Of a DNA stretch of 64,000 nucleotides, positions 1 to 64,000 are shown piece by piece. Below the pieces are notes generated by a model. It was not told where the DNA came from and searched no databases. It saw only the letters and a program-made list of their open reading frames with translations. The stretch is from an uncultured Erythrobacter sp. (GTDB lineage: Bacteria > Pseudomonadota > Alphaproteobacteria > Sphingomonadales > Sphingomonadaceae). A program made the translations under genes and the position numbers. Location: NCBI GenBank assembly GCA_913055155.1, contig CAJXJR010000008.1, positions 1 through 64,000 of the forward strand, read 5' to 3'. Within the stretch, counting starts at the first letter, position 1; the number at the start of each line of letters is the position of its first letter.

Positions 1-807
1 CGGCGGAGGCGGAGGCGGCGGCGGCGGCGGGGCCGGCTCTTCACCGCCCAGCTTGAACCGCAGGCCGGCAACGCCGATGTGCTGTTCCGTGTGCACGTTC
101 AGCGGCAGCGACAGGGTGTTGCTCACCACGTTGCCGCCGTCTTCGAAAGTGCGGCGATACTTGTACTCGGCAAAGAGCTCTACATTGTCGGAAACCGAGC
201 TGGAGAGACCGGCGATGCCCTGCCAGGCAAAGGTCGTATCAGCCTCGTCCACCAGCCGAACACCGCCGGCAAGATAGTCGACATCGACCACGTAGATGCC
301 GACACCGCCGCCCACGTAGGGGCTGAACGTGCCGCCGGCGTTGAAATCGTAGAGTGCGTTCAGGAACGCGCCATAGGTCTCGATATCGCTGCCCGAATCC
401 TCGTTCAGGAACGGGCCGACCGCGCGACCTGCCAGGAACGGCGTGCGCGTCAGCACCGAAGCGTCAAGCGTGCGGATCGGTTGCCCGGCAACCGTGGCGC
501 CGAAGTGATCGTCGACCGTGGTGGAGTTGTAATCGCCTGCCAGTTCGACGCGGAATCCGTTGTCAAAGCGGTAACCCAGTTGTGCGCCGACGGTCCAGCC
601 AAGGTCGCCATCGGTGTTCCAGGCGACTTCGTTACCGGCCGGGATAGCCGGGAAGAACGGGGTTGCGGGCAGGTCGGACGACAGCAGGCCGTCGTTCTCG
701 GCGTCGGTCACGTTGACGCCGCCACTTACCCCTACATAGGCCTGCGCGTGGGCGGTTGCCGGAAGGGCAAGCGCCGCCAGCGAGGCTCCTATCAAAACCT
801 TATTCAT
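1..807 (-). CDS. OmpA-like outer membrane beta-barrel protein, 3' end beyond window
   Basis: The start is at 807 (ATG), preceded by TGAGGA about 7 bases upstream. Translation gives a clean signal peptide (MNKVLIGASLAALALPATAHA, cut before QAYVG). About 230 residues of alternating beta-strand sequence follow, with barrel-like segments such as LGWTVGAQLGYRF, FSPYVGGGVGIYV and VELFAEYKYRRTF. At the window edge the protein enters a run of at least nine prolines after LGGEEPA. A barrel, a Pro-rich linker and a C-terminal peptidoglycan-binding domain is the usual OmpA plan, so the missing part is probably that domain (inference). It would sit in the outer membrane. The gene is cut by the window start, so its length is unknown. 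Confidence 0.85.
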   Translation of the reverse strand, partial: MNKVLIGASLAALALPATAHAQAYVGVSGGVNVTDAENDGLLSSDLPATPFFPAIPAGNEVAWNTDGDLGWTVGAQLGYRFDNGFRVELAGDYNSTTVDDHFGATVAGQPIRTLDASVLTRTPFLAGRAVGPFLNEDSGSDIETYGAFLNALYDFNAGGTFSPYVGGGVGIYVVDVDYLAGGVRLVDEADTTFAWQGIAGLSSSVSDNVELFAEYKYRRTFEDGGNVVSNTLSLPLNVHTEQHIGVAGLRFKLGGEEPAPPPPPPPPPP

Positions 808-823
808 AAATATCCTCAGTTCA

Positions 824-851
824 AAACATACGGCAACTCTTCCGTATGTTT
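824..851 (-). promoter_or_regulatory. 5'-UTR hairpin before the OmpA-like gene
   Basis: A perfect 10-bp inverted repeat (AAACATACGG, 8-base loop, CCGTATGTTT) lies 17 bases before the start codon of the OmpA-like gene and just ahead of its ribosome binding site. It could be an mRNA 5' stabilising hairpin, as known for other outer-membrane protein messages, or an operator. The sequence alone does not decide. Confidence 0.5.
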
Positions 852-916
852 CGATCAAGTCCGAGGTGGCCGGATCGTTCCAAGTTTGTCGTTCTTATAT
901 TTGAAAAGCCAGCAAA

Positions 917-939
917 CTGTTGCGGAAAACCCACAACAG
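917..939 (-). terminator. possible terminator after the acyl-CoA dehydrogenase gene
   Basis: On the minus strand CTGTTG and CAACAG form a 6-bp stem with a GG/CC extension inside. TTTGCTGGCTTTT follows, which is a broken T-rich tail. It sits 36 bases after the stop codon of the dehydrogenase gene. Confidence 0.4.
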
Positions 940-974
940 CGGTCAGCGGGGCACGTCGGCAGCGGCGGGTCGTG

Positions 975-2159
975 TCAAAAAGCCGACAGGCCGGTGATCG
1001 CACGCCCCAGGATCAGCGCATGGACATCGTGCGTGCCTTCGTAGGTGTTCACGGTTTCCAGGTTCACCATGTGGCGGATAACCTGGTATTCTTCCGAAAT
1101 CCCGTTGCCGCCGTGCATGTCGCGCGCGGCCCGGGCGATATCCAGCGCCTTGCCCACGTTGTTGCGCTTCACGATCGAGATCATTTCCGGCGCAAAACGC
1201 CCGTCGTCCATCAGCCGCCCGACGCGCAAGCTGCCCTGCAGGCCAAGGGCGATTTCGGAGACCATGTCGGCCAGCTTCAGCTGGTAGAGCTGCTTCGATG
1301 CCAGCGGCACGCCGAACTGGTGCCGGTCGAGGCCGTACTGGCGCGCGGCGTGATAGCAGAACTCGGCCGCGCCCATGGAGCCCCACGAGATGCCGTAGCG
1401 CGCGCGATTGAGACAGCCGAACGGACCCTTCATGCCCTCCACATTCGGCAGCAGCGCATCAGCGGGCAGCTTCACCTCGTCCATCTGGATCATGCCGGTG
1501 GTGCTGGCGCGCAGGGAAATCTTGCCCTTGATCCTGGGCGCTTCCAGCCCCTTCATGCCCTTTTCCAGCACGAAGCCGCGCACCTTGCCGCCGTGCGCCT
1601 CGCTCTTGGCCCAGACCACGAAGACATCGGCGAAGGGGGAGTTGGAAATCCAGGTTTTCGCACCCGACAGCGAGTATCCGTCGCCGTCCTTCCTGGCATA
1701 GGTGCGCATGCCGCCGGGGTCAGAGCCGGCGTCGGGCTCGGTCAGGCCGAAACAACCGATCAATTCGCCAGCGGCGAGGCCGGGCAGGTATTTAGCGCGC
1801 TGTTCGTCCGAACCGTAGGCATGGATCGGGTGCATCACGAGCGATGACTGCACGCTGGCCATCGAGCGATAGCCGCTGTCGACCCGCTCTATCTCGCGCG
1901 CCACCAGTCCATAGGCAACATAGCTGGCACCCGCACCGCCGAATTCCTCGGGGATGGTCACGCCCAGCATGCCGGCCTGGCCCATCAGCGGGAACAGTTC
2001 GCTGGCATCGGCCTCCTTCGCGAAATCCTCGATCACGCGCGGCTGCAGCGTGCCTTGGGCAAAGCCGTGCGCGGCGTCGCGGATCATCCGCTCGTCCTCG
2101 GTCAGCTGGTCATCGAGATTGAAGGGATCAGCCCAGTCGAAGGGCACCATGTCGGCCAT
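975..2159 (-). CDS. gcdH: glutaryl-CoA dehydrogenase-type acyl-CoA dehydrogenase
   Basis: The 394-residue protein has the full acyl-CoA dehydrogenase layout: N-terminal helical domain ([16 protein letters not shown]), beta domain ([17 protein letters not shown]) and C-terminal helical domain. The end, [20 protein letters not shown], is the signature of glutaryl-CoA dehydrogenases, with the catalytic Glu in YEGTHD. The family oxidises and decarboxylates glutaryl-CoA to crotonyl-CoA in lysine and tryptophan breakdown, passing electrons to ETF through FAD. An upstream in-frame ATG would add 31 unconserved residues. The ATG at 2159 follows AGGAGA by about 9 bases and gives MADMVPFDW, so it was chosen. 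No other lysine-degradation gene lies nearby. Confidence 0.9.
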
Positions 2160-2223
2160 TGCAGATAGTCTCCTTTGAAACCGCCCTAGTTTCTCCCACG
2201 GGACGGGGCAAGGAGGAGCGCGA

Positions 2224-2604
2224 TCAATGCGCCTTTTTATTCGCCTCTGCAATCATCGCCATCAGCTTGCTGGGCGGGCACGGCTTCGCCGCGGCCTGGG
2301 CCTGGGGATAGCGGTCGGCGATTTCGCGCGCAGTGACATGCCCGGAATGGAAGATGATCGGCACGCCGGCCTCTGTCAGCGCATCGGCCAGCGGGAACAC
2401 CTCGCCATCCGCGGTCATCACGTCGAGAATGGCGAAATCGGGCATTTCCTCGTCGATCGCGATGAAGGCGTGGCTCTTGTTTGCATAGGGGCCTTCGACA
2501 CGGAATCCCATGTCGCGCACGGTTTCGCTGAGGTCGAGAGCGACGATAACCTCGTCCTCTACCACCAGCACTGTGGGTCGGTCCTTGTCTGCCTGCGTTG
2601 CCAT
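2224..2604 (-). CDS. single-domain response regulator (receiver only)
   Basis: A 126-residue receiver domain with no output domain. The phosphorylation site is complete: acidic pocket in VLVVEDEV, phospho-acceptor Asp in FAILDVM, Ser in IIFHSGH and Lys in AAAKPCPP. Such CheY-like proteins relay or sink phosphate, and related ones in alphaproteobacteria accompany HWE-type histidine kinases, but no kinase is encoded nearby. Two adjacent ATGs (2607 and 2604) follow AAGGAA, and 2604 has the better spacing. The gene ends 64 bases before the dehydrogenase start on the same strand and may be co-transcribed with it. Confidence 0.85.
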
Positions 2605-2686
2605 CATGCGTTCCTTCTGGTGTCCCCCACGTGTGTCTGGGATTACGCAGAAGGCAGGCGAGTGTTCCCGCTCGGCACTCCGTCGT

Positions 2687-3322
2687 TCAGGAGGTGCGAC
2701 CGAACTTCGCTTCGTAGACGGCCTTGTCGCCCGTTTGCAGCAGCCTTGCCTGTTCCACCCAGTTGTCACGCCGGATACGACCCTGGAACCGGCCCAGCCG
2801 GGCATCGACGCGGTCGATATCGGCATCGTTCCAGGCAGCGATATCGGCAAAGCTGTGCACCCCCATCTCGTGCAGCAGGGCTACCAGCTTGGGCCCTACG
2901 CCCTTGATCCGCGACAGGTCGTCTCCGCCGGAGGCAGGGGCAGCAGGTGCGGCAGTCTTGTTTAGCGCGGCTGCCATCGGCGTGCCGTCGCCGGCTTCGG
3001 CATCGGTACCCAGTGGAGCGGCCGCCGTGGCATCGGTGTTGGCTGCTGCGGAGGCCGGGCCGGGCGAGGCGGCACTGGCGGCGATCTCTCCCTCCTGCGT
3101 GCCTGGCGCGGGTGGCGGTGGCAGGTCCGCGTCCTTGCGCGCGGCGGGCGGCGCGTCGATCAATGCCTGGTTGCGCTTGGCCGGCTTGCCTTCGCTGTCG
3201 TCCTTGTCTTCCAGTTGCACCGTGGTGCGGCGCGAGGCGACGAAGATCCACCACGCCACCAGCAGCCCGATCACCAGCGCGCCGACAATCAGCAACCAGT
3301 TCGCCTGCACAATTTCAGCCAT
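2687..3322 (-). CDS. membrane-anchored helix-hairpin-helix protein
   Basis: 211 residues. One transmembrane helix lies at about residues 9-27 (LLIVGALVIGLLVAWWIFV). A long low-complexity Ala/Pro/Asp linker follows to about residue 125. The C-terminal domain of about 70 residues opens with DDLSRIKGVGPKLVALLHEM, the pattern of the helix-hairpin-helix domain found in DUF4332-like and similar bacterial proteins. A nucleic-acid or protein-binding role facing the cytoplasm is possible but unproven. A 30-residue membrane protein gene lies 18 bases upstream, and the two probably form a pair. Confidence 0.7.
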   Translation of the reverse strand: MAEIVQANWLLIVGALVIGLLVAWWIFVASRRTTVQLEDKDDSEGKPAKRNQALIDAPPAARKDADLPPPPAPGTQEGEIAASAASPGPASAAANTDATAAAPLGTDAEAGDGTPMAAALNKTAAPAAPASGGDDLSRIKGVGPKLVALLHEMGVHSFADIAAWNDADIDRVDARLGRFQGRIRRDNWVEQARLLQTGDKAVYEAKFGRTS

Positions 3323-3340
3323 CTCTTACTCTCCGAACAA

Positions 3341-3433
3341 TCAACTCTCGCGCCCCCAGATGGCCCAGCCCAGGCCCAGCCCCACCGCATAGGCGAGCAG
3401 CATCAGCACCAGCACTTCCATCCAGATCGGCAT
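3341..3433 (-). CDS. 30-residue single-pass membrane protein
   Basis: ATG at 3433 follows GGGAG with a 5-base gap and opens a 30-codon frame ending in TGA. The product is MPIWMEVLVL, then MLLAYAVGLGLGWAIWGRES: one hydrophobic helix with a charged C-terminal tail. It is 18 bases ahead of the helix-hairpin-helix membrane protein on the same strand, so the two are likely translated from one message. Function unknown. It is below the usual length cut-off of gene callers. The ribosome site and the clean membrane helix are the evidence that it is real. Confidence 0.7.
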   Translation of the reverse strand: MPIWMEVLVLMLLAYAVGLGLGWAIWGRES

Positions 3434-3464
3434 TTCAGCTCCCTTTTGGGCAACTCCATTTCGC

Positions 3465-3494
3465 GCCCCTTTGCCGCAGCTTGGCCGAAGGGGC
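3465..3494 (-). terminator. weak hairpin after the OmpA-domain gene
   Basis: GCCCCTT and AAGGGGC form a 7-bp stem with a 16-base loop, nine bases after the stop codon at 3503. There is no T run, so it may be a weak terminator or a processing hairpin before the small membrane protein gene. Confidence 0.3.
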
Positions 3495-3502
3495 AATCGT
3501 CG

Positions 3503-4243
3503 CTATCGCGGCCCCGGTGTATCGACCGGGGTGGGCACCAGTGGCGCGGTGGATACCACGGTGAATTCGATGCGCCGGTTGGCGGGATCGCCCGGCTCCA
3601 GGCCTTCGACCGGGTGAGCCGAGCCCATGCCTTCCACGCGCAGCACCGCGTTCGGTATGCCGCGCCGCACCAGCGCCCCGCGCACGGCCTCCGCCCGCTC
3701 GCGCGAGAGGGCAAGATTCGCCTCTTCCGAACCGGAGCGGTCGGTGTGACCGGAAATCCGGATCACCGCGCCAAGGCACGGGCGCAGGGCGGCCGCTACC
3801 TCGTCGATCAGCGATCCGCTGGCGGCATCGATCCGGGCAGAGCTTTCCTCGAACCGGATGGTACGTGCGCGCAGCAGCGCGGCCACGTCGTCCTGGCAAT
3901 GCAGGGGGCTGAAATGCTGTTCCACCATCAGGTCGCCATCGGCCCAGCTGATGCCCCCCACGCCGGGCAGCGCGGCCACGGCATGGGCGATGCGCGCGCG
4001 GGTCGATTCGCTCAGCCCTTCTGCCCCGGTCAGCACCGGGTGGCGGCTGGGCCAGCCGTTGGGGAGCGAAAAGCGCGCCCTTACGGTGTCGCCGCCGCCC
4101 GCCTCGGCGATGGCGGCAGGCACCGGGGCGGCAATGCGCTGTGCAACCTGCGGGGCACTGGCGCCGCCGACGGTGTAGGCCAGCACGATGCAGGCGATCA
4201 GCCCGGCAACGATGGCGGTATAGGGCTTGCGCAGGAATTCCAT
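3503..4243 (-). CDS. OmpA-domain envelope protein
   Basis: 246 residues. An N-terminal membrane anchor or uncleaved signal lies at about residues 9-28 (TAIVAGLIACIVLAYTVGG). A middle domain of about 80 residues follows, and then a C-terminal OmpA/MotB peptidoglycan-binding domain with IRISGHTDRSG, NLALSRERAEAV and PANRRIEFTV. The protein is probably held in the inner membrane and grips peptidoglycan. Its middle part looks like a BON-type fold (ALPGVGGISWADGDL), which is an inference. It is the first gene upstream of the small membrane protein and the helix-hairpin-helix gene and could share their transcript. Confidence 0.8.
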   Translation of the reverse strand: MEFLRKPYTAIVAGLIACIVLAYTVGGASAPQVAQRIAAPVPAAIAEAGGGDTVRARFSLPNGWPSRHPVLTGAEGLSESTRARIAHAVAALPGVGGISWADGDLMVEQHFSPLHCQDDVAALLRARTIRFEESSARIDAASGSLIDEVAAALRPCLGAVIRISGHTDRSGSEEANLALSRERAEAVRGALVRRGIPNAVLRVEGMGSAHPVEGLEPGDPANRRIEFTVVSTAPLVPTPVDTPGPR

Positions 4244-4266
4244 GCGCGCTGCCTTAGCGCGACCGC

Positions 4267-6165
4267 TTACCGTCCGTCGAGGGCCTGTGCCAAACCGGCA
4301 AGCTGCAGGAATTCCTCGCGCCAGTAACCGTCCTGCTGCCCGGCCAGTTGCACGGCATCGCCATGGCCAAAGCCGTTCATCACGCTGTCGCCCCGCAGGT
4401 TCTGGCCATAAGCGGCAACGGCCGCGACAAAAGCCATGTCGCCGCGCGCTGGCCCGGCGCCGCGCAGCATGGCGGCGGCAAGCGGGCGCTGGATCAGGCG
4501 CGATGTGTCTTCGCCGGGCAGCTTGTAGCGCAATTGCACGAAGGCCATTTCGTCGGTGCGGTTCTGCGGTACTTCGGGCTGGCTTTCGTAACGGCGCGGG
4601 CGCACCCAGCCCTCGCCACCCTTGGGCACCACTTCGTACAGCGCGGTAACCTGGTGTCCTGCGCCGATCTCGCCTGCGTCGACAGCGTCGTTATCGAAAT
4701 CCTCTTCGCGCAGCGCCCGGTTCTCGTAGCCGATCAGGCGATATTGCGAGACCAGCGCGGGGTTGAACTCGACCTGGATCTTCACGTCGTGGGCAATGGT
4801 GAACAGCGTCGATTCCATCTCTTCCGAAAGCACCTTGCGCGCTTCCATGGCAGAATCGATGTAGGCGTAGTTGCCGTTCCCGTGGTTGGCGATCTGTTCC
4901 ATCATCGCTTCGTTCAGGTTGCCGGTGCCAAAGCCCAGCGTGGTCAGCGTGATGCCGCTTTCGCGCTCGCGCTCGATCATCTTCACCAGCTCGCGCCGGT
5001 CGGAGACGCCGACGTTGAAATCGCCGTCGGTGGCCAGGATCACGCGGTTCACGCCATCCTCGATAAAGCTGCTGCGGGCGACGTTGTAGGCCAGCTGGAT
5101 GCCTGCGCCGCCGGCAGTGGAGCCACCTGCGCGCAAGGTCTCGATGGCGATGCGGATCTGGCATTCGTCGTTGGTGGGCTCCAGCACCAGCCCCGCCGCA
5201 CCGGCGTAGACGACGATGGAGACGCGGTCCTGCTCGCCCAGCTCGCTGGACAGGATGCGCATGGCGGTCTGCACCAGTGGCAGCTTGTCCGCGCTGCGCA
5301 TGGAGCCCGATACGTCGAGCAGGAAGACGAGGTTGGCAGGCGGGCGGTCATCGCGGTCGAGATCGTAGCCACGCAGGCCCACGCGCAGCAGGCGGGTGTC
5401 GTCGTTCCACGGCGTTACCGCCATGTCGGTGGTGACGGAGAATGGCGCCTCGCGCGTCTCCGGCAGCGGATAGTCGTAGCGGAAGTAGTTGATCAGTTCC
5501 TCTGTGCGCACCGCATCGGCAGGCGGCATCTGCCCCATCGAGAGGAAGCGGCGGGCATTGGAATAGGCGCCGGTATCGACATCGACCGAGAAGATGGAGA
5601 CCGGTTCGCTCAGGGTCATGCGCACCGGTGACACGTCGTTGTCCGCATATTGCTCGCGGCTGGGCTGCATGGGCACGAACACGGCGGGCACGTGGTGATA
5701 GCGACCGGCCTGCGCGACCTCTTGGGCCGGGGCAGGCGCGGTGACCGGCGGGGCGACCGGCGCCTCCGTTGCGCGCACGACGCCGGCGCGCGTCCGCGAA
5801 GAGGGCGGTGGCGGCGCCGGCGGGGGAGGCGGAGGCGGCGGCGGAGCGGCCAGCGCCTGTTCCTGGTTCACCGCGCCTGCCGTGCTGGAATCGACCGCCA
5901 CGACCGGGGCGGGCGAGGTGAAGTTCTGCTGCCTTATGCGCGAACCGGTCACGACCACCGTTCCGGCATCCTCGTCATATCCCTCGGTAAACCCCGGCCA
6001 TTCGCATCCTTCTGGCAGCGGCGGCACGGGCGGCATGCGCTGCGCAATGTCGCGCTGCATGGGCGGCGGGGCAGAGGCCATGGCCAGCTGGGTGCCCGTC
6101 ATGCTCGAGGTGGTGCAGCTCGCAACCAGTGCGAGCGTGGCGACGATATTGGCCGATTTGCGCAT
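4267..6165 (-). CDS. VWA-domain lipoprotein (YfbK/DUF3520-like)
   Basis: 632 residues. The N-terminus has a lipobox (TLALVAS before Cys17). A segment near residues 68-82 reads TVVVTGSRIRQQNF, then comes a poly-Pro stretch of about 18 residues. A YfbK-type N-terminal domain (FSVDVDTGAYSNARRFL, EELINYFRYDY) precedes the von Willebrand A domain with an intact MIDAS motif (LVFLLDVSGSMRS) and LATDGDFNVGV. The C-terminal DUF3520-type region includes VTALYEVVPKG. The family is periplasm-facing and binds a metal ion, and its partners are largely unknown. The gene stands alone between the OmpA-domain gene and the flippase operon. Confidence 0.85.
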   Translation of the reverse strand: MRKSANIVATLALVASCTTSSMTGTQLAMASAPPPMQRDIAQRMPPVPPLPEGCEWPGFTEGYDEDAGTVVVTGSRIRQQNFTSPAPVVAVDSSTAGAVNQEQALAAPPPPPPPPPAPPPPSSRTRAGVVRATEAPVAPPVTAPAPAQEVAQAGRYHHVPAVFVPMQPSREQYADNDVSPVRMTLSEPVSIFSVDVDTGAYSNARRFLSMGQMPPADAVRTEELINYFRYDYPLPETREAPFSVTTDMAVTPWNDDTRLLRVGLRGYDLDRDDRPPANLVFLLDVSGSMRSADKLPLVQTAMRILSSELGEQDRVSIVVYAGAAGLVLEPTNDECQIRIAIETLRAGGSTAGGAGIQLAYNVARSSFIEDGVNRVILATDGDFNVGVSDRRELVKMIERERESGITLTTLGFGTGNLNEAMMEQIANHGNGNYAYIDSAMEARKVLSEEMESTLFTIAHDVKIQVEFNPALVSQYRLIGYENRALREEDFDNDAVDAGEIGAGHQVTALYEVVPKGGEGWVRPRRYESQPEVPQNRTDEMAFVQLRYKLPGEDTSRLIQRPLAAAMLRGAGPARGDMAFVAAVAAYGQNLRGDSVMNGFGHGDAVQLAGQQDGYWREEFLQLAGLAQALDGR

Positions 6166-6261
6166 TCCAGTCCCCCTGTGCTGCGAACAGGCAAGCTCTG
6201 CCCGCAGCGGTGAACCGCTTCTGAATGCGGTTGAAATGCCTGGGAAACGCAGCCGCGCCGG

Positions 6262-7827
6262 TCAGCGCGGAGGCTCTCCGGCAGGTGCTTCACCTTCGGC
6301 CACGGGCTTGGGCTTCCTGCTGAACAGCACGCGGTCTTCGGGGCCGAAGCCCTTGGTCCAGATGATCGCGCCATAGACCGCCAGGATTGCCGGGATGCCG
6401 AAGGCCAGTTCCGCCCACTCGGGCAGCATGATCGCCATCTGGCCCACCAGCACGGCAGCCCCTGCCGCCCACACCAGCGCCCAGCGCCAGTTGTTGATCG
6501 AATGGCCCAGGATGCGGCTGAGCATCACTGCCTTCACCAGCGAGGCAACGGCCAGCGACACCATCAGCGCTGCCGCGGCGGCCGCGGCACGGTAGATGTC
6601 GGCGCGCTGCGGATCGGCGAAGTCCATCTGGTCGATCACCAGCATGGCCACCACCGTCAATATGGCCTGCAAGACGATGGTGCCGATCGACACCCACAGG
6701 TTGCGCACCCGCGCGACATAGATCAGCGCCGCTTCGGAAACGACAGCCGTGGCTGCCACCACTTCGGCCGCCAGCAGGAAGACCAGCGCCGCCGTGCCCG
6801 GCACGAATTCGCCGGCATCGCCCATCAGGCCCATCAGCGCCTCGCCCGGGATGCCCAGCGCCAGCGCGATGCCCGCCTGCGCGGCGACGATCCAGAAGCC
6901 TACCTGGCACACCTGCCGGGCGATGGCGGCAAAGTCCTTCACCTTCAGCTTGGCGGTGATGACCGGGCCCAGGATCGGCTCGAAACTGGTTTTCAGCTTC
7001 TGCGGCAAGCTGGCAACCTGCTGCGCCATCCAGTAGATGCCCAGCGCCACCGGGCCGGCAAACCAGCCAAGGATCAGCAGGTCCACCCGCCGCGTGCCCC
7101 ATTCGATGGCGTCGGTGACGGCCAGCGGCAGCGCGCGGGTCACCATCGGCACCAGGCGAGAGGGGCGTGGCGACCAGGCACGGGGCAGGCCATAAGTCCT
7201 GAAGAACGGCACCAGCGCGGTGGCAAGCCCGGCAAAGATCGACGCGAGATAGGCCAGCGTCAGGCCTGCATCGCCGATGGCAGGCACGAACCAGAAGGCC
7301 CCGGCAAGGATCGAGATCGTCCACGGCTCCACCACGGCGCGGGCGCGCACGGTGGTGCCGATATCGTATTTGTAGGCCTGGGCGGCCAGCACGATTTCGG
7401 TCAGCGCATAGCCGGGGATGGCCAGCACGATCCAGCGATCGAGCGGGTGCGACATCCCGTTGGGAAACAGCGGGGCGGGCCAGAAGAAGAAGACGGCGGC
7501 CAGCACGCCGGAGAACACCAGCGCCACCACCATGGAATCCGCGATCAGCCCGGTCTCGTCGGTTTCGCCCTCGCGCAGGCGCTGGGCGAGGCCGCGCTTT
7601 TCCCCGATCGAGCAGACCAGTGCAGTCAGTTCCACCACCAGCAGGGCATAGGCGTAGACGCCCAGCGCCTCTGCCCCGTACAGCTGGCCGGCGATGAACA
7701 GGAACGGCAGCCGCGCCAGCAGGCGCAGCACGAAGCCGAAGAAATTGGTGCGCCCGCCCTTGGCCAGCGCGGCAATATCGCCGCCGGGCTTGTCGGCTTC
7801 TTCCGCGCTTGGATTCAGCCTGCTCAA
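6262..7827 (-). CDS. polysaccharide/lipopolysaccharide flippase (Wzx/MOP family)
   Basis: 521 residues with about 12-14 hydrophobic helices, opening with GRTNFFGFVLRLLARLPFLF, which is typical of the polysaccharide transporter branch of the MOP superfamily. Members flip lipid-linked sugar units across the inner membrane. The start ATG overlaps the gpsA stop codon by four bases (ATGA), so the gene is the last of a tsaD-gpsA-flippase operon. The C-terminal tail (DRVLFSRKPKPVAEGEAP) is cytoplasmic and Pro-rich. The substrate cannot be told, and there are no glycosyltransferase genes around it. Confidence 0.8.
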   Translation of the reverse strand: MSRLNPSAEEADKPGGDIAALAKGGRTNFFGFVLRLLARLPFLFIAGQLYGAEALGVYAYALLVVELTALVCSIGEKRGLAQRLREGETDETGLIADSMVVALVFSGVLAAVFFFWPAPLFPNGMSHPLDRWIVLAIPGYALTEIVLAAQAYKYDIGTTVRARAVVEPWTISILAGAFWFVPAIGDAGLTLAYLASIFAGLATALVPFFRTYGLPRAWSPRPSRLVPMVTRALPLAVTDAIEWGTRRVDLLILGWFAGPVALGIYWMAQQVASLPQKLKTSFEPILGPVITAKLKVKDFAAIARQVCQVGFWIVAAQAGIALALGIPGEALMGLMGDAGEFVPGTAALVFLLAAEVVAATAVVSEAALIYVARVRNLWVSIGTIVLQAILTVVAMLVIDQMDFADPQRADIYRAAAAAAALMVSLAVASLVKAVMLSRILGHSINNWRWALVWAAGAAVLVGQMAIMLPEWAELAFGIPAILAVYGAIIWTKGFGPEDRVLFSRKPKPVAEGEAPAGEPPR

Positions 7828-8807
7828 GCCTGGTGCCCTTCGGCCTTCAGCGGGCGAGCGAGCAGGCCCTGCACCACGTCCTTTGCCGCCGCGCCTTCCA
7901 GCAGCGCGTTCACCGCATCGGTGATCGGCATGGAGACGCCGTGCCTTGCCGCCAGTTCGCGCAGCACCGGCGCTGTATGCGCGCCTTCGGCCACGGTGCG
8001 CTTGTCGGCCAGCGCTTCGCTTGCGCTCATCCCTTCGCCCAGCGCCTTGCCCAGCGAGAAGTTGCGGCTGGAAGTGGAGGAGCAGGTGAGCACGAGGTCA
8101 CCAAGGCCACAAAGCCCGGTCAGGGTTTCCGCCTGGCCGCCCAGCGCCACGCCAAAGCGCATCATCTCGGCAAAGCCGCGGGTGATCAGCGCGCTGCGGG
8201 CGTTCTGGCCAAGGCCCAGACCGTCCACCACGCCGCAGGCAATGGCGAGCACGTTCTTCACCGCGCCGCCGATCTCTGCCCCGGCAACATCGTCGGAATA
8301 GTAGGGCCGGAAGTGCGGGCGCGCGATGGCAGGGGACAGCCGTTGCCACTGCGCGTCGCCGCCGCTGCACGCCAGGGTGACGGCAGCGGGCAGCCCGGCC
8401 GCGACCTCGTGCGCGAAGGTGGGGCCCGACAGCACGGCGATATCGGCCCCCGGTGCGGCTTCGCGTGCCACGTCGTGCATCATGCGCCCGGTGCTTTGCT
8501 CGATTCCCTTGGAACACAGCACGATATCACGCGGAAAACGCTGCATCTTGCCCAGCACGTTGGCGAGGTGCTGCGCCGGGGTGACCATCAGCAGCACGTC
8601 GCAAGTCGCCATGTCGGCCAGGTCGCCGGTCGCGCGGATCGTGGGGGCAAGCTCTGCCGAGGGCAGGAACAGTGCATTGCGGTGGGTGGTGTTGATGGCT
8701 TCGGCCAGGCCATCCTCCAGCGCCCACAACAGCACCTGGCGCCCGTCGCTGCTGAGCATCTGTGCCAGCGCGGTGCCCCATGCGCCTGCTCCCACTACAC
8801 CGATCAT
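7824..8807 (-). CDS. gpsA: glycerol-3-phosphate dehydrogenase [NAD(P)+]
   Basis: 327 residues, the usual length. The Rossmann motif is [16 protein letters not shown]. The family signatures [19 protein letters not shown] and the catalytic Lys in [14 protein letters not shown] are present, as are [14 protein letters not shown] and [13 protein letters not shown]. It reduces dihydroxyacetone phosphate to sn-glycerol 3-phosphate, the backbone for phospholipids. It overlaps tsaD upstream and the flippase downstream by ATGA, so translation is coupled in all three. Confidence 0.97.
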
Positions 8808-9841
8808 GCCTTCACTCCTGCGCCTCTTGCGGGCTCTGCATCGGGATCAAGTGGCCAGCGCGGTCGCGCTTTCAAGTCCAGCGGGTCTGCCGCGCAACCC
8901 GCCGCCAGCCGTTCGACGCCCGCCCAGGCGATCATCGCGGCATTATCGGTGCACAGTGGCAAGGGCGGGGCAGTGAAGGGCAAGTCGAACTCTGCCGCCA
9001 GGCCTTCCAGCCCGGCGCGGATCGCCTGGTTGGCTCCCACCCCGCCTGCCACCACCAGCGCGGTGACCGGTTCCATGGTGGACAGGGCGCGGCGCGTGCG
9101 GTCGAGGATGCAATCGAGCGCGGCCTGCTGGAAACTGGCGGCAATGTCTGCGTCGGCATGGTCGCCAGACTCGTGGGCGCGCAACACGGCGCTCTTCAAT
9201 CCGGCAAAGCTGAAATGCGGTTCCCTGCTGTGCAGCAGCGGGCGGGGCAGCGGGACAGCCGCCGGATCGCCTTCGCGGGCCAGCCTTTCAACTGCCGGGC
9301 CGCCGGGATAGCCAAGGCCCAGGATCTTGGCGGTCTTGTCGAATGCCTCGCCCAGGGCATCGTCGATGGTGGTGGCCAGCCGCTGGTATGTGCCCACGCC
9401 TTCCACGCGCAGCACCTGGCAATGCCCGCCGCTTACCAGCAGCAGGGCATAGGGAAACTGCAGGTCCGGGTCGGCAAGGCGCGGGGACAGCGCGTGCCCT
9501 TCAAGGTGGTTGATCGCCAGCAGCGGGGTGTCGCTGGCCATGGCCAGCGCCTTGGCAGTGACCAGGCCCACCATCACCCCGCCGATCAGGCCGGGGCCGG
9601 CGGTGGCGGCGATGGCATCGCAATCGGCCAGCGTCTTGCCGCCTTCGGCCAGCACTTTCTCCACCAGCGGGGCCAGCCGTTCTGCATGGGCGCGCGCGGC
9701 GATTTCGGGCACGACGCCGCCATAGGGCGAATGCTCCGCTTCCTGACTGGCAATCGCCTGCGCCAGGATTTGCCGATCGCCCGTCACCAGCGCCGCTGCC
9801 GTTTCGTCGCAGCTGCTTTCAATGCCAAGAACCAGTGTCAT
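8804..9841 (-). CDS. tsaD: tRNA N6-adenosine threonylcarbamoyltransferase
   Basis: 345 residues. The N-terminus [16 protein letters not shown] and the metal-binding [12 protein letters not shown] region, with [19 protein letters not shown] and [10 protein letters not shown], are TsaD hallmarks. NHLEGH supplies a further metal-ligand His. With TsaB, TsaC and TsaE it makes t6A37 on ANN-decoding tRNAs. It starts an operon with gpsA and the flippase, and is divergent from hemC with only 44 bases between start codons, so the two promoters share or overlap that gap. Confidence 0.97.
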
Positions 9842-9885
9842 CCCGCTTCCCCTTAGACTGTCCCGCCGCTAGGGCAAGCAAACCC

Positions 9886-10815
9886 ATGACACAGCAACCT
9901 CTCCTGAAACTCGGAACGCGGCGCTCGCCGCTGGCAATGGCACAGGCGGAAGAGACCCGTGCGCGGCTTTGCGCAGCCCACGGCTGGGACAGCAATGCAG
10001 TGGAGCTGGTGCCGGTGGTGGCTAGCGGCGACAAGGTGCAGGATCGCGCGCTGGCGGAAATCGGCGGCAAGGCGTTGTGGACCAAGGAACTGGACGCCTG
10101 GCTGGCCGAAGGACACATCGATGCCTCGGTCCATTCGATGAAGGACGTCGAGACCATCCGCCCCGAAAGCCTGACGATTGCCGCAATCCTGCCGCGCGCG
10201 GACAAGCGTGATCGGCTGGTGGGTGCGGACAGCATCGCCGACCTGCCCGAAGGCGCCACGGTGGGCACCAGCGCGCCGCGCCGGGCGGCGCAACTGCTCA
10301 ACCTGCGGCCCGATTGCCGTGTGGTGACCTTTCGCGGCAATGTCGCCACGCGCCTGTCCAAGCTGGAAGCGGGAGAGGCCGATGCCACCTTCCTGGCCGC
10401 TGCCGGGCTTTCCCGGCTGGGGCAGGACGAGGTTGGCGTGGCGCTTGACCCCGAGGACTGGTTGCCCGCCCCGGCGCAAGGCGCGATCGGCGTGGAATGT
10501 CGCAGCGACGATGCGCGTGTGCGCGAATTGCTGGGCGTGCTCGACCACGCCCCCAGCCGTGCCGAAGTGATGGCAGAACGCGCGCTGCTGCTGGCGCTGG
10601 GCGGCACCTGCCATTCGCCCATCGCCGTGCGCTGCGACTTTACGGACGACCAGCTGGCGATGCGGGCGGTGCTGTTCAGCCCCGCAGGGCAGGAACGCGT
10701 CGAAGCGAAAGACCACTTCCACGCCGGAAACACCGATGCTCCCGCGCGGCTGGCAGAGATGCTGCTGGCCAAGGCCACTTCGGGCATCACTGCCGTGTTC
10801 GACGGGCCGCAATGA
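9886..10815 (+). CDS. hemC: hydroxymethylbilane synthase (porphobilinogen deaminase)
   Basis: 309 residues. LKLGTRRSPLAMAQAEE opens the protein. VHSMKDVET contains a conserved substrate-binding segment and TSAPRRAAQL the arginines that hold the growing chain. The dipyrromethane cofactor Cys is in LALGGTCHSPIAV. It joins four porphobilinogens into hydroxymethylbilane. The ATG at 9886 was chosen over an in-frame ATG 17 codons upstream, because MTQQPLLKLGTRRSP is the normal start and the extension would run into tsaD. The stop overlaps the hemD start (ATGA). Confidence 0.96.
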   Translation: MTQQPLLKLGTRRSPLAMAQAEETRARLCAAHGWDSNAVELVPVVASGDKVQDRALAEIGGKALWTKELDAWLAEGHIDASVHSMKDVETIRPESLTIAAILPRADKRDRLVGADSIADLPEGATVGTSAPRRAAQLLNLRPDCRVVTFRGNVATRLSKLEAGEADATFLAAAGLSRLGQDEVGVALDPEDWLPAPAQGAIGVECRSDDARVRELLGVLDHAPSRAEVMAERALLLALGGTCHSPIAVRCDFTDDQLAMRAVLFSPAGQERVEAKDHFHAGNTDAPARLAEMLLAKATSGITAVFDGPQ

Positions 10816-11480
10816 TCTTCGTCATCCGGCCAGAGCCCGGATTGCAGTCCACGCTGCAAGCCGCACGCGACCTGGGCCTGGCAGCGGTAGGCATGCCGCT
10901 GTTCGAAGTCTTGCCGCTGCGCTGGCAGCCGCCCGATCCAGCCGATTTCGATGCCCTGCTGCTGGGCAGCGCCAATGCCGTGCGCCACGGCGGCGATGCG
11001 TTGGAGCAATACCGGGAACTGCCCGTCCACGCGGTGGGCAAGGCCACCGCCGAAGCCGCGCAGGAGGCTGGTTTCACGGTCGAGCGGGTGGGCGAGGGCG
11101 GATTGCAGGCCGTGCTCGATGCCAACGATGTGCCCACGCGCTACCTGCGGCTGGGTGGGGTGGAGACCGTGCCGCTGGAGCCTGGCAAGCACACCGTTAC
11201 AGCGCGCGCAGTGTACGACGTGCGTGCCTTGCCGATTACCGGCAGCGCACAGGTCAGCCTGCGGGCGGGTAACCCCTGCGTGCTGCTGCACAGCGCCGCT
11301 GCGGCACGCCATTTCGCTGCCGAAGTCGACCGGCTGGGCCTCGATCGCGGGGCCGTGCAGCTGGCCTGCATCGGCCCGCGCGTGGCAGCGGCGGCGGGCG
11401 AAGGCTGGGCGAAGGTGCAAAGCGCTCCACAACCCTCGGATGCCGCCCTATTGGCCTTGGCGCGTGACATGTGCCATTAA
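10812..11480 (+). CDS. hemD: uroporphyrinogen-III synthase
   Basis: 222 residues, starting by ATGA overlap with hemC. The family is weakly conserved. Visible features are IFVIRPEPG at the start, LLLGSANAVRHGG, HAVGKATAEAAQEAGF and CVLLHSAAAARHFAA, which match the two-domain HemD fold with its mobile linker. It closes hydroxymethylbilane into uroporphyrinogen III, the branch point to heme and siroheme. Position directly after hemC supports the call. A Mic60-like gene follows after 58 bases. Confidence 0.9.
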   Translation: MIFVIRPEPGLQSTLQAARDLGLAAVGMPLFEVLPLRWQPPDPADFDALLLGSANAVRHGGDALEQYRELPVHAVGKATAEAAQEAGFTVERVGEGGLQAVLDANDVPTRYLRLGGVETVPLEPGKHTVTARAVYDVRALPITGSAQVSLRAGNPCVLLHSAAAARHFAAEVDRLGLDRGAVQLACIGPRVAAAAGEGWAKVQSAPQPSDAALLALARDMCH

Positions 11481-11538
11481 TCGCCATTCACCGATACGGA
11501 TGGCCGCGAAGCCGTTCGACGGGTCGCCAAAGGATAGC

Positions 11539-12510
11539 ATGGACCAAAGTCACGATTTCTCCCGCGCACAAGCGCCCAAGCGCAGCATTCCGCTGCGGTC
11601 CGGCCTGATTGCGCTTGCCCTGGCCTTTGTGCTCGGCATTGCCATCACCCTATACTTTGCGCGCGGCGGCGATCTTGGCATCGGCGACGTGTTCAGCGTG
11701 CGCAGCGAGGAAGAACCAGCCACCCAGCCTGCGGAAGAAGCGGCCGCGGCGCTAGCCGCCACCGATGTGGAGGCGCCGGAGCCTGTCCCGACCGCGTCGG
11801 CCAGCCCCGATGCCGTTGCCGCGGCAGAGGCAGTCGAACGCGTCGAACAGGTGGTGGAGCAGCAGGGCGGGCTGGACAGCCGCGTGGCCGCGATGGAACA
11901 GCGCCTGACCCGGATCGATCTCCAGTCGCAGGCCGCCGCCGGCAATGCCGCGCGCGCCGAAGGGCTGCTGATCGCTTTCGCCAGCCGCCGCGCCATCGAA
12001 CGCGGCGCGCCGCTGGGCTACCTGGCAGACCAGCTGCGGCTGCGTTTTGGCGAGGCGCGGCCCAATGCCGTGCAGACCGTTATCGATGCAGCACAGGACC
12101 CGGTTACGCTGGACCGGCTGGTGGCCCGGCTGGACGGGCTCGCCCCGATCCTGAACGATGCCCCGGCTGACGAGGACGTGTTCACCATGCTGGGGCGCGA
12201 GATTTCCTCGCTGTTCATCGTCCGGCGCGAGGATACGCCTTCACCGGTGGGCGAGCGCCGTCTGGAACGCGCCCGCCTGTTCCTTGAAAGCGGGCGGATC
12301 GAAGCTGCCGTGCAGGAAGTGCGCAGCTTGCCCAACGCGGTAGAGGCCGAACAGTGGATCGCCGATGCAGAGCGTTTCGCCGCCGCCCAGCGCGCGCTGG
12401 AAACGCTGGAAACCGCCGCCGTGCTGGACCCGCGCGGCCTGCGCGACAGCGAAGGCGAAACGGTGCAGCAACTCAGCCCCGCGCTGCCGGGGGCGCAGGG
12501 CGTGGACTAG
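11539..12510 (+). CDS. Mic60/mitofilin-like inner membrane protein
   Basis: 323 residues. One N-terminal transmembrane helix at about residues 20-38 (SGLIALALAFVLGIAITLYF) is followed by an acidic Ala/Pro linker. A coiled-coil region (EAVERVEQVVEQQ, VAAMEQRLTRID) and a helical C-terminal domain follow. In alphaproteobacteria the Mic60/mitofilin homologue typically lies next to hemD, and this layout fits it. The start at 11539 has AAAGGA just upstream. An in-frame ATG at 11500 lacks a ribosome site. The likely role is shaping or tethering the inner membrane, by homology to mitochondrial cristae organisers. Confidence 0.7.
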   Translation: MDQSHDFSRAQAPKRSIPLRSGLIALALAFVLGIAITLYFARGGDLGIGDVFSVRSEEEPATQPAEEAAAALAATDVEAPEPVPTASASPDAVAAAEAVERVEQVVEQQGGLDSRVAAMEQRLTRIDLQSQAAAGNAARAEGLLIAFASRRAIERGAPLGYLADQLRLRFGEARPNAVQTVIDAAQDPVTLDRLVARLDGLAPILNDAPADEDVFTMLGREISSLFIVRREDTPSPVGERRLERARLFLESGRIEAAVQEVRSLPNAVEAEQWIADAERFAAAQRALETLETAAVLDPRGLRDSEGETVQQLSPALPGAQGVD

Positions 12511-12519
12511 CTAGGGGGA

Positions 12520-13758
12520 CTAACCTTTCAGCAGTTCGGGCAGGTCGCCGCTCATGCCGCGGGCTTCGTCCATGAACCAGTTCTTCAGCATCGGGGTGCG
12601 CTGCACGCCCGCCATGCCGAACCGGCGCACGGCGCTGGCCAGCTTGCCGGGAATGCCGAACAGGCGGGTAAGGGTGTCGGTCGCGCCCATCACCATCAAC
12701 GAATCCATCGCTCGCCACTTCTCGTACTTGGCCAGCAATTGGGCATCGCCGGGTTCGAGACCCAGGCGCATCCCTTCGGCCAGCACGTCCACCAGCGCGC
12801 CGACATCGCGCAGGCCAAGATTCAGGCCTTGCCCGGCAATCGGGTGCATGCCGTGCGCGGCATCGCCCACCAGCGCCAGGCGATGATGGACGATCTTGGC
12901 CGTGTGCTGGAAGCTGAGCGGATAGCTTGAGCGCGGTCCCTCCACGGTGATTTCGCCGAACACGCCGTGCATACGCTTTTCGATCTCGTGCTTGAAGGCG
13001 CGCTCGGACAGCTTGAGCACCCCTTCTGCATCGCTCTCGTCCACCGTCCACACCAGGGCAGATCGGTGGCGACCCTGCTCGTCGTCGAGCAGCGGGAGGA
13101 GGGCGAAAGGCCCGTCGGGGTAGAAGATTTCCCACGCCACGCCATCGTGCGGTTTTTCGTGCGTCAGCCCTACGATGATCGCGCGGTGGCTGTAATCCCA
13201 GTGCGCCATGGAAAAGCCCGCTTCCTCGCGCGTGGGCGACCCGCGGCCCTCTGCAGCGCACATCAGGCTGGCTTCCAGCACCGTGCCGTCTTCCAGCGTG
13301 GCAGAGACGCCATGTTCGCCGCGATGCCGCTCGACCACATTGGCCTTGGCATGCCAGGCGATCAGCGGTTCGTCCTTCGCCGCTTCGAACAGCGCAAGGC
13401 GCAAGGTACGGTTGGCGAACATGCGGCCCAGAGTATCCGTGGGCGTGCCTTCGTGCGGCTCGGGCTGGAAGTCGATGCGTCCCGGCTTCATGCCATCCGT
13501 TACCGCAATGGATTCGATAGGGCAGCCATGCGGCTCCAGCGCTTCCGCCAGGCCGATATTCGAAAACAGGTTCCAGCTGGCGGTGGAAATGGCCGAGGCG
13601 CGGCCGTCGAAGCCCTCTGCCGTCAGCTCCGCCGGGTCTGCCCGGTCCACCACGTGGCTGGAAATGCCCTTCTTCGCTGCTGCAAGGGCCAGCGTCATGC
13701 CGACCAGGCCGCCGCCGAGGATGAGGAGATCGCGCCGGGGATTCAACTTGTCGCTCAT
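12520..13758 (-). CDS. FAD-dependent ubiquinone hydroxylase (UbiH/UbiF/Coq6 family)
   Basis: 412 residues of the aromatic-ring hydroxylase family: FAD-binding LLILGGGLVGMTLALAAAKK, a middle DG-type motif and the C-terminal ALVGDAAHGMHPIAGQGLNL. This last motif is characteristic of the UbiH/UbiF/UbiI/Coq6 branch, which adds hydroxyls to the ubiquinone ring. Which ring position is used cannot be read from sequence, because alphaproteobacteria often use broad-specificity members. It is divergent from dsbD with start codons only 25 bases apart, and convergent with the Mic60-like gene. Confidence 0.85.
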   Translation of the reverse strand: MSDKLNPRRDLLILGGGLVGMTLALAAAKKGISSHVVDRADPAELTAEGFDGRASAISTASWNLFSNIGLAEALEPHGCPIESIAVTDGMKPGRIDFQPEPHEGTPTDTLGRMFANRTLRLALFEAAKDEPLIAWHAKANVVERHRGEHGVSATLEDGTVLEASLMCAAEGRGSPTREEAGFSMAHWDYSHRAIIVGLTHEKPHDGVAWEIFYPDGPFALLPLLDDEQGRHRSALVWTVDESDAEGVLKLSERAFKHEIEKRMHGVFGEITVEGPRSSYPLSFQHTAKIVHHRLALVGDAAHGMHPIAGQGLNLGLRDVGALVDVLAEGMRLGLEPGDAQLLAKYEKWRAMDSLMVMGATDTLTRLFGIPGKLASAVRRFGMAGVQRTPMLKNWFMDEARGMSGDLPELLKG

Positions 13759-13783
13759 GCCTCAGGTCCCTAGATCGTCCAGC

Positions 13784-15835
13784 GTGATTCAAGCAAGGAA
13801 ATTACAGGCGCTGCTGGCGCTGGTGCTGGGCATGCTGGCAGTGCTGCTGCTGGCTGTACCGGCGTCTGCGCAGGACACCGCGCGATCATGCCCGCGCGGG
13901 CCGGACCTGATGGACCGGGGCAGCGCGCGGCTGGTGGCGGGCAGCGCCATCCAGCCAGGCGAAAGCGGGCAGCTGGCGCTGGATTTCCTGCCCATCGAGG
14001 GCTGGCACGGTTACTGGAGCAATCCGGGCGATGCCGGGCAGGGCATGTGCCTCGACTGGGAGCTGCCCAAGGGCTGGCAGGCGGGCGAACCGCTCTATCC
14101 CGTGCCGCAGACCTATGTCACGCAAGGGCTGATGAACCACATTTTCGAAGGCGAGCATGCCGTGCTGCTGCCTTTGCAGGTGCCCGAGGGGACCGCGCCC
14201 GGCGCCTACCAGGTGGGCCTCTACGCCGATTGGCTGACCTGCAGCGATACCCTGTGCGTGCCGCAGCGCGCCACGCTGTCCACCACCGTGCAGGTGGGAG
14301 AGGGCGGCACCGAGCACCCGCGTTTTGCCGAATGGCAAGCCGCCATTGCGCCGCTGATCGATTCCACGGCGCAGTTCCAGATCACCGCCGACCACCTGCG
14401 TATCGCAATTCCGCTGCCCGCCCGCCTGGAACTTCCCGATCCGCACGTCTTCATCGCGCAGCGCGACGTGATCGACTACGTCGCGCCGCAGACCTTCTAC
14501 CGCGACGGTGACATGCTGGTGGCCGAAATTTCGCGCAGCGACCGGCGTGCCGAGCCGGAAGCGGTGAGCGGTATCCTCGCCTTCTCCGACAATGACGAAG
14601 GCGTGCGCTTCGAAGCCTTGCCGGGACACGTGCCCACGGGCGGCACGCGCATCGGTCCGCGCGCGGTCGAGACGTCGCTTGTGCTGCTGCTGGGCGGCGC
14701 GCTGCTGGGCGGCCTGCTGCTGAACCTGATGCCCTGCGTCTTTCCCATCCTCAGCCTGAAGGCGCTGACGCTGGCGCGCGCGGGCGAAAGCGAGGCACAG
14801 GCGCGGCGCGAGGGGATTTCCTATACCGCAGGCGTCATGCTCGCCTGCGTGGCGCTTGGCGCGCTGATGCTGGCCCTGCGCGCGGCGGGAGAACAGGTGG
14901 GCTGGGCCTTCCAGCTGCAACAGCCGCTGGTGGTGGCCGCCCTGCTGGTGCTGGCCACGCTGATTACGGCCAATTTCATGGGCCTGTTCGAGATCCCTTC
15001 GCTGGCGATCCGCACCGGGGGGCGGACCAGCGCCTTTTCCACCGGCCTGCTGGCCGCCGTGGTGGCAACGCCATGTACGGGGCCGTTCATGGCCGCGGCG
15101 CTTGGCGCGGCACTGCTGCTGCCCGCACCGCAGGCGCTGCTGCTGTTCGCGGCGCTCGGTTTCGGGCTGGCGCTGCCCTTCCTGTTGCTGGGCTACGTCC
15201 CCGCGCTGCGGCGGCTGTTGCCCAAGCCGGGGGCGTGGATGGAGACTTTCCGCAAGGTGCTGGCCGTGCCGATGGGCCTGACGGCGCTGGCGCTGGCGTG
15301 GCTCGCCTGGCGCCTGGCGGGTGCGCATTTCGCCTACGCTGCGCTGGCCGTGGGTGTCTTGCTGGTCATGGTCCTGATGGCGTGGCGCCGGCGCAGCCTG
15401 GCCATGGTGGGCATCGCCTCGCTTGCGGCGCTCTACTTTGCCGGATCGCTGCCGTTCCGGGTGGAGGAACGGGTGGCTGGCAATGAGAGCGTGCTGGAGC
15501 CTGTCGACTATTCGGCTCAGGCGCTGGCCGAAGCGCGAGCATCGGGAGCGCCCGTTTTCCTGTGGTTCACCGCCGACTGGTGCCTGACCTGCAAGGTGAA
15601 CGAACAGGTCGCCATCGAACGCGAATCCACGCGTGCAGCCTTCGAAGAGGCAGGCGTTGTCGCCATGCGCGGCGACTGGACGCAGGCCGACCCGGAAATC
15701 ACCCGCTTCCTGGAACAATGGCAGGTGGCGGGCGTGCCGCTGTATGTCTGGTATCCGGCAGGCGGCGAGGGCGAGCAACTGCCGCAGGTGCTGACGCCCG
15801 TCATGCTGGCGGAACTGGCGGAAGGCGGCGCCTAG
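13784..15835 (+). CDS. dsbD: protein-disulfide reductase DsbD
   Basis: 683 residues from GTG at 13784. An in-frame ATG at 13757 would add nine residues and overlap the divergent gene, and neither start has a clear ribosome site. A signal peptide (LLALVLGMLAVLLLAVPASA) leads into the periplasmic DsbD-alpha-like domain (about 30-280). An eight-helix CcdA-type membrane domain follows, with the two redox Cys in LLNLMPCVFPILSL and VVATPCTGPFMAA. The C-terminal thioredoxin-like domain has WFTADWCLTCKVN. The protein moves electrons from cytoplasmic thioredoxin to periplasmic thiol proteins, including those for cytochrome c maturation. The TlpA-like lipoprotein at 40690 could be a client. Confidence 0.92.
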   Translation: MIQARKLQALLALVLGMLAVLLLAVPASAQDTARSCPRGPDLMDRGSARLVAGSAIQPGESGQLALDFLPIEGWHGYWSNPGDAGQGMCLDWELPKGWQAGEPLYPVPQTYVTQGLMNHIFEGEHAVLLPLQVPEGTAPGAYQVGLYADWLTCSDTLCVPQRATLSTTVQVGEGGTEHPRFAEWQAAIAPLIDSTAQFQITADHLRIAIPLPARLELPDPHVFIAQRDVIDYVAPQTFYRDGDMLVAEISRSDRRAEPEAVSGILAFSDNDEGVRFEALPGHVPTGGTRIGPRAVETSLVLLLGGALLGGLLLNLMPCVFPILSLKALTLARAGESEAQARREGISYTAGVMLACVALGALMLALRAAGEQVGWAFQLQQPLVVAALLVLATLITANFMGLFEIPSLAIRTGGRTSAFSTGLLAAVVATPCTGPFMAAALGAALLLPAPQALLLFAALGFGLALPFLLLGYVPALRRLLPKPGAWMETFRKVLAVPMGLTALALAWLAWRLAGAHFAYAALAVGVLLVMVLMAWRRRSLAMVGIASLAALYFAGSLPFRVEERVAGNESVLEPVDYSAQALAEARASGAPVFLWFTADWCLTCKVNEQVAIERESTRAAFEEAGVVAMRGDWTQADPEITRFLEQWQVAGVPLYVWYPAGGEGEQLPQVLTPVMLAELAEGGA

Positions 15836-16431
15836 CCCTCGGCTTCGCCGCTGTCGCCGTCGTCGGCGGTTTCGCCTTCCTCTGCTTCGGGCACCATGCC
15901 CCCGGCTCGGCACCATTCGAGGAACTCGCCGGTAATTCGTCCGCCGCCGATTTCCAGCGTGCCGCGCCCCGGCAGGGTGGCAATGATATCGCGCGTGCCG
16001 CTGAACACCTCCAGCTGCGGATCGTCTGCCGGTAGGCGCGCTTCCCAGTGCCACTCGCCGTCGGCCAGCACCGTATCGGCCAGGAACCGGCTGCTCACGC
16101 CGTTGCCCAGCACCGGGAACAGCGCGCTCTGACCGGGATAGGCACGCGCGTGGCGGATGATGACGAATTCGGTCGGGGTTGCCTCGAGGTCGCAGGCCAG
16201 CGTCAGGAACGGCGGCTGTCCCATGTTGCCGAAGCGGATCGCATGGCCGTTGTTGGAAACGGTCCAGCCCGCCTCGCCGGTGTCGGGCGAGGGATCGGCC
16301 TCGGCGGCGCGTTGGCCGGTATCTTGCAGTTCCACCCGCTGCACGGTGCCCTGCTGCAAGGGCACGTCTGCCTGCCGCTCGCAGGCGGCCAGCAGCAAGG
16401 GCAACAGCAGCAAGGGCAGGGTGCGGAGCAT
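15832..16431 (-). CDS. lipoprotein of unknown function
   Basis: 199 residues with a strong lipoprotein signal (LRTLPLLLLPLLLAAC, lipid Cys at about 17). The mature part is soluble, with ESP-type segments such as EFVIIRHARAYPGQ and WHWEARLPADDPQ, and an acidic Glu/Asp/Gly tail. An upstream in-frame ATG would bury the signal peptide, so 16431 is the start. No confident family. It is convergent with dsbD (four-base overlap) and divergent from the membrane protein at 16591, leaving a 159-base gap that should hold both promoters. Confidence 0.65.
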   Translation of the reverse strand: MLRTLPLLLLPLLLAACERQADVPLQQGTVQRVELQDTGQRAAEADPSPDTGEAGWTVSNNGHAIRFGNMGQPPFLTLACDLEATPTEFVIIRHARAYPGQSALFPVLGNGVSSRFLADTVLADGEWHWEARLPADDPQLEVFSGTRDIIATLPGRGTLEIGGGRITGEFLEWCRAGGMVPEAEEGETADDGDSGEAEG

Positions 16432-16590
16432 GGGTGCAGCACTGCTCCGGCTCCGGCGACTTATCAAGCCTTGCGCGGGCAATTGTCCTGCATCTCGGAC
16501 GACGAAAGACGCCCGGAACTACCATATACGTGTCATTGGCAGTGCGGCTCCCTCGCCTAGGATCGGCACCTTGAGTCCGGGGAGAAGTCG

Positions 16591-17133
16591 ATGCCACAGG
16601 CCGCGCACTACACCGCACACCGCTCTGCCCGCCGCATCGGCGTGCTGGTGGCTCTGATTATCGTGCTGGGACTGTTCCTGCTGCTGTTCGATTTCGCTGC
16701 CTTCGCGCCCGAGATGGAGACCGGCAGCGGCGCCCGGCGCCTGCGCGCGGCCCAGTTGATCTTTGCTGCAGCGCCATGGCTGGGCGGCGGGGCGGTGGTG
16801 ATCGGACTGTTGTTCGTGCCCCGCATGTTTCGCAAGGGGGTGGAGATCGGCATCGGCCCCAGCGGCATCACCTATCCGCCCGCGCTGAAACAGGTGCTGC
16901 TGTGGGACCGCGTGCAGCGCGTGGCGGTGCGCACAATCGCCATGCAGAGGGTGCTGTCGGTATGGATGAGCGATGCGGAGAACTTCCCGATGAAGCCCTG
17001 GGCCCGTCGCATCGCGTTGATGAACAGGTCATCGGGCGGCTATGGCGATTTCAACATCGAGACGCTGCGCTCGGACGGCACCTTCGAAGACCTGTTGGCG
17101 GCGGTGGAGGATTACTTCCCGGTGGAGCGGTAA
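16591..17133 (+). CDS. small membrane protein, PH-like fold possible
   Basis: 180 residues. Two transmembrane helices (about 16-37, GVLVALIIVLGLFLLLFDF, and about 58-78, WLGGGAVVIGLLFVP) are followed by a C-terminal cytoplasmic domain with VEIGIGPSGITYPPALKQ and LLWDRVQRVAV. Two helices followed by 'ignite here, then W-ho-v' strands resemble bacterial PH-domain membrane proteins, but this is only an impression. GGGGAG lies 6 bases before the ATG. Function unknown. It is convergent with uvrB. Confidence 0.6.
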   Translation: MPQAAHYTAHRSARRIGVLVALIIVLGLFLLLFDFAAFAPEMETGSGARRLRAAQLIFAAAPWLGGGAVVIGLLFVPRMFRKGVEIGIGPSGITYPPALKQVLLWDRVQRVAVRTIAMQRVLSVWMSDAENFPMKPWARRIALMNRSSGGYGDFNIETLRSDGTFEDLLAAVEDYFPVER

Positions 17134-17139
17134 AAGGCG

Positions 17140-19329
<2,190 letters not shown>

Positions 19330-19350
19330 GGCGGGGATATGGGAGACAGG

Positions 19351-19365
19351 GAACGGATTGGCAAC
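19351..19365 (-). promoter_or_regulatory. possible LexA box before uvrB
   Basis: On the minus strand the sequence is GTTG-N7-GTTC, one mismatch from the alphaproteobacterial LexA consensus GTTC-N7-GTTC, and it is 22 bases before the uvrB start. uvrB is a common SOS gene, so the placement is sensible. The mismatch keeps confidence low. Confidence 0.35.
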
Positions 19366-19439
19366 GAGAGAAGGCGGGTTTGCCTGATCTTTACCGATGT
19401 TTGCCAATGTCCCCAGCGATCTATCCTGGGGGCCGGACA

Positions 19440-19943
19440 ATGACCGTTAAGAACCTTGCCGCGCTGTCGACGCTGCCGCTGCTTGCGGGCTGTTTCGGAG
19501 ACGATCCCGAAAACACGCCGCTTTACGGCCAGTGGGAAATGGTGCGCACGCTCGACAGCGTGACCATCGACGGCATTGCCTTTGCGCCGGACGAGCTGCC
19601 CGACGACTTTCGCGAGCTGGAGCAGGTGGAGTCCATCTGCGGCGAGCCGATCTACACCGACCGCCGCTGGCAGGCCGAGGACGTGCGCGACCGCACGCGG
19701 GGGATGTGCGAACTGGAAACCTATACCAACGGGTCGGGCTCCGCCGAACTGGCGGGGCGCTGTTCGATGGACGGGAACGGGGTCACCTACACCCCGACCA
19801 TGCGCGGCAATTCGCGCTTCGACCAGACCAGCACGCGCGATGTCATCGTCATGGAAGGCTCAATCACCATGCCGGGCGAAAGCGGCCTGCACGTGATGAA
19901 GATGATTGCCGTGCAGGAAGGCACCCGCATCGGCGATTGCTGA
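19440..19943 (+). CDS. DUF3617-like lipoprotein, copy 1 of 4
   Basis: 167 residues. Lipoprotein signal with LPLLAGC, then a single domain ending in [13 protein letters not shown]. The pattern of an early [11 protein letters not shown] segment, paired Cys near the middle (ESICGE, RGMCELE, AGRCSMD) and a terminal R-x-GDC is shared with the three genes that follow. This suggests a DUF3617-like secreted domain stabilised by disulfides. No activity is known. The start at 19440 (ATG) begins the lipoprotein signal directly. An upstream in-frame ATG reads through non-signal sequence. It is divergent from uvrB. Confidence 0.7.
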
Positions 19944-20044
19944 CGGCCCGTCGCAAGCGCGTTGGCAAGCGCTTGCATGCTTGTTATCGCCCGTCTCGCA
20001 CATGCGGCAGGCAGTGGGTCGCCGCACAAACAGGGGAAATTTCA

Positions 20045-20593
20045 ATGCGTTTGATTCACACCTTGCCGCTTGCCGCGGCCATCGCGCTGGCTGCCTGCGG
20101 CGGCGGCGACACGGTGGATGACCCGGCCAACAACCCCGATGCCGTGGCCGATGCCATGGCCAGCCTGCCCAATCCCGAACCCGGCGAATACCGGATCACC
20201 GGCGAGCTGGTGGAGTTCGAGGTGCCCGGCATGTCGGACGAGGAAACGCAGATGGTCCAGGGCATGATGGCCGCCGTGTTTGCCGAACCGCAGACCCAGT
20301 GCCTGACCGCCGAGCAGGCGGAGGAAGGCTACCAGGGTTTCATCAACGGCATGGGCCAGAACGACGATGACTGCCAGATGGAAAGCTTCGAGACCACCGA
20401 CAGCGGCTTCACGGCGCGCATGGCCTGTGCCGACGACACCGGCAACTCGGGCACCATGTCCTATGAAGGCGAAGTTACGGGCGACAGCATGGACATGACC
20501 ATGACCGTCGACGGCAACGATCCCAACATGGGCACCATGCACATGGTCGTCAGCATGAATTCGCAGCGCGTGGGCGATTGCACCGCGGGCTGA
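20045..20593 (+). CDS. DUF3617-like lipoprotein, copy 2 of 4
   Basis: 182 residues. MRLIHTLPLAAAIALAAC is a lipoprotein signal. The mature start is Gly/Asp-rich, then comes the DUF3617-like body with PEPGEYRITGELVEFEVPGM, one Cys in TQCLTAEQA, one in DDDCQMESF, one in MACADDTG and the terminal RVGDC. It shares the signal start MRLIH and the ending with copy 3, showing tandem duplication. The 100-base gap before it holds a 12-bp palindrome (GCAAGCGCTTGC, 19965-19976). Confidence 0.75.
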   Translation: MRLIHTLPLAAAIALAACGGGDTVDDPANNPDAVADAMASLPNPEPGEYRITGELVEFEVPGMSDEETQMVQGMMAAVFAEPQTQCLTAEQAEEGYQGFINGMGQNDDDCQMESFETTDSGFTARMACADDTGNSGTMSYEGEVTGDSMDMTMTVDGNDPNMGTMHMVVSMNSQRVGDCTAG

Positions 20594-20730
20594 GGCTTGC
20601 ACCGACCTGCGCAAAGCTGACCGGATTTGGGACGTGCGCAGGCACCGCGATTGGCATGGTTTCAGGGGCTTGGTAACCCCGCAAGCGTGAATGGTGGGCC
20701 GTGCCGGCCGCCTGCTTACGGGGAAAACCA

Positions 20731-21273
20731 ATGCGCCTGATCCATGCCGCCGCGCTGCTTGCCACTGTCACTCTGGCTGCCTGCGGCAACAATCCGGACG
20801 AGGAACTGACCGACGAGGCCCTCTCGATGGACGAGGTGATGGCCGAGATCGAGGACAACGGCGTGATGCCGCAGCCGGGCCAGTACACCGCCAATGTCGA
20901 GCTGGTTTCGTTCGAAGTTCCGGGCATCGCCAGCAGCAACATCAACATGGATACCCTGCTTGCCGAGATGGAAGAGGGCGCGGCGACCGAAAGCACCTAT
21001 TGCGTGACCGAGGGGATGGACCGCGAGGGCTGGATTTCGGAAATGACCGATAACCAGTGCACCATTTCCCGCCTGGTGGCCGAGGACGGCACGATCGACC
21101 TGGCCATGACCTGCAACGCCGAGGACGGTCCGCAAGGCCGCATCGCCATGAGCGGCACCGCCGGGGAAACATCGTCCAACATGGAAATGAGCTTCACCCA
21201 GCCGATCCCCGGCATCGGCGATGCCGATATCGTGATGCGGGTGATCTCCGAACGCACTGGCGATTGCAGCTAG
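20731..21273 (+). CDS. DUF3617-like lipoprotein, copy 3 of 4
   Basis: 180 residues. The signal MRLIHAAALLATVTLAAC is closely similar to copy 2. The body has PQPGQYTANVELVSFEVPGI, an STYCVTEGM Cys, NQCTISRL, MTCNAEDG and a terminal RTGDCS. An acidic linker follows the lipid Cys. It is probably exported and anchored in the outer or inner membrane, facing the periplasm. The gap of 137 bases before it suggests its own promoter. The initiator ATG at 20731 directly begins the signal peptide. Confidence 0.75.
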   Translation: MRLIHAAALLATVTLAACGNNPDEELTDEALSMDEVMAEIEDNGVMPQPGQYTANVELVSFEVPGIASSNINMDTLLAEMEEGAATESTYCVTEGMDREGWISEMTDNQCTISRLVAEDGTIDLAMTCNAEDGPQGRIAMSGTAGETSSNMEMSFTQPIPGIGDADIVMRVISERTGDCS

Positions 21274-21292
21274 GCGTGATATCCTTGCGGCC

Positions 21293-21889
21293 ATGAGCCG
21301 CCTGAAAATCCTTTTTCGCCCGCCTCTTGTCGCGGCCATCGGCGGACTCTTGCTGCTTGGGCCCATGGCGGGCAAGGCGCAGGACAAACCGCGCGGCGAA
21401 GCGGGCACGATCGTGATCCCCCCGCCGGAGCGCGATGACAGTTTCCGCAGCGACCAGCCGTTTCCGTGGCCATCGTTCCTGGGCGTCCGCCCGGCGCCCG
21501 GTCGCTATCGCTCGCGGCTGAAGATTGTCGAATTCTCGATGGACGAGATGCCCGAACTGAACGGCATGGATTTCGAGCGGATGATGCGCGAATCCATGGA
21601 GGACACGCAGACCTATTGCATTCGCGGCGACGAGGAGCTGGAAGACTGGGCCGCCGAGATCGGCAATGGCAATTGCGAGTCGATGACCCTGGACCGTGCA
21701 GGCGATGGCTTTTCCATGCACATGGTCTGCCGCCCCGAAGCCGATGCGGTTATGGATGTCAGCGCATCGGGCAATGTCTCGCCCACGGCTTCACGCATGA
21801 TGATCGCGGTGACCGGCATCAGCAGCGAGTTCGGCGACATGGCCATACGCTTTGCCGCGCAGACAGAGCGGCTGGGGGATTGCGAGTAG
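21293..21889 (+). CDS. DUF3617-like secreted protein, copy 4 of 4
   Basis: 198 residues. The N-terminus is a cleavable signal rather than a lipobox (RPPLVAAIGGLLLLGPMAGKA, then QDKPRGE). The body repeats the pattern of the other copies: PAPGRYRSRLKIVEFSMDEM, QTYCIRGDEEL, NGNCESMTL, MVCRPEAD and a terminal ERLGDCE. It begins 19 bases after copy 3 and is probably in the same transcript. The alpha/beta hydrolase gene starts six bases after its stop codon. Confidence 0.7.
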   Translation: MSRLKILFRPPLVAAIGGLLLLGPMAGKAQDKPRGEAGTIVIPPPERDDSFRSDQPFPWPSFLGVRPAPGRYRSRLKIVEFSMDEMPELNGMDFERMMRESMEDTQTYCIRGDEELEDWAAEIGNGNCESMTLDRAGDGFSMHMVCRPEADAVMDVSASGNVSPTASRMMIAVTGISSEFGDMAIRFAAQTERLGDCE

Positions 21890-21894
21890 GAGCC

Positions 21895-22680
21895 GTGCGC
21901 GATGATATCGTCGATTCCGAGGGCGGCAGCTGGCGCGACGGACTGCGGTCCTTGCGCCATGCCGCCGAATTTCGCCTGCGCCTGCTGAAGGGCGAGGCGC
22001 CGCCCGATGCCCATGCGCCGCCGCTACGCCTGTTCCTGGCGGAAACTGCGCATGTCCTTGCCCCTGTCGCACGCGCGCTGCGGCCACCGCTGCCGATCGA
22101 ACCGGCCGAGAACCCGCGCGTCGCCATCCTGTTTCCCGGCTTTGCGGCCAACCCCGAAAGCATGAAGTACATGGCCCGCCAGCTTGAACGGGCCGGCCAC
22201 AAGGTAAAGCGGTGGGGCCTGGGCACCAACATGGGGCCTACGCCCGAAAACTTCGACCTGCTGGCCCGCCGCGTGCAGGCGGTTCGCGAACGTTATGGCC
22301 AGGACGTGGTGCTGATCGGCTGGAGCCTTGGCGGCGTATTCGCGCGCGAAGTGGCCAAGGTGCATCCCGAATGTGTCGCCAAGGTCATCACCATGGGCAC
22401 GCCGTTCAGCCATACACCCTATTCCAACAACCTTTGGCGCATCTACCAGTTTGCCGCCGGGCACCGCGTGGAAGAGCTGCCGATCGAGGCGGAACTGGCT
22501 GAAAAACCACCGGTAGAGACGATCGCCTTCTGGAGCCCGCGCGACGGCGCCATCTCGCGTCGCAGCGCTTGCGGGCAGCCTGGCGAACGCGATCGCGCGG
22601 TGGCCCTGCGCTGCACCCACATGGGCTTCTGCAACTCCAGTGAAGTGATCCTTGCGCTTCTTGAGGAACTGCGCCGATAA
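21895..22680 (+). CDS. alpha/beta hydrolase
   Basis: 261 residues from GTG at 21895, preceded by AGGAG overlapping the stop of the previous gene. The nucleophile elbow GWSLGGVFARE contains the catalytic Ser. The early strand VAILFPGFAANPESMKYM and the late His in CTHMGFCNSSEV complete a lipase-like triad. The family includes triacylglycerol lipases and esterases, and no substrate is evident. A cluster VALRCTHMGFCNSS near the end holds two Cys. It is likely co-transcribed with the DUF3617-like genes. Confidence 0.75.
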   Translation: MRDDIVDSEGGSWRDGLRSLRHAAEFRLRLLKGEAPPDAHAPPLRLFLAETAHVLAPVARALRPPLPIEPAENPRVAILFPGFAANPESMKYMARQLERAGHKVKRWGLGTNMGPTPENFDLLARRVQAVRERYGQDVVLIGWSLGGVFAREVAKVHPECVAKVITMGTPFSHTPYSNNLWRIYQFAAGHRVEELPIEAELAEKPPVETIAFWSPRDGAISRRSACGQPGERDRAVALRCTHMGFCNSSEVILALLEELRR

Positions 22681-22756
22681 TCAGGCTTTGATTAGTTGAG
22701 CATTATCGCGCATGCTGCATGTGCGAACAATTGATTCCTGCCACAAGGGGACTTGA

Positions 22757-24187
22757 GTGACCGCGTCAGAGCCGGCCAAATTCGACGAGATGCACATGCC
22801 CGATGGCACCGTGCGCGAGGCCTATCGTGGTTATAACCAGTGGCTGGAAGGGCAGGACGAAGGCTGGATGCGCCGCAAGGCGTTCGAGGCGGAAAGCTTC
22901 TTCCGCAAGACCGGCATCACCTTCAACGTTTACGGAGAGGACGATGCCGAGGAGCGGCTGATCCCCTTCGACATGGTGCCGCGCGTGATCACCGCCGGAG
23001 AATGGCGGCGGTTGTCGCGCGGGATCGAGCAGCGGGTGAGGGCCCTGAACGCCTTCATGCACGATCTCTACCACCGCCAGGAGATCATCCGTTCCGGTCG
23101 CCTGCCCGAGCGGCTGTTTCGCGATAACGACGCGTGGCTGCCGCAGATGGTCGGCTTCACCCCGCCGGGCGGGGTCTACACGCACATTGTCGGCATCGAC
23201 CTGGTGCGCACCGGGCCCGACGAATTCATGGTGCTGGAAGATAACGCCCGCACTCCCAGTGGCGTCTCCTACATGCTGGAAAACCGCGAAACCATGATGT
23301 CGATGTTCCCCGAGCTGTTCAGCAAGGTGAAGGTGCGAGAGGTTTCCGACTATCCCCGGCGGCTGGCCAAGAGCCTGGCCGCCTGCGCGCCCGAAAGCGC
23401 CGGCAGCAAGCCGCGCATCGCCGTGCTGACGCCGGGCATCTACAATTCCGCCTATTACGAGCATGCCTTCCTGGCCGACCAGATGGGCGCCGAGCTGGTG
23501 GAAGGCAGCGACCTGCGCGTGCTCGATGGCAAGCTGCAGATGCGAACCACGGTGGGCTTTCGTCCGGTCGACGTGCTCTATCGCCGGGTAGACGACGATT
23601 TCCTCGACCCGCTCACCTTCAATCCCGACAGCATGCTGGGCGTGCCGGGCATCATGGACGTGTATCGGGCGGGCAATGTCACCATCGCCAATGCGCCGGG
23701 CACCGGCGTGGCGGACGACAAGGCCATCTATTCCTTCATGCCGGAAATCGTGGAGTTCTACACCGGCGAAAAGGCCCTGCTGCCGAACGTCGAAACCTAT
23801 CGCTGCGCCGATCCGGATTCGCTGAAATACGTGCTCGACAACCTGGAAGAACTGGTGGTGAAGGAAGTCCACGGCTCGGGTGGGTACGGTATGCTTATCG
23901 GGCCAACCTCCTCGAAGAAGGAAATTCGCCAGTTCCGCCAGAAGCTGGAAGCGCGGCCCGAAAACTACATCGCCCAGCCCACGCTTGCGCTGTCGACCTG
24001 CCCGGTTTTCACCAAGAAGGGCCTGGCCCCGCGCCATGTCGACCTGCGACCCTTCGTGCTGTGTTCGCCGCAAGGGGTGGACATCACGCCGGGCGGGCTC
24101 ACCCGCGTGGCGCTGAAGAAGGGCTCGCTGGTGGTCAATTCCAGCCAGGGGGGCGGCACCAAGGACACCTGGGTGCTGGACGACTGA
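22757..24187 (+). CDS. circularly permuted ATP-grasp protein (DUF404/DUF407)
   Basis: 476 residues from GTG at 22757, after AAGGGG. The segments FVLEDNARTPSGVSYMLENR (with MV before), VDVLYRRVDDDFLDPL, GNVTIANAPGTGVADDKAIY and VVKEVHGSGGYGMLIGP are hallmarks of the circularly permuted ATP-grasp family. These proteins are thought to form amide bonds on peptides using ATP. It is the first gene of a four-gene set with alpha-E, transglutaminase-like and Anbu proteins, an arrangement known from many proteobacteria and cyanobacteria. The substrate is not known. Confidence 0.92.
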   Translation: MTASEPAKFDEMHMPDGTVREAYRGYNQWLEGQDEGWMRRKAFEAESFFRKTGITFNVYGEDDAEERLIPFDMVPRVITAGEWRRLSRGIEQRVRALNAFMHDLYHRQEIIRSGRLPERLFRDNDAWLPQMVGFTPPGGVYTHIVGIDLVRTGPDEFMVLEDNARTPSGVSYMLENRETMMSMFPELFSKVKVREVSDYPRRLAKSLAACAPESAGSKPRIAVLTPGIYNSAYYEHAFLADQMGAELVEGSDLRVLDGKLQMRTTVGFRPVDVLYRRVDDDFLDPLTFNPDSMLGVPGIMDVYRAGNVTIANAPGTGVADDKAIYSFMPEIVEFYTGEKALLPNVETYRCADPDSLKYVLDNLEELVVKEVHGSGGYGMLIGPTSSKKEIRQFRQKLEARPENYIAQPTLALSTCPVFTKKGLAPRHVDLRPFVLCSPQGVDITPGGLTRVALKKGSLVVNSSQGGGTKDTWVLDD

Positions 24188-24218
24188 TGGCCAAGAGACC
24201 GATTCACAGCGGAGAAGC

Positions 24219-25169
24219 ATGGTAATGCTGGGACGCGTCGCCCACGGAATATTCTGGATGTACCGCTACCTCGAGCGGGCCGAAAACACTGCGCGCCTGC
24301 TGGCGGCAGGACAGCGCATGACGCTGACTCGAGGCAAGGACATGGCCGACCAGGAATGGCGATCCATTCTCACCACGCTGGGCCTGCGCCAGGCCTACGA
24401 AGCCTGTCACGACGATTACGAAGGCGCCCAGGTGTGCGACTTCGTGCTGCGATCGAAGAACAATCCCGAAAACGTGATGGCCATGGTGGAAAGTGCGCGC
24501 ACCAATGCCCGCGCCTGCCGCTCGGCACTGACGGCGGAGGTGTGGGAAGCGGTCAACGAAGGCTGGATGACGCTGCGCGACCTGCTGGCGCGGCCGGTGC
24601 GTGATTCAAACCTCAACACGTCGCTTGCCGCGATCCGCCGGGAAAGCACGCTGGCGCGCGGTGCCACCCACGGCTCGATGCTGCGCAACGAGACCTACAG
24701 CTTCGCCCGGCTGGGCACCTTCCTGGAGCGTGCCGACAACACCGCGCGTATCCTTGACGTGAAATACTACCTGCTGCTGCCGTCGCTATCCTATGTCGGC
24801 ACGCCGCTGGATACCGGGCAGTGGGACAACGTGTTGCGCTCGCTGTCGGCAGAGCGTGCCTATCGCTGGCTCAACTCTGGCCGCATGGATGCTCGCTCCA
24901 TCGCCGACTTCCTGATCCTCGACGATCGATTTCCGCGCAGCCTGGTATTCTGCTATTCCCGGATGCGCCAGAACCTGGCCGAGCTGGCGCAGTTGCACGG
25001 CGCCGAAGGAACCTGCCACGAGGCCATGCGCGCCGCCGATATTCGCCTGACGGGCAAGACGGTGGAAGACATCTTCGAACAGGGGCTGCACCAGTTCCTG
25101 CTGGAATTCACTGCCGGAAACCAGGCCCTGGCCGGCGCCATTGCCGAGGATTACCGCTTCGTCGCCTGA
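24219..25169 (+). CDS. alpha-E domain protein
   Basis: 316 residues, all alpha-helical. It begins LGRVAHGIFWMYRYLERAEN, with the paired Arg/Glu (RYLERAENTARLL) repeated late as FARLGTFLERADNTARILD. These repeats define the alpha-E family, which always travels with circularly permuted ATP-grasp proteins and probably is a partner or scaffold. The ATG at 24219 follows GGAG by four bases. A second ATG two codons later is possible. It starts 31 bases after the ATP-grasp stop codon and 12 bases end it before the transglutaminase. Confidence 0.92.
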   Translation: MVMLGRVAHGIFWMYRYLERAENTARLLAAGQRMTLTRGKDMADQEWRSILTTLGLRQAYEACHDDYEGAQVCDFVLRSKNNPENVMAMVESARTNARACRSALTAEVWEAVNEGWMTLRDLLARPVRDSNLNTSLAAIRRESTLARGATHGSMLRNETYSFARLGTFLERADNTARILDVKYYLLLPSLSYVGTPLDTGQWDNVLRSLSAERAYRWLNSGRMDARSIADFLILDDRFPRSLVFCYSRMRQNLAELAQLHGAEGTCHEAMRAADIRLTGKTVEDIFEQGLHQFLLEFTAGNQALAGAIAEDYRFVA

Positions 25170-25181
25170 CGGGAAATTTGC

Positions 25182-26006
25182 ATGCGTCTCTCCATTCGCC
25201 ATACCACCCACTATCGCTTCGCCGCCCCGGTTGCCCACGGCATCCAGCGGCTGCGGTTGACCCCCAAGGAAACGCAGGGGCAGAAGATCCTCGAATGGAA
25301 CATGCAGTTGCAAGGCGCCAGCGAGCAGCTGTCCTACGACGACCAGAACTTCAACCACGTCAGCCTGGTTTCGGTGGACGAAGGGGCGACCGAAGTGGTG
25401 GTGACCTGCACCGGCCAGGTCGAGACGCAGGACCATCACGGCGTGATCGGCCATCATGCCGGGCACCTGCCGCTGTGGTCCTTCCTCAGCCAGACCGCGC
25501 TGACCAAGCCGGGGCCGAAGACCAAGGCGCTGATCGCCGAAGTCGAACGCAGCGAAGAGGGCATGGTCGAGACGCTGCACAACCTTTCCGCCGTCATTCG
25601 CGAGCATGTGCCCTATGCCAGCGGCAGTACCGGTGTGGCCACGACGGCGGAAGAGGCAGTGGCGGAAGGTTCGGGCGTGTGCCAGGACCATGCCCACATC
25701 TTCATTTCGCTGGCGCGCAGCCTCGACATTCCGGCGCGCTATGTCAGCGGCTACCTGATGATGAACGACCGGATCGAACAGGAAGCTACCCACGCCTGGG
25801 CCGAGGCCTGGGTGCAGGGGCTGGGCTGGGTCGGGTTCGACATTTCCAATGGCATCAGCCCCGATCCGCGCTATGTGCGCGTCGCCACGGGCCGGGACTA
25901 CAGCGATGCTGCACCGGTAACGGGCATCAGCTTCGGCGCGCTGACGGAAGACCTGTCGGTGGACCTGGCCGTGGAACAACAGATGGAAGAACAGCAGCAA
26001 CAATGA
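25182..26006 (+). CDS. transglutaminase-like cysteine protease domain protein
   Basis: 274 residues. An N-terminal transglutaminase-associated beta domain (LSIRHTTHYRFAAPVAHGIQ) leads to the catalytic core. The Cys is in GSGVCQDHAHIFISLARSL, the His in EATHAWAEAWVQG and the Asp in GWVGFDISNG. Members of this branch may act as amidases or peptidases on a peptide modified by the ATP-grasp protein, which is an inference from gene sets. The last residues are a Gln/Glu tail. The stop overlaps the Anbu start by four bases (ATGA). Confidence 0.92.
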   Translation: MRLSIRHTTHYRFAAPVAHGIQRLRLTPKETQGQKILEWNMQLQGASEQLSYDDQNFNHVSLVSVDEGATEVVVTCTGQVETQDHHGVIGHHAGHLPLWSFLSQTALTKPGPKTKALIAEVERSEEGMVETLHNLSAVIREHVPYASGSTGVATTAEEAVAEGSGVCQDHAHIFISLARSLDIPARYVSGYLMMNDRIEQEATHAWAEAWVQGLGWVGFDISNGISPDPRYVRVATGRDYSDAAPVTGISFGALTEDLSVDLAVEQQMEEQQQQ

Positions 26007-26758
26007 CCTATTGCGTTGGCCTGATGCTCGAAAAGGGCCTGGTCCTGATGAGCGACACGCGTACCAATTCGGGCGTCGACAACATTTCCGTGTTCCGCAA
26101 GATGTTCAGCTGGTCGGTTCCCGGCGAGCGGATCATCACCCTGATGACAGCGGGCAACCTGGCCACCACGCAGGCGGTGATCAGCCGGCTGGAGGAACGC
26201 ACCAAGACGCCGTCCGAACGGCAGAACTCGCTGATGGAACTGCCGACAATGTTCCAGGTGGCGGCAGAAACGGGCAAGCTGCTGCGCGAAGTGATTTCCG
26301 AAACGCAGGACGACAACGGCCAGCAGGGCAAGGGGCGCTTTACCGCATCGATCATCCTGGCCGGACAGATCAAGGGCATGGAACCGCGCCTGTTCATGAT
26401 CTACCCCGAAGGCAATTTCATCGAGGCCAGTTTCGACACGCCGTTCTTCCAGATCGGGGAGACCAAGTACGGGCGCCCGATCCTGATCCGTGGTTATGAC
26501 CGCGACATGAGCTTCGAGGATGCGGTGAAGCTGCTGATGGTCAGCTTCGATTCGACGCTGAAGGCGAACCTTTCGGTGGGCCTGCCGCTGGACCTGATGG
26601 TGATCGAGCGCGACCAGTTCCAGCCCAGGCACGAGCGGCGGATCGAGGCGAGCGATGCCTATTTCAACGCGATCAGCGACAGCTGGAGCGACGCGCTGCG
26701 CAGCGCCTTCCACTCGCTGCCCGATTACAGCTTCTACCAGCCTGACTCGGCCAATTAG
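26003..26758 (+). CDS. Anbu, proteasome/HslV-like Ntn hydrolase (COG3484)
   Basis: 251 residues. MTYCVGLMLEKGLVLMSDTR begins with Thr2, which becomes the N-terminal nucleophile after Met removal. Asp18 (in MSDTR) and Lys33 (in FRKMF) match the catalytic Asp and Lys of proteasome-type proteases. The family is the bacterial Anbu, a homologue of HslV that forms open ring or helical assemblies. There is no propeptide and no ATPase gene beside it. The operon with ATP-grasp, alpha-E and transglutaminase suggests it removes or trims a peptide made by the others (inference). Confidence 0.92.
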   Translation: MTYCVGLMLEKGLVLMSDTRTNSGVDNISVFRKMFSWSVPGERIITLMTAGNLATTQAVISRLEERTKTPSERQNSLMELPTMFQVAAETGKLLREVISETQDDNGQQGKGRFTASIILAGQIKGMEPRLFMIYPEGNFIEASFDTPFFQIGETKYGRPILIRGYDRDMSFEDAVKLLMVSFDSTLKANLSVGLPLDLMVIERDQFQPRHERRIEASDAYFNAISDSWSDALRSAFHSLPDYSFYQPDSAN

Positions 26759-26886
26759 GCTATTTTACCTAATCAGAGTTACGGATACGGGCGGCGTCGC
26801 AGGTCGGGGCCATTGCGGGCTTGCGGGAAATCCCTGAGAAACATCGTAAATGGATGTTTACCAGCCCGCCGCAGACCTAACTCTTC

Positions 26887-26909
26887 CCTATACATCAATT
26901 CTTTATAGG
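26887..26909. promoter_or_regulatory. inverted repeat CCTATA-N11-TATAGG
   Basis: A perfect 6-bp inverted repeat in an AT-rich stretch 60 bases before the LuxR-type gene at 26969. The half-site CCTATA is also found before the paralogous gene (28451-28456). It may be an operator shared by the two paralogs. No known regulator matches it. Confidence 0.35.
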
Positions 26910-26968
26910 TGGAATTCCGAAGTAATACGGATTGGCTCTGATCGGGTTTCCTGCGCAAGAAGCGCGTC

Positions 26969-27667
26969 ATGGAACAGCGTATTTCGATCCACATCGTCGG
27001 CGGCAACAGCCGCTCCCGCGCCGAGCAGTCGCGCCTTGTCCTGTCGATGGGCCACCACGCGGAAGTCTACTCTGACCTGGTGGAGCTGATCGACCGGCCA
27101 CCGCGATCGGGCGTCATTATCGCCAGCGATGACATGCTGGAAAACGGTGTCGGCGCGCTGCTGGACGAACTGGCCGATGCGGGGGTGTGGACCCCGCTGG
27201 TGGCAGCCAAGCCCGATCCCGACGTGCAAGAGGTGGTGGAGGCGATCCAGGCCGGTGCACTCGATTTCCTGCAGCTGCCGCTGACCCAGGACGAACTGCG
27301 GCGCATGATCGCACACGTCCATTCCGATGCCGGTCGCCATGCCGAGGCGCGTCGCCGCCTGATCGATGCCCGCCGCCGCATCGGCACCCTGTCCAGGCGT
27401 GAGCGTGAAGTGCTCGATTGGCTGAGCGAGGGATGCTCGAACAAAGCCATTGCGCGCAATCTGGAAATCAGCCCGCGTACGGTGGAAATCCACCGCGCGA
27501 ACATGATGGACAAGCTGGGCGCGAATCACGCGGCAGAGGCCGTGCGGTTGCGGCTGGAAGCGGGCTTTCAGGATGCGGAGAAGGAACCCTTGGCAAAAAA
27601 GCCTCAGGCGCCCGTTGAGGGCGCCGTCATCATGCAGGAAGTGATGATCCGCAACGCCATCGACTGA
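26969..27667 (+). CDS. LuxR/FixJ-type regulator with degenerate receiver
   Basis: 232 residues. The N-terminal part (about 1-115) has receiver-like order, but the conserved acidic pair is replaced by IVGGNS, the phospho-acceptor Asp by Ser in VIIASDDML, and the Lys by Leu in FLQLPLTQ. It therefore cannot use normal phosphorylation. The C-terminal LuxR HTH is intact: LSRREREVLDWLSEGCSNKA and IARNLEISPRTVEIHRANMM. A C-terminal tail of about 40 residues follows. A full-length paralog lies convergent 152 bases downstream. It directly follows the Anbu operon with a 210-base gap. Confidence 0.85.
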   Translation: MEQRISIHIVGGNSRSRAEQSRLVLSMGHHAEVYSDLVELIDRPPRSGVIIASDDMLENGVGALLDELADAGVWTPLVAAKPDPDVQEVVEAIQAGALDFLQLPLTQDELRRMIAHVHSDAGRHAEARRRLIDARRRIGTLSRREREVLDWLSEGCSNKAIARNLEISPRTVEIHRANMMDKLGANHAAEAVRLRLEAGFQDAEKEPLAKKPQAPVEGAVIMQEVMIRNAID

Positions 27668-27819
27668 ACCGCCCCGCTTGCGGGACGGCCATCAGCGGCG
27701 AAACGGTTTTGCGAGGTCTGGGCGGTTTTACGGGGTCCGGATATCCCGGCAGTCTTCCCTCGTCAGTCGAGGACATCTTCGAGGACAAGCTCCACGTTCA
27801 GGCGGCTTGCGGCGTACCA

Positions 27820-28401
27820 TTATACTGTCGCGTGGATGACGTGAGTGGCCTCAAGCTTCTTCATCACGTTGGATCGGCGGATTTCCACCGTACGCGGGCT
27901 GATTTCCAGGCTGCGCGCAATGGCCTTGTTGGAATAGCCCTTGGCCATCAGTTCGAGCACTTCGTATTCGCGCTCGGTAAGTTCAGCAATTCGCTGCTTG
28001 GCGGCAACCCTCAGTCGCTCGATTTCATGGTGTTCGTGGCCAGCCCTTCGCACATGCGCCACAATGCGCTCGATTTCTTCGGCGCATAACGGCAGTTTTG
28101 CGAAATCAAAGGCACCGGCTTCAAGCGCGGAAACAATTTCCCCCAGGGACGGTTTCTCCGCTGCGGCGATCAGTGGTAGCGATATGCCCTCGTCCCTGAG
28201 GTACTCTACCAGTTGCCCGCGCCCTTCCTGCAGCAAGTTGTAAGTCGCCAGGATCAAGCCGTCCGAAGGTGAATGATCGAGCAATTCATAGAGGTCGGCG
28301 TACGCTTCGCCGTGGTGGCCGGCATCACGAAACCGGTCAGCAATCGCCGCTCGGCTCCTGCTGTCACCGCCAAGAATGTGAAATGTTATCCGGCCTCGCA
28401 T
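27820..28401 (-). CDS. LuxR/FixJ-type regulator with degenerate receiver, paralog
   Basis: 193 residues, similar to the 26969 gene along its length: FHILGGDSRSRAAI against IHIVGGNSRSRAEQ, and SNKAIARSLEISPRTVEI in the HTH. The receiver again lacks the phospho-acceptor (LILATYNLL) and the Lys (FAKLPLCA). It ends about 40 residues earlier, right after KKLEATHVIHATV, so the last HTH helix is short and may be truncated. Codons are less GC-rich than in neighbours. The upstream region is the most AT-rich in the window and holds two palindromes. Confidence 0.82.
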   Translation of the reverse strand: MRGRITFHILGGDSRSRAAIADRFRDAGHHGEAYADLYELLDHSPSDGLILATYNLLQEGRGQLVEYLRDEGISLPLIAAAEKPSLGEIVSALEAGAFDFAKLPLCAEEIERIVAHVRRAGHEHHEIERLRVAAKQRIAELTEREYEVLELMAKGYSNKAIARSLEISPRTVEIRRSNVMKKLEATHVIHATV

Positions 28402-28414
28402 GGGCTACGAAATA

Positions 28415-28428
28415 GGCGCAGCTGCGCC
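28415..28428. promoter_or_regulatory. 14-bp perfect palindrome before the paralog regulator
   Basis: GGCGCAGCTGCGCC is its own reverse complement and lies 14 bases before the start codon at 28401, in the 5' leader. It could be an autoregulatory operator or an mRNA hairpin over the ribosome site. Confidence 0.4.
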
Positions 28429-28443
28429 CACTCTTGAATACGA

Positions 28444-28456
28444 TATAGTACCTATA
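28444..28456. promoter_or_regulatory. inverted repeat TATAG-tac-CTATA
   Basis: A 13-bp inverted repeat inside the AT-rich leader of the paralog regulator, about 43 bases before its start. It includes the CCTATA half-site that also flanks the other paralog. The gap 28402-28625 holds no gene. Confidence 0.35.
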
Positions 28457-28625
28457 ATATGTTATACATTGATAAGAATATTGAACCGTCTCCCGGGGAT
28501 TTTATATCTGATAATCTGTGTAACGAAAACAGCTCCTGTTCGTTCCTTTGCAAGTCGAGTGCCGAAGACATGAAGTGCTTCGCTAAGTAGAGGTACTTAG
28601 ACTCGCTACGGCCTGCAGCGTATTG

Positions 28626-29345
28626 TCAGCGGCAGTAGGAATTGCCTTCGATAACGCCTTCGACGTGGAAGTGATCGTGATGGTCGGCGTTATAGTCCGG
28701 CCCCAGCACGGTGTCGAAACGGCGGCAGGCGCTGCGTTGCACCACGCGCAGGAATTCGCGTTCCTGGGGGCTGCCCGACCAACCGCTGCGCACGCTGATG
28801 CTGCGGCCGTCCGCCAGCACGAAGCCGCTGACGTCGATGGCATCGGCGCTGGCGTGGGCGCTCCGGCGACCGGTGCCGGCCACGTTGCGGCAGGCAAAGC
28901 TGCCCATTGTCTGGATGCTGGCCAGTGGCGAACCGAAGATCTGCTGCGCCGCGCGGTCGACGCCGTAACGCGCCCAGGCGGCAAAGGCGCTGGAGACCGG
29001 GCAGGTGACCGGTCCCAGGTTGCTGACGCCCAGCTGACCTGTGTCGCCTGCCAGCGCGTGCATCTGCACCGTGTTCAGGGTGCTGCACCCCTGGCCCAGG
29101 TAGCGATCGGGCAGGGCGTCGAAGCGCACGCCGGCCTGGCCCAGCTGCGACAGGCACTGATTCTCTGCCGCCCCGCGCGCGATCGGCGGCGGCGCGCTGA
29201 CGCGGGTGGAGCCCGGCTGCGACCCGGCGCGATCGACGGGGGACGAGGATTCGCTCGCCATGTAACGGGCGCCCGATGCCTGCGGCACGACCGAACAGGC
29301 CCCAAGGGCAAGCGTCGCAAGACTGAGGAATAGCGCGTGTTTCAT
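28626..29345 (-). CDS. extensin-like C-terminal domain lipoprotein
   Basis: 239 residues. A lipoprotein signal (LSLATLALGAC) and a Ser/Pro-rich linker lead to the extensin-like domain. Motifs are CPVSSAFAAWARYGVDRAAQ, GSFACRNVAGT, HASADAIDVSGFVLADGR and DYNADHHDHFHVE. The His/Asp set in the last two is like that of D-Ala-D-Ala-type metallopeptidases (HxxxxxxxD, HxH), suggesting a Zn-dependent cell-wall enzyme (inference). The ATG at 29345 follows GGAG by six bases. Two earlier in-frame ATGs were rejected. Confidence 0.8.
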   Translation of the reverse strand: MKHALFLSLATLALGACSVVPQASGARYMASESSSPVDRAGSQPGSTRVSAPPPIARGAAENQCLSQLGQAGVRFDALPDRYLGQGCSTLNTVQMHALAGDTGQLGVSNLGPVTCPVSSAFAAWARYGVDRAAQQIFGSPLASIQTMGSFACRNVAGTGRRSAHASADAIDVSGFVLADGRSISVRSGWSGSPQEREFLRVVQRSACRRFDTVLGPDYNADHHDHFHVEGVIEGNSYCR

Positions 29346-29499
29346 GGCCATCTCCATGGAGTTGGATGGTTAAGCCCCCACACCTAATTTATGGTTAATA
29401 CGTGGGTAACCTTCATGGAATGCCCCGGCGCACCGGCCAGCCCACAGGTTACACGGGAAACCGCAATTTTCGTTGACTCGGCGCTGCGCATCTCTAGTG

Positions 29500-29551
29500 G
29501 CGGCTGCGGGCCACGCGGTCCCAACGCCGCGCGAGCTCTCTGTAAGGAGAG
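29500..29551 (+). promoter_or_regulatory. serC leader RNA (SD-overlapping)
   Basis: Two stems precede serC. The first is GGGCC-ACGC-GGTCCC (29508-29522), extended by GCGGC/GCCGC (29500-29504 with 29526-29530). The second is CTCTC (29536-29540) with GAGAG (29547-29551), and it covers part of the AAGGAG ribosome site (29544-29549). The known alphaproteobacterial serC leader also ends in a stem that overlaps the serC ribosome site. A possible -35 (TTGACT) is at 29473. The ligand or signal is unknown. Confidence 0.65.
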
Positions 29552-29559
29552 AATACATT

Positions 29560-30720
29560 ATGACTACGATGCCGACGCTCCGTCCGGAGCGACCTTTCTT
29601 TTCGTCCGGTCCGACCTGCAAGCCTCCGGGCTGGTCGCTCGACAAGCTCGACACCAAGAGCCTGGGACGCTCCCACCGCTCCAAATATGCCAAGGGTCGC
29701 CTGAAATACGCGATCGACCTGACGCGCGAACTGCTGGGCGTGCCTGACGACTACCTCGTCGGCATCATCCCCGGTTCCGACACCGGCGCGCTGGAATGTG
29801 CGATGTGGACCATGCTCGGCGCGCGCCCCGCGACCGTCGCCGCTTGGGAAAGCTTCGGCAACGTGTGGATCCAGGATGCGGTCAAGCAGCTCAAGCTGAA
29901 GGACCTGCAGGTGCTCGACGCCGGTTACGGCGAAATCCCCGACCTGTCGCAGATTCCGCAGGAAAACGATGTCGTCTTCACCTGGAACGGCACGACCTCG
30001 GGCGCGAAGATCCCGAATACCGACTGGCTGGCGCCGGGCCGCGAAGGCATCACCATCAACGATGCCACCAGTGCCATCTTCGCCATGGAAATGGACTGGG
30101 CCAAGCTCGATGCCACCACCTATTCCTGGCAAAAGGTTCTGGGCGGGGAAGCTCAGCATGGCATGCTTATCCTCAGCCCCAAGGCCGTGGAACGGATCGA
30201 AAGCTACGATCCCGAATGGCCGCTGCCCAAGCTGTTCCGCCTGAAGAAGGGCGACAAGATCAACAAGGGTATCTTCGAAGGTGCGACGATCAACACCCCT
30301 TCGATGCTGGCGACGGAAGACTACATCGCGGCGCTGGAATGGGTGAAGTCGATCGGCGGCCGCCAGGCCATGTTCGATCGCGCCGATGCCAACGCCAAGA
30401 TCGTGAAGGACTGGATCGAGGCCACCCCGTGGCTGCGCAACATGGTCGATGATCCGGCCAAGCAGACCAACACCGGCGTGTGCATGTGTTTCCAGGGCGA
30501 ATGGATCGAAAGCCTGTCGCCGGAAGATGCCGCTGCCGTGCCGAAGACAATCGCTGCCAAGCTGGAAGAGATGGATATCGGCTACGATTTCAACGGCTAT
30601 CGCGATGCGCCGCCAAGCTTGCGCATCTGGTGCGGCGGTTCGCTGGAAAGCGAAGACATCGCCCGCCTGCTGCCGTGGATCGAATGGGCTTACGAAGAGC
30701 TCAAGGCCGGTAACCTGTAA
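29560..30720 (+). CDS. serC: phosphoserine aminotransferase
   Basis: 386 residues of the alphaproteobacterial type. PLP-binding features include GSDTGALECAMWTMLGAR near the start, ITINDATSAIFAMEMDW and the catalytic Lys in YSWQKVLGGEAQHG. It makes 3-phosphoserine from 3-phosphohydroxypyruvate and glutamate, the second step of serine synthesis. The ATG follows AAGGAG, which lies in the serC leader stem. serA begins 121 bases downstream with a hairpin in between, so one operon with unequal expression is likely. Confidence 0.96.
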   Translation: MTTMPTLRPERPFFSSGPTCKPPGWSLDKLDTKSLGRSHRSKYAKGRLKYAIDLTRELLGVPDDYLVGIIPGSDTGALECAMWTMLGARPATVAAWESFGNVWIQDAVKQLKLKDLQVLDAGYGEIPDLSQIPQENDVVFTWNGTTSGAKIPNTDWLAPGREGITINDATSAIFAMEMDWAKLDATTYSWQKVLGGEAQHGMLILSPKAVERIESYDPEWPLPKLFRLKKGDKINKGIFEGATINTPSMLATEDYIAALEWVKSIGGRQAMFDRADANAKIVKDWIEATPWLRNMVDDPAKQTNTGVCMCFQGEWIESLSPEDAAAVPKTIAAKLEEMDIGYDFNGYRDAPPSLRIWCGGSLESEDIARLLPWIEWAYEELKAGNL

Positions 30721-30738
30721 GGGTTGGCCCGACCGCGT

Positions 30739-30761
30739 CGCCCCGCCCCGGAGGCGGGGCG
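30739..30761 (+). terminator. strong hairpin between serC and serA
   Basis: A perfect 9-bp GC stem (CGCCCCGCC with GGCGGGGCG, 5-base loop) stands 18 bases after the serC stop. No T run follows at once (GCGCATCCCCTCGCTTT). It may reduce read-through into serA or protect the 3' end of the serC message. Confidence 0.5.
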
Positions 30762-30841
30762 CGCATCCCCTCGCTTTAGGAATTCATGACCGGACGACGC
30801 CCGAAAACCGCTTGGCGCACCGGCACAGCAAGAGACGTATC

Positions 30842-32425
30842 ATGACCAAGCCCAAAGTCCTCATTTCCGACAAGATGGATGACAACGCCGCCCGCATCTT
30901 TGCCGAGCGCGGCTGCGACGTCGACGTCATCACCGGCAAGACGCCCGAAGAGCTGAAGGAAATCATCGGCCAGTACGATGGCCTTGCCATCCGTTCCTCC
31001 ACCAAGGTGACGCCGGAAATCCTCGATGCCGCCACCAACCTGAAGGTGATCGGCCGCGCCGGGATCGGCGTCGACAACGTCGATATCCCCGCTGCCTCGG
31101 CCAAGGGCGTGGTGGTGATGAACACGCCGTTCGGCAATTCCATCACCACTGCCGAACACGCCATTGCCATGATGATGGCGCTGGCTCGCCAGATCCCCGA
31201 TGCCAACACCCGCACCAAGGCGGGCGAATGGCCGAAGAAGGACTTCATGGGCATCGAAGTCACCGGCAAGACCTTGGGCCTGATCGGGGCCGGAAACATC
31301 GGTGCCATCGTCGCCAGCCGCGCGCTGGGGCTCAAGATGAAGGTGGTTGCCTACGATCCGTTCCTGACGCCCGAACGCGCCGTGGAGATCGGCGTGGAAA
31401 AAGTGGACCTCGATGCGCTGATGGCGCGTGCCGATTTCGTCACCCTGCACACGCCGCTGACCGACGAGACCCGCAACATCCTCAGCCGTGAGCGGCTGGA
31501 GGCAGCCAAGCCGGGCGTGCGCATCATCAACTGCGCGCGCGGCGGCCTGATCGACGAGGAAGCGTTGAAGGACCTGCTGGAAAGCGGCCACGTGGCCGGC
31601 GCCGCGCTGGACGTGTTCGCCGTGGAACCCGCCAAGGACAACCCGCTGTTCGAAGCGCCCAACTTCATCTGCACCCCGCACCTTGGCGCCAGCACCACCG
31701 AGGCACAGGTGAACGTGGCGCTGCAGGTGGCCGAACAGATGGCAGACTATCTCGTCAACGGCGGCGTGACCAACGCGCTCAACATGCCGAGCCTGTCTGC
31801 CGAGGAAGCCCCCAAGCTGAAGCCTTACATGGCGCTGGCAGAAAACCTCGGCTCGCTGATCGGCCAGCTGGCCCACGGCAACCTCGAAAAGATCTCCATC
31901 GAGACCGAAGGTCACGCAGCAGAGCTGAACCAGAAGCCCATCGTCGGCGCCGTCCTGGCAGGCGTGATGAAGCGCTATTCCGACACGGTGAACATGGTCA
32001 ACGCGCCCTTCATCGCCAAGGAACGCGGCATGGAAGTGCGCGAGATCCGTAACGAGCGCGAGGGCACCTACCAGACGCTGGTGCGCGTGACCGTAGCCAC
32101 CAGCCAGGGTAACCGTTCGGTGGCTGGCACGCTGTTCGGCAACAAGGAACCGCGCCTGGTGGAAATCTTCGGCATCGGGATCGAGGCTGATCTTGCGGGC
32201 AACATGCTCTACATCGTCAACCAGGATGCCCCCGGCTTCATCGGTCGCGTGGGTTCGCTGATGGGCGAGCACGGCATCAACATCGGCACGTTCCACCTTG
32301 GCCGCCGCGACAACGGCGGCGAAGCCATCGTGCTGCTGTCGGTGGATCAGGAAATCCCCGCCGAAGTGATCGAAGCGGCCGGCAAGCTGGAAGGCGTGAA
32401 GGTCGTGCGGGCACTTTCGTTCTGA
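30842..32425 (+). CDS. serA: D-3-phosphoglycerate dehydrogenase
   Basis: 527 residues, the long form. An N-terminal substrate domain with AIRSSTKVTPEIL is followed by an NAD-binding domain (TLGLIGAGNIGAIVA). Catalytic residues lie in INCARGGLIDE (Arg), AALDVFAVEP (Glu region) and CTPHLGASTTEAQ (His). The intervening domain covers about 315-450, and a C-terminal ACT domain (YIVNQDAPGFIGRVG) could bind serine for feedback. It oxidises 3-phosphoglycerate in the first serine step. hisZ follows after 25 bases. Confidence 0.96.
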   Translation: MTKPKVLISDKMDDNAARIFAERGCDVDVITGKTPEELKEIIGQYDGLAIRSSTKVTPEILDAATNLKVIGRAGIGVDNVDIPAASAKGVVVMNTPFGNSITTAEHAIAMMMALARQIPDANTRTKAGEWPKKDFMGIEVTGKTLGLIGAGNIGAIVASRALGLKMKVVAYDPFLTPERAVEIGVEKVDLDALMARADFVTLHTPLTDETRNILSRERLEAAKPGVRIINCARGGLIDEEALKDLLESGHVAGAALDVFAVEPAKDNPLFEAPNFICTPHLGASTTEAQVNVALQVAEQMADYLVNGGVTNALNMPSLSAEEAPKLKPYMALAENLGSLIGQLAHGNLEKISIETEGHAAELNQKPIVGAVLAGVMKRYSDTVNMVNAPFIAKERGMEVREIRNEREGTYQTLVRVTVATSQGNRSVAGTLFGNKEPRLVEIFGIGIEADLAGNMLYIVNQDAPGFIGRVGSLMGEHGINIGTFHLGRRDNGGEAIVLLSVDQEIPAEVIEAAGKLEGVKVVRALSF

Positions 32426-32450
32426 CGCATCAGGCCCTAGGGGATGCGGC

Positions 32451-33563
32451 ATGACTGACCCAACGCAGGACCTGCTGCCCGAAGGGCTGGAAGACCGCCT
32501 GCCGCAAAGTGCGGCAGCGGCCACGCGTATCGAACGTGCGATGCTGGGCGTGATGGGCGCACATGGCTATGACCGTGTGCGCCCGCCGCTGATCGAGTTC
32601 GAACGTTCGATGAGCCGGCGGATGGACGGGGTGATGACGCGGCACCTGTTCCGCTTCGTCGATCCCGCCAGCTTGCGCACGCTGGCCCTGCGCAGCGACA
32701 TGACCGTGCAGGTCGGGCGCATCGCCGCCACCGGCCTTGCCGGTGCGCCGCGCCCGCTGCGGCTGTGCTATGCCGGCCAGGTGGCGCGCATTACCGGAAG
32801 CAAGCTGGAACCCCGGCGAGAGAACCTGCAAGTGGGCGCCGAACTGATCGGCCGTGATACCGTTGCAGCAGCCGGCGAAGTGGTAGAACTGGCCATCGCC
32901 GCGCTGGAAGCTGCCGGGGCGACGGGCATCTCGGTCGATTTCACTCTGCCCGATCTTGTCGATACGCTGGCCGATGGGCCGTTCCCGCTCGACGCCGGGG
33001 CGCGCGTGCGTGTGCGCCGCGAGCTCGATACCAAGGACGCAGGCGGCTTGGTGGAAGCCGGCGGCGAGGCTTACCTGCCGCTGATCCACGCCACCGGCGA
33101 TTTTGCCTCTGCGGTGGAGAGGCTTTCTGCCCTGGATACCGCAGGCGTCCTGGAAAGCCGCATCGCCGGCCTGCGCCAGATTGCCGACCGCGTGGCCGGG
33201 CGTGCGCGCCTGACGCTCGATCCCAGCGAACGCCACGGCTTCGAGTACCAGAGCTGGTTCGGCTTCACCCTCTACGCCGAAGGCGTGCGCGGCGAACTGG
33301 GGCGGGGAGGAACCTACCAGATCGGTGGCAGCGAAGAGCCCGCGACCGGCTTTTCGCTTTATCCCGAGGAACTGGTGGAAGCAGTGAAGGCAGACGAGCC
33401 GCTGGGCGACAGGCTGTTCCTGCCGCTGGGCCACGATCGCGCCGTCGCAGATAGGCTGCGTGCCGAAGGCTGGCGCACCGTCGCGGCGCTGGATGGCAAC
33501 GACGATGCGGGCGTGCTGGGCTGCACGCACGTGCTCGACGGCGACGAGGCGAGGGCGCTTTAG
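32451..33563 (+). CDS. hisZ: ATP phosphoribosyltransferase regulatory subunit
   Basis: 370 residues, a histidyl-tRNA synthetase-like protein without the anticodon domain. MTDPTQDLLPEGLEDRLPQ, FRFVDPASLRTLALRSDMT and a truncated motif 3 (GRGGTYQIGG) support HisZ. It pairs with a short HisG to start histidine synthesis, and HisG is not in the window. It lies 25 bases after serA and is probably the last gene of that operon. Its end overlaps a convergent hydrolase gene by four bases. Confidence 0.9.
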   Translation: MTDPTQDLLPEGLEDRLPQSAAAATRIERAMLGVMGAHGYDRVRPPLIEFERSMSRRMDGVMTRHLFRFVDPASLRTLALRSDMTVQVGRIAATGLAGAPRPLRLCYAGQVARITGSKLEPRRENLQVGAELIGRDTVAAAGEVVELAIAALEAAGATGISVDFTLPDLVDTLADGPFPLDAGARVRVRRELDTKDAGGLVEAGGEAYLPLIHATGDFASAVERLSALDTAGVLESRIAGLRQIADRVAGRARLTLDPSERHGFEYQSWFGFTLYAEGVRGELGRGGTYQIGGSEEPATGFSLYPEELVEAVKADEPLGDRLFLPLGHDRAVADRLRAEGWRTVAALDGNDDAGVLGCTHVLDGDEARAL

Positions 33564-34423
33564 GCCGGCAGCCTTTGTCGCAGCCAGGCGCGCGCCACTT
33601 CGGTAGGGCCGAAGCCCTTGCGACCGAAATGCCGCGAGATGCGCATGTGGTCGACAATGCCGGTGCCGGGAAATTCATGCCGCTCCACATCGCCGCGATT
33701 GCACTCAACGGCTTCGGCGAGCAGCAGCGCCTGGGCGCGCGTGTGCCTGCTGGCATTGTGGATGACGAGGAAAGGCGGCGCGGTCCCGGCATGGGCGCCA
33801 AGGTGCACCGTGGGTGAAAGGGCAGCGAGATCGGCCCCGGCAAAGGCCGGATCAAGCAATCGCCGCTGCAAGAAGCGCGAGCCCGTGCTCGGTTCGCTAG
33901 CCAGGTAGGCGGCGCCATCGTTGGCGATCACGCCCGCAAGCCTTGCAGGCGACAGGCCGTGCGCGCCCAGCAACGCCGGATCGCTTGCCACCAGAGCTGC
34001 AAGGTGCGCGCCCGAACTGTGCCCCATCAGCACTATGCGGCGGCTTTCGATCCCGTAGCTTCCTGCCTCCTGGAACAGGGCGGCGACACCGGCCGCGGCA
34101 TCGCGGGCCATTTCGGCTACGCCCACCTGCGGAACCTGCCGGAAATTGAGCGAGGCGAAATGCCAGCCTTCGCCATGGGCGAAGGGCACCTTGGCATCTG
34201 TGAGTCGCCGCGTCTTGTCACCGAACTGCCACGCACCGCCATGCAGGAAGGCCAGCAACGGGCGCGTGCCGCCCTCTGGGTGGAGGTGCAAGTCCAGCGC
34301 CTGGAGCGGATGATCGCCAAAGCGCAGCGTGTCGCTCGGCTGGCGATAGCGGGGGCCTTCGCGCTGCTCTGCGCTGGTGCCGTAGACCAGTACCACATTC
34401 ATCAGGTTGGCGAGCGAGGGCAT
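33560..34423 (-). CDS. alpha/beta hydrolase, esterase/formamidase-like
   Basis: 287 residues. The oxyanion segment LLAFLHGGAWQFGDK and the nucleophile MGHSSGAHLAALVASDP (catalytic Ser) place it with BD-FAE/kynurenine formamidase-like hydrolases. The late Asp and His lie in FLVIHNAS and GTGIVDHMRISRHFG. Substrate unknown. It is on the strand opposite to hisZ and purA, together with the aldo/keto reductase, as a two-gene reversed block. An alternative start is the Met eight codons in (MNVVLVYG). Confidence 0.8.
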   Translation of the reverse strand: MPSLANLMNVVLVYGTSAEQREGPRYRQPSDTLRFGDHPLQALDLHLHPEGGTRPLLAFLHGGAWQFGDKTRRLTDAKVPFAHGEGWHFASLNFRQVPQVGVAEMARDAAAGVAALFQEAGSYGIESRRIVLMGHSSGAHLAALVASDPALLGAHGLSPARLAGVIANDGAAYLASEPSTGSRFLQRRLLDPAFAGADLAALSPTVHLGAHAGTAPPFLVIHNASRHTRAQALLLAEAVECNRGDVERHEFPGTGIVDHMRISRHFGRKGFGPTEVARAWLRQRLPA

Positions 34424-34468
34424 CGCCGCCGACCTTGCGCCCGCAGCAGCGCCCTCGCAAGTCCTGCA

Positions 34469-35284
34469 TCAGCAGAAGTCGGCCGGGTCCGGCCCCATGC
34501 GCCCGTCTGCGCTGTCGAGCGCGTCGATCGCGGCCATCTGCTCTTCGCTCAATGTCAGGCCGAGCGCTGTAAAGTTCGCCTTGATATGGTCGCGGCTGCT
34601 GGCCTTGGGGATGGGCGCCAAGCCATGCTGCAAATGCCAGGCCAGGATGACGGCAGAAGCCGGCTTGCCGGTTTGTGCGGCAATGCGTTGGATAACGTCA
34701 CGCTGCAGCCCTTCGCCCTGGCCCAGCGGAGACCAGCTCTGCGTGACAATGCCCATTGCATCGTGCACTCGGCGCAGCTCGCGCTGCTGGAAGCCGGGGT
34801 GTAGTTCCACCTGGTTCAGCGCGGGCACCACGTTCGTGGCATCGACCACTCGTTTCAGGTCGTCCTCGCGGAAATTGGATACCCCGATGGACTTTGCCTT
34901 GCCGGCATCGCGCAATTCGACCAGCGCCTTCCACGTATCCACGAACTTGCCCTTGTCTGGGCAGGGCCAGTGGATCAGCAGCATGTCCACATGGTCGCGG
35001 CCCAGCCGCTCCAGGCTTTCGTCGCAGGCTTTCAGCGTCTCGTCATAACCCTGCCGATCGTTCCAGATCTTGGTCTGCAGGAAAATGTCGCTCCATTCGC
35101 CGATGCCGCGCCCGACACCGCCTTCGTTCTCGTAGATGGCCGCTGTATCGACCAGCCAATAGCCGGTTTCCAGCGCCATTTTCACGGCATCGGTCGCGTC
35201 GTCGTTGCTCAGCTTGAAAGTGCCGAAGCCCAGCTGCGGGATGCGGCGGCCGTCGTTCAATCCAAGGTTGGGATAGTCGGTCAT
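34469..35284 (-). CDS. aldo/keto reductase
   Basis: 271 residues of the 2,5-diketo-gluconate reductase-like group. [15 protein letters not shown] opens the barrel. [17 protein letters not shown] holds the catalytic Tyr and Asp, and LLIHWPCP the catalytic His. [15 protein letters not shown] and the NADPH-binding end follow. It reduces aldehydes or ketones with NADPH, and the substrate is not known. It is 45 bases upstream of the hydrolase on the same strand, and divergent from purA with a gap of 152 bases. Confidence 0.88.
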
Positions 35285-35436
35285 GCAAGTCTCCTTTGCC
35301 TGACCAACGAGCGTGCGGCGCAGTGTTTCCGGGAAGGCGGCAGCGCGGCGCCGGCGTGCGACGGATCACCCCGCAGTTGCCCTTTGTCCGTGCATTGCCT
35401 AGTGCGCGGCGGGTTTTTCTCGAAAAGGAATCGATA

Positions 35437-36726
35437 GTGGCCAACGTCACCGTGATCGGCGCCCAGTGGGGCGATGAAGGCAAGGGCAAGATCGTCGACT
35501 GGCTGGCCGCCCGCGCCGATGCCGTGGTGCGCTTCCAGGGCGGCCATAACGCCGGGCACACGCTGGTGGTGGGCGACCAGACCTACAAGCTTTCGCTGCT
35601 GCCCAGCGGTATCGTCACCGGCACGCTTTCGCTGATCGGCAACGGCGTGGTGCTGGACCCGTGGGCCTTGCGCGAAGAGATCGCCAAGCTGGAATCGCAA
35701 GGCGTCTCGATCACCCCGGAAAACTTCGGCATTGCCGATAACTGCCCGCTGATCCTGCCGCTGCACCGCGACCTTGATGGCCTGCGCGAAGCCGCGGCGG
35801 GCAAGGGCAAGATCGGCACCACCGGGCGCGGTATCGGCCCGGCTTACGAAGACAAGGTGGGCCGCCGCGCCATCCGCGTGTGCGACCTGGCCCACCTTGA
35901 CGACCTCACCCCGCAACTCGATCGCCTGTGCGCCCACCACGACGCGCTGCGTGCAGGTTTCGGGCAGGACCCGGTAGACCGCGATGCCCTGCTTTCCGAA
36001 CTGCGCGAGATCGCGCCGTTCGTGCAGCAGTTCGCCCAGCCGGTGTGGAAGCGGCTGAACGAGGTGAAGAAGACCGGTGCCAGGATCCTGTTCGAAGGCG
36101 CGCAAGGCGTGCTGCTGGACGTGGACCACGGCACCTATCCCTTCGTTACCAGCTCCAACACCGTTTCGGGCACCGTGGCCAGCGGCAGCGGCATGGGGCC
36201 GGGCGCTGCGGGCTTCGTGCTCGGCATCGTCAAGGCTTACACCACCCGCGTGGGTTCCGGCCCGTTCCCGACCGAGCTGGAAGACGAGATCGGCCAGAAG
36301 CTGGGCGAGCGCGGCCACGAATTCGGCACGGTCACGTCCCGCAAGCGTCGCTGCGGCTGGTTCGATGCCGTGCTGGTGCGCCAGACCTGCGCGCTCTCGG
36401 GCGTTACCGGCATCGCGCTGACCAAGATCGACGTGCTCGACGGGTTCGATACGATCAGGATCTGCACCGGCTACAGGCTGGACGGCGAGGAACTCGACTA
36501 CCTGCCTGCCAACGCGCAGGAACAGGCGCGGGTAGAGCCGATTTACGAAGAGATCGAAGGCTGGGAAGGCACCACCGTGGGCGCGCGCAGCTGGGCCGAC
36601 CTGCCGGCGCAGGCGATCAAGTACATCCGCCGGATCGAGGAACTGATCGAATGCCCGGTGGCGAGCGTTTCCACCAGCCCGGAACGCGAGGACACGATCC
36701 TGGTGCGCGATCCCTTTGCGGACTGA
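35437..36726 (+). CDS. purA: adenylosuccinate synthetase
   Basis: 429 residues. [17 protein letters not shown] (P-loop-like GTP motif) and [19 protein letters not shown] (IMP site, His base) are complete. [34 protein letters not shown] and the late GTP motif with TKIDVLDG also occur. It makes adenylosuccinate from IMP and aspartate. The GTG at 35437 gives the normal [12 protein letters not shown] start, about seven bases after AAGGA. The stop overlaps the next start codon by one base. Confidence 0.97.
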
Positions 36727-37217
36727 TGCGCTGGCCGGCACTCCTGCCTGTCGTGCTGGCGGCATGTGCGGGAGGCGCGCCTCCCGCTCCTGACGACGTG
36801 CAGGCCGATCTGGTGATCGTCGACAAGTCCGACCGGGAACTGACGCTGATGCGTGATGGGGAGGTGCTGCGCACTTTCACCGGGCTGCAATTCGGAGCAG
36901 AACCGCACGGGCACAAGCAATTCGAAGGTGACGAACGCACGCCCGAAGGACGCTATACGATCGACTGGCGCAATCCCGACAGCAGCTATCACCTGAGCCT
37001 GCAAATCTCCTATCCCAACGCTGATGACATCGCCTTTGCCGAAGGTGAGGGCCGCGATCCGGGCGGCGACATCATGCTGCACGGGCAACCCAACTGGCTG
37101 CCGTTCGGTAGCCTTCCGGGTGACTGGACCGACGGCTGTATCGCCCTTTCCAATGCCGAAATGGACGCGCTGTGGGCGGCGATTCCCAACGGAACGCCGA
37201 TCGAGATACGCCCCTGA
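36726..37217 (+). CDS. L,D-transpeptidase (YkuD) family lipoprotein
   Basis: 163 residues. A short lipoprotein signal (ALLPVVLAAC) leads to a YkuD domain with IVDKSDRELTLMRDGEVLR, TPEGRYTID and the active-site motif MLHGQPNWLP then WTDGCIALSNAEMD. The catalytic His and Cys are both present, with Thr-x-Gly-Cys at the active site. The family crosslinks peptidoglycan stems or attaches proteins to them. Translation starts within the purA stop (TGATG). It is unusually short for the family because only the catalytic domain remains. Confidence 0.85.
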   Translation: MRWPALLPVVLAACAGGAPPAPDDVQADLVIVDKSDRELTLMRDGEVLRTFTGLQFGAEPHGHKQFEGDERTPEGRYTIDWRNPDSSYHLSLQISYPNADDIAFAEGEGRDPGGDIMLHGQPNWLPFGSLPGDWTDGCIALSNAEMDALWAAIPNGTPIEIRP

Positions 37218-37240
37218 TATACTTGACTTGATCCTATTTT

Positions 37241-37255
37241 GTTCTACCCATGTTC
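37241..37255 (+). promoter_or_regulatory. SOS (LexA-type) box
   Basis: GTTC-TACCCAT-GTTC is a perfect direct repeat in the alphaproteobacterial LexA format GTTC-N7-GTTC, 27 bases before the GTG at 37283. TTGACT at 37223-37228 is a possible -35 element. LexA bound here would block transcription. Only binding data can prove it. Confidence 0.6.
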
Positions 37256-37282
37256 TCATCCGATTCGTAGGGAGAACATGCA

Positions 37283-38293
37283 GTGTCACAAGCCGATTTC
37301 GACTATGACATGGCCGCCGATGCGGCGGGCCTGCCGCTGTCCGTCTCGATCTTTGCCGACGACGACGACGTGCGCGCCGCCCTGCAGGAAGACCTTGCGG
37401 CAGCCGGTTTCTCCACGCGTGAAAGCGGCACCATGGACCAGTTGCTGGCAGGCGATGCGCGTGCGCTCGGCGATCTCGTGCTGGTCGATTGCCCGCGTCC
37501 CGATGTCGCCTCGATGGCGGCTTTGGCGCGGCTCGACAGCCGGGTGGCCCATGCAGGCGGCAAGCTGATCGTTTCCACTTCGGTAGAGGGGCTGGACGAT
37601 GTTTTCGCCGCTTGTGCCGAATCGCTGGCGCAGATCCTCGTCGATCCCAACAGGGCCGAACGGGTGATCGCGCTGGGGCGGATGCTGGCTGAGGTGCCGA
37701 ACCTGCGGCTGCGCGAACTGTCGGAGACCGATCGGCTGGCGCTGCTGCGCCTTACCGAGCAGGTGGGCAAGATTGCCGAGCGGCTGGATCGGATCGACAG
37801 GCGCGGCTGGGGGCAGGACCCGCAGGCCGCGAACGACAGCGCTTTCCGCTTCGAAAGCCCGGTGGATAGCTATTGCGCACCGGGCATGGAGCGCCAGCTG
37901 ACCAGCACGCCGGCCAAGGTGCCGCAGCGCAAGTCCCGCCCTGCGCTGCCCAGCGCCACGCTGGTGCGCAAGATCATCACCGCCCGGCGCCTGCGCGCGC
38001 GCTTCCTCTATGGCGAGCTGTTCGCCGATCCCGCGTGGGACATGCTGCTGGACCTGACGGCCGCGCGGGTGGAGCACACGCGGGTCTCGGTCACTTCGCT
38101 GTGCATCGCCTCGGGCGTGCCGCCCACTACTGCGCTGCGCTGGATCGGGCAGATGACCGAAGCCGGTCTTTTCGAACGGGTGGAAGACGACACCGACCGC
38201 CGCCGCGCCTTCATCCGCCTGTCGGACAAGGCAGCCGACGGCATGGCCCGTTATTTCGCCGAACTGGGGCACGACGCAAAGGCGCTGGTCTGA
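37283..38293 (+). CDS. receiver-like plus MarR-type winged-helix protein
   Basis: 336 residues from GTG at 37283, after AGGGAGA. The N-terminal part (about 20-140) looks like a receiver: acidic FADDDDV, an Asp at residue 69 in LVLVDCP where the phosphate acceptor belongs, and KLIVSTS, but no conserved Lys. A linker of about 90 residues follows. The C-terminal part (about 235-325) is a MarR-like winged helix with VTSLCIASGVPPTTALRWIG, TEAGLFERVEDDTDRRRAFI and RLSDKA. Its target is unknown. An SOS-type box precedes it and no operon partner is evident. Confidence 0.75.
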   Translation: MSQADFDYDMAADAAGLPLSVSIFADDDDVRAALQEDLAAAGFSTRESGTMDQLLAGDARALGDLVLVDCPRPDVASMAALARLDSRVAHAGGKLIVSTSVEGLDDVFAACAESLAQILVDPNRAERVIALGRMLAEVPNLRLRELSETDRLALLRLTEQVGKIAERLDRIDRRGWGQDPQAANDSAFRFESPVDSYCAPGMERQLTSTPAKVPQRKSRPALPSATLVRKIITARRLRARFLYGELFADPAWDMLLDLTAARVEHTRVSVTSLCIASGVPPTTALRWIGQMTEAGLFERVEDDTDRRRAFIRLSDKAADGMARYFAELGHDAKALV

Positions 38294-38306
38294 GCCTCAA
38301 GGATAC

Positions 38307-39287
38307 CTAGCGGCGGTTGAAGGCTTCCTGCACATCGCCAAGGTCGCTTACGCCGTTGGCGATCAGCAATTGCAGCAGGATCCGCGCTTTCGCCGGGCCC
38401 AGTGCGCGTGCGGCGACGAAACGGTTTGCATTGTCGTCGGGCTCGCGGTCGACCAGCCCTTCGTCCACGCGTGAACTGCGCACCACCAGCACGCCTTGCG
38501 CCGCGGCCTCGGCCAGGGCCTCGCGCACGCTATCTGGCGCATTACCGTCGCCAAGTCCGGCCAGCACGATCCCTCGCGCGCCTGCTTCCACCAGCCGCGC
38601 CACGCTGTCGCGATCCTGCCCGGCGTAGCAGTGCAGGATCGGCACTTCGGGAAATTCGTCGGGGAACTGCCACCGCGCAGCTTCGCCCAGCCGCCATTGC
38701 GGTTGCAGCCAGTCGAGCGAACTCGGCGTGGCAAAGGCCACCGCGCCGCGCGGAAAGCCCTTGAAGGCGTTGGAGCCGGTGGTGTGCGCCTTCCTTGCGT
38801 CGCGCGCCGACAGCACCTGGTCGCCCATCACCAGCAGCACGCCGCGCCCCGGTGCATCGGGATCGGCCGCCACGCGGACGGCATTGGCGAAATTCCGCAG
38901 GCCGTCGCTGCCAACCGCATCGGCGGGTCGCATCGCGCCCACAAGGACAACAGGCTTGCTGGTGGGCAGCGTCAGGTCGAGCAGGAAGGCGGTTTCCTCT
39001 GCCGTATCGGTGCCGTGGGTTATGATAATTCCGTCGCAAGCGTCATCGCGCATCGCCGCGCCGATGCCTTCATGCAGGTCGCGCCAGATGGCCGGGCCGA
39101 CATTGGCCGAATCGATATTGGCCACTTGCCGCCCGTCGAGCCGGGCATCCACGCCCAGTGCCGCGAACTCGGCGAGGAAGGCGCCGATCTCGATCTGGCC
39201 GGGCCGATAGTCGCGCCGGGTGGCTGAGCCGGCCTGCCCGGCAATGGTGCCACCGGTGGCAAGGACAAGGATCGAAGCGTGGCGCAT
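38307..39287 (-). CDS. L-asparaginase
   Basis: 326 residues. Both active-site Thr motifs are present: VLATGGTIAGQAG near the start and IIITHGTDTAEETAFLL near residue 90, with PVVLVGAMRPADAVGSDGL. GCFH-type details are absent, so type I or II cannot be assigned safely. It turns asparagine into aspartate and ammonia. No signal peptide is visible, so it is probably cytoplasmic. Convergent with the MarR-type gene, 13 bases apart. Confidence 0.9.
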   Translation of the reverse strand: MRHASILVLATGGTIAGQAGSATRRDYRPGQIEIGAFLAEFAALGVDARLDGRQVANIDSANVGPAIWRDLHEGIGAAMRDDACDGIIITHGTDTAEETAFLLDLTLPTSKPVVLVGAMRPADAVGSDGLRNFANAVRVAADPDAPGRGVLLVMGDQVLSARDARKAHTTGSNAFKGFPRGAVAFATPSSLDWLQPQWRLGEAARWQFPDEFPEVPILHCYAGQDRDSVARLVEAGARGIVLAGLGDGNAPDSVREALAEAAAQGVLVVRSSRVDEGLVDREPDDNANRFVAARALGPAKARILLQLLIANGVSDLGDVQEAFNRR

Positions 39288-39312
39288 GGGAGTGGCGTTA
39301 GCGGCGAGATCG

Positions 39313-39335
39313 AAGCGAAGCCAGCGACTTCGCTT
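39313..39335 (-). terminator. hairpin after tRNA-Val
   Basis: AAGCGAAG and CTTCGCTT form a perfect 8-bp stem with a 7-base loop, 16 bases after the tRNA 3' end on the minus strand. The T-rich side (CTTCGCTTTTCTC) faces the plus strand, so it could serve either direction. It also lies in front of the asparaginase start. Confidence 0.45.
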
Positions 39336-39351
39336 TTCTCAGGCGACACAC

Positions 39352-39427
39352 TGGTGGGCGATGACAGGCTCGAACTGCCGACCCTCTCGGTGTAAACGAG
39401 ATGCTCTACCAACTGAGCTAATCGCCC
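39352..39427 (-). tRNA. tRNA-Val (anticodon UAC)
   Basis: 76 bases on the minus strand with an encoded CCA end. The acceptor stem pairs GGGCGAT with ATCGCCC. The D arm is TAGCTCAGTTGGTAGAGC. The anticodon stem TCTCG/CGAGA holds loop TTTACAC with anticodon TAC. The T arm contains GTTCGAGC. It is the only tRNA in the window. Confidence 0.97.
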
Positions 39428-39502
39428 CAACACCAGTGCCGTGTCGCTTGTAGCGCGCGCCCCTTAGCGTAAGGTTAGCCTGCGTGGGAAGGGGAAACAT
39501 GC

Positions 39503-40756
39503 GTGAAGCTTGATATTGCCATCGTCGGCTGCGGGCTTTCCGGGCTGGCAGCTGCGCTGCTGCTGCACCGGCAAAGGCATGCGGTCACGCTTTACGAACG
39601 GTTCGAAGCACCGCGCCCGGTCGGATCCGGCCTGATGGTGCAGCCGACAGGCCTGGCGGTGCTGGCCGCGCTGGGGCTGGCCGAGGCGACTGTCGCCAAC
39701 GGCGCGCCGGTCGATGCCCTGCTGGGCCTCAACACGGAGGGCGAGCCGGTGCTGGAGGCCGAGTATCGCCACCTCGCCATTCCGGGCGCCTTCGGCCTCG
39801 GCATCCACCGCGCCAGCCTGTTCGGCGTGCTGTACCGGGCGGTACAGGCGGCAGGCATCGCCATTGCCACCGGGCACGAGGTGGCAGGCTCCGCGGCGGA
39901 GGGCGACAAGCGGCGCCTGGACTTCGCCGACGGCACCCGGTCACCGGCGCATGACCTTGTGATCGACGCTGCCGGTCTTGGCTCTCGCCTCGTACCGAAA
40001 TTTGACCACTGGCTGCCCTACGGCGCGCTGTGGGCGACGATCGACTGGCCCGCTAACGGCCCTTTCCAGCGCCGCCTGCTGGAACAGCGCTATGCCCGCG
40101 CCGAGCAGATGGTGGGCCTGCTGCCGCTGGCCGAAGGGCGCGCGGCGTTCTTCTGGTCGCTGAAGGGCGATGATTACCCGCGCTGGCAGGATCGCGGGCT
40201 CGATTCATGGCGCAACGATGTCTGCGCGCTATGGCCCGAATGCGAGCAGCTGGCGGGTCAGTTCACCGATCCAGCGCAGCTGACTTTCGCCCGCTATGCC
40301 CATCGCACCACGAAAGCGTCGGTGGGTGAGCGGATCGTCCATATCGGCGATGCCTGGCACGCGGCCAGCCCGCAGCTGGGGCAGGGGGCAAACATGGCGC
40401 TGCTCGATGCCTACGCGCTGGCGCTGGCGCTGGCGATGGAGCGATCAGGCGACCTCGATACCGCCTTTGCGCACTTCCTGAAGCTGCGCCTTGGCCATGT
40501 GCGGCTGTACCAGTGGATGACCTGGTGGTTCACCCCGCCGTTCCAGTCCGATTCGCCGTGGCCCGCCATTTTTCGCGACCACTTCATGGCGCCGGGCTCG
40601 CGCATTCCGCCGGGGCCGCGCCTGAAGGCCGCAACGCTTTCGGGCCTTGCCGGATCGCCGCTGGCGAAGCTGGGGCTGGCGCCGCCCGATTACGAATCGC
40701 TGGCGGCCAGCGCGTCCAGCACTTCGGTACGCGCTTCCTCGCTGCCCCAGTCGTAG
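39503..40756 (+). CDS. FAD-dependent monooxygenase-like oxidoreductase
   Basis: 417 residues from GTG at 39503 with AGGGG upstream. FAD-binding IAIVGCGLSGLAAALLLHRQ, a middle segment VIDAAGLGSRL and the C-terminal IGDAWHAASPQLGQGANMAL show a PHBH-type flavoprotein monooxygenase. The substrate cannot be read from sequence. Its last 22 codons overlap the TlpA-like gene on the other strand by 67 bases, and the tail [18 protein letters not shown] looks like read-through beyond a lost stop codon. No operon partner. Confidence 0.8.
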   Translation: MKLDIAIVGCGLSGLAAALLLHRQRHAVTLYERFEAPRPVGSGLMVQPTGLAVLAALGLAEATVANGAPVDALLGLNTEGEPVLEAEYRHLAIPGAFGLGIHRASLFGVLYRAVQAAGIAIATGHEVAGSAAEGDKRRLDFADGTRSPAHDLVIDAAGLGSRLVPKFDHWLPYGALWATIDWPANGPFQRRLLEQRYARAEQMVGLLPLAEGRAAFFWSLKGDDYPRWQDRGLDSWRNDVCALWPECEQLAGQFTDPAQLTFARYAHRTTKASVGERIVHIGDAWHAASPQLGQGANMALLDAYALALALAMERSGDLDTAFAHFLKLRLGHVRLYQWMTWWFTPPFQSDSPWPAIFRDHFMAPGSRIPPGPRLKAATLSGLAGSPLAKLGLAPPDYESLAASASSTSVRASSLPQS

Positions 40757-41283
40757 GCACCGATTACGCGCCACAGTTCATTGCCTTGCGCATCGTAAAG
40801 CACGGTGAGCGGCAGTACCGGTCCACCGCCGAAGGTGAAAGCCAGGTCGTTCTGCGGGTCCAGCCATTGCGGCAGGTTGGCAAGGTCGCGTGTCGCAAAG
40901 AATGGCTCCACCACTTCGGCGCCGCGCATGTCCTCGCTCACCGTCAGCACGCGCACCTGCCCGTCGAGGTCGGCGGCCAGGTCGTTCAGCAGCGGCATTT
41001 CCACCACGCACGGCGCGCACCACGTTGCCCACAGGTTCAGCAGCACCGGTTCGCCCACTTCGGACAGCACCAATTCTTCGCCTTGCGGGTTGACCACGGT
41101 GACTTCGGGAATGGTCTCGCCAGCAAAGGAACGGTCCAGCGTGCCGGTGAGTTCGACAGTTTCGCTTGACGCGGGCGAACCGACGTTTTCTTGCGCCGCA
41201 TCCTCCCCGCCGTTATCGCACGCGCCGAGAGACAAGGCCGCAAGGGCGGCGGAAGCAGACAGGAACAGGCGCGACTTGGCCAA
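40690..41283 (-). CDS. TlpA-family thioredoxin lipoprotein
   Basis: 197 residues from TTG at 41283, which follows GGAGGA by seven bases. The lipoprotein signal is [10 protein letters not shown]. The thioredoxin fold has [19 protein letters not shown] (CxxC active site) and [11 protein letters not shown] (cis-Pro). TlpA-like proteins reduce periplasmic thiols, for example on CuA or cytochrome c maturation clients, and receive electrons from DsbD, which is encoded in this window. The start lies 19 bases from the argH start on the opposite strand. Confidence 0.85.
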
Positions 41284-41302
41284 GGATACATCCTCCAATG
41301 CA

Positions 41303-42679
41303 ATGTGGGGCGGGCGCTTTGCCGAAGGCCCCTCTGCGATCATGCGCGAAATTAATGCGTCGATCCCGTTCGACAAGGCCCTGTGGCAACAGGATATCGC
41401 CGCAAGCAAGGCGCACGTCGCCATGTTGGCCGCCTGCGATATCGTGACCGACGCCGATGCCGAGACGATTATCGAAGGGCTGGAACAGGTCGCGGCCGAG
41501 TACGAAGCGGACGGCGTGCCCGAGGACTGGGACCTCGAAGACATTCACATGACCACCGAGAGCCGGCTTGCCGAACTGATCGGTGCACCGGCGGGCCGCC
41601 TGCACACCGCGCGTAGCCGTAACGACCAGGTGGCGACCGATTTCCGCCTGTGGGTGCGCGATGCCATGGACGAGGCGATTGCCGGGCTGGAGGCGCTGCA
41701 GCGCGCGCTTGTCACCCGCGCGGGCGAACACGCAGACAGCATCATGCCGGGTTTCACCCACCTGCAGACCGCGCAGCCGGTGACGCTGGGCCACCACCTG
41801 ATGGCCTATTACGAAATGGCCGCGCGCGACGTGTCACGGTTCAAGGATGCGCGCAGGCGGTTGAACCTGTGCCCGCTGGGCAGCGCGGCGCTGGCCGGCA
41901 CGGGCTTTCCCATCGACCGCGAGATGACCGCGCAGGCGCTGGGCTTTGCCGGGCCGACGGCGAACAGCCTCGATGCCGTGTCCGATCGCGACTTCGCGCT
42001 CGATTACCTGACGGCGGCCAGCCAGTGCGCGCTCCACCTCTCGCGGTTGGCGGAGGAGTTCGTGATCTGGGCCAGCCAGCCCTTCGGCTTCGTGCGCATG
42101 CCCGATACGCTGTCCACCGGTTCCTCCATCATGCCGCAGAAGAAGAACCCCGATGCCGCCGAACTGGTGCGCGGCCATGCCGGACGCATCGTCGGCTGCC
42201 AGACCGCGCTGATGGTGACGATGAAGGGCCTGCCGCTCGCCTATTCCAAGGACATGCAGGACGACAAGCCGCCGGTGTTCGAAGCCGCGGGCCTGCTGCG
42301 CCTCTCCATCGCAGCGATGGTGGGCATGGTGGCTGATGCCACGTTCAGGGCAGAGCGCATGCGCCAGGCGGCAGAGTTGGGCTATGCCACCGCCACCGAC
42401 CTTGCCGACTGGCTGGTGCGCGAGGCTGACATTCCCTTCCGCGAGGCGCACCACATCACCGGGGCGGCGGTGAAGCTGGCCGAAAGCAAGGGCGTGGCGC
42501 TGGATGAATTGTCGCTCGACGAATTGCAGGCGATCGATGGCCGCGTGGACGAGCGCGTCTACACCGCGCTGTCGGTGGAGGCATCGGTGGCCGCGCGCAA
42601 GAGCCACGGCGGCACAGCGCCTGACGAAGTGCGAAAACGCGTGGCCGAAGCACGTGCTACGCTGGGGATGGACCAGTGA
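41303..42679 (+). CDS. argH: argininosuccinate lyase
   Basis: 458 residues. [14 protein letters not shown] at the start, [19 protein letters not shown] and the fumarase-superfamily signature [19 protein letters not shown] are complete. It splits argininosuccinate to arginine and fumarate. The ATG at 41303 is the usual start, but the nearest ribosome site (AAGGA) is about 16 bases upstream, inside the divergent tlpA start. A GTGA overlap links it to the small lipoprotein gene that follows. Confidence 0.95.
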
Positions 42680-42915
42680 GGCGCGCAGCTATCGCCATGG
42701 CGCTGCTGTCGCTGGGTGCCTGTGCCCAGACCGCCGATCTTGAGCCGGCAGCAGGTGAAAGCCTGCCGCCTGCACCCTATGGCGCCGACCAGCCGTTGAC
42801 CGCAGAAGAATTGCTCGAACTCGACCCGCAGGCTGCGCCCGAACGCAGCGTGGAATTACGGCGCGAGAGCGAGGAGCGCGAGGACGATCCCTTCGATCTC
42901 CCGCCCGAACGTTGA
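42676..42915 (+). CDS. small lipoprotein between argH and lysA (LptM/YifL-like position)
   Basis: 79 residues from GTG, overlapping the argH stop (GTGA). A lipobox (ALLSLGAC) is followed by a short mature part rich in Pro, Glu and Arg and ending [10 protein letters not shown]. In other proteobacteria a small lipoprotein of the LptM/YifL type sits in a similar place near dapF or lysA and helps mature the LPS translocon. That role here is inference from location only. It is probably outer-membrane anchored. Confidence 0.65.
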
Positions 42916-42930
42916 TTGGATTGAATTCTA

Positions 42931-44211
42931 GTGGACCATTTCCAGTTGAAGAACGGCGCAATGTACGCCGAGGACGTGCCGCTTTCGCGCATCGCGGAAG
43001 AAGTGGGCACGCCCGTCTACGTCTATTCGCGCGCCACGCTTGAACGCCACGCGCGCGTGTTCCGCGAAGGGCTGGCCCCGGTGGCAGAGGCGAGCGGGCG
43101 TGAGCCGCTGTGCGCCTTTGCGGTGAAGGCCAATCCCAACCTTGCCGTGCTGAAAGTGCTGAGCCGCGAGGGCTTCGGCGCCGACGTGGTCTCGGGCGGG
43201 GAACTGGTGCGCGCGCTGACGGCGGGCGTGCCGGCGGACAAGATCGTCTTTTCCGGTGTCGGCAAGACGCGCGCAGAGCTGCAACTTGGCCTCGACAAGG
43301 CGATCGGCCAGTTCAACATCGAAAGCACCGAGGAAGGCCGCGAACTGGCCGAGCTGGCCGCCAGCCAGGGGCTGGAGGCGCAGGCCACCTTGCGCATCAA
43401 TCCCGATGTCGATGCCAGGACGCACGAGAAGATCTCCACCGGCCGGGCAGAAAACAAGTTCGGCATCCCGCTGGTGCGCGCGCGCGAAGTCTTTGCCGAA
43501 CTGGCGGCGCTGCCGGGGCTGAACCTGCGCGGCGTGGCCGTGCACATCGGTAGCCAGCTGCTCGACCTGGAACCGATGGAAGTGGCCTTTGCCAAGGTCG
43601 GCCAGCTGGTGGCGGACCTGCGCGCCGATGGCCACACCATCACTCACGTTGACCTGGGCGGCGGGCTGGGCGTGCCCTACAAGGCAGGCGACGTACCGCC
43701 CAGCCCGGCTGACTATGGCCGGATGGTGGCCCGCGCGACTGCGGGCTGGGACGTGCACCTCACTTTCGAACCGGGCCGCGTCATCGCGGGCAACGCCGGC
43801 GTGCTATTGACCCGTGTGGTGCGGGTAAAGCGCGGCGGCAACGGCCCGCCGTTCGTGATCGTCGATGCCGCGATGAACGACCTTGCCCGGCCTGCCATGT
43901 ACGGCGCCTGGCACGATTTCGATGCCGTGGCGCCCACCGGCGATCGGATGGTCGCCAATATCGTCGGCCCAATCTGCGAGACGGGCGATACCTTTGCCAC
44001 GGACCGCGAGGTCGATGCGCTGCAATCGGGCGATCTTGCGGTGTTCCGCACCGCGGGCGCCTATGGCGCGACCATGGCCAGCAGCTACAACTCGCGCGGG
44101 TTCGTGCCCGAAGTGCTGGTCGACGGGGACAAGTACGCCGTCGTCGCCGATCGCATCCCCGCCGATGCCATCATGGACGCAGAGCGCGTGCCGGACTTCC
44201 TGCAGGACTGA
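42931..44211 (+). CDS. lysA: diaminopimelate decarboxylase
   Basis: 426 residues from GTG at 42931. The PLP Lys is in LCAFAVKANPNLAVLK. GADVVSGGELVRA, GVAVHIGSQLLDLEP and the Gly-rich GGGLGVPY with EPGRVIAGNAG follow the fold type III pattern. GPICETGDTFATDRE supplies the Cys. It decarboxylates meso-diaminopimelate to lysine. It follows the argH lipoprotein by 15 bases, and the siroheme synthase gene begins inside its stop codon. Confidence 0.96.
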   Translation: MDHFQLKNGAMYAEDVPLSRIAEEVGTPVYVYSRATLERHARVFREGLAPVAEASGREPLCAFAVKANPNLAVLKVLSREGFGADVVSGGELVRALTAGVPADKIVFSGVGKTRAELQLGLDKAIGQFNIESTEEGRELAELAASQGLEAQATLRINPDVDARTHEKISTGRAENKFGIPLVRAREVFAELAALPGLNLRGVAVHIGSQLLDLEPMEVAFAKVGQLVADLRADGHTITHVDLGGGLGVPYKAGDVPPSPADYGRMVARATAGWDVHLTFEPGRVIAGNAGVLLTRVVRVKRGGNGPPFVIVDAAMNDLARPAMYGAWHDFDAVAPTGDRMVANIVGPICETGDTFATDREVDALQSGDLAVFRTAGAYGATMASSYNSRGFVPEVLVDGDKYAVVADRIPADAIMDAERVPDFLQD

Positions 44212-44990
44212 TGCACTCGCTGCCGCTCTTCCACCGCCTTGCCGGACAGCCGGTGATCGTGCTGGGAGAAGGCGACATGGCCGAGCCCAAGCGGCGGCTG
44301 GTGGAGCGCGCCGGCGGGCGCGTGGTGCGCGACATGCAGGAAGGCATCGACGAAGGTGCGCGCCTGGCCTTCGTGGCGCACGACGATGCGAAGATGTGCG
44401 AAGGCGATGCCATTCGCCTGCGCTGTGCCGGGCTGCTGGTAAACGTGGTCGACCGGCCCGACCTGTGCGATTTCACCACGCCCAGCGTGCTCGATCGCGA
44501 TCCGGTGCTGGTGGCGGTGAGCACGGGCGGCGCCTCTGCCGGTCTTGCCAAGCAATTGCGCTTGCGGCTGGAGAAGCTGCTGCCGGCCGACCTTGGCGCA
44601 CTGGCGGACAAGCTGTTTTCCATGCGCGAGGCTATCAAGGCGCGCTTTCCCGACATGGCCACGCGGCGCCGCGCCCTCGACGAGGCGCTGGGTGAGGGGG
44701 GCATGCTCGATCCGCTGGCGACGGAGGGTGAATCCCGCGTGCAAGCCTGGCTGGACGAGGCCGATTACAGCGAGGCCGATCGTACAGAAATTGTAACCCT
44801 TTCCAGCGATGATCCGGATGACCTGACCATCCGCCAGGCCCGCTTGCTGGGCAGCGCCGACGCGGTAATTGCCGACCCGGCTAGCCCGCCCGCCGTGCTC
44901 GCCCGCGCCAGGGCCGATGCGCAGCGGCTGTCATTGCCGCACGACGGGCCCATGCCGAAAGGCCTGGTGGTGGTGCTGCACCGCGCCTGA
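44211..44990 (+). CDS. precorrin-2 dehydrogenase/siroheme synthase with SUMT remnant
   Basis: 259 residues. The N-terminal NAD-binding domain is PVIVLGEGDMAEPKRRL, and VNVVDRPDLCDFTTPSVLD is the CysG-type motif with the catalytic Asp. It makes sirohydrochlorin and then siroheme from precorrin-2. After about residue 195 the sequence IVTLSSDDPDDLTIRQARLL, GSADAVIADPASPPAVLARA and RADAQRL resembles the first 45 residues of a uroporphyrinogen methyltransferase. It lacks the GAGPGD motif and the rest of that domain. It is the last gene of the argH-lysA run. Confidence 0.85.
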   Translation: MHSLPLFHRLAGQPVIVLGEGDMAEPKRRLVERAGGRVVRDMQEGIDEGARLAFVAHDDAKMCEGDAIRLRCAGLLVNVVDRPDLCDFTTPSVLDRDPVLVAVSTGGASAGLAKQLRLRLEKLLPADLGALADKLFSMREAIKARFPDMATRRRALDEALGEGGMLDPLATEGESRVQAWLDEADYSEADRTEIVTLSSDDPDDLTIRQARLLGSADAVIADPASPPAVLARARADAQRLSLPHDGPMPKGLVVVLHRA

Positions 44991-44992
44991 AA

Positions 44993-45008
44993 CGGCAGAG
45001 TCCTGCCG
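44993..45008 (+). terminator. hairpin after siroheme synthase
   Basis: CGGCAG and CTGCCG make a 6-bp stem with loop AGTC, three bases after the stop codon. An AT-rich segment (TTTAATTTAACC) follows after ten bases but no clear T run. This is a weak terminator or the start of the next promoter region. Confidence 0.4.
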
Positions 45009-45053
45009 ATTACAGTCATTTAATTTAACCTCTTGCCCCGCGCGAGGCACATC

Positions 45054-45092
45054 CTCCTGCAGAAACGGCAAGGTGTCGTTTCATTGCAGGAG
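45054..45092 (+). promoter_or_regulatory. hairpin that buries the ribosome site of the small peptide gene
   Basis: CTCCTGCA (45054-45061) pairs with TGCAGGAG (45085-45092), and GAAACG (45062-45067) pairs with CGTTTC (45077-45082), with a two-base bulge and a 9-base loop. This 14-bp stem fully encloses CAGGAG, the ribosome site of the gene at 45102. Opening it would be needed for translation. No known riboswitch class is evident. Confidence 0.65.
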
Positions 45093-45101
45093 ACCACGAA
45101 C

Positions 45102-45257
45102 ATGAAACTGCCCAAGATCGATCTGGCAAGCCTGCCCGATCTCGACACGCTGACCGGATTTTTCGGTTCCATGCGCAATCCCGGCCAGGAAGACTCGGTG
45201 ATCGTGCTGGCCACCGTCGTCTACGATAGCAATCCGCCCGGCAGCGGCCTGATCTGA
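45102..45257 (+). CDS. 51-residue peptide of unknown function, possible precursor peptide
   Basis: The ATG at 45102 follows AGGAG with a 9-base gap. The product opens MKLPKIDLASLPDLDTLTGF and ends VVYDSNPPGSGLI, with GSMRNPGQED in between. It has no Cys and no signal peptide. An amphipathic first part and a short hydrophobic/Tyr-Pro-Gly last part look like leader and core of a ribosomal peptide, but no known class fits. The gene is 11 bases before the HEAT protein gene and its ribosome site is held in a strong hairpin, so expression seems controlled. Function unknown. Confidence 0.6.
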   Translation: MKLPKIDLASLPDLDTLTGFFGSMRNPGQEDSVIVLATVVYDSNPPGSGLI

Positions 45258-45267
45258 GCCTGTCGCG

Positions 45268-46237
45268 GTGCAGGTCCATCCCGACATCGCAGCGTTGCGG
45301 AGCGACCGCGCTCCGCAACGCGAGGCGCAGACCGCCATCCTCGCTGCCCGCGACGGCTGGGCGGCGGAGCCCGGCGCGGCGGCAATGCAGGCCGAGCTGG
45401 AAGCCTATGGCAAGGGCGCACCGCTGGATGCCTGCCCCACGCTGGAGGCAATGTTCACCGAAAGTGGCGAGGCCGAGCGGTTGATGAACCTGATGAGCCG
45501 GCACTATTGCCGCGCCATTGCCGCCAACCCGATCGGCCATCCGCCTTTCCGACAGGGCTACGACGGCAAGTCCACCTCCATCCTTCTGGCCCGCACAGGC
45601 CGCGCGCAGCTGCTGATCCAGGCGCGCGAGCCGGGGGCAATGGACAATGCCAGCCATGCTTTTCTGCGATGCCACCCGCTTCGATGCGGTGCTGGCAGGC
45701 GCCGGCGACGCGCGCATCGTGCGCATTGCCGGCCATGACGGGGAGGGTGTGCGCCTGAGCCAGGAACCGCTCGCCTTGCGCCCCGGCCATCGGCTGGCCT
45801 TCGACCTGAATTCGGAAACCCTTGCCGTCGACAGCGTGGATCGGCGGCTGGTCGTGCTGCGCCTGCTGCGCATGGCGCCAGAGCCTGCACCGGGCCGCGA
45901 ATACGATGCTGCCAGTGGCAGGTTATTGCACCGCAGTGCGGGCCGCATCGGCACCAGCCGGCGCGAAGCCATCATTGCCTTGCTGGGCCGCATGGGCCGG
46001 GCCGACGCTGCACCGCAAATCGCCCGCGTCGCCCTTGACGAAGGCGACCCCTCGCTGCGCTGGCAGGCCCTGCGTGAAGCGCTGGCGCTGGATACCGCCA
46101 CCGGATTTCGCGCGCTGGCAAGCGTGGCGCGCCGCGGCGAGGATCCGCTGGCGGCGCAGGCGGGTGCCTTGCGCGCGCAATTGCTCGAGACTCATCCCGA
46201 ACTTGCCCAGCTGGAGACCGGCCCATGCCCCGCGTAA
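45268..46237 (+). CDS. HEAT-repeat protein split by a +1 frameshift
   Basis: The first part (from GTG at 45268) runs in one frame through GYDGKSTSILLARTGRAQ and AREPGAMDNA. Sense then continues one base out of frame as MLFCDATRFDAVLAGAGDAR from about 45656, to the stop at 46237. Deleting one C near 45655 (AGCCATG to AGCATG) restores about 322 residues in one frame. The C-terminal half has helical repeats (SRREAIIALLGRMGRADAAP, EGDPSLRWQALREALALDT), consistent with HEAT repeats. The N-terminal half is unknown. Either a real frameshift, a sequencing error or two overlapping genes (45268-45738, 45647-46237) is possible. Confidence 0.55.
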
Positions 46238-47124
46238 TCGACATCCAGGACGAGGCCGCCTGCGAGCTTGGCGACTGCCTCGAAGCGCTCGAGAGCGAAG
46301 GCTACAAGCCCTACGAGGAAGAGAGCCTTCTGCATGCGGCCAACTGGCTCCGGCGGCTGGGCAACAACCGCACGTTCCTGGGCGACATGCTGCTGGAGGA
46401 GCTGAAGCAGGGCGTCGACGTGGCCGAAGATGCCAGCAGCTATGGCCCGCAGGTCGTCATGCTCTCCGGCCTGGGCCACGAATACTACATGCGCGCCAAT
46501 TTCTGGCCGAGTGCTGACGAACACATGTTCCGCGCCAGCGGGTCCTCCGCCTTCGCCTATGAATTGCCGCACGACCACAACTTCGATTTCCTCACCGTGG
46601 GCTATTTCGGCCCCGGCTATTCGAGCGACTATTACGAGTACGATTACGAAGCCGTCGCGGGCGCGATCGGTGAGAAAGCGGGCCTGCGTTTCATCGAGCG
46701 TTCCCGCCTCGATCCCGGCAAGCTGATGCTCTACCGCGCGCATGTGGACGTGCATTCGCAATTGCCGCCGACAAGCCTCTCCGTTTCCATCAACATCATG
46801 CATGCCGGCGGGGCGCAGGGCTTGCTCGATCAATACAAGTTCGATGTCGAGAAAGACGAGATATCCGGTGTGATCAGCCCGGGCGGGAGCGAGGTGTTCC
46901 TGCGCGTGGCGGTCGGCCTGGGGGGCGAAGAGGCGCGCGACCTTGCGCACAGCTTCGCCGGGTCGCACCCCAGCGACCGGATGCGGCTGGTGGCACTGGA
47001 AGCGCAGGCGGGCGTGCTTGGTCCGTGCGAGCGGGACGAGCTGTGGCGCCGCGCGGAAGGTTCCGGCAGCCGCCTGGTTTCCATGGAGGCCACGCGGCGG
47101 CGGCGGGAACTTCAGCTGGTCTAG
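46225..47124 (+). CDS. cupin-like protein with His cluster, unknown function
   Basis: 299 residues with GGAG about seven bases before the ATG. It overlaps the previous stop codon by 13 bases. The centre has YELPHDHNFDFLTVGYFGPG, with His116 and His118 on one strand, and RAHVDVHSQLPP, with His173 and His177 on a later one after SRLDPGKLMLY. Two His-rich strands around a DPGKL turn are typical of the double-stranded beta-helix (cupin) metal site. A non-heme iron or other metal enzyme is plausible but unproven. It closes a cassette with the 51-residue peptide. Confidence 0.6.
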   Translation: MPRVIDIQDEAACELGDCLEALESEGYKPYEEESLLHAANWLRRLGNNRTFLGDMLLEELKQGVDVAEDASSYGPQVVMLSGLGHEYYMRANFWPSADEHMFRASGSSAFAYELPHDHNFDFLTVGYFGPGYSSDYYEYDYEAVAGAIGEKAGLRFIERSRLDPGKLMLYRAHVDVHSQLPPTSLSVSINIMHAGGAQGLLDQYKFDVEKDEISGVISPGGSEVFLRVAVGLGGEEARDLAHSFAGSHPSDRMRLVALEAQAGVLGPCERDELWRRAEGSGSRLVSMEATRRRRELQLV

Positions 47125-47143
47125 AGGATCCTGCCTAGAGGAT
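47121..47143. repeat. short direct repeat CTAGAGGAT
   Basis: CTAGAGGAT occurs at 47121-47129 and 47135-47143, each carrying a stop codon (for the cupin-like gene on plus, for ruvX on minus). It may be a small tandem duplication at the junction of two convergent genes. Confidence 0.4.
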
Positions 47144-47632
47144 TCCACCCGCCAGCCGGTCTATCGCACCTTGCAGGATTACCGCAGCGGCATGGCTGTC
47201 GATCCGCTCCGCGCGCTTGCCGCGGCTCATGTCCTGCGCGATCATGTCGCGCTCTGCACTGGCGGTGGACCAGCGTTCGTCCCACAGCAGCACCGGCAGG
47301 CCAAGACCGTTCTGCGAGCCTGCCAGGTTGCGGGCAAAAGCGCGGCTGGCCTGCGCGCGCGGACCGCTGCTGCCATCCATGTTGAGCGGCAGGCCGATCA
47401 CCACGCCCGCTACGCCGCGCGCCCGGCACAGCTCTTCCAGCGCAGCGCGATCGCGCGAATACTTGCCCTTGGGCAGCGTCTTGGCCGCCGTGGCAAAGCT
47501 CCACCCGGCATCGCACAGCGCCGTGCCGATGGTCTTGCTGCCCAAGTCCAGCCCCAGCAGCACGCCGCCTTCGGGCAGCGCGTCGCGGAACGTGGCGGCG
47601 TCTTCGGTTACGAGGGCTGGGCTGGCTGCCAT
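47135..47632 (-). CDS. ruvX: RuvX/YqgF nuclease (Holliday junction resolvase-like)
   Basis: 165 residues. LLGLDLGSKTIGTALCD, VVIGLPLNMDGSSGPRAQ and LLWDERWSTASAERDM show the RNase H-like fold with conserved Asp residues. RIDSHAAAVILQGAIDR at the end has the last conserved Asp. YqgF proteins act in rRNA processing or on recombination intermediates. The Met at 47632 is the conserved start region. The start overlaps the 3' end of the DUF3089 gene by 25 bases, so it is probably the last gene of that transcript. Confidence 0.9.
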   Translation of the reverse strand: MAASPALVTEDAATFRDALPEGGVLLGLDLGSKTIGTALCDAGWSFATAAKTLPKGKYSRDRAALEELCRARGVAGVVIGLPLNMDGSSGPRAQASRAFARNLAGSQNGLGLPVLLWDERWSTASAERDMIAQDMSRGKRAERIDSHAAAVILQGAIDRLAGGIL

Positions 47633-48765
47633 GCGCGCACCCGCGTGACCACGTCCTGCTGCAGGTTCCGCCAGAACAGCGGGATATCGTAGACGTGGTA
47701 GTTGTTGCCCGGCAGCACGTACTGGCCAAGGTCGGGCGGATCGCCGATCAGCAGGATACCGGTGGCCGGATCGCAGCGCGCGGGCACGGCGCCCGCCACC
47801 AGTTCGCCATGGGCCAGGTCTTCGTCCGGCACCAGCGTGCCCAGGTTTCGGTCTGCCGGGGCGGTATTGTTCAGCGTGCCGGTAAGCGGGTTTACGCACA
47901 GGATCGGCGTGCCCGCGCGCGATTGCCCGTCGATGCCGGGGGTTTCGTTGTAGAGGCGCAGGTACTGGTCGGTCTCGGCAGGCTCGGCAAAGCTGGCCCA
48001 GCTGGCGATGCAGCCGGCCTGCTGCGCGCTGGCGCAGGCGGGCAGCCCCAGTTCGGGCAGGTCGGTCTGGATCGAGATCGGCATGCCGATGGGATAGGCG
48101 GCGGCCACGCGGCCTGCCAGCGGCGTGCCTTTCACCTTGTCCAGCAGCAGGCGGGTGACGTGATATCCGCCCTGGCTGTGCCCGGCCAGCACGATGGGCA
48201 TGTCTTCGGGCACGCTGTCGATGAAGAAATCGAAGGCTGCGGAAACGTCGGCATAGGCGGCGTTCAGCGCGCGGCCCGCTTCGGGCGCGTCGGTCAGGAA
48301 GGCGCCGTAGGTCGCCTGGCGATAGCGCGGCACCCAGATCTCGCTCGCCCGGTTGAAGGCGCTTGCCATGCCGCGCACCATGACGCGAGCGCGGTCCTGC
48401 GACAGGTCATCGTCCAGCGGCGCGTTCCACGCATCGTTTTCCATGAAGCTGGTGGGGTGGACGAAGAACACCGCGAACCGCGGCGCCTCTTCCTCGGCTG
48501 GCTCGGCAGGCGTGGGCAGCAGCGATCGTTCTTCGCTGAAGGCGGGCTGCCAGCGCGCCGGATCGTTCAGTGCGCCCTTGCCGGGGCGGCTGAACCACAT
48601 GGCCGGATCCTGGTAGGCATTCTCCTCCAGCGCATCCTGCTCGACGAATTCCACGCTCGGCACCAGCGCCAGCTCGGTCAGTTCCTCGGCGTAGATGCGC
48701 AGCACGAACAGGCCGGCGATCACCAGCACGATGAGGATGGCGACGATGTACAGGAATCTACGCAG
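47608..48765 (-). CDS. DUF3089 alpha/beta hydrolase, apparent CTG start
   Basis: 385 residues if started at CTG 48765, six bases after a perfect AGGAGG. The first in-frame standard start is GTG at 48729, 12 codons later, and would remove part of the membrane helix. With CTG the product begins MRRFLYIVAILIVLVIAGLF, a membrane anchor. The hydrolase body has APRFAVFFVHPTSFMEND, IVLAGHSQGGYHVTRLLL (catalytic Ser) and VYDIPLFWRN. The family is lysophospholipase-like and faces the periplasm. The start lies inside the upstream gene's last codons, so translation is coupled. Confidence 0.8.
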   Translation of the reverse strand: MRRFLYIVAILIVLVIAGLFVLRIYAEELTELALVPSVEFVEQDALEENAYQDPAMWFSRPGKGALNDPARWQPAFSEERSLLPTPAEPAEEEAPRFAVFFVHPTSFMENDAWNAPLDDDLSQDRARVMVRGMASAFNRASEIWVPRYRQATYGAFLTDAPEAGRALNAAYADVSAAFDFFIDSVPEDMPIVLAGHSQGGYHVTRLLLDKVKGTPLAGRVAAAYPIGMPISIQTDLPELGLPACASAQQAGCIASWASFAEPAETDQYLRLYNETPGIDGQSRAGTPILCVNPLTGTLNNTAPADRNLGTLVPDEDLAHGELVAGAVPARCDPATGILLIGDPPDLGQYVLPGNNYHVYDIPLFWRNLQQDVVTRVRAWQPAQPS

Positions 48766-49891
48766 GGTTTACCTCCTCTAGTGACGCATCGCGCAGCGCG
48801 CTGGCGTCTTCGGCGTCCTTGGCCCTGGCGCGTTCTTCCAGCGCGACCTTGATCATGGCCAGCAGCGGATCGGCCAGGAACAGGCCCAGCACGCCGAACA
48901 GGATGCCCATGATCAGCTGCATCGCCAGCACCAGTGCAGGCGCCAGGTCCACGGTCTTGCGGGCGATCATGGGAATCACGAAGTAGCCGTCGATATTCTG
49001 CACCGCGAAATAGACGACGATCGTGTAGATGCCCATCTCCACCCCGCCGGAAAAGCCCACCAGGGTCATCAGTGCGCCGGATATCACCGCGCCGATATTG
49101 GGTACGAAGGCCAGCAGGCCGGTAAGGATCGCCAGCAGCGCCGCCATCGGGATGGGATCACCCGTGACAAGGCCATAGGCCAGCAGCGCGACGTAGGTGA
49201 ACACGCCTTCGAACACCATGCCGACCAGCCGCCCGGCCATCAGCCGCCGCATGGTAAAGCCCATGCGGCTGGCGGTGTGGAAAAACTCTGCTCGGCGCGC
49301 CTTGGGCAGCATCCAGGCGACGCCGCGTTCGTACAGGCGCGGTTCGATCACCAGGTAGATGCCGATGATCAGGATCAGCACCAGCGTGGTCAGCCCGCCC
49401 AGCAGGCCACCCAGCGCGCGGGTGACGGTGCCGAAGCCGCTGACCGCCTGGTTGACCATGTTCTGCGCGGTGTTGATGTCGATTTGCAGGCCCTGCTCGC
49501 GCATCCAGGCGAATACCCGCTGCGCCTGTTCCTCCACGATCGAGGGGAATTCGGCGGCTTCCTGCGAAATCTGCGATCCGGCGAAGAAGCTGAGCCAGGC
49601 AAGGAAAGCCGTGGCACCCAGCAGTACGATGCCAATACGCCAGCCACGCCGCACGTGCAGCACCCGGCCCAGCAACCGCGCGCCGCCATCCACCATCGAG
49701 GCGAATACGAGCGCGCCGAAGATCACCAGCAGGCTTTGCGAGATGTAAACGGCCAGCACCACCAGCCCGACGACCGAAGTCCAGGTCAGCGCGCGCCATG
49801 CCTCCAGCCGCAGCTCGGGCGTGGAAATGCGCGTCGGGCTGGCGCCCAACTGCCCGCTGTCGCCTTCGTCGGAATCGGCAGATGTACCCAT
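48758..49891 (-). CDS. AI-2E family transporter (PerM/YdiK-like)
   Basis: 377 residues with seven or eight membrane helices, starting at ATG 49891. Segments WTSVVGLVVLAVYISQSLLV, MRRLMAGRLVGMVFEGV, IPMAALLAILTGLLAFVPNI and FLADPLLAMIKVALEER are typical of the family. Members export small molecules such as autoinducer-2, indole or ions in other bacteria, and the substrate here is unknown. It follows lepB by five bases and shares its end with the DUF3089 start, so lepB, this gene and the hydrolase form a run. Confidence 0.85.
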   Translation of the reverse strand: MGTSADSDEGDSGQLGASPTRISTPELRLEAWRALTWTSVVGLVVLAVYISQSLLVIFGALVFASMVDGGARLLGRVLHVRRGWRIGIVLLGATAFLAWLSFFAGSQISQEAAEFPSIVEEQAQRVFAWMREQGLQIDINTAQNMVNQAVSGFGTVTRALGGLLGGLTTLVLILIIGIYLVIEPRLYERGVAWMLPKARRAEFFHTASRMGFTMRRLMAGRLVGMVFEGVFTYVALLAYGLVTGDPIPMAALLAILTGLLAFVPNIGAVISGALMTLVGFSGGVEMGIYTIVVYFAVQNIDGYFVIPMIARKTVDLAPALVLAMQLIMGILFGVLGLFLADPLLAMIKVALEERARAKDAEDASALRDASLEEVNPA

Positions 49892-49896
49892 GCCGC

Positions 49897-50754
49897 CTAG
49901 TCTCCCCCGCGTTCTGGCCGCAATTCGGGGCGCAGACTGGTCCAGGCGCGGTTGCCGCGCAAGGCCTGGATCCAGCTGATCGGGTTCCACGATGCCCGAC
50001 CGTCGAGCGAGAAGGTAATGATTTCCGCGCGTCCGCCCACGTCTTCCAGCGGCACCGGCCCGCCAAGGCCGCTGGCGTAGACAGGCGCCCGGCTGTCGGC
50101 CGAATGGTCGCGGTTGTCACCCATCAGGAACACGTGTCCGTCGGGAACGGTAATCTCCGCCATGTCGTCCAGCGGCTGGTCCTCGTGGTCGATGATGAGG
50201 TAGCTGGCGCCGTTGGGCAGGGTCTCGCGGTAGGTGGGCGGTTCGTACACCTGCGTGCCGTCTTCCAGCGTGACGAGGTAGGGCGCGAAGGCAGAGAGGC
50301 ATTCCTGCCCGAAGCTGCACAGGTTGTCGTTTTCCACCGGCAGGCGCACGGGCGGTTCCATGTCCTGCGGCACGGGCTCGCCGTTCAGGATGATCTGTCC
50401 GTCCACCAGCGCGATGGTATCGCCGGGCAGGGCGACCACGCGCTTGATATAGTCCTCTGCCTTGTCGGGCGGCACGGCGATCACGATGTCGCCGTATTCG
50501 GGCGTGTCGGGCGCAATGCGCCAGTCGCTGCGCGGCAGCATGTGGAAACTGGCCGAAACCCAGCTCCAGCCGTAGGGATACTTGCTGACGATCAGCCGGT
50601 CGCCCACCAGCAGGTTTGGCACCATGCTGGCCGACGGGATGTAGAACGGCTTGGCCACGAAGGTGTGGAAGGCCAGCACCGCCAGCAGCATCAGGGCAAG
50701 TCCGCGAATCTCTGCGAACCAGTTGATCGGCTCTTTGTCCTTGGCGTCGCTCAT
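49897..50754 (-). CDS. lepB: signal peptidase I
   Basis: 285 residues. One N-terminal membrane helix (RGLALMLLAVLAFHTFVAKP) is followed by box B with catalytic Ser in FYIPSASMVPNLLVGDRLIV, box D with Lys in YIKRVVALPGDTI and box E in GHVFLMGDNRDHSADSR. It cuts signal peptides from secreted proteins. The start is MSDAKDK at 50754. A longer in-frame start 19 codons upstream would read into acpS. It lies 11 bases after acpS and is the head of the block with the permease gene. Confidence 0.95.
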   Translation of the reverse strand: MSDAKDKEPINWFAEIRGLALMLLAVLAFHTFVAKPFYIPSASMVPNLLVGDRLIVSKYPYGWSWVSASFHMLPRSDWRIAPDTPEYGDIVIAVPPDKAEDYIKRVVALPGDTIALVDGQIILNGEPVPQDMEPPVRLPVENDNLCSFGQECLSAFAPYLVTLEDGTQVYEPPTYRETLPNGASYLIIDHEDQPLDDMAEITVPDGHVFLMGDNRDHSADSRAPVYASGLGGPVPLEDVGGRAEIITFSLDGRASWNPISWIQALRGNRAWTSLRPELRPERGGD

Positions 50755-50765
50755 GGCTGGGAAGG

Positions 50766-51170
50766 TCAGGCTTTCGGATGCGCTTCGAGGATCACGAAGG
50801 CCTGCGCCCATGGATGATCGTCGGTGAGGGTGAGATGAATGGAGACCATGTGGCCTGCCGGAGTCAGTTCTTCAAGCCGCGCGGCCGCCCCGCCGGTAAG
50901 GGCGAGGGTGGGGGCGCCGCTGGGCGCGTTGACCACGCCGATATCCTTCATGAACACGCCGCGCTTGAAACCGGTGCCCACGGCCTTGCTGAACGCCTCC
51001 TTGGCGGCGAACCGCTTGGCATAGGTGCCCGCCTGCGTATGCGGACGCCGCGCGGCCTTGGCGTTTTCGATGTCGGTGAAGACGCGGTTGATAAACCGCT
51101 CGCCAAACCGGTCGAGCGAATTCTGGATGCGCTCTATATTGCACAGGTCGGAGCCGAGACCGATAATCAC
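50766..51170 (-). CDS. acpS: holo-[acyl-carrier-protein] synthase
   Basis: 134 residues. [20 protein letters not shown] holds the Mg-binding Asp, and [16 protein letters not shown] the Glu and Lys of the family. It attaches 4'-phosphopantetheine from CoA to apo-ACP. It lies between pdxJ (10 bases upstream) and lepB, an arrangement common in proteobacteria. Length matches the E. coli enzyme. Confidence 0.95.
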
Positions 51171-51180
51171 CGGGCCGACC

Positions 51181-51936
51181 TCACCGCGCGTGGTCCATCA
51201 GTTCGCGCATCTTCAGCACGGCCGGCTCCAGCCCGCAGAAGATCGCTTCGCCGATCAGGTAGTGGCCGATGTTCAGCTCTGCCAGCTGCGGGATGGCCGC
51301 GATGGGCTGCACGTTTTCGTAGGTGAGGCCGTGACCCGCGTGCGGCTCGATGCCGTTCTTGGCGGCAAGGGCGGCCATGTCGGCCACGCGCTTCAGTTCC
51401 TTCGCCACGCGCTCGTTGTCTCCATCAAGGCCTGCATGGGCATATTCGCCGGTGTGGAACTCCACCACCGGCGCGCCCAGGCGCACGGCGGCATCGAGTT
51501 GCCGCTCACTCGCCTCGATGAACAGCGAGACGCGGATGCCGGCGTCCTGCAGCTTGCCGACGATGGGGGCGAGGTGGTTGTGCTGGCCTGCGGCATCCAG
51601 GCCGCCTTCGGTGGTGCGCTCCTCGCGCTTTTCGGGGACGATGCAGGCGGCATGCGGCTTGTGCGCCAGGGCGATGGCCAGCATTTCCTCGGTCGCTGCC
51701 ATTTCCAGGTTCAGCGGCAGGTCGGTGGCGTCCTGGATGCGGCGCAGGTCCTCGTCGCGGATATGGCGACGGTCTTCGCGCAGGTGCGCAGTAATGCCGT
51801 CGCCGCCGCAACGCGCGACGATCTCCGCCGCCCGCACCGGGTCCGGGTGATCGCCGCCGCGTGCGTTGCGGATGGTGGCGACGTGATCGATGTTGACGCC
51901 CAGTCTGAGCTGGTTGGGACGAAGCTGCCGGGACAC
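51181..51936 (-). CDS. pdxJ: pyridoxine 5'-phosphate synthase
   Basis: 251 residues. [20 protein letters not shown] is the family start, with the catalytic His and Glu also in [10 protein letters not shown] and CIVPEKREE and the late His in GHGLTYENV. It joins 1-deoxyxylulose 5-phosphate with 3-amino-2-oxopropyl phosphate to make pyridoxine phosphate. The GTG at 51936 lies one base after the pyrE stop, and an upstream ATG was rejected because it reads into pyrE. Confidence 0.95.
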
Positions 51937-51937
51937 G

Positions 51938-52516
51938 TTACTTGCGGCTCCCTGGCTTGGTGACCGGCACGGCTGCAAGCTCCGGCGGTATCTCGCCCTC
52001 CGCATAGGTGGGGAAGTCGATATCGATCAGCGGGATGAACGGCACGCCCAGGTCCGCGCTGCCGCTGCTGCGGTCCACCAGCGCCACTTCGGCCAGCACT
52101 TCGCCGCCTTCGCGCGCGACGGCGGCGATGGCCTCGCGGCTGGAAAGGCCGGTGGTGACCACGTCTTCCACCATCAGCACCTTGGCGCCGGGCTCCAGCG
52201 CGAAACCGCGGCGCAGGTGGAACTCGCCTTCGGGCCGCTCGAGGAACATCGCATCGAGGCCCAGCGCGCGGCCCATTTCATGGCCTATTATAAGGCCTCC
52301 CATCGCCGGGCTGACCACGGCATCCAGCGAATCGCGTATGTCTGCAGGCAGCTTTGCCGCCAGCGCCTCGGCCAGTCGGGCTGCACGCTGCGGGTTCATC
52401 AGCACGCGTGCGCATTGCAGGTAGTGGCCGCTGTGGCGCCCCGAAGAGAGCTTGAAGTGGCCTTCCAGCAAGGCGCCACTGGAGCGGAATTCGTCGAGTA
52501 CCTCGTCCTGCGTCAT
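51938..52516 (-). CDS. pyrE: orotate phosphoribosyltransferase
   Basis: 192 residues. The PRPP-binding motif is KVLMVEDVVTTGLSSREAI, followed by GGEVLAEVALVDRSSG. FKLSSGRHSGHYLQCARVLM at the front and MGGLIIGHEMGRAL fit the alphaproteobacterial type. It makes OMP from orotate in pyrimidine synthesis. It is the first gene of a pyrE-pdxJ-acpS-lepB run and is divergent from coxB. Confidence 0.95.
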   Translation of the reverse strand: MTQDEVLDEFRSSGALLEGHFKLSSGRHSGHYLQCARVLMNPQRAARLAEALAAKLPADIRDSLDAVVSPAMGGLIIGHEMGRALGLDAMFLERPEGEFHLRRGFALEPGAKVLMVEDVVTTGLSSREAIAAVAREGGEVLAEVALVDRSSGSADLGVPFIPLIDIDFPTYAEGEIPPELAAVPVTKPGSRK

Positions 52517-52630
52517 CGGTTTGCGCGGCCTGCCCTTCGTCGTCTATATGAGGAGTTGCTAATGTAACTGCGTATCAAGTGGAAAAAAGTCAGTAGAGGC
52601 GCTTGAGGCAAGGGGCAAGCGTGCGTATAG

Positions 52631-52666
52631 GCCCCGGATTGAGAAGCCCCGAAAGGGGTCGGGGGC
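52631..52666 (+). promoter_or_regulatory. nested hairpins in the cox operon leader
   Basis: GCCCC (52631-52635) pairs with GGGGC (52662-52666), around CCCC-GAAA-GGGG (52647-52658), a GNRA-type tetraloop. It lies 21 bases before the coxB ATG at 52687. It may protect or control the cox message. The 170-base gap before coxB holds no gene. Confidence 0.4.
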
Positions 52667-52686
52667 GTTTGTGCCCGGGACGATAA

Positions 52687-53748
52687 ATGGAAAGCATTGG
52701 ACCAATGAATTTCGGCGCATTCGCCCGCAAGAAGCTCAATTTCCTCGCACTTCTGATGTTGGCCGTGATGGCCTTCGTCACCGTGCCGCAGGCTGCCATG
52801 GCGCAGGATGTCGCGGCGGAATCGGAAGCCGTGGCTGCCGAAGCCGCGCCTGCCGCTCCGGCGTTCGAGCATTACGGCCCGGACATGATCCGCGGCGAAC
52901 CGGTAGACGGGGCCTATGGCTTCCAGCCGCAGTTCACCGATGACGGCGAATATGCGCTGTGGCTGCACGATGGCCTCCTGCTGCCGATCATCACGGTGAT
53001 CTCGCTGCTGGTGCTCGGCCTGCTGCTGTGGGTGATGGTCCGCTACAACCGCCGTTCCAACCCGGTGCCTTCGAAGACCAGTCACAACACCCTGATCGAA
53101 GTGATCTGGACGGTGATCCCGGTGCTGATCCTGGTCGGCATCGCCGTGCCGTCGATCACCCTGATCGCCCGCCAGTACCAGTCGCCGCCCGAGGATGCGA
53201 TCACCATCAAGGCCAACGGTTACCAGTGGTACTGGGGCTATGAATATGTCGACAACGGCGGCTTCGAAGTGATTTCCAACATGCTGAGCGACGAAGAGGC
53301 GCTGGACGCCGGTGAGCCGCACCAGCTGGCGGTGGACAACCGCATGGTCGTGCCGGTCGGCGTGCCGCTGCGCATCCAGACCTTCGGCGCCGACGTGATC
53401 CACTCGTTCGGCATCCCCTCGCTGTGGTTCAAGCTCGACGCCGTGCCGGGTCGCATCAACGAACAGATGATCACCATCGAGGAACCGGGCATCTATTACG
53501 GCCAGTGCATGGAGTTGTGCGGTGCCCGCCACGGTTACATGCCGATCGCCATCGAGGCCCGTCCGCTGGACGAATTCAACGCCTGGGTGATGACGCAGCC
53601 CGGCGGCATGACCCGCGCGCAGATCGAGGCTGAGGAGGCCACGCCTGCTGTGGAAGATGAACAGTCGGCCGAAGATGCCGCCGAAGTCGGCGACACCGAG
53701 GCTGTCGAGGAAGCCGAAGCGGCCGAAGCTGCCGCCGAAACTGCCTGA
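52687..53748 (+). CDS. coxB: cytochrome c oxidase subunit II
   Basis: 353 residues. A signal peptide (LLMLAVMAFVTVPQAAMA) is followed by two membrane helices (about 98-118 and 137-158) and a periplasmic CuA domain. The CuA ligands lie in YYGQCMELCGARHGYM with the earlier His in ADVIHSFGIPSLWFK. IKANGYQWYWGYEY is the aromatic patch for cytochrome c. A long acidic Glu/Ala tail of about 50 residues is unusual. The ATG at 52687 was kept. MNFGAFARK at 52705 is the alternative. It opens the cox operon. Confidence 0.95.
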   Translation: MESIGPMNFGAFARKKLNFLALLMLAVMAFVTVPQAAMAQDVAAESEAVAAEAAPAAPAFEHYGPDMIRGEPVDGAYGFQPQFTDDGEYALWLHDGLLLPIITVISLLVLGLLLWVMVRYNRRSNPVPSKTSHNTLIEVIWTVIPVLILVGIAVPSITLIARQYQSPPEDAITIKANGYQWYWGYEYVDNGGFEVISNMLSDEEALDAGEPHQLAVDNRMVVPVGVPLRIQTFGADVIHSFGIPSLWFKLDAVPGRINEQMITIEEPGIYYGQCMELCGARHGYMPIAIEARPLDEFNAWVMTQPGGMTRAQIEAEEATPAVEDEQSAEDAAEVGDTEAVEEAEAAEAAAETA

Positions 53749-53787
53749 ACCCGTAACTGACGATAAAGTAGACAAGGTCCCAAACCC

Positions 53788-55503
53788 ATGGCCACCACCG
53801 CTGAAGGTTTCGACGCTCACCATGACGATCACGCGCATGACGCGGATCACAAGCCGGGCTTCTTCGCCCGCTGGTTCATGTCGACCAACCACAAGGACAT
53901 CGGCACGCTCTATCTGATCTTCGCGATTATCGCGGGTGTGATCGGGGGCGCCATTTCCGGTGCGATGCGCGCCGAGCTGGCGGCTCCGGGCCTGCAGTAC
54001 ATGGGCACGATCGTAAACATGCTGGGCGGCGACGGTGCGTCGTTCGACCAGCAGGGGCACATGTGGAACGTGCTGATCACTGCGCACGGCCTTATCATGG
54101 TCTTCTTCATGGTCATGCCGGCCATGATCGGCGGTTTCGGCAACTGGTTCGTGCCGCTGATGATCGGCGCGCCCGACATGGCCTTCCCGCGCATGAACAA
54201 CGTCAGCTTCTGGCTGACCGTGGTGGGCTTCTGCTCGCTGCTGTTCTCGATGTTCGTGCCCGGCGGTACGGGCATGGGTGCCGGCGTGGGCTGGACGGTC
54301 TATGCACCGCTTTCCACCACCGGTTCGGTCGGCCCCGCGGTCGACTTCGCCATCTTCAGTCTGCACCTTGCCGGTGCCGGCTCGATCCTGGGTGCGACCA
54401 ACTTCATCACCACCATCTTCAACATGCGTGCGCCGGGCATGACCCTGCACAAGATGCCGCTGTTCGTGTGGTCGGTGCTGGTCACTGCCTTCCTGCTGCT
54501 GCTGGCGCTGCCGGTGCTGGCTGCTGCCATCACCATGCTGCTGACCGACCGCAACTTCGGCACGACCTTCTTCGATCCGGCCGGTGGCGGTGACCCGATC
54601 CTGTACCAGCACCTGTTCTGGTTCTTCGGCCACCCCGAGGTCTACATCATGATCCTGCCGGGCTTCGGCATGATCTCGCAGATCGTCGCGACCTTCTCCA
54701 AGAAGCCGGTGTTCGGCTATCTCGGCATGGCCTACGCCATGGTCGCCATTGGCGTGGTCGGCTTCATCGTGTGGGCGCACCACATGTATACCGTCGGCCT
54801 CGACGTGAACACGAAGATGTACTTCACCGCCGCCACCATGGTCATCGCGGTGCCCACCGGCATCAAGATCTTCAGCTGGATCGCCACCATGTGGGGCGGC
54901 TCCATGGAGTTCAAGTCGCCGATGGTCTGGGCCCTGGGCTTCATCTTCCTGTTCACCGTGGGTGGCGTGACCGGCGTGGTGCTGGCCAACGGCGGCGTCG
55001 ACAACAACCTGCACGACACCTACTACGTTGTGGCTCACTTCCACTACGTGCTGTCGCTGGGTGCGGTTACCGCCATGTTCGCGGGCTGGTACTACTGGTT
55101 CCCGAAGATGTTCGGCCGCTGGCACTCGGAATTCCTTGCCCACCTGCACTTCTGGGTGTTCTTCATCGGGGTGAACGTGATCTTCTTCCCGATGCACTTC
55201 CTGGGCCTGCAGGGCATGGCGCGTCGCTATCCGGACTACACCCCGGCCTTCACCCACTGGAACGAGATCGCCAGCTACGGCTATCTCATCATGGCGGCCT
55301 CCATCGTCATCTTCTTCATCAACATCATCTACGCCTTCGTGGCCGGCAAGAAGCCCGAAGGTAACTACTGGGGTGAAGGGGCGACGACGCTGGAGTGGAG
55401 CCTCTCCAGCCCGCCGCCGTTCCACCAGTTCGAAACGCTGCCCGTGATTGAAGACCACCATTCGGCCGACGATCACATCAGCGCGAAACCGGCGACCGCC
55501 TGA
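53788..55503 (+). CDS. ctaD: cytochrome c oxidase subunit I
   Basis: 571 residues with 12 membrane helices. Heme and CuB ligands: His in [32 protein letters not shown] (with the cross-linked His-Tyr), [11 protein letters not shown] and [11 protein letters not shown]. The K-channel Lys and Tyr are in the EVY region. N-terminal sequence is His/Asp-rich ([16 protein letters not shown]). This is the catalytic subunit of an aa3-type oxidase that reduces O2 to water and pumps protons. It starts 39 bases after coxB. Confidence 0.97.
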
Positions 55504-55532
55504 TCGGCGACCCTCGCCTGACTGAAAACGGG

Positions 55533-55563
55533 AGGGGGCGCGCCGGGAACGGGGCGCCCCTTT
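55533..55563 (+). terminator. hairpin after ctaD
   Basis: GGGGCGC (55535-55541) pairs with GCGCCCC (55554-55560) and TTTC follows. It lies 31 bases after the ctaD stop and 20 before the ctaB GTG. It may reduce read-through, making more subunit I and II than assembly factors. Confidence 0.55.
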
Positions 55564-55583
55564 CATATCGAGACACACCACAC

Positions 55584-56507
55584 GTGACCGCAACCGCAAC
55601 ACCAGAGGCAAGCTTGGCAAGCGCGCAGTTACCTGCCGAATGGCGCGATTTCTTCGCGCTGACGAAGCCGCGGGTGATGAGCCTGGTGGTGTTCACCGGC
55701 TTGTGCGGCCTGCTGGCAGCGCCGGGTTCGATCCACCCGGTGCTGGGCTTCACCGCCATCCTGTGCATTGCCATGGGGGCAGGGGGAGCTGCCGCGCTCA
55801 ACCAGTGGTGGGAAGCCGATATCGACGCGAAGATGAAGCGGACCGCAGGCCGCCCGCTGCCGCAAGGCCGCCTGCGTCGCCAGGATGCGCGCGATTTCGG
55901 CATGCTTCTGGCCGGCGCATCGGTATTCATCATGCTGGTGGCCATCCACTGGCTGGCCGCCGTGGTGCTGGCCTTTTCGATCTTCTACTACGCCGTGATC
56001 TACACCATGTGGCTGAAGCCGCGCACGCCGCAGAACATCGTAATCGGCGGCGGGGCAGGGGCCTTTCCGCCGCTGATCGGCTGGATCGCGGTGACGGGCG
56101 AAATCACCGCCATGCCGCTGCTGCTGTTCGCCATTATCTTCATCTGGACGCCGCCGCACTTCTGGGCGCTGGCTCTGTTCGTGAAGACCGACTACGCCGA
56201 AGCCGGTATCCCGATGATGCCGGTCGTCGCGGGCGAAAAGTCGACGCGTCGCCAGGTGCTGGCCTATTCGGTCGTCCTCATGGCTGTCTCGCTGTTGCCC
56301 TGGGCCATTGGCGGCACCGGTATGATCTACGGCATTGCCGCCCTGGTGCTTTCCGGCCTGTTCGTGGCGCTTTCCGTGCCCGTCGGTCTGCGCGCCTCGC
56401 GGCCCGATGATCGCATGACGCCCGAAAAGCGTCTGTTCGGCTATTCGGTAATCTATCTCTTCGCGCTGTTTACGGCGCTGGTTGCAGATCGCATGGTGCT
56501 GGCATGA
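55584..56507 (+). CDS. ctaB: protoheme IX farnesyltransferase (heme O synthase)
   Basis: 307 residues from GTG at 55584, with eight or nine membrane helices. The prenyl-diphosphate motifs are [20 protein letters not shown] near residue 75 and an aspartate set in the later loop ([12 protein letters not shown] then [15 protein letters not shown]). It makes heme O from heme B for the oxidase. Located directly after subunit I with the small CoxF-like gene starting inside its stop (ATGA). Confidence 0.95.
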
Positions 56508-56629
56508 CCCCCGAAGAAGAGAAGGAATTCAAACGCCGCCGCAAGCAGCGCAACAACGTGATCGGGCTGATGCTGGCGGGCTTCGTGATCCTGTTCTATC
56601 TCATCACCATTGTAAGGATGGGCGACTGA
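56504..56629 (+). CDS. CoxF-like 41-residue membrane protein
   Basis: ATG at 56504 overlaps the ctaB stop (ATGA), and its stop overlaps the ctaG start (TGATG). The product has a charged N-terminus ([16 protein letters not shown]) and one membrane helix ([19 protein letters not shown]). In alphaproteobacteria a small CoxF-type gene often lies here between ctaB and ctaG, so the position is the main evidence. It is too short for routine gene callers. Role in oxidase assembly is presumed. Confidence 0.75.
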
Positions 56630-57210
56630 TGACCACCGCGACACTCGAAAACCGCAACAAGCGCACGATGCTGATGGCCTTCGCCATGGCGCTGGGCATG
56701 CTGGGCCTGGGCTTTGCCGCCGTGCCGCTGTACAACCTGTTCTGCCGCGTAACCGGTTTTGCCGGGACCACGCAGGTGGCGAGCGAGGCCGATGCCGACC
56801 TGGCCGCACGCATGGCTGCCAGCGCGGGCGGGGTGACCTATTCGATTCGCTTCGATGCCAACACCGCGCGCAACATGCCGTGGGATTTCAAGCCTGTGCA
56901 GGTGACCGATACGGTTGCCATCGGCCAGCGCGACATGGCCTTCTACACCGCACGTAACAATTCCAGCGTGCCGATCACCGGGACTGCGACCTTCAATGTG
57001 GAGCCCGAGCAGGCCGGCGCCTATTTCAACAAGATCCAGTGCTTCTGCTTTACCGAGCAGACGCTGCAGCCCGGCCAGGAAATCCGCATGCCGGTGCTCT
57101 ACTACGTCGATCCGGCCGCGCTGGACGACCCCAACATGGAGGGTGTCGAACAGATCACCCTGTCCTACACTTTCCACCGTGCGATCGAAGGCGAAGAGAA
57201 CCCCAGCTAG
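56629..57210 (+). CDS. ctaG: cytochrome c oxidase assembly protein CtaG/Cox11
   Basis: 193 residues. One membrane helix (AFAMALGMLGLGFAAVPLYN) with the conserved Cys in FCRVTG, then a soluble domain with the copper-binding CFCFTEQ motif in FNKIQCFCFTEQTLQPGQE. It delivers Cu to the CuB site of subunit I. Start and stop overlap neighbouring genes by one or two bases, and the gene is part of the cox run. Confidence 0.95.
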   Translation: MTTATLENRNKRTMLMAFAMALGMLGLGFAAVPLYNLFCRVTGFAGTTQVASEADADLAARMAASAGGVTYSIRFDANTARNMPWDFKPVQVTDTVAIGQRDMAFYTARNNSSVPITGTATFNVEPEQAGAYFNKIQCFCFTEQTLQPGQEIRMPVLYYVDPAALDDPNMEGVEQITLSYTFHRAIEGEENPS

Positions 57211-57274
57211 AGACTGGACCAGACCGCACACACGCATTAACAGGCCCATAAACCCAAGGATCAGGATCAACATC

Positions 57275-58150
57275 ATGGCCGGTGCCAAGAACCACGATTA
57301 TCACATTCTCGACCCAGACATCTGGCCGCTGGTAGCAGCCTTCTCGGGTCTCACTTTCACCACCGGCATGGTGATGTTCATGCACGATGATTTCTTCGGC
57401 GCGGCATGGCGTATCGTGCTGGGCCTGGGCGTGGCCGGCCTGATCGCCACCTTCTTCGGCTGGTTCTCCAAGATCGTGAACGAAGCGCAGCGCGGCGACC
57501 ACACCCCGGTGGTGCAGCTGCACATGCGCTATGGCATGATCCTGTTCATCGCTTCCGAAGTGATGTTCTTCGTCGGCTGGTTCTGGAGCTGGTTCGACTT
57601 TGCCCTGTTCCCCAAGCCGCTGGCCTACGATGCGGCGGCGGGCCTGTGGACCAACATGGTCGGCCAGGAAGGCGCTGCACGTTTCGCGCACTTCCCGCCC
57701 GACGGGATCGAGGTGCTCAACGCCTTCGACCTGCCGCTGCTGAACACGCTGATCCTGCTTTGCTCGGGCACCACGGTTACCTGGGCGCACCACTGCCTGA
57801 TCAACGGCGACCGTGATGGCCTGAAAAAGGGCCTGTGGCTCACCATCGCACTGGGCATTCTGTTCAGCTGCATCCAGGCCTATGAATATGCCGCTGCCCC
57901 GTTCGGTTTTGGCGGCGTCAACTATTCCTCGGCCTTCTACATGGCGACCGGCTTCCACGGCTTCCACGTGATCGTCGGCACGATCTTCCTGATCGTCTGC
58001 CTGCGTCGCACCTACCTCGGTCACTTCACGCCCAAGCAGCACTTCGGCTTCGAAGCCGCTGCCTGGTACTGGCACTTCGTCGACGTCGTGTGGCTGTTCC
58101 TGTTCGTCGCCGTCTACGTCTGGGGCGGCTGGGGCGCACCGGTCCACTAA
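57275..58150 (+). CDS. coxC: cytochrome c oxidase subunit III
   Basis: 291 residues with seven membrane helices. MRYGMILFIASEVMFFVGWF, TWAHHCLING, GFHGFHVIVGTIFLIVC and HFVDVVWLFLFV are family motifs, including the conserved Glu in SEVMFF. The N-terminus MAGAKNHDYHILDP is standard. It helps to supply protons and stability to subunit I. The 64-base gap after ctaG is the largest in the distal part of the operon. Confidence 0.96.
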   Translation: MAGAKNHDYHILDPDIWPLVAAFSGLTFTTGMVMFMHDDFFGAAWRIVLGLGVAGLIATFFGWFSKIVNEAQRGDHTPVVQLHMRYGMILFIASEVMFFVGWFWSWFDFALFPKPLAYDAAAGLWTNMVGQEGAARFAHFPPDGIEVLNAFDLPLLNTLILLCSGTTVTWAHHCLINGDRDGLKKGLWLTIALGILFSCIQAYEYAAAPFGFGGVNYSSAFYMATGFHGFHVIVGTIFLIVCLRRTYLGHFTPKQHFGFEAAAWYWHFVDVVWLFLFVAVYVWGGWGAPVH

Positions 58151-58158
58151 GGCCCTTC

Positions 58159-58554
58159 GTGACCGACGAAACCGACACACAGAAGGGGCGGCCCGCCGTG
58201 CGCGAGGCCGCCCTTTTCGGTTCCTGCCCGCGCTGCGGGGCGCGGACCCTGTTCGATGGCTGGGTGAAGTTCGCCGACAGGTGCGGCAGTTGCGGCCTGG
58301 ATTACGGCAAGTTCAACGTGGGCGATGGCCCGGCGGCGTTCCTGACGCTGGGCGTGGGCACCATCGTGGTGGCCCTGGCCATGTGGCTGCAACTGTCGTT
58401 CGAGCCGCCCTGGTGGCTCCACGTAATCCTGTGGGTGCCGTTGACGATCGTTGGCGTGCTCGCCGGCCTGCGAGCCACCAAGGCGTGGCTGCTGGTGGCC
58501 GAATACCAGCGCCGCGCCGAAGAACATCGCCATGACGGGGGCGACCCGTCGTGA
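58159..58554 (+). CDS. DUF983 family protein
   Basis: 131 residues from GTG at 58159. The N-terminal zinc-ribbon GSCPRCGARTLFDGW and CGSCGLDYGKF (two CxxC pairs) is followed by two membrane helices (LTLGVGTIVVALAMWL, LHVILWVPLTIVGVLAGL). The family sits near cytochrome oxidase genes in alphaproteobacteria and is presumed to help assembly. The stop overlaps the SURF1 start by GTGA. Confidence 0.85.
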   Translation: MTDETDTQKGRPAVREAALFGSCPRCGARTLFDGWVKFADRCGSCGLDYGKFNVGDGPAAFLTLGVGTIVVALAMWLQLSFEPPWWLHVILWVPLTIVGVLAGLRATKAWLLVAEYQRRAEEHRHDGGDPS

Positions 58555-59168
58555 CTGCCAAGGGCTCAATGCGCCGCTTGCCGATCATCCCCACCATCGT
58601 CGTGATCGCCGCCGCCGCCGTGATGGTGGCGCTGGGCGTGTGGCAGCTGGGGAGGCTGGAAGAGAAAGAGGCGCTGATCGTGCGGTATGAGGCGGCCGCC
58701 GATGATCCGGAGCTGCTTTCGAGCTGGCCAACCAACGAGGCATCACAAAATCTCTATCGTCGCGCCGCGTTTTCGTGTGACGAGGTCGTGGGATGGAGTG
58801 GCATCGCCGGACGCAATGCCAATGATCAGTCCGGCTACGTCCACATCGCCCAATGCAACTCGGCTGAGATATTGTCCTTCGATGGCCCTGGCTACGATGT
58901 CGAAGCCGTCATCGGCTGGTCGCGCAGGCCGCAAGACCCGGATTGGCAGGGCGGCGAGATAGTCGGGACAATCGCTCCCGGAGGAGAGCTGGGATACCGG
59001 ATTGTAGCCGACCCGCCACTGGCAGGTCTCGAGGCCAACGCGACGCCGGATCCCAACGACACGCCCAACAACCATCTCGCCTATGCCGGGCAATGGTTCT
59101 TCTTCGCGCTCACCGCGCTGGTAATCTACTTCCTTGCCCTGCGGCGGCGCTGGCGGGAGCAGGGCTAA
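58551..59168 (+). CDS. SURF1 family oxidase assembly protein
   Basis: 205 residues. Two membrane helices flank a periplasmic domain: PTIVVIAAAAVMVALGVWQL near the N-terminus and AYAGQWFFFALTALVIYFLA near the C-terminus. PNNHLAYAGQWF is the SURF1 signature. It helps to put heme a into subunit I. It starts with GTG within the DUF983 stop. Some SURF1 proteins are about 240 residues, so this is a slightly short member. thrC follows after 59 bases. Confidence 0.88.
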   Translation: MTAKGSMRRLPIIPTIVVIAAAAVMVALGVWQLGRLEEKEALIVRYEAAADDPELLSSWPTNEASQNLYRRAAFSCDEVVGWSGIAGRNANDQSGYVHIAQCNSAEILSFDGPGYDVEAVIGWSRRPQDPDWQGGEIVGTIAPGGELGYRIVADPPLAGLEANATPDPNDTPNNHLAYAGQWFFFALTALVIYFLALRRRWREQG

Positions 59169-59227
59169 GAGCGCTTGCCGCGCTGGCCCGCTGGCGCTAC
59201 GCCGCGCAGCGAATTCGGAAGGGCATC

Positions 59228-60640
59228 ATGAAATACATTTCCACCCGCGGCAGCGCACCCGCGCTCGATTTCGAAGGCGTAACCCTGGCCGGCCTTGCCA
59301 GCGACGGCGGCCTCTACGTGCCCGAGGAATGGCCGCAGTTCTCCGAACACGAGATCGCCGCCATGGCAGGGCTCTCTTACGTGGAGCTGGCGGTGAAGGT
59401 GATGACGCCCTTCGTCGAAGGTTCGCTGACGGCGGAAGAGCTGCGCGACCTGTGCACGCGCGCCTACGGCCGCTTCTCGCACGCTGCCGTTACCCCGCTC
59501 GTGCAGCTGGACCAGCAGCAGTGGATACTGGAACTGTTCCACGGCCCTACGCTCGCCTTCAAGGACGTGGCGCTGCAACTGCTGGGCCGCCTGTTCGAGC
59601 ATTTCCTGGCCAAGAGCGAAGACCACCTGACCATCGTCGGCGCCACCAGCGGCGATACCGGCAGCGCTGCCATCGATGCCGTGGCCGGGCGCGAGCGGGT
59701 GGATATCTTCATGCTCCATCCCAAGGGCCGCGTCAGCGACGTGCAGCGCCGCCAGATGACCACGGTGCGCGCGCCCAACGTGCACAACCTCGCCATCGAA
59801 GGCAGCTTCGACGATGCCCAGGCCATGGTGAAGCGCATGTTCGGCGACCCTGAAATGGCATCATCGAAGGGCGGCAAGTTCCGCATCAGCGCGGTCAATT
59901 CGATCAACTGGGCGCGGCTGATGGCGCAGGTGGTCTATTACTTCGCCGCCGCGCTGCAACTGGGCGCGCCGCGCCGCAAGGTTGCCTTCAGCGTGCCGAC
60001 CGGCAATTTCGGCGACGTGTTCGCAGGCTATGTCGCCGCGCAGATGGGCCTGCCGATCGAGCGGCTGATCGTTGCCACCAACGTCAACGACATCCTCCAC
60101 CGCGCGCTGACCACCGGGGACTATTCCGCCGGCAGCGTAACGCCCACGGCGGCGCCCAGCATGGATATCCAGGTCAGTTCCAACTTCGAACGCCTGCTGT
60201 TCGACCTGAACGGGCGTGACGGCACAGCGCTGGCCGAGCAGATGCGCGGGTTCGAGGCCAACAAGGCCATGCAGCTGACCAACAGCCAGCGCGAAGGCGC
60301 AGCCCGCCTGTTCTCCAGCGCGCGCGTGGACCAGGCGGCCATGTCGCAGGCGATGAGCTGGGCGAACGCCCAGTGCGGCTACGTGCTCGATCCGCACACC
60401 GCCATCGGTTTCCAGGCCGCGCGCGATGCTGGCATCGATGCCGCCACGCCGGTCGTCACGCTGGCCACGGCGTACCCGGCCAAGTTCCGCGACGCGGTGG
60501 AACGCGCCACCGGCGTACGCCCGCCGCTGCCCGCGCGCGTGGGCGACCTGTTCGAACGCACCGAGGCATTCGAGGAACTGCCAGGCGAATACGACGCCGT
60601 GGCCGAATACGTCTCGAAATTCGCCACGCCCAGCGCCTGA
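59228..60640 (+). CDS. thrC: threonine synthase
   Basis: 470 residues of the long form. MKYISTRGSAPALDFEGV at the start and the PLP Lys in HGPTLAFKDVALQLLGRLFE are typical. VGATSGDTGSAAIDA and VPTGNFGDVFAGYVA bind phosphate and cofactor. It makes threonine from O-phosphohomoserine. The gene sits at the end of the oxidase operon, an arrangement seen in many alphaproteobacteria. Its stop codon overlaps the next start by one base. Confidence 0.96.
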   Translation: MKYISTRGSAPALDFEGVTLAGLASDGGLYVPEEWPQFSEHEIAAMAGLSYVELAVKVMTPFVEGSLTAEELRDLCTRAYGRFSHAAVTPLVQLDQQQWILELFHGPTLAFKDVALQLLGRLFEHFLAKSEDHLTIVGATSGDTGSAAIDAVAGRERVDIFMLHPKGRVSDVQRRQMTTVRAPNVHNLAIEGSFDDAQAMVKRMFGDPEMASSKGGKFRISAVNSINWARLMAQVVYYFAAALQLGAPRRKVAFSVPTGNFGDVFAGYVAAQMGLPIERLIVATNVNDILHRALTTGDYSAGSVTPTAAPSMDIQVSSNFERLLFDLNGRDGTALAEQMRGFEANKAMQLTNSQREGAARLFSSARVDQAAMSQAMSWANAQCGYVLDPHTAIGFQAARDAGIDAATPVVTLATAYPAKFRDAVERATGVRPPLPARVGDLFERTEAFEELPGEYDAVAEYVSKFATPSA

Positions 60641-61527
60641 TGGCACGGCTGGTCCGCAATCCCGTGGTGATGGTCGGCGAAGGCTGGCCGGACTATGGCC
60701 TTGTCGATTCGGGCCACGGGCGCAAGCTGGAGCGCTACGGCAACCGCCGCTTCATCCGGCCCGAGCCGCAGGCCATGTGGTCGCCGCGCCTTTCCGACTG
60801 GCAGGCCGACGGCGAATTCGTGCCTGGCAGCGACGAGGATGGCGGCGGGCGCTGGCAGTTCAGCCGCGACGTGCCGCGGGACGGTTGGCCGCTGGGTTGG
60901 GAGGACGTGCGCTTTACCGCCCAGTGCACGCCGTTTCGCCACCTCGGCTTCTTTCCTGACATGGCACCCGTATGGCACTGGATGCGCGGACAGCTGGCCG
61001 GGCGCGAGAATGCGCAGACGCTCAACCTGTTCGGCTACACCGGCGTCGGCTCGCTGGCGCTGAGCCAGTGCGGCCCGGTCGCGCATGTCGATGCCAGCAA
61101 GAAGTCGGTCGCCCAGGCGCGCGAGAACGCCGCGCTTTCCGGCATGGAGGACCGTCCGATCCGCTGGCTGGTGGACGATGCGGTGAAGTTCACCGCACGC
61201 GAGGTGCGCAGGGAAAGGCGGTACGACGGCATCATCCTCGACCCGCCCAAGTTCGGTCGTGGTCCCAAGGGCGAGACATGGCGTATCGAGGAAGGCTTGC
61301 CGGGCCTGATCGCGGATTGCCGCCGCCTGCTGGACGCCGAAAGCCGCTTCCTGTTCCTTACGGTCTATGCCGTACGCATGAGCTCGCTCGCCATCGGCGG
61401 CCTGCTGGAGGAAGTGTTTGCCGACCTGCCTGGCACGGTGGAGCACGGCGACCTGGCGGTGCAGGAAGACGGCCCCGATGGACGCTTGCTGCCCACCGCG
61501 ATCTTTGCGCGGTGGAGCAACTCCTGA
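60640..61527 (+). CDS. class I SAM-dependent methyltransferase (RlmI-like, COG1092)
   Basis: 295 residues. NLFGYTGVGSLALSQCG is the SAM-binding motif I, VDASKKSVAQARENAALSG motif II and IILDPPKFGRGPKGETWRIE the catalytic NPPK-like motif. The family methylates cytosine in 23S rRNA, and whether this is RlmI is not certain because it lacks the N-terminal PUA-like part. It overlaps the thrC stop and is convergent with the DUF1499 gene. Confidence 0.8.
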   Translation: MARLVRNPVVMVGEGWPDYGLVDSGHGRKLERYGNRRFIRPEPQAMWSPRLSDWQADGEFVPGSDEDGGGRWQFSRDVPRDGWPLGWEDVRFTAQCTPFRHLGFFPDMAPVWHWMRGQLAGRENAQTLNLFGYTGVGSLALSQCGPVAHVDASKKSVAQARENAALSGMEDRPIRWLVDDAVKFTAREVRRERRYDGIILDPPKFGRGPKGETWRIEEGLPGLIADCRRLLDAESRFLFLTVYAVRMSSLAIGGLLEEVFADLPGTVEHGDLAVQEDGPDGRLLPTAIFARWSNS

Positions 61528-61531
61528 ACGC

Positions 61532-62311
61532 TTATCCGGCGGCCTGCAGGTCTGCGAGGAAGTCCCTGATCCGCGCCGCGTTGTAGCCCACGTCGCTCAC
61601 CCCCACGCGGCTGACGCTGCGCATGTCCACCCGCGTGCTGCCGTCGGCGACCGGCGTCACCTCCACGATCACGTCGTCGTAGAAACGCACGTAGCCCGCC
61701 GTGGCCGTGGCCTCCAGCTTGCCCGCGTCGGCATCGTAACTGGCGATGTCCCAGCCGCGATCTTCCGCCAGCGCCTGGGCATCGGCCAGCACCTCTGCGG
61801 GCGCCTTGTCGATAACGATCGGGCCAATATCGCCGTAGGCACCTTCATGGAAGGCACGCCATTCCTCCTCGCTGAACGGGCCGGTGCTGACCGGCGTATC
61901 GACATCCAGGACGGTGAATTGCGGCGGATTGTCGAGGCGGGTGGTGATGTCGTGAATGGGCGGCACCTCGCCTGCCGGGACAATCAGCATGGTATACACC
62001 GCGGTGGCGAGACCGGCGGAAAGTGCGGTCCCGATGGCCAGCTTCGCCACGCTGCCGCTTCTGCGCCACAGGGCGAAGACCAGCGCGACCACGCCGATCA
62101 GCACCAGCGCGCGCGCCGGGTTCAGCGACATGGCAAAGGGGATGAAACCGCTCAGCTTGTCGATGATGTCGAACCGCGCCAGCGTTGCCGCGCCCAGAAC
62201 GATAACGACCAGGATCAGCGAGCCGCCAAGCACGAAATTGGCTACCCACCGGGTGATCTTTGCGGTCTTTGCGCCCTGGGGCGCTGCCGCCGTATTGCTT
62301 GCTTCGGCCAT
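61532..62311 (-). CDS. DUF1499 membrane protein
   Basis: 259 residues from ATG at 62311, with GGGAG seven bases upstream. Three membrane helices (VANFVLGGSLILVVIVLGAA, ALVLIGVVALVFAL, AIGTALSAGLATAVYTMLIV) precede a soluble domain with AGYVRFYDDVIVEVTPVADG and STRVDMRSVSRVGVSDVG, the DUF1499 pattern. The function of this domain is unknown. An earlier in-frame ATG 28 codons upstream adds no sensible sequence. It is divergent from folB. Confidence 0.8.
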   Translation of the reverse strand: MAEASNTAAAPQGAKTAKITRWVANFVLGGSLILVVIVLGAATLARFDIIDKLSGFIPFAMSLNPARALVLIGVVALVFALWRRSGSVAKLAIGTALSAGLATAVYTMLIVPAGEVPPIHDITTRLDNPPQFTVLDVDTPVSTGPFSEEEWRAFHEGAYGDIGPIVIDKAPAEVLADAQALAEDRGWDIASYDADAGKLEATATAGYVRFYDDVIVEVTPVADGSTRVDMRSVSRVGVSDVGYNAARIRDFLADLQAAG

Positions 62312-62460
62312 GAACTGGCTCCCTTTCCCTGATTGGTTACACGATTGCCCGCAAACCGGGGTGATCGTCAACTGCGGCCAAAGACCATGCGGCACCAGGG
62401 TTTGTTGACTGTGTCTGTTTCCTTGCCAATCGCGCCGCAGCCTGTAATCACGCGCGGACC

Positions 62461-62829
62461 ATGGCAGACAGCCTTCATCTCGAACTCGTCGACTATGTGC
62501 ACATGGTGCACACGGGCATCTATTCGGAAGAAACCGGCCAGCCGCAGCCGCTGCGCTTCACCGTGCGCGTGAAACTGGCGGTGGAGCGGCACTACGACGC
62601 CGATACTCCGCTGGATGCCAGCAAGAACTACATGGACCTGAAATTCGCCTGCTCCGAAAGCCTGGGCGATCGCCACTACAAGCTGATCGAGGCGGTGGCC
62701 GACCATGTGTGCGAAACGCTGTTCCTGCAGGACGAGCGGGTGGAAGAAGTGAGCGTGAAGATCGTCAAGCTGGCGCTGAGCGAGGCGGACGAGGAGATCG
62801 GCATCACCCTGGTGCGGGAGCGCAAGTGA
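62461..62829 (+). CDS. folB: dihydroneopterin aldolase family protein
   Basis: 122 residues. LELVDYVHMVHTGIYSEET resembles the FolB start, and EAVADHVCETLFLQDERVEE, VKIVKLALSEADEEIGITLV the family end. The usual catalytic Lys appears in VKIVKL, but the conserved Glu near residue 22 is less clear (YSEET). It would convert dihydroneopterin in folate synthesis. Position before an SDR-like gene fits the FolB-FolM-type pairing. Its stop overlaps the next start (TGATG). Confidence 0.85.
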   Translation: MADSLHLELVDYVHMVHTGIYSEETGQPQPLRFTVRVKLAVERHYDADTPLDASKNYMDLKFACSESLGDRHYKLIEAVADHVCETLFLQDERVEEVSVKIVKLALSEADEEIGITLVRERK

Positions 62830-63155
62830 TGGCCACGGTCCGCATCGAGGCACGCGAACTGCCCGCTGCACCGCTGGACGCTGCCGCCGCCTTTCACGCA
62901 CGTATCCTGCCCGAGGCGCGCCGGGCGGCGGGCAACGACCTGGTCCTGCTGTTCGACCCGGCTGACCACACCCATGTCCACTGGCGCACTGCTGCGGTGG
63001 AGGAACTGGCGCGCGAGGCAGCGCCGTGCCGGGTGAACGGCGCGGTCGGCGGTTCCAGCGCGGGCGTGAAGGCCGTTTGCGATTACCTTGAGGCAGCGCC
63101 GGGCGTGACCGGGCAGTTGTTCGCGGTGGATGGAAATCCGGGCGAGAAAGACTAG
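62829..63155 (+). CDS. short Rossmann-like protein, vestigial SDR
   Basis: 108 residues. It begins MATVRIEARELPAAPLDAA and lacks a TGxxxGxG nucleotide motif. The C-terminal half LAREAAPCRVNGAVGGSSAG then AVCDYLEAAPGVTGQLFAVD matches the tail of short-chain dehydrogenases (RVN ... VTGQxxxVDGG). The middle with the YxxxK active site is missing. It is best read as a degenerate or repurposed SDR left beside folB. Whether it still works is unknown. It starts within the folB stop codon. Confidence 0.6.
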   Translation: MATVRIEARELPAAPLDAAAAFHARILPEARRAAGNDLVLLFDPADHTHVHWRTAAVEELAREAAPCRVNGAVGGSSAGVKAVCDYLEAAPGVTGQLFAVDGNPGEKD

Positions 63156-63167
63156 GTTGGCAGCTGT

Positions 63168-64000
63168 ATGTCCTGTTCCAAGCCCCTTGTAGACGCGTTC
63201 CAGCGCCGCATTTCCTATCTGCGCCTGTCGGTGACGGACCGATGCGACCTGCGCTGCACCTATTGCATGCCCGAACGCATGACCTTTCTGCCCAAGAAGG
63301 AAGTGCTGAGCCTGGAGGAACTGCACAAGCTGGGCCTTGGCATGATCGAGCGCGGCATCACCAAGATCCGCCTGACCGGGGGCGAGCCATTGGTCCGGCG
63401 CGACGTGATCGAACTGGTGCGGGCGCTGGGCCGCAAGCTGGGTGACGGGCTGGACGAGCTCACGCTAACCACCAACGGCACCCGGCTGGAAGAATTCGCG
63501 GGCGAGCTTTACGCCGCCGGCGTGCGCCGGGTGAACGTCAGCCTCGACACCATGGACCCCGCCCTGTTCCAGGAGCTTTCGCGGCGGGATCGCCTGAACA
63601 CCGTTCTGCGCGGCATTGCCGCGGCAAAGCGCGCCGGGCTGCACGTGAAGATCAACACCGTGGCGCTGAAGGGCCTGAACCAGGACGAGATCCCCTTCCT
63701 GGTCGAATGGGCAGGCACGAACGGCCACGACATGACGCTGATCGAGACCATGCCGCTTGGCGAAGTCGATGGCGAACGGGTGGAGCATTACCTGCCGCTG
63801 CCCGCCGTGCGCGACGTGCTGGAGCAGCGCTTTACCCTGACCGACATCGATCATTCGACCGGCGGCCCTGCGCGCTATGTGCGGGTGGAGGAGACCGGTG
63901 GACGGCTGGGCTTCATCACCCCGCTCACCAACAATTTCTGCGCCAGCTGCAACCGCATCCGCGTCACGGCAACCGGCCAGCTCTACGCATGTCTTGGTGG
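63168..64000 (+). CDS. moaA: GTP 3',8-cyclase, 3' end beyond window
   Basis: At least 277 residues. The radical SAM cluster motif is [18 protein letters not shown] (CxxxCxxC) and a second iron-sulfur site begins in [36 protein letters not shown] and [10 protein letters not shown] are also present. It turns GTP into 3',8-cyclo-7,8-dihydro-GTP in the first step of molybdenum cofactor synthesis. The ATG at 63168 follows AGGTTGG. The gene runs off the end of the window so its last residues are not seen. Confidence 0.95.

Follow-up and report, generated by a model that had tools for sequence, protein, structure and literature searches.

A cupin–HEAT cassette with a candidate RiPP precursor gene in sphingomonads and a few other proteobacteria

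The window, by which we mean the whole stretch of 64,000 nucleotides that was analysed, derives from an uncultured Erythrobacter sp. and carries three co-directional genes packed closely together at 45102-47124, delineated from the list of open reading frames and from the sequence itself. The run is preceded by a CysG-like gene (44211-44990, forward) and followed by ruvX/yqgF (47138-47899, reverse). A first-pass annotation had described a trio of near-touching or overlapping genes here, and the coordinates agree: the second gene starts at a GTG at 45268, ten bases past the stop of the first, and overlaps by 13 bases the third, whose ATG lies at 46225. The features of the locus are as follows.

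45088-45092, forward: Shine-Dalgarno-like AGGAG of the peptide gene, read from the sequence
45102-45257, forward: 51-residue precursor-like peptide, MKLPKIDLASLPDLDTLTGFFGS-linker-EDSVIVLATVVYDSNPPGSGLI, from the open reading frame and its homologues
45102-45188, forward: putative leader part (I-D-L-x-x-L-P-D-L motif) with linker, from conservation
45189-45254, forward: putative core part, Val/Ile-rich; a hydrophobic C-terminal tail is common to most remote precursors
45268-46237, forward: partner, a predicted cupin barrel that lacks the metal ligands and is followed by HEAT repeats at the C-terminus, from relatives, the fold of an intact homologue (L053) and a weak HEAT_2 match
46225-47124, forward: 299-residue catalytic-type three-histidine (3-His) cupin with C-terminal HEAT-like helices, from the open reading frame, predicted fold and alignment
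46570-46578, forward: His116 and His118 (H-D-H), putative metal ligands 1 and 2, from alignment conservation
46753-46755, forward: His177, putative metal ligand 3, from alignment conservation

A pattern search found neither a sigma-70 promoter nor a terminator, and none of the window neighbours scanned is an exporter. Elsewhere in the window, positions 29504-29556 match the Rfam serC leader above its gathering score. The third gene is present in a single copy in this genome, and the closest full-length named match to its protein, at 85%, comes from Aurantiacibacter rhizosphaerae, which would place the window in that part of the Sphingomonadaceae. No curated Pfam or NCBIfam cut-off is reached by any of the three genes, nor did either collection match any of them to a protease or radical SAM family. 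Model-based annotation and cluster finders would therefore probably miss the system. The first-pass annotation recognised no named family among the three; HEAT repeats aside, none in Pfam, NCBIfam or PADLOC fits the parts scanned.

The cassette is common in sphingomonads and also occurs in a few other proteobacteria, and the trio recurs in the same order across relatives, which points to more than chance. With the window's own genome counted, the third protein is present in 27 of 61 relatives and, within the window's own family, in 137 of the 397 genomes sampled. It was found in 5/385 genomes of a class-wide sample (one outside the family), 15/398 of a phylum-wide sample (two outside the class) and 6/149 of a sample of another family. 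Relatives occur in two of 72,556 plasmid records, from Alteromonas and Vibrio. No relative was detected in phages at the search sensitivity used, and among viral contigs 18 stretches fitted a pattern and none was confirmed as a relative. Clustering at 98% identity gave 127 distinct cupin loci, of which 120 were usable; the other seven (L027, L028, L091, L093, L108, L156 and the second piece of L103) had too little sequence upstream or matched only part of the cupin, and were left out of the counts. Neighbours on the lepB side are common to 41 of the 51 long loci of the named set, and this shared place looks like the result of vertical inheritance there. The Vibrio plasmid relative (L113, 7198-8754; 28% identity) has restriction genes and a Tn3 transposase close by; it shows no hydrophobic peptide upstream and a 59-residue open reading frame downstream.

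The 51-codon frame is a gene under purifying selection. By tblastn, the peptide was recovered in 96 of 111 loci, giving 76 distinct genes that encode 75 proteins of 46-62 residues and align as [KN]LPKIDLSSLPDLDTLTG-x-FGS-linker-DD-x-IVVIM-[TV]-x-VY-[ED]. Identity is complete at alignment positions P24 and G39 (76/76 each) and nearly so at L26 (75/76), D64 (74/76) and Y74 (72/76). Median pairwise dN/dS is 0.41, with 99.3% of pairs below 1, as calculated from the 2271 unsaturated pairs out of 2850, which are not independent of one another. The conservation on which the cassette idea had been staked is thus present in the small frame. Cysteine is absent from the window's peptide and from 72 of the 76 distinct peptides in its group. 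The peptide belongs to no Pfam or NCBIfam family, and the 31 family members scanned returned hits at chance level only; the NCBIfam scan took as input the window's own pieces, with the partner consequently entered as split halves, and these 31 peptides.

Peptides ahead of the cassettes were also sought with a mechanical test that called for a ribosome-binding sequence, a length of 34-75 residues and a hydrophobic C-terminal stretch. It was passed upstream of 88/120 cassettes and by 33 of 819 control open reading frames, and adding an [ILVM]-P-x-[ILVM] motif left 80/120 cassettes and 9/819 controls, a control set that includes spurious long frames from GC-rich DNA. For one of the 88 (L130), the frame chosen by the test differs from the peptide we favour (7216-7338). 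The remaining 32 loci fail on the hydrophobic tail: 18 are peptide-positive by tblastn, seven were judged positive by eye (L095, L097, L099, L115, L118, L124 and L136) and seven lack such a peptide. Overall, a peptide of the same make-up lies directly upstream in 113 of 120 loci, the seven judged by eye included. No matching peptide was found at L113, L131, both L145 cassettes, L147, L148 and L149, though L131 and the second L145 cassette have a small peptide of different make-up. On sequence grounds, then, the locus has the arrangement expected of a RiPP system, in which a short conserved precursor, with a putative division into leader and core, is linked to a candidate modifying enzyme.

The third protein is probably a catalytic-type, non-haem-metal 3-His cupin. 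Its predicted model (pLDDT 88.7) has a cupin fold with helices added at both ends, and its best Foldseek matches are the thiol dioxygenases 4tlf_D (E 2.8e-8), 8vni, 3uss and 6xb9. An H-x-H motif is a feature of thiol dioxygenases, and His116 and His118 are each histidine in all 119 ungapped rows of the alignment (1/120 gapped), as is His177 in all 118 (2/120 gapped). Even the Vibrio plasmid protein, at 28% identity, retains H-N-H and the later histidine, as judged by eye. The initial description of a cupin-like, putative metal enzyme is matched by a predicted cupin fold with an invariant 3-His site, and at the level of the model these same features place the protein within the thiol dioxygenase fold. 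By sequence it could be matched to no known thiol dioxygenase family, with no Pfam, NCBIfam or usable PDB-sequence match; no cupin or JmjC model in Pfam was matched, and the sole Pfam match was HEAT_2, in one of 31 members. Pfam and fold searches also revealed no DUF692 enzyme, whose fold is a TIM barrel, in the cassette.

The second gene had been read as a HEAT-repeat protein. HEAT helices are indeed present, but the protein also appears to have a cupin barrel and to be distantly homologous to the third protein. In the window its gene is broken, being split over two frames (45268-45738 and 45647-46237) with the change near 45640-45670. Both halves lie in one open frame in 93 of 111 loci, are split in two (the window and L038) and were not both matched in 16, a set that includes the window's own locus and some genomes twice. 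The break may be either a real lesion or a sequence error; in the former case, the pathway is possibly inactive in this genome. The predicted model of an intact partner (L053; pLDDT 93.2) has a barrel followed by HEAT helices and matches auxin-binding protein, vicilins and cysteine dioxygenase (best E 8.1e-7). Pfam HEAT_2 was found in 9/26 partner members, with only a weak hit in the window. Homology places a partner upstream of the cupin in 117 of 120 loci, 110 with a first profile and seven with a wider one, for which E-values were computed for a ten-sequence set. At L147 the profile match covers only a late, short frame, and at L113, one L145 cassette and L149 an open reading frame of 228-247 residues abuts the cupin without a significant partner match. 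Two of these loci (L145, 6710-8357; L149, 2601-4248) hold short, divergent versions of the cassette, with a partner of about 228 residues and a cupin frame of about 251, preceded by an unusual acidic peptide of 43 residues that lacks a hydrophobic tail.

Comparison of wide profiles with hhalign aligned cupin and partner over 239 columns (E 4.2e-7, probability 92.7%), and on this basis we take the two as homologues; with narrower profiles the match was weak, at a probability of 31.5%. In the wide-profile alignment the partner shows no histidine at the ligand places, so that it looks like a non-catalytic homologue of the cupin. The distances of the two proteins also co-vary after lepB is removed (partial r 0.36, permutation p 0.003, n = 41 loci), a modest signal.

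Remote loci, beyond the reach of BLAST, mostly carry a peptide of 36-53 residues directly upstream, with an acidic or mixed leader, often containing I-P-x-L, and a Val/Ile-rich tail. The Asp-Asp and Tyr of the window's group are absent from these peptides, and several of their cores contain cysteine. Precursor genes may be multiplied. The Ferrimonas locus L110 has five in tandem, four of them near-identical and 38-39 residues long, each copy behind a ribosome-binding-like sequence; partner, cupin, Yip1, HlyD, MacB ATPase and MacB permease genes follow. L146 has three copies and the Alteromonas plasmid locus (L112) two, within a common operon plan in which HlyD and a MacB-type ATPase and permease come first; the peptides, the partner and the cupin follow, and then another ABC ATPase with an ABC-2-type permease (a weak match in L146). 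Within the window's own family, L150 (6508-11096) has two tandem cassettes, each behind its own peptide or peptides, with HlyD and a MacB-type ATPase downstream.

Among the 75 loci of 10 kb or more, HlyD together with a MacB-type ATPase was found in five (L110, L112, L146, L147 and L150), ABC ATPase matches alone in L133 and L153, and no match to the exporter queries in any long erythrobacter locus. No protease was identified for the cassette. Six of the same 75 loci have one type of ECF sigma gene upstream. At two loci, L100 (2134-3338) and L150 (5143-6278), an ECF sigma gene and a nameless companion gene stand upstream of the cassette. A 570-residue upstream gene apparently shared by L110 and L112 was rejected; the L110 gene encodes a chemotaxis receptor. 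Downstream of the cassette at L106 (7473-9101) is a TIR-domain protein with a TonB C-terminal domain.

We consider it likely that the cassette is a RiPP-like system in which the 3-His cupin oxidises a hydrophobic core with the assistance of its non-catalytic homologue. The RiPP logic, which the first-pass annotation had raised as a possible ribosomal peptide or peptide-modification system, is well supported by the genomics: the trio recurs, the peptide is conserved with an apparent leader and core, distant relatives have multi-copy precursors and some exporters, and the dedicated pair includes an invariant triad. The oxidation chemistry and the product are our proposal. The small gene would encode a precursor whose N-terminal leader has the form I-D-x-x-x-[LI]-P-x-L followed by G-S; a variable linker would join it to a short C-terminal core rich in Val, Ile and Met. 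The third gene would supply a non-haem-metal 3-His cupin with a cysteine/thiol-dioxygenase fold and HEAT-like helices, and the second its distant homologue, which would have retained the cupin–HEAT architecture and lost all metal ligands. Cupin and partner may form a heterodimer in which the ligand-less partner, the HEAT helices or both hold the precursor leader, and the metal cupin, probably with iron, would then oxidise aliphatic or nearby residues of the core, most simply by hydroxylation. Where HlyD/MacB-type transporters adjoin the cassette, as in Ferrimonas, the Alteromonas plasmid and a few further genomes, they may export the product. Genes, conservation, linkage, predicted folds, homology of the pair, the triad, multi-copy precursors and exporters elsewhere were established by computation; the identity of the metal, the heterodimer, leader binding, oxidation, cleavage and the role of the product belong to the proposal.

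The predicted thiol-dioxygenase fold suggests chemistry with O2. Simple thiol oxidation of the window's peptide is excluded by its lack of cysteine; a small-molecule thiol is a possible substrate of the cupin. Several points count against the proposed system: a thiol dioxygenase would call for a thiol, seven loci lack a peptide of this make-up, the partner gene is broken in the window, no protease and, beside the window cassette and most long loci, no exporter was identified, and the narrower comparison of the pair was weak. Strong conservation of the core and the lack of an adjacent exporter suggest that the erythrobacter product is internal, constitutively needed or cofactor-like. It may act inside the cell, and an arms-race bacteriocin seems less likely than such an internal role.

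These same observations feed the best-surviving alternative, that the cupin pair of sphingomonads makes a small internal cofactor or signal from the peptide, as in PQQ or mycofactocin biosynthesis. The core is kept across genera, with its near-invariant Asp (74/76) and Tyr (72/76), and the erythrobacter copies lack an adjacent exporter and occupy one conserved chromosomal place. However, remote relatives lack the Asp-Asp and Tyr and some have exporters, and the three window genes show no protease or radical SAM match, which makes this explanation unlikely.

The main chemical rival to oxidation is isomerisation. The cupin pair would isomerise or epimerise the Val/Ile run, as a metal-dependent or metal-free isomerase, to yield a peptide containing D-residues that could potentially fold as a beta-helix. 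Isomerases occur among cupins, and known RiPPs with D-Val or D-Ile carry runs of beta-branched residues, as do the cores here. We know of no cupin peptide epimerase, however, and the best-scoring folds are O2-using thiol dioxygenases and the 3-His site of the cupin is invariant, so that we judge isomerisation quite unlikely.

The hydrophobic C-terminal part of the peptide, encoded directly upstream of two co-directional genes, could also belong to a membrane or toxic peptide that the two larger proteins restrain or chaperone, in the manner of a toxin–antitoxin pair. Yet the hydrophobic runs, at about 9-15 residues, would be short for a membrane helix, and an invariant catalytic-type triad would be unexpected in an antitoxin. 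Two results speak against a mobile toxin module: 41 of the 51 long named loci are syntenic on the chromosome, and the defence-system models of PADLOC matched none of four proteins. We regard this reading as very unlikely. Still less credible, and in our view close to negligible, is a translated upstream frame whose only role is to couple the two larger genes in translation. Its stop does lie ten bases ahead of the following start codon, but its amino-acid conservation (dN/dS 0.41) and the near-identical tandem copies in L110 speak against such a role.

Returning to the oxidising RiPP-like system, we put at about even the chance that it constitutes an undescribed RiPP class, in which a cupin–HEAT oxygenase and its own dead homologue act jointly on Val/Ile-rich cores. 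Such a class would have a near-constitutive product in erythrobacters; its members in Ferrimonas, the Alteromonas plasmid and genomes of another taxonomic class would be tied to exporters and draw on multi-copy precursors. No published description of the cassette was found in the open-licence papers searched. If the proposal is true, the RiPP toolbox gains an enzyme family without a Pfam name whose targets may be unactivated aliphatic residues, and the cassette offers a concrete pseudoenzyme–enzyme pair.

Several known systems share parts of this design. The cysteine, 3-mercaptopropionate and mercaptosuccinate dioxygenases (4tlf, 3uss, 6xb9 and 8vni) have the same cupin fold with H-x-H and a distant histidine. 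The cassette cupin differs from them in lacking a significant PDB-sequence or cupin Pfam match and in carrying additional helices at either end, those at the C-terminus being HEAT-like, and it accompanies, in the window, a peptide free of cysteine. Among RiPP clusters, those with NHLP leaders and a cupin-4 protein in sponge symbionts have a cupin predicted beside a leader-bearing precursor, according to the passages of PMC9426513 that deal with them, whereas the precursors here match nothing in Pfam or NCBIfam beyond chance and the cupin has no Pfam cupin match. A Nif11/cupin cluster is on record in Synechococcus, in the relevant passage of PMC10783134. The passages on these systems and on those of PMC12257519 describe no cupin–HEAT pair of comparable build. 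PbsQ and BpmG, as presented in passages of the last of these papers, are cupin-like (JmjC-related) hydroxylases of biphenomycin-type RiPP pathways. They resemble our proposal in that a cupin-like protein acts on a residue of a ribosomal precursor; in those pathways, however, it works alongside further tailoring enzymes, an MNIO and a B12 radical SAM enzyme among them, whereas the cassette cupin is accompanied only by its cupin–HEAT homologue and has no cupin Pfam match. MNIO (DUF692) RiPP systems, as outlined in the same passages (PMC12257519), likewise bring together a non-haem metal enzyme, a partner and a small precursor, but the two protein families of the cassette match HEAT models only in Pfam and are predicted to adopt a cupin rather than a DUF692 fold.
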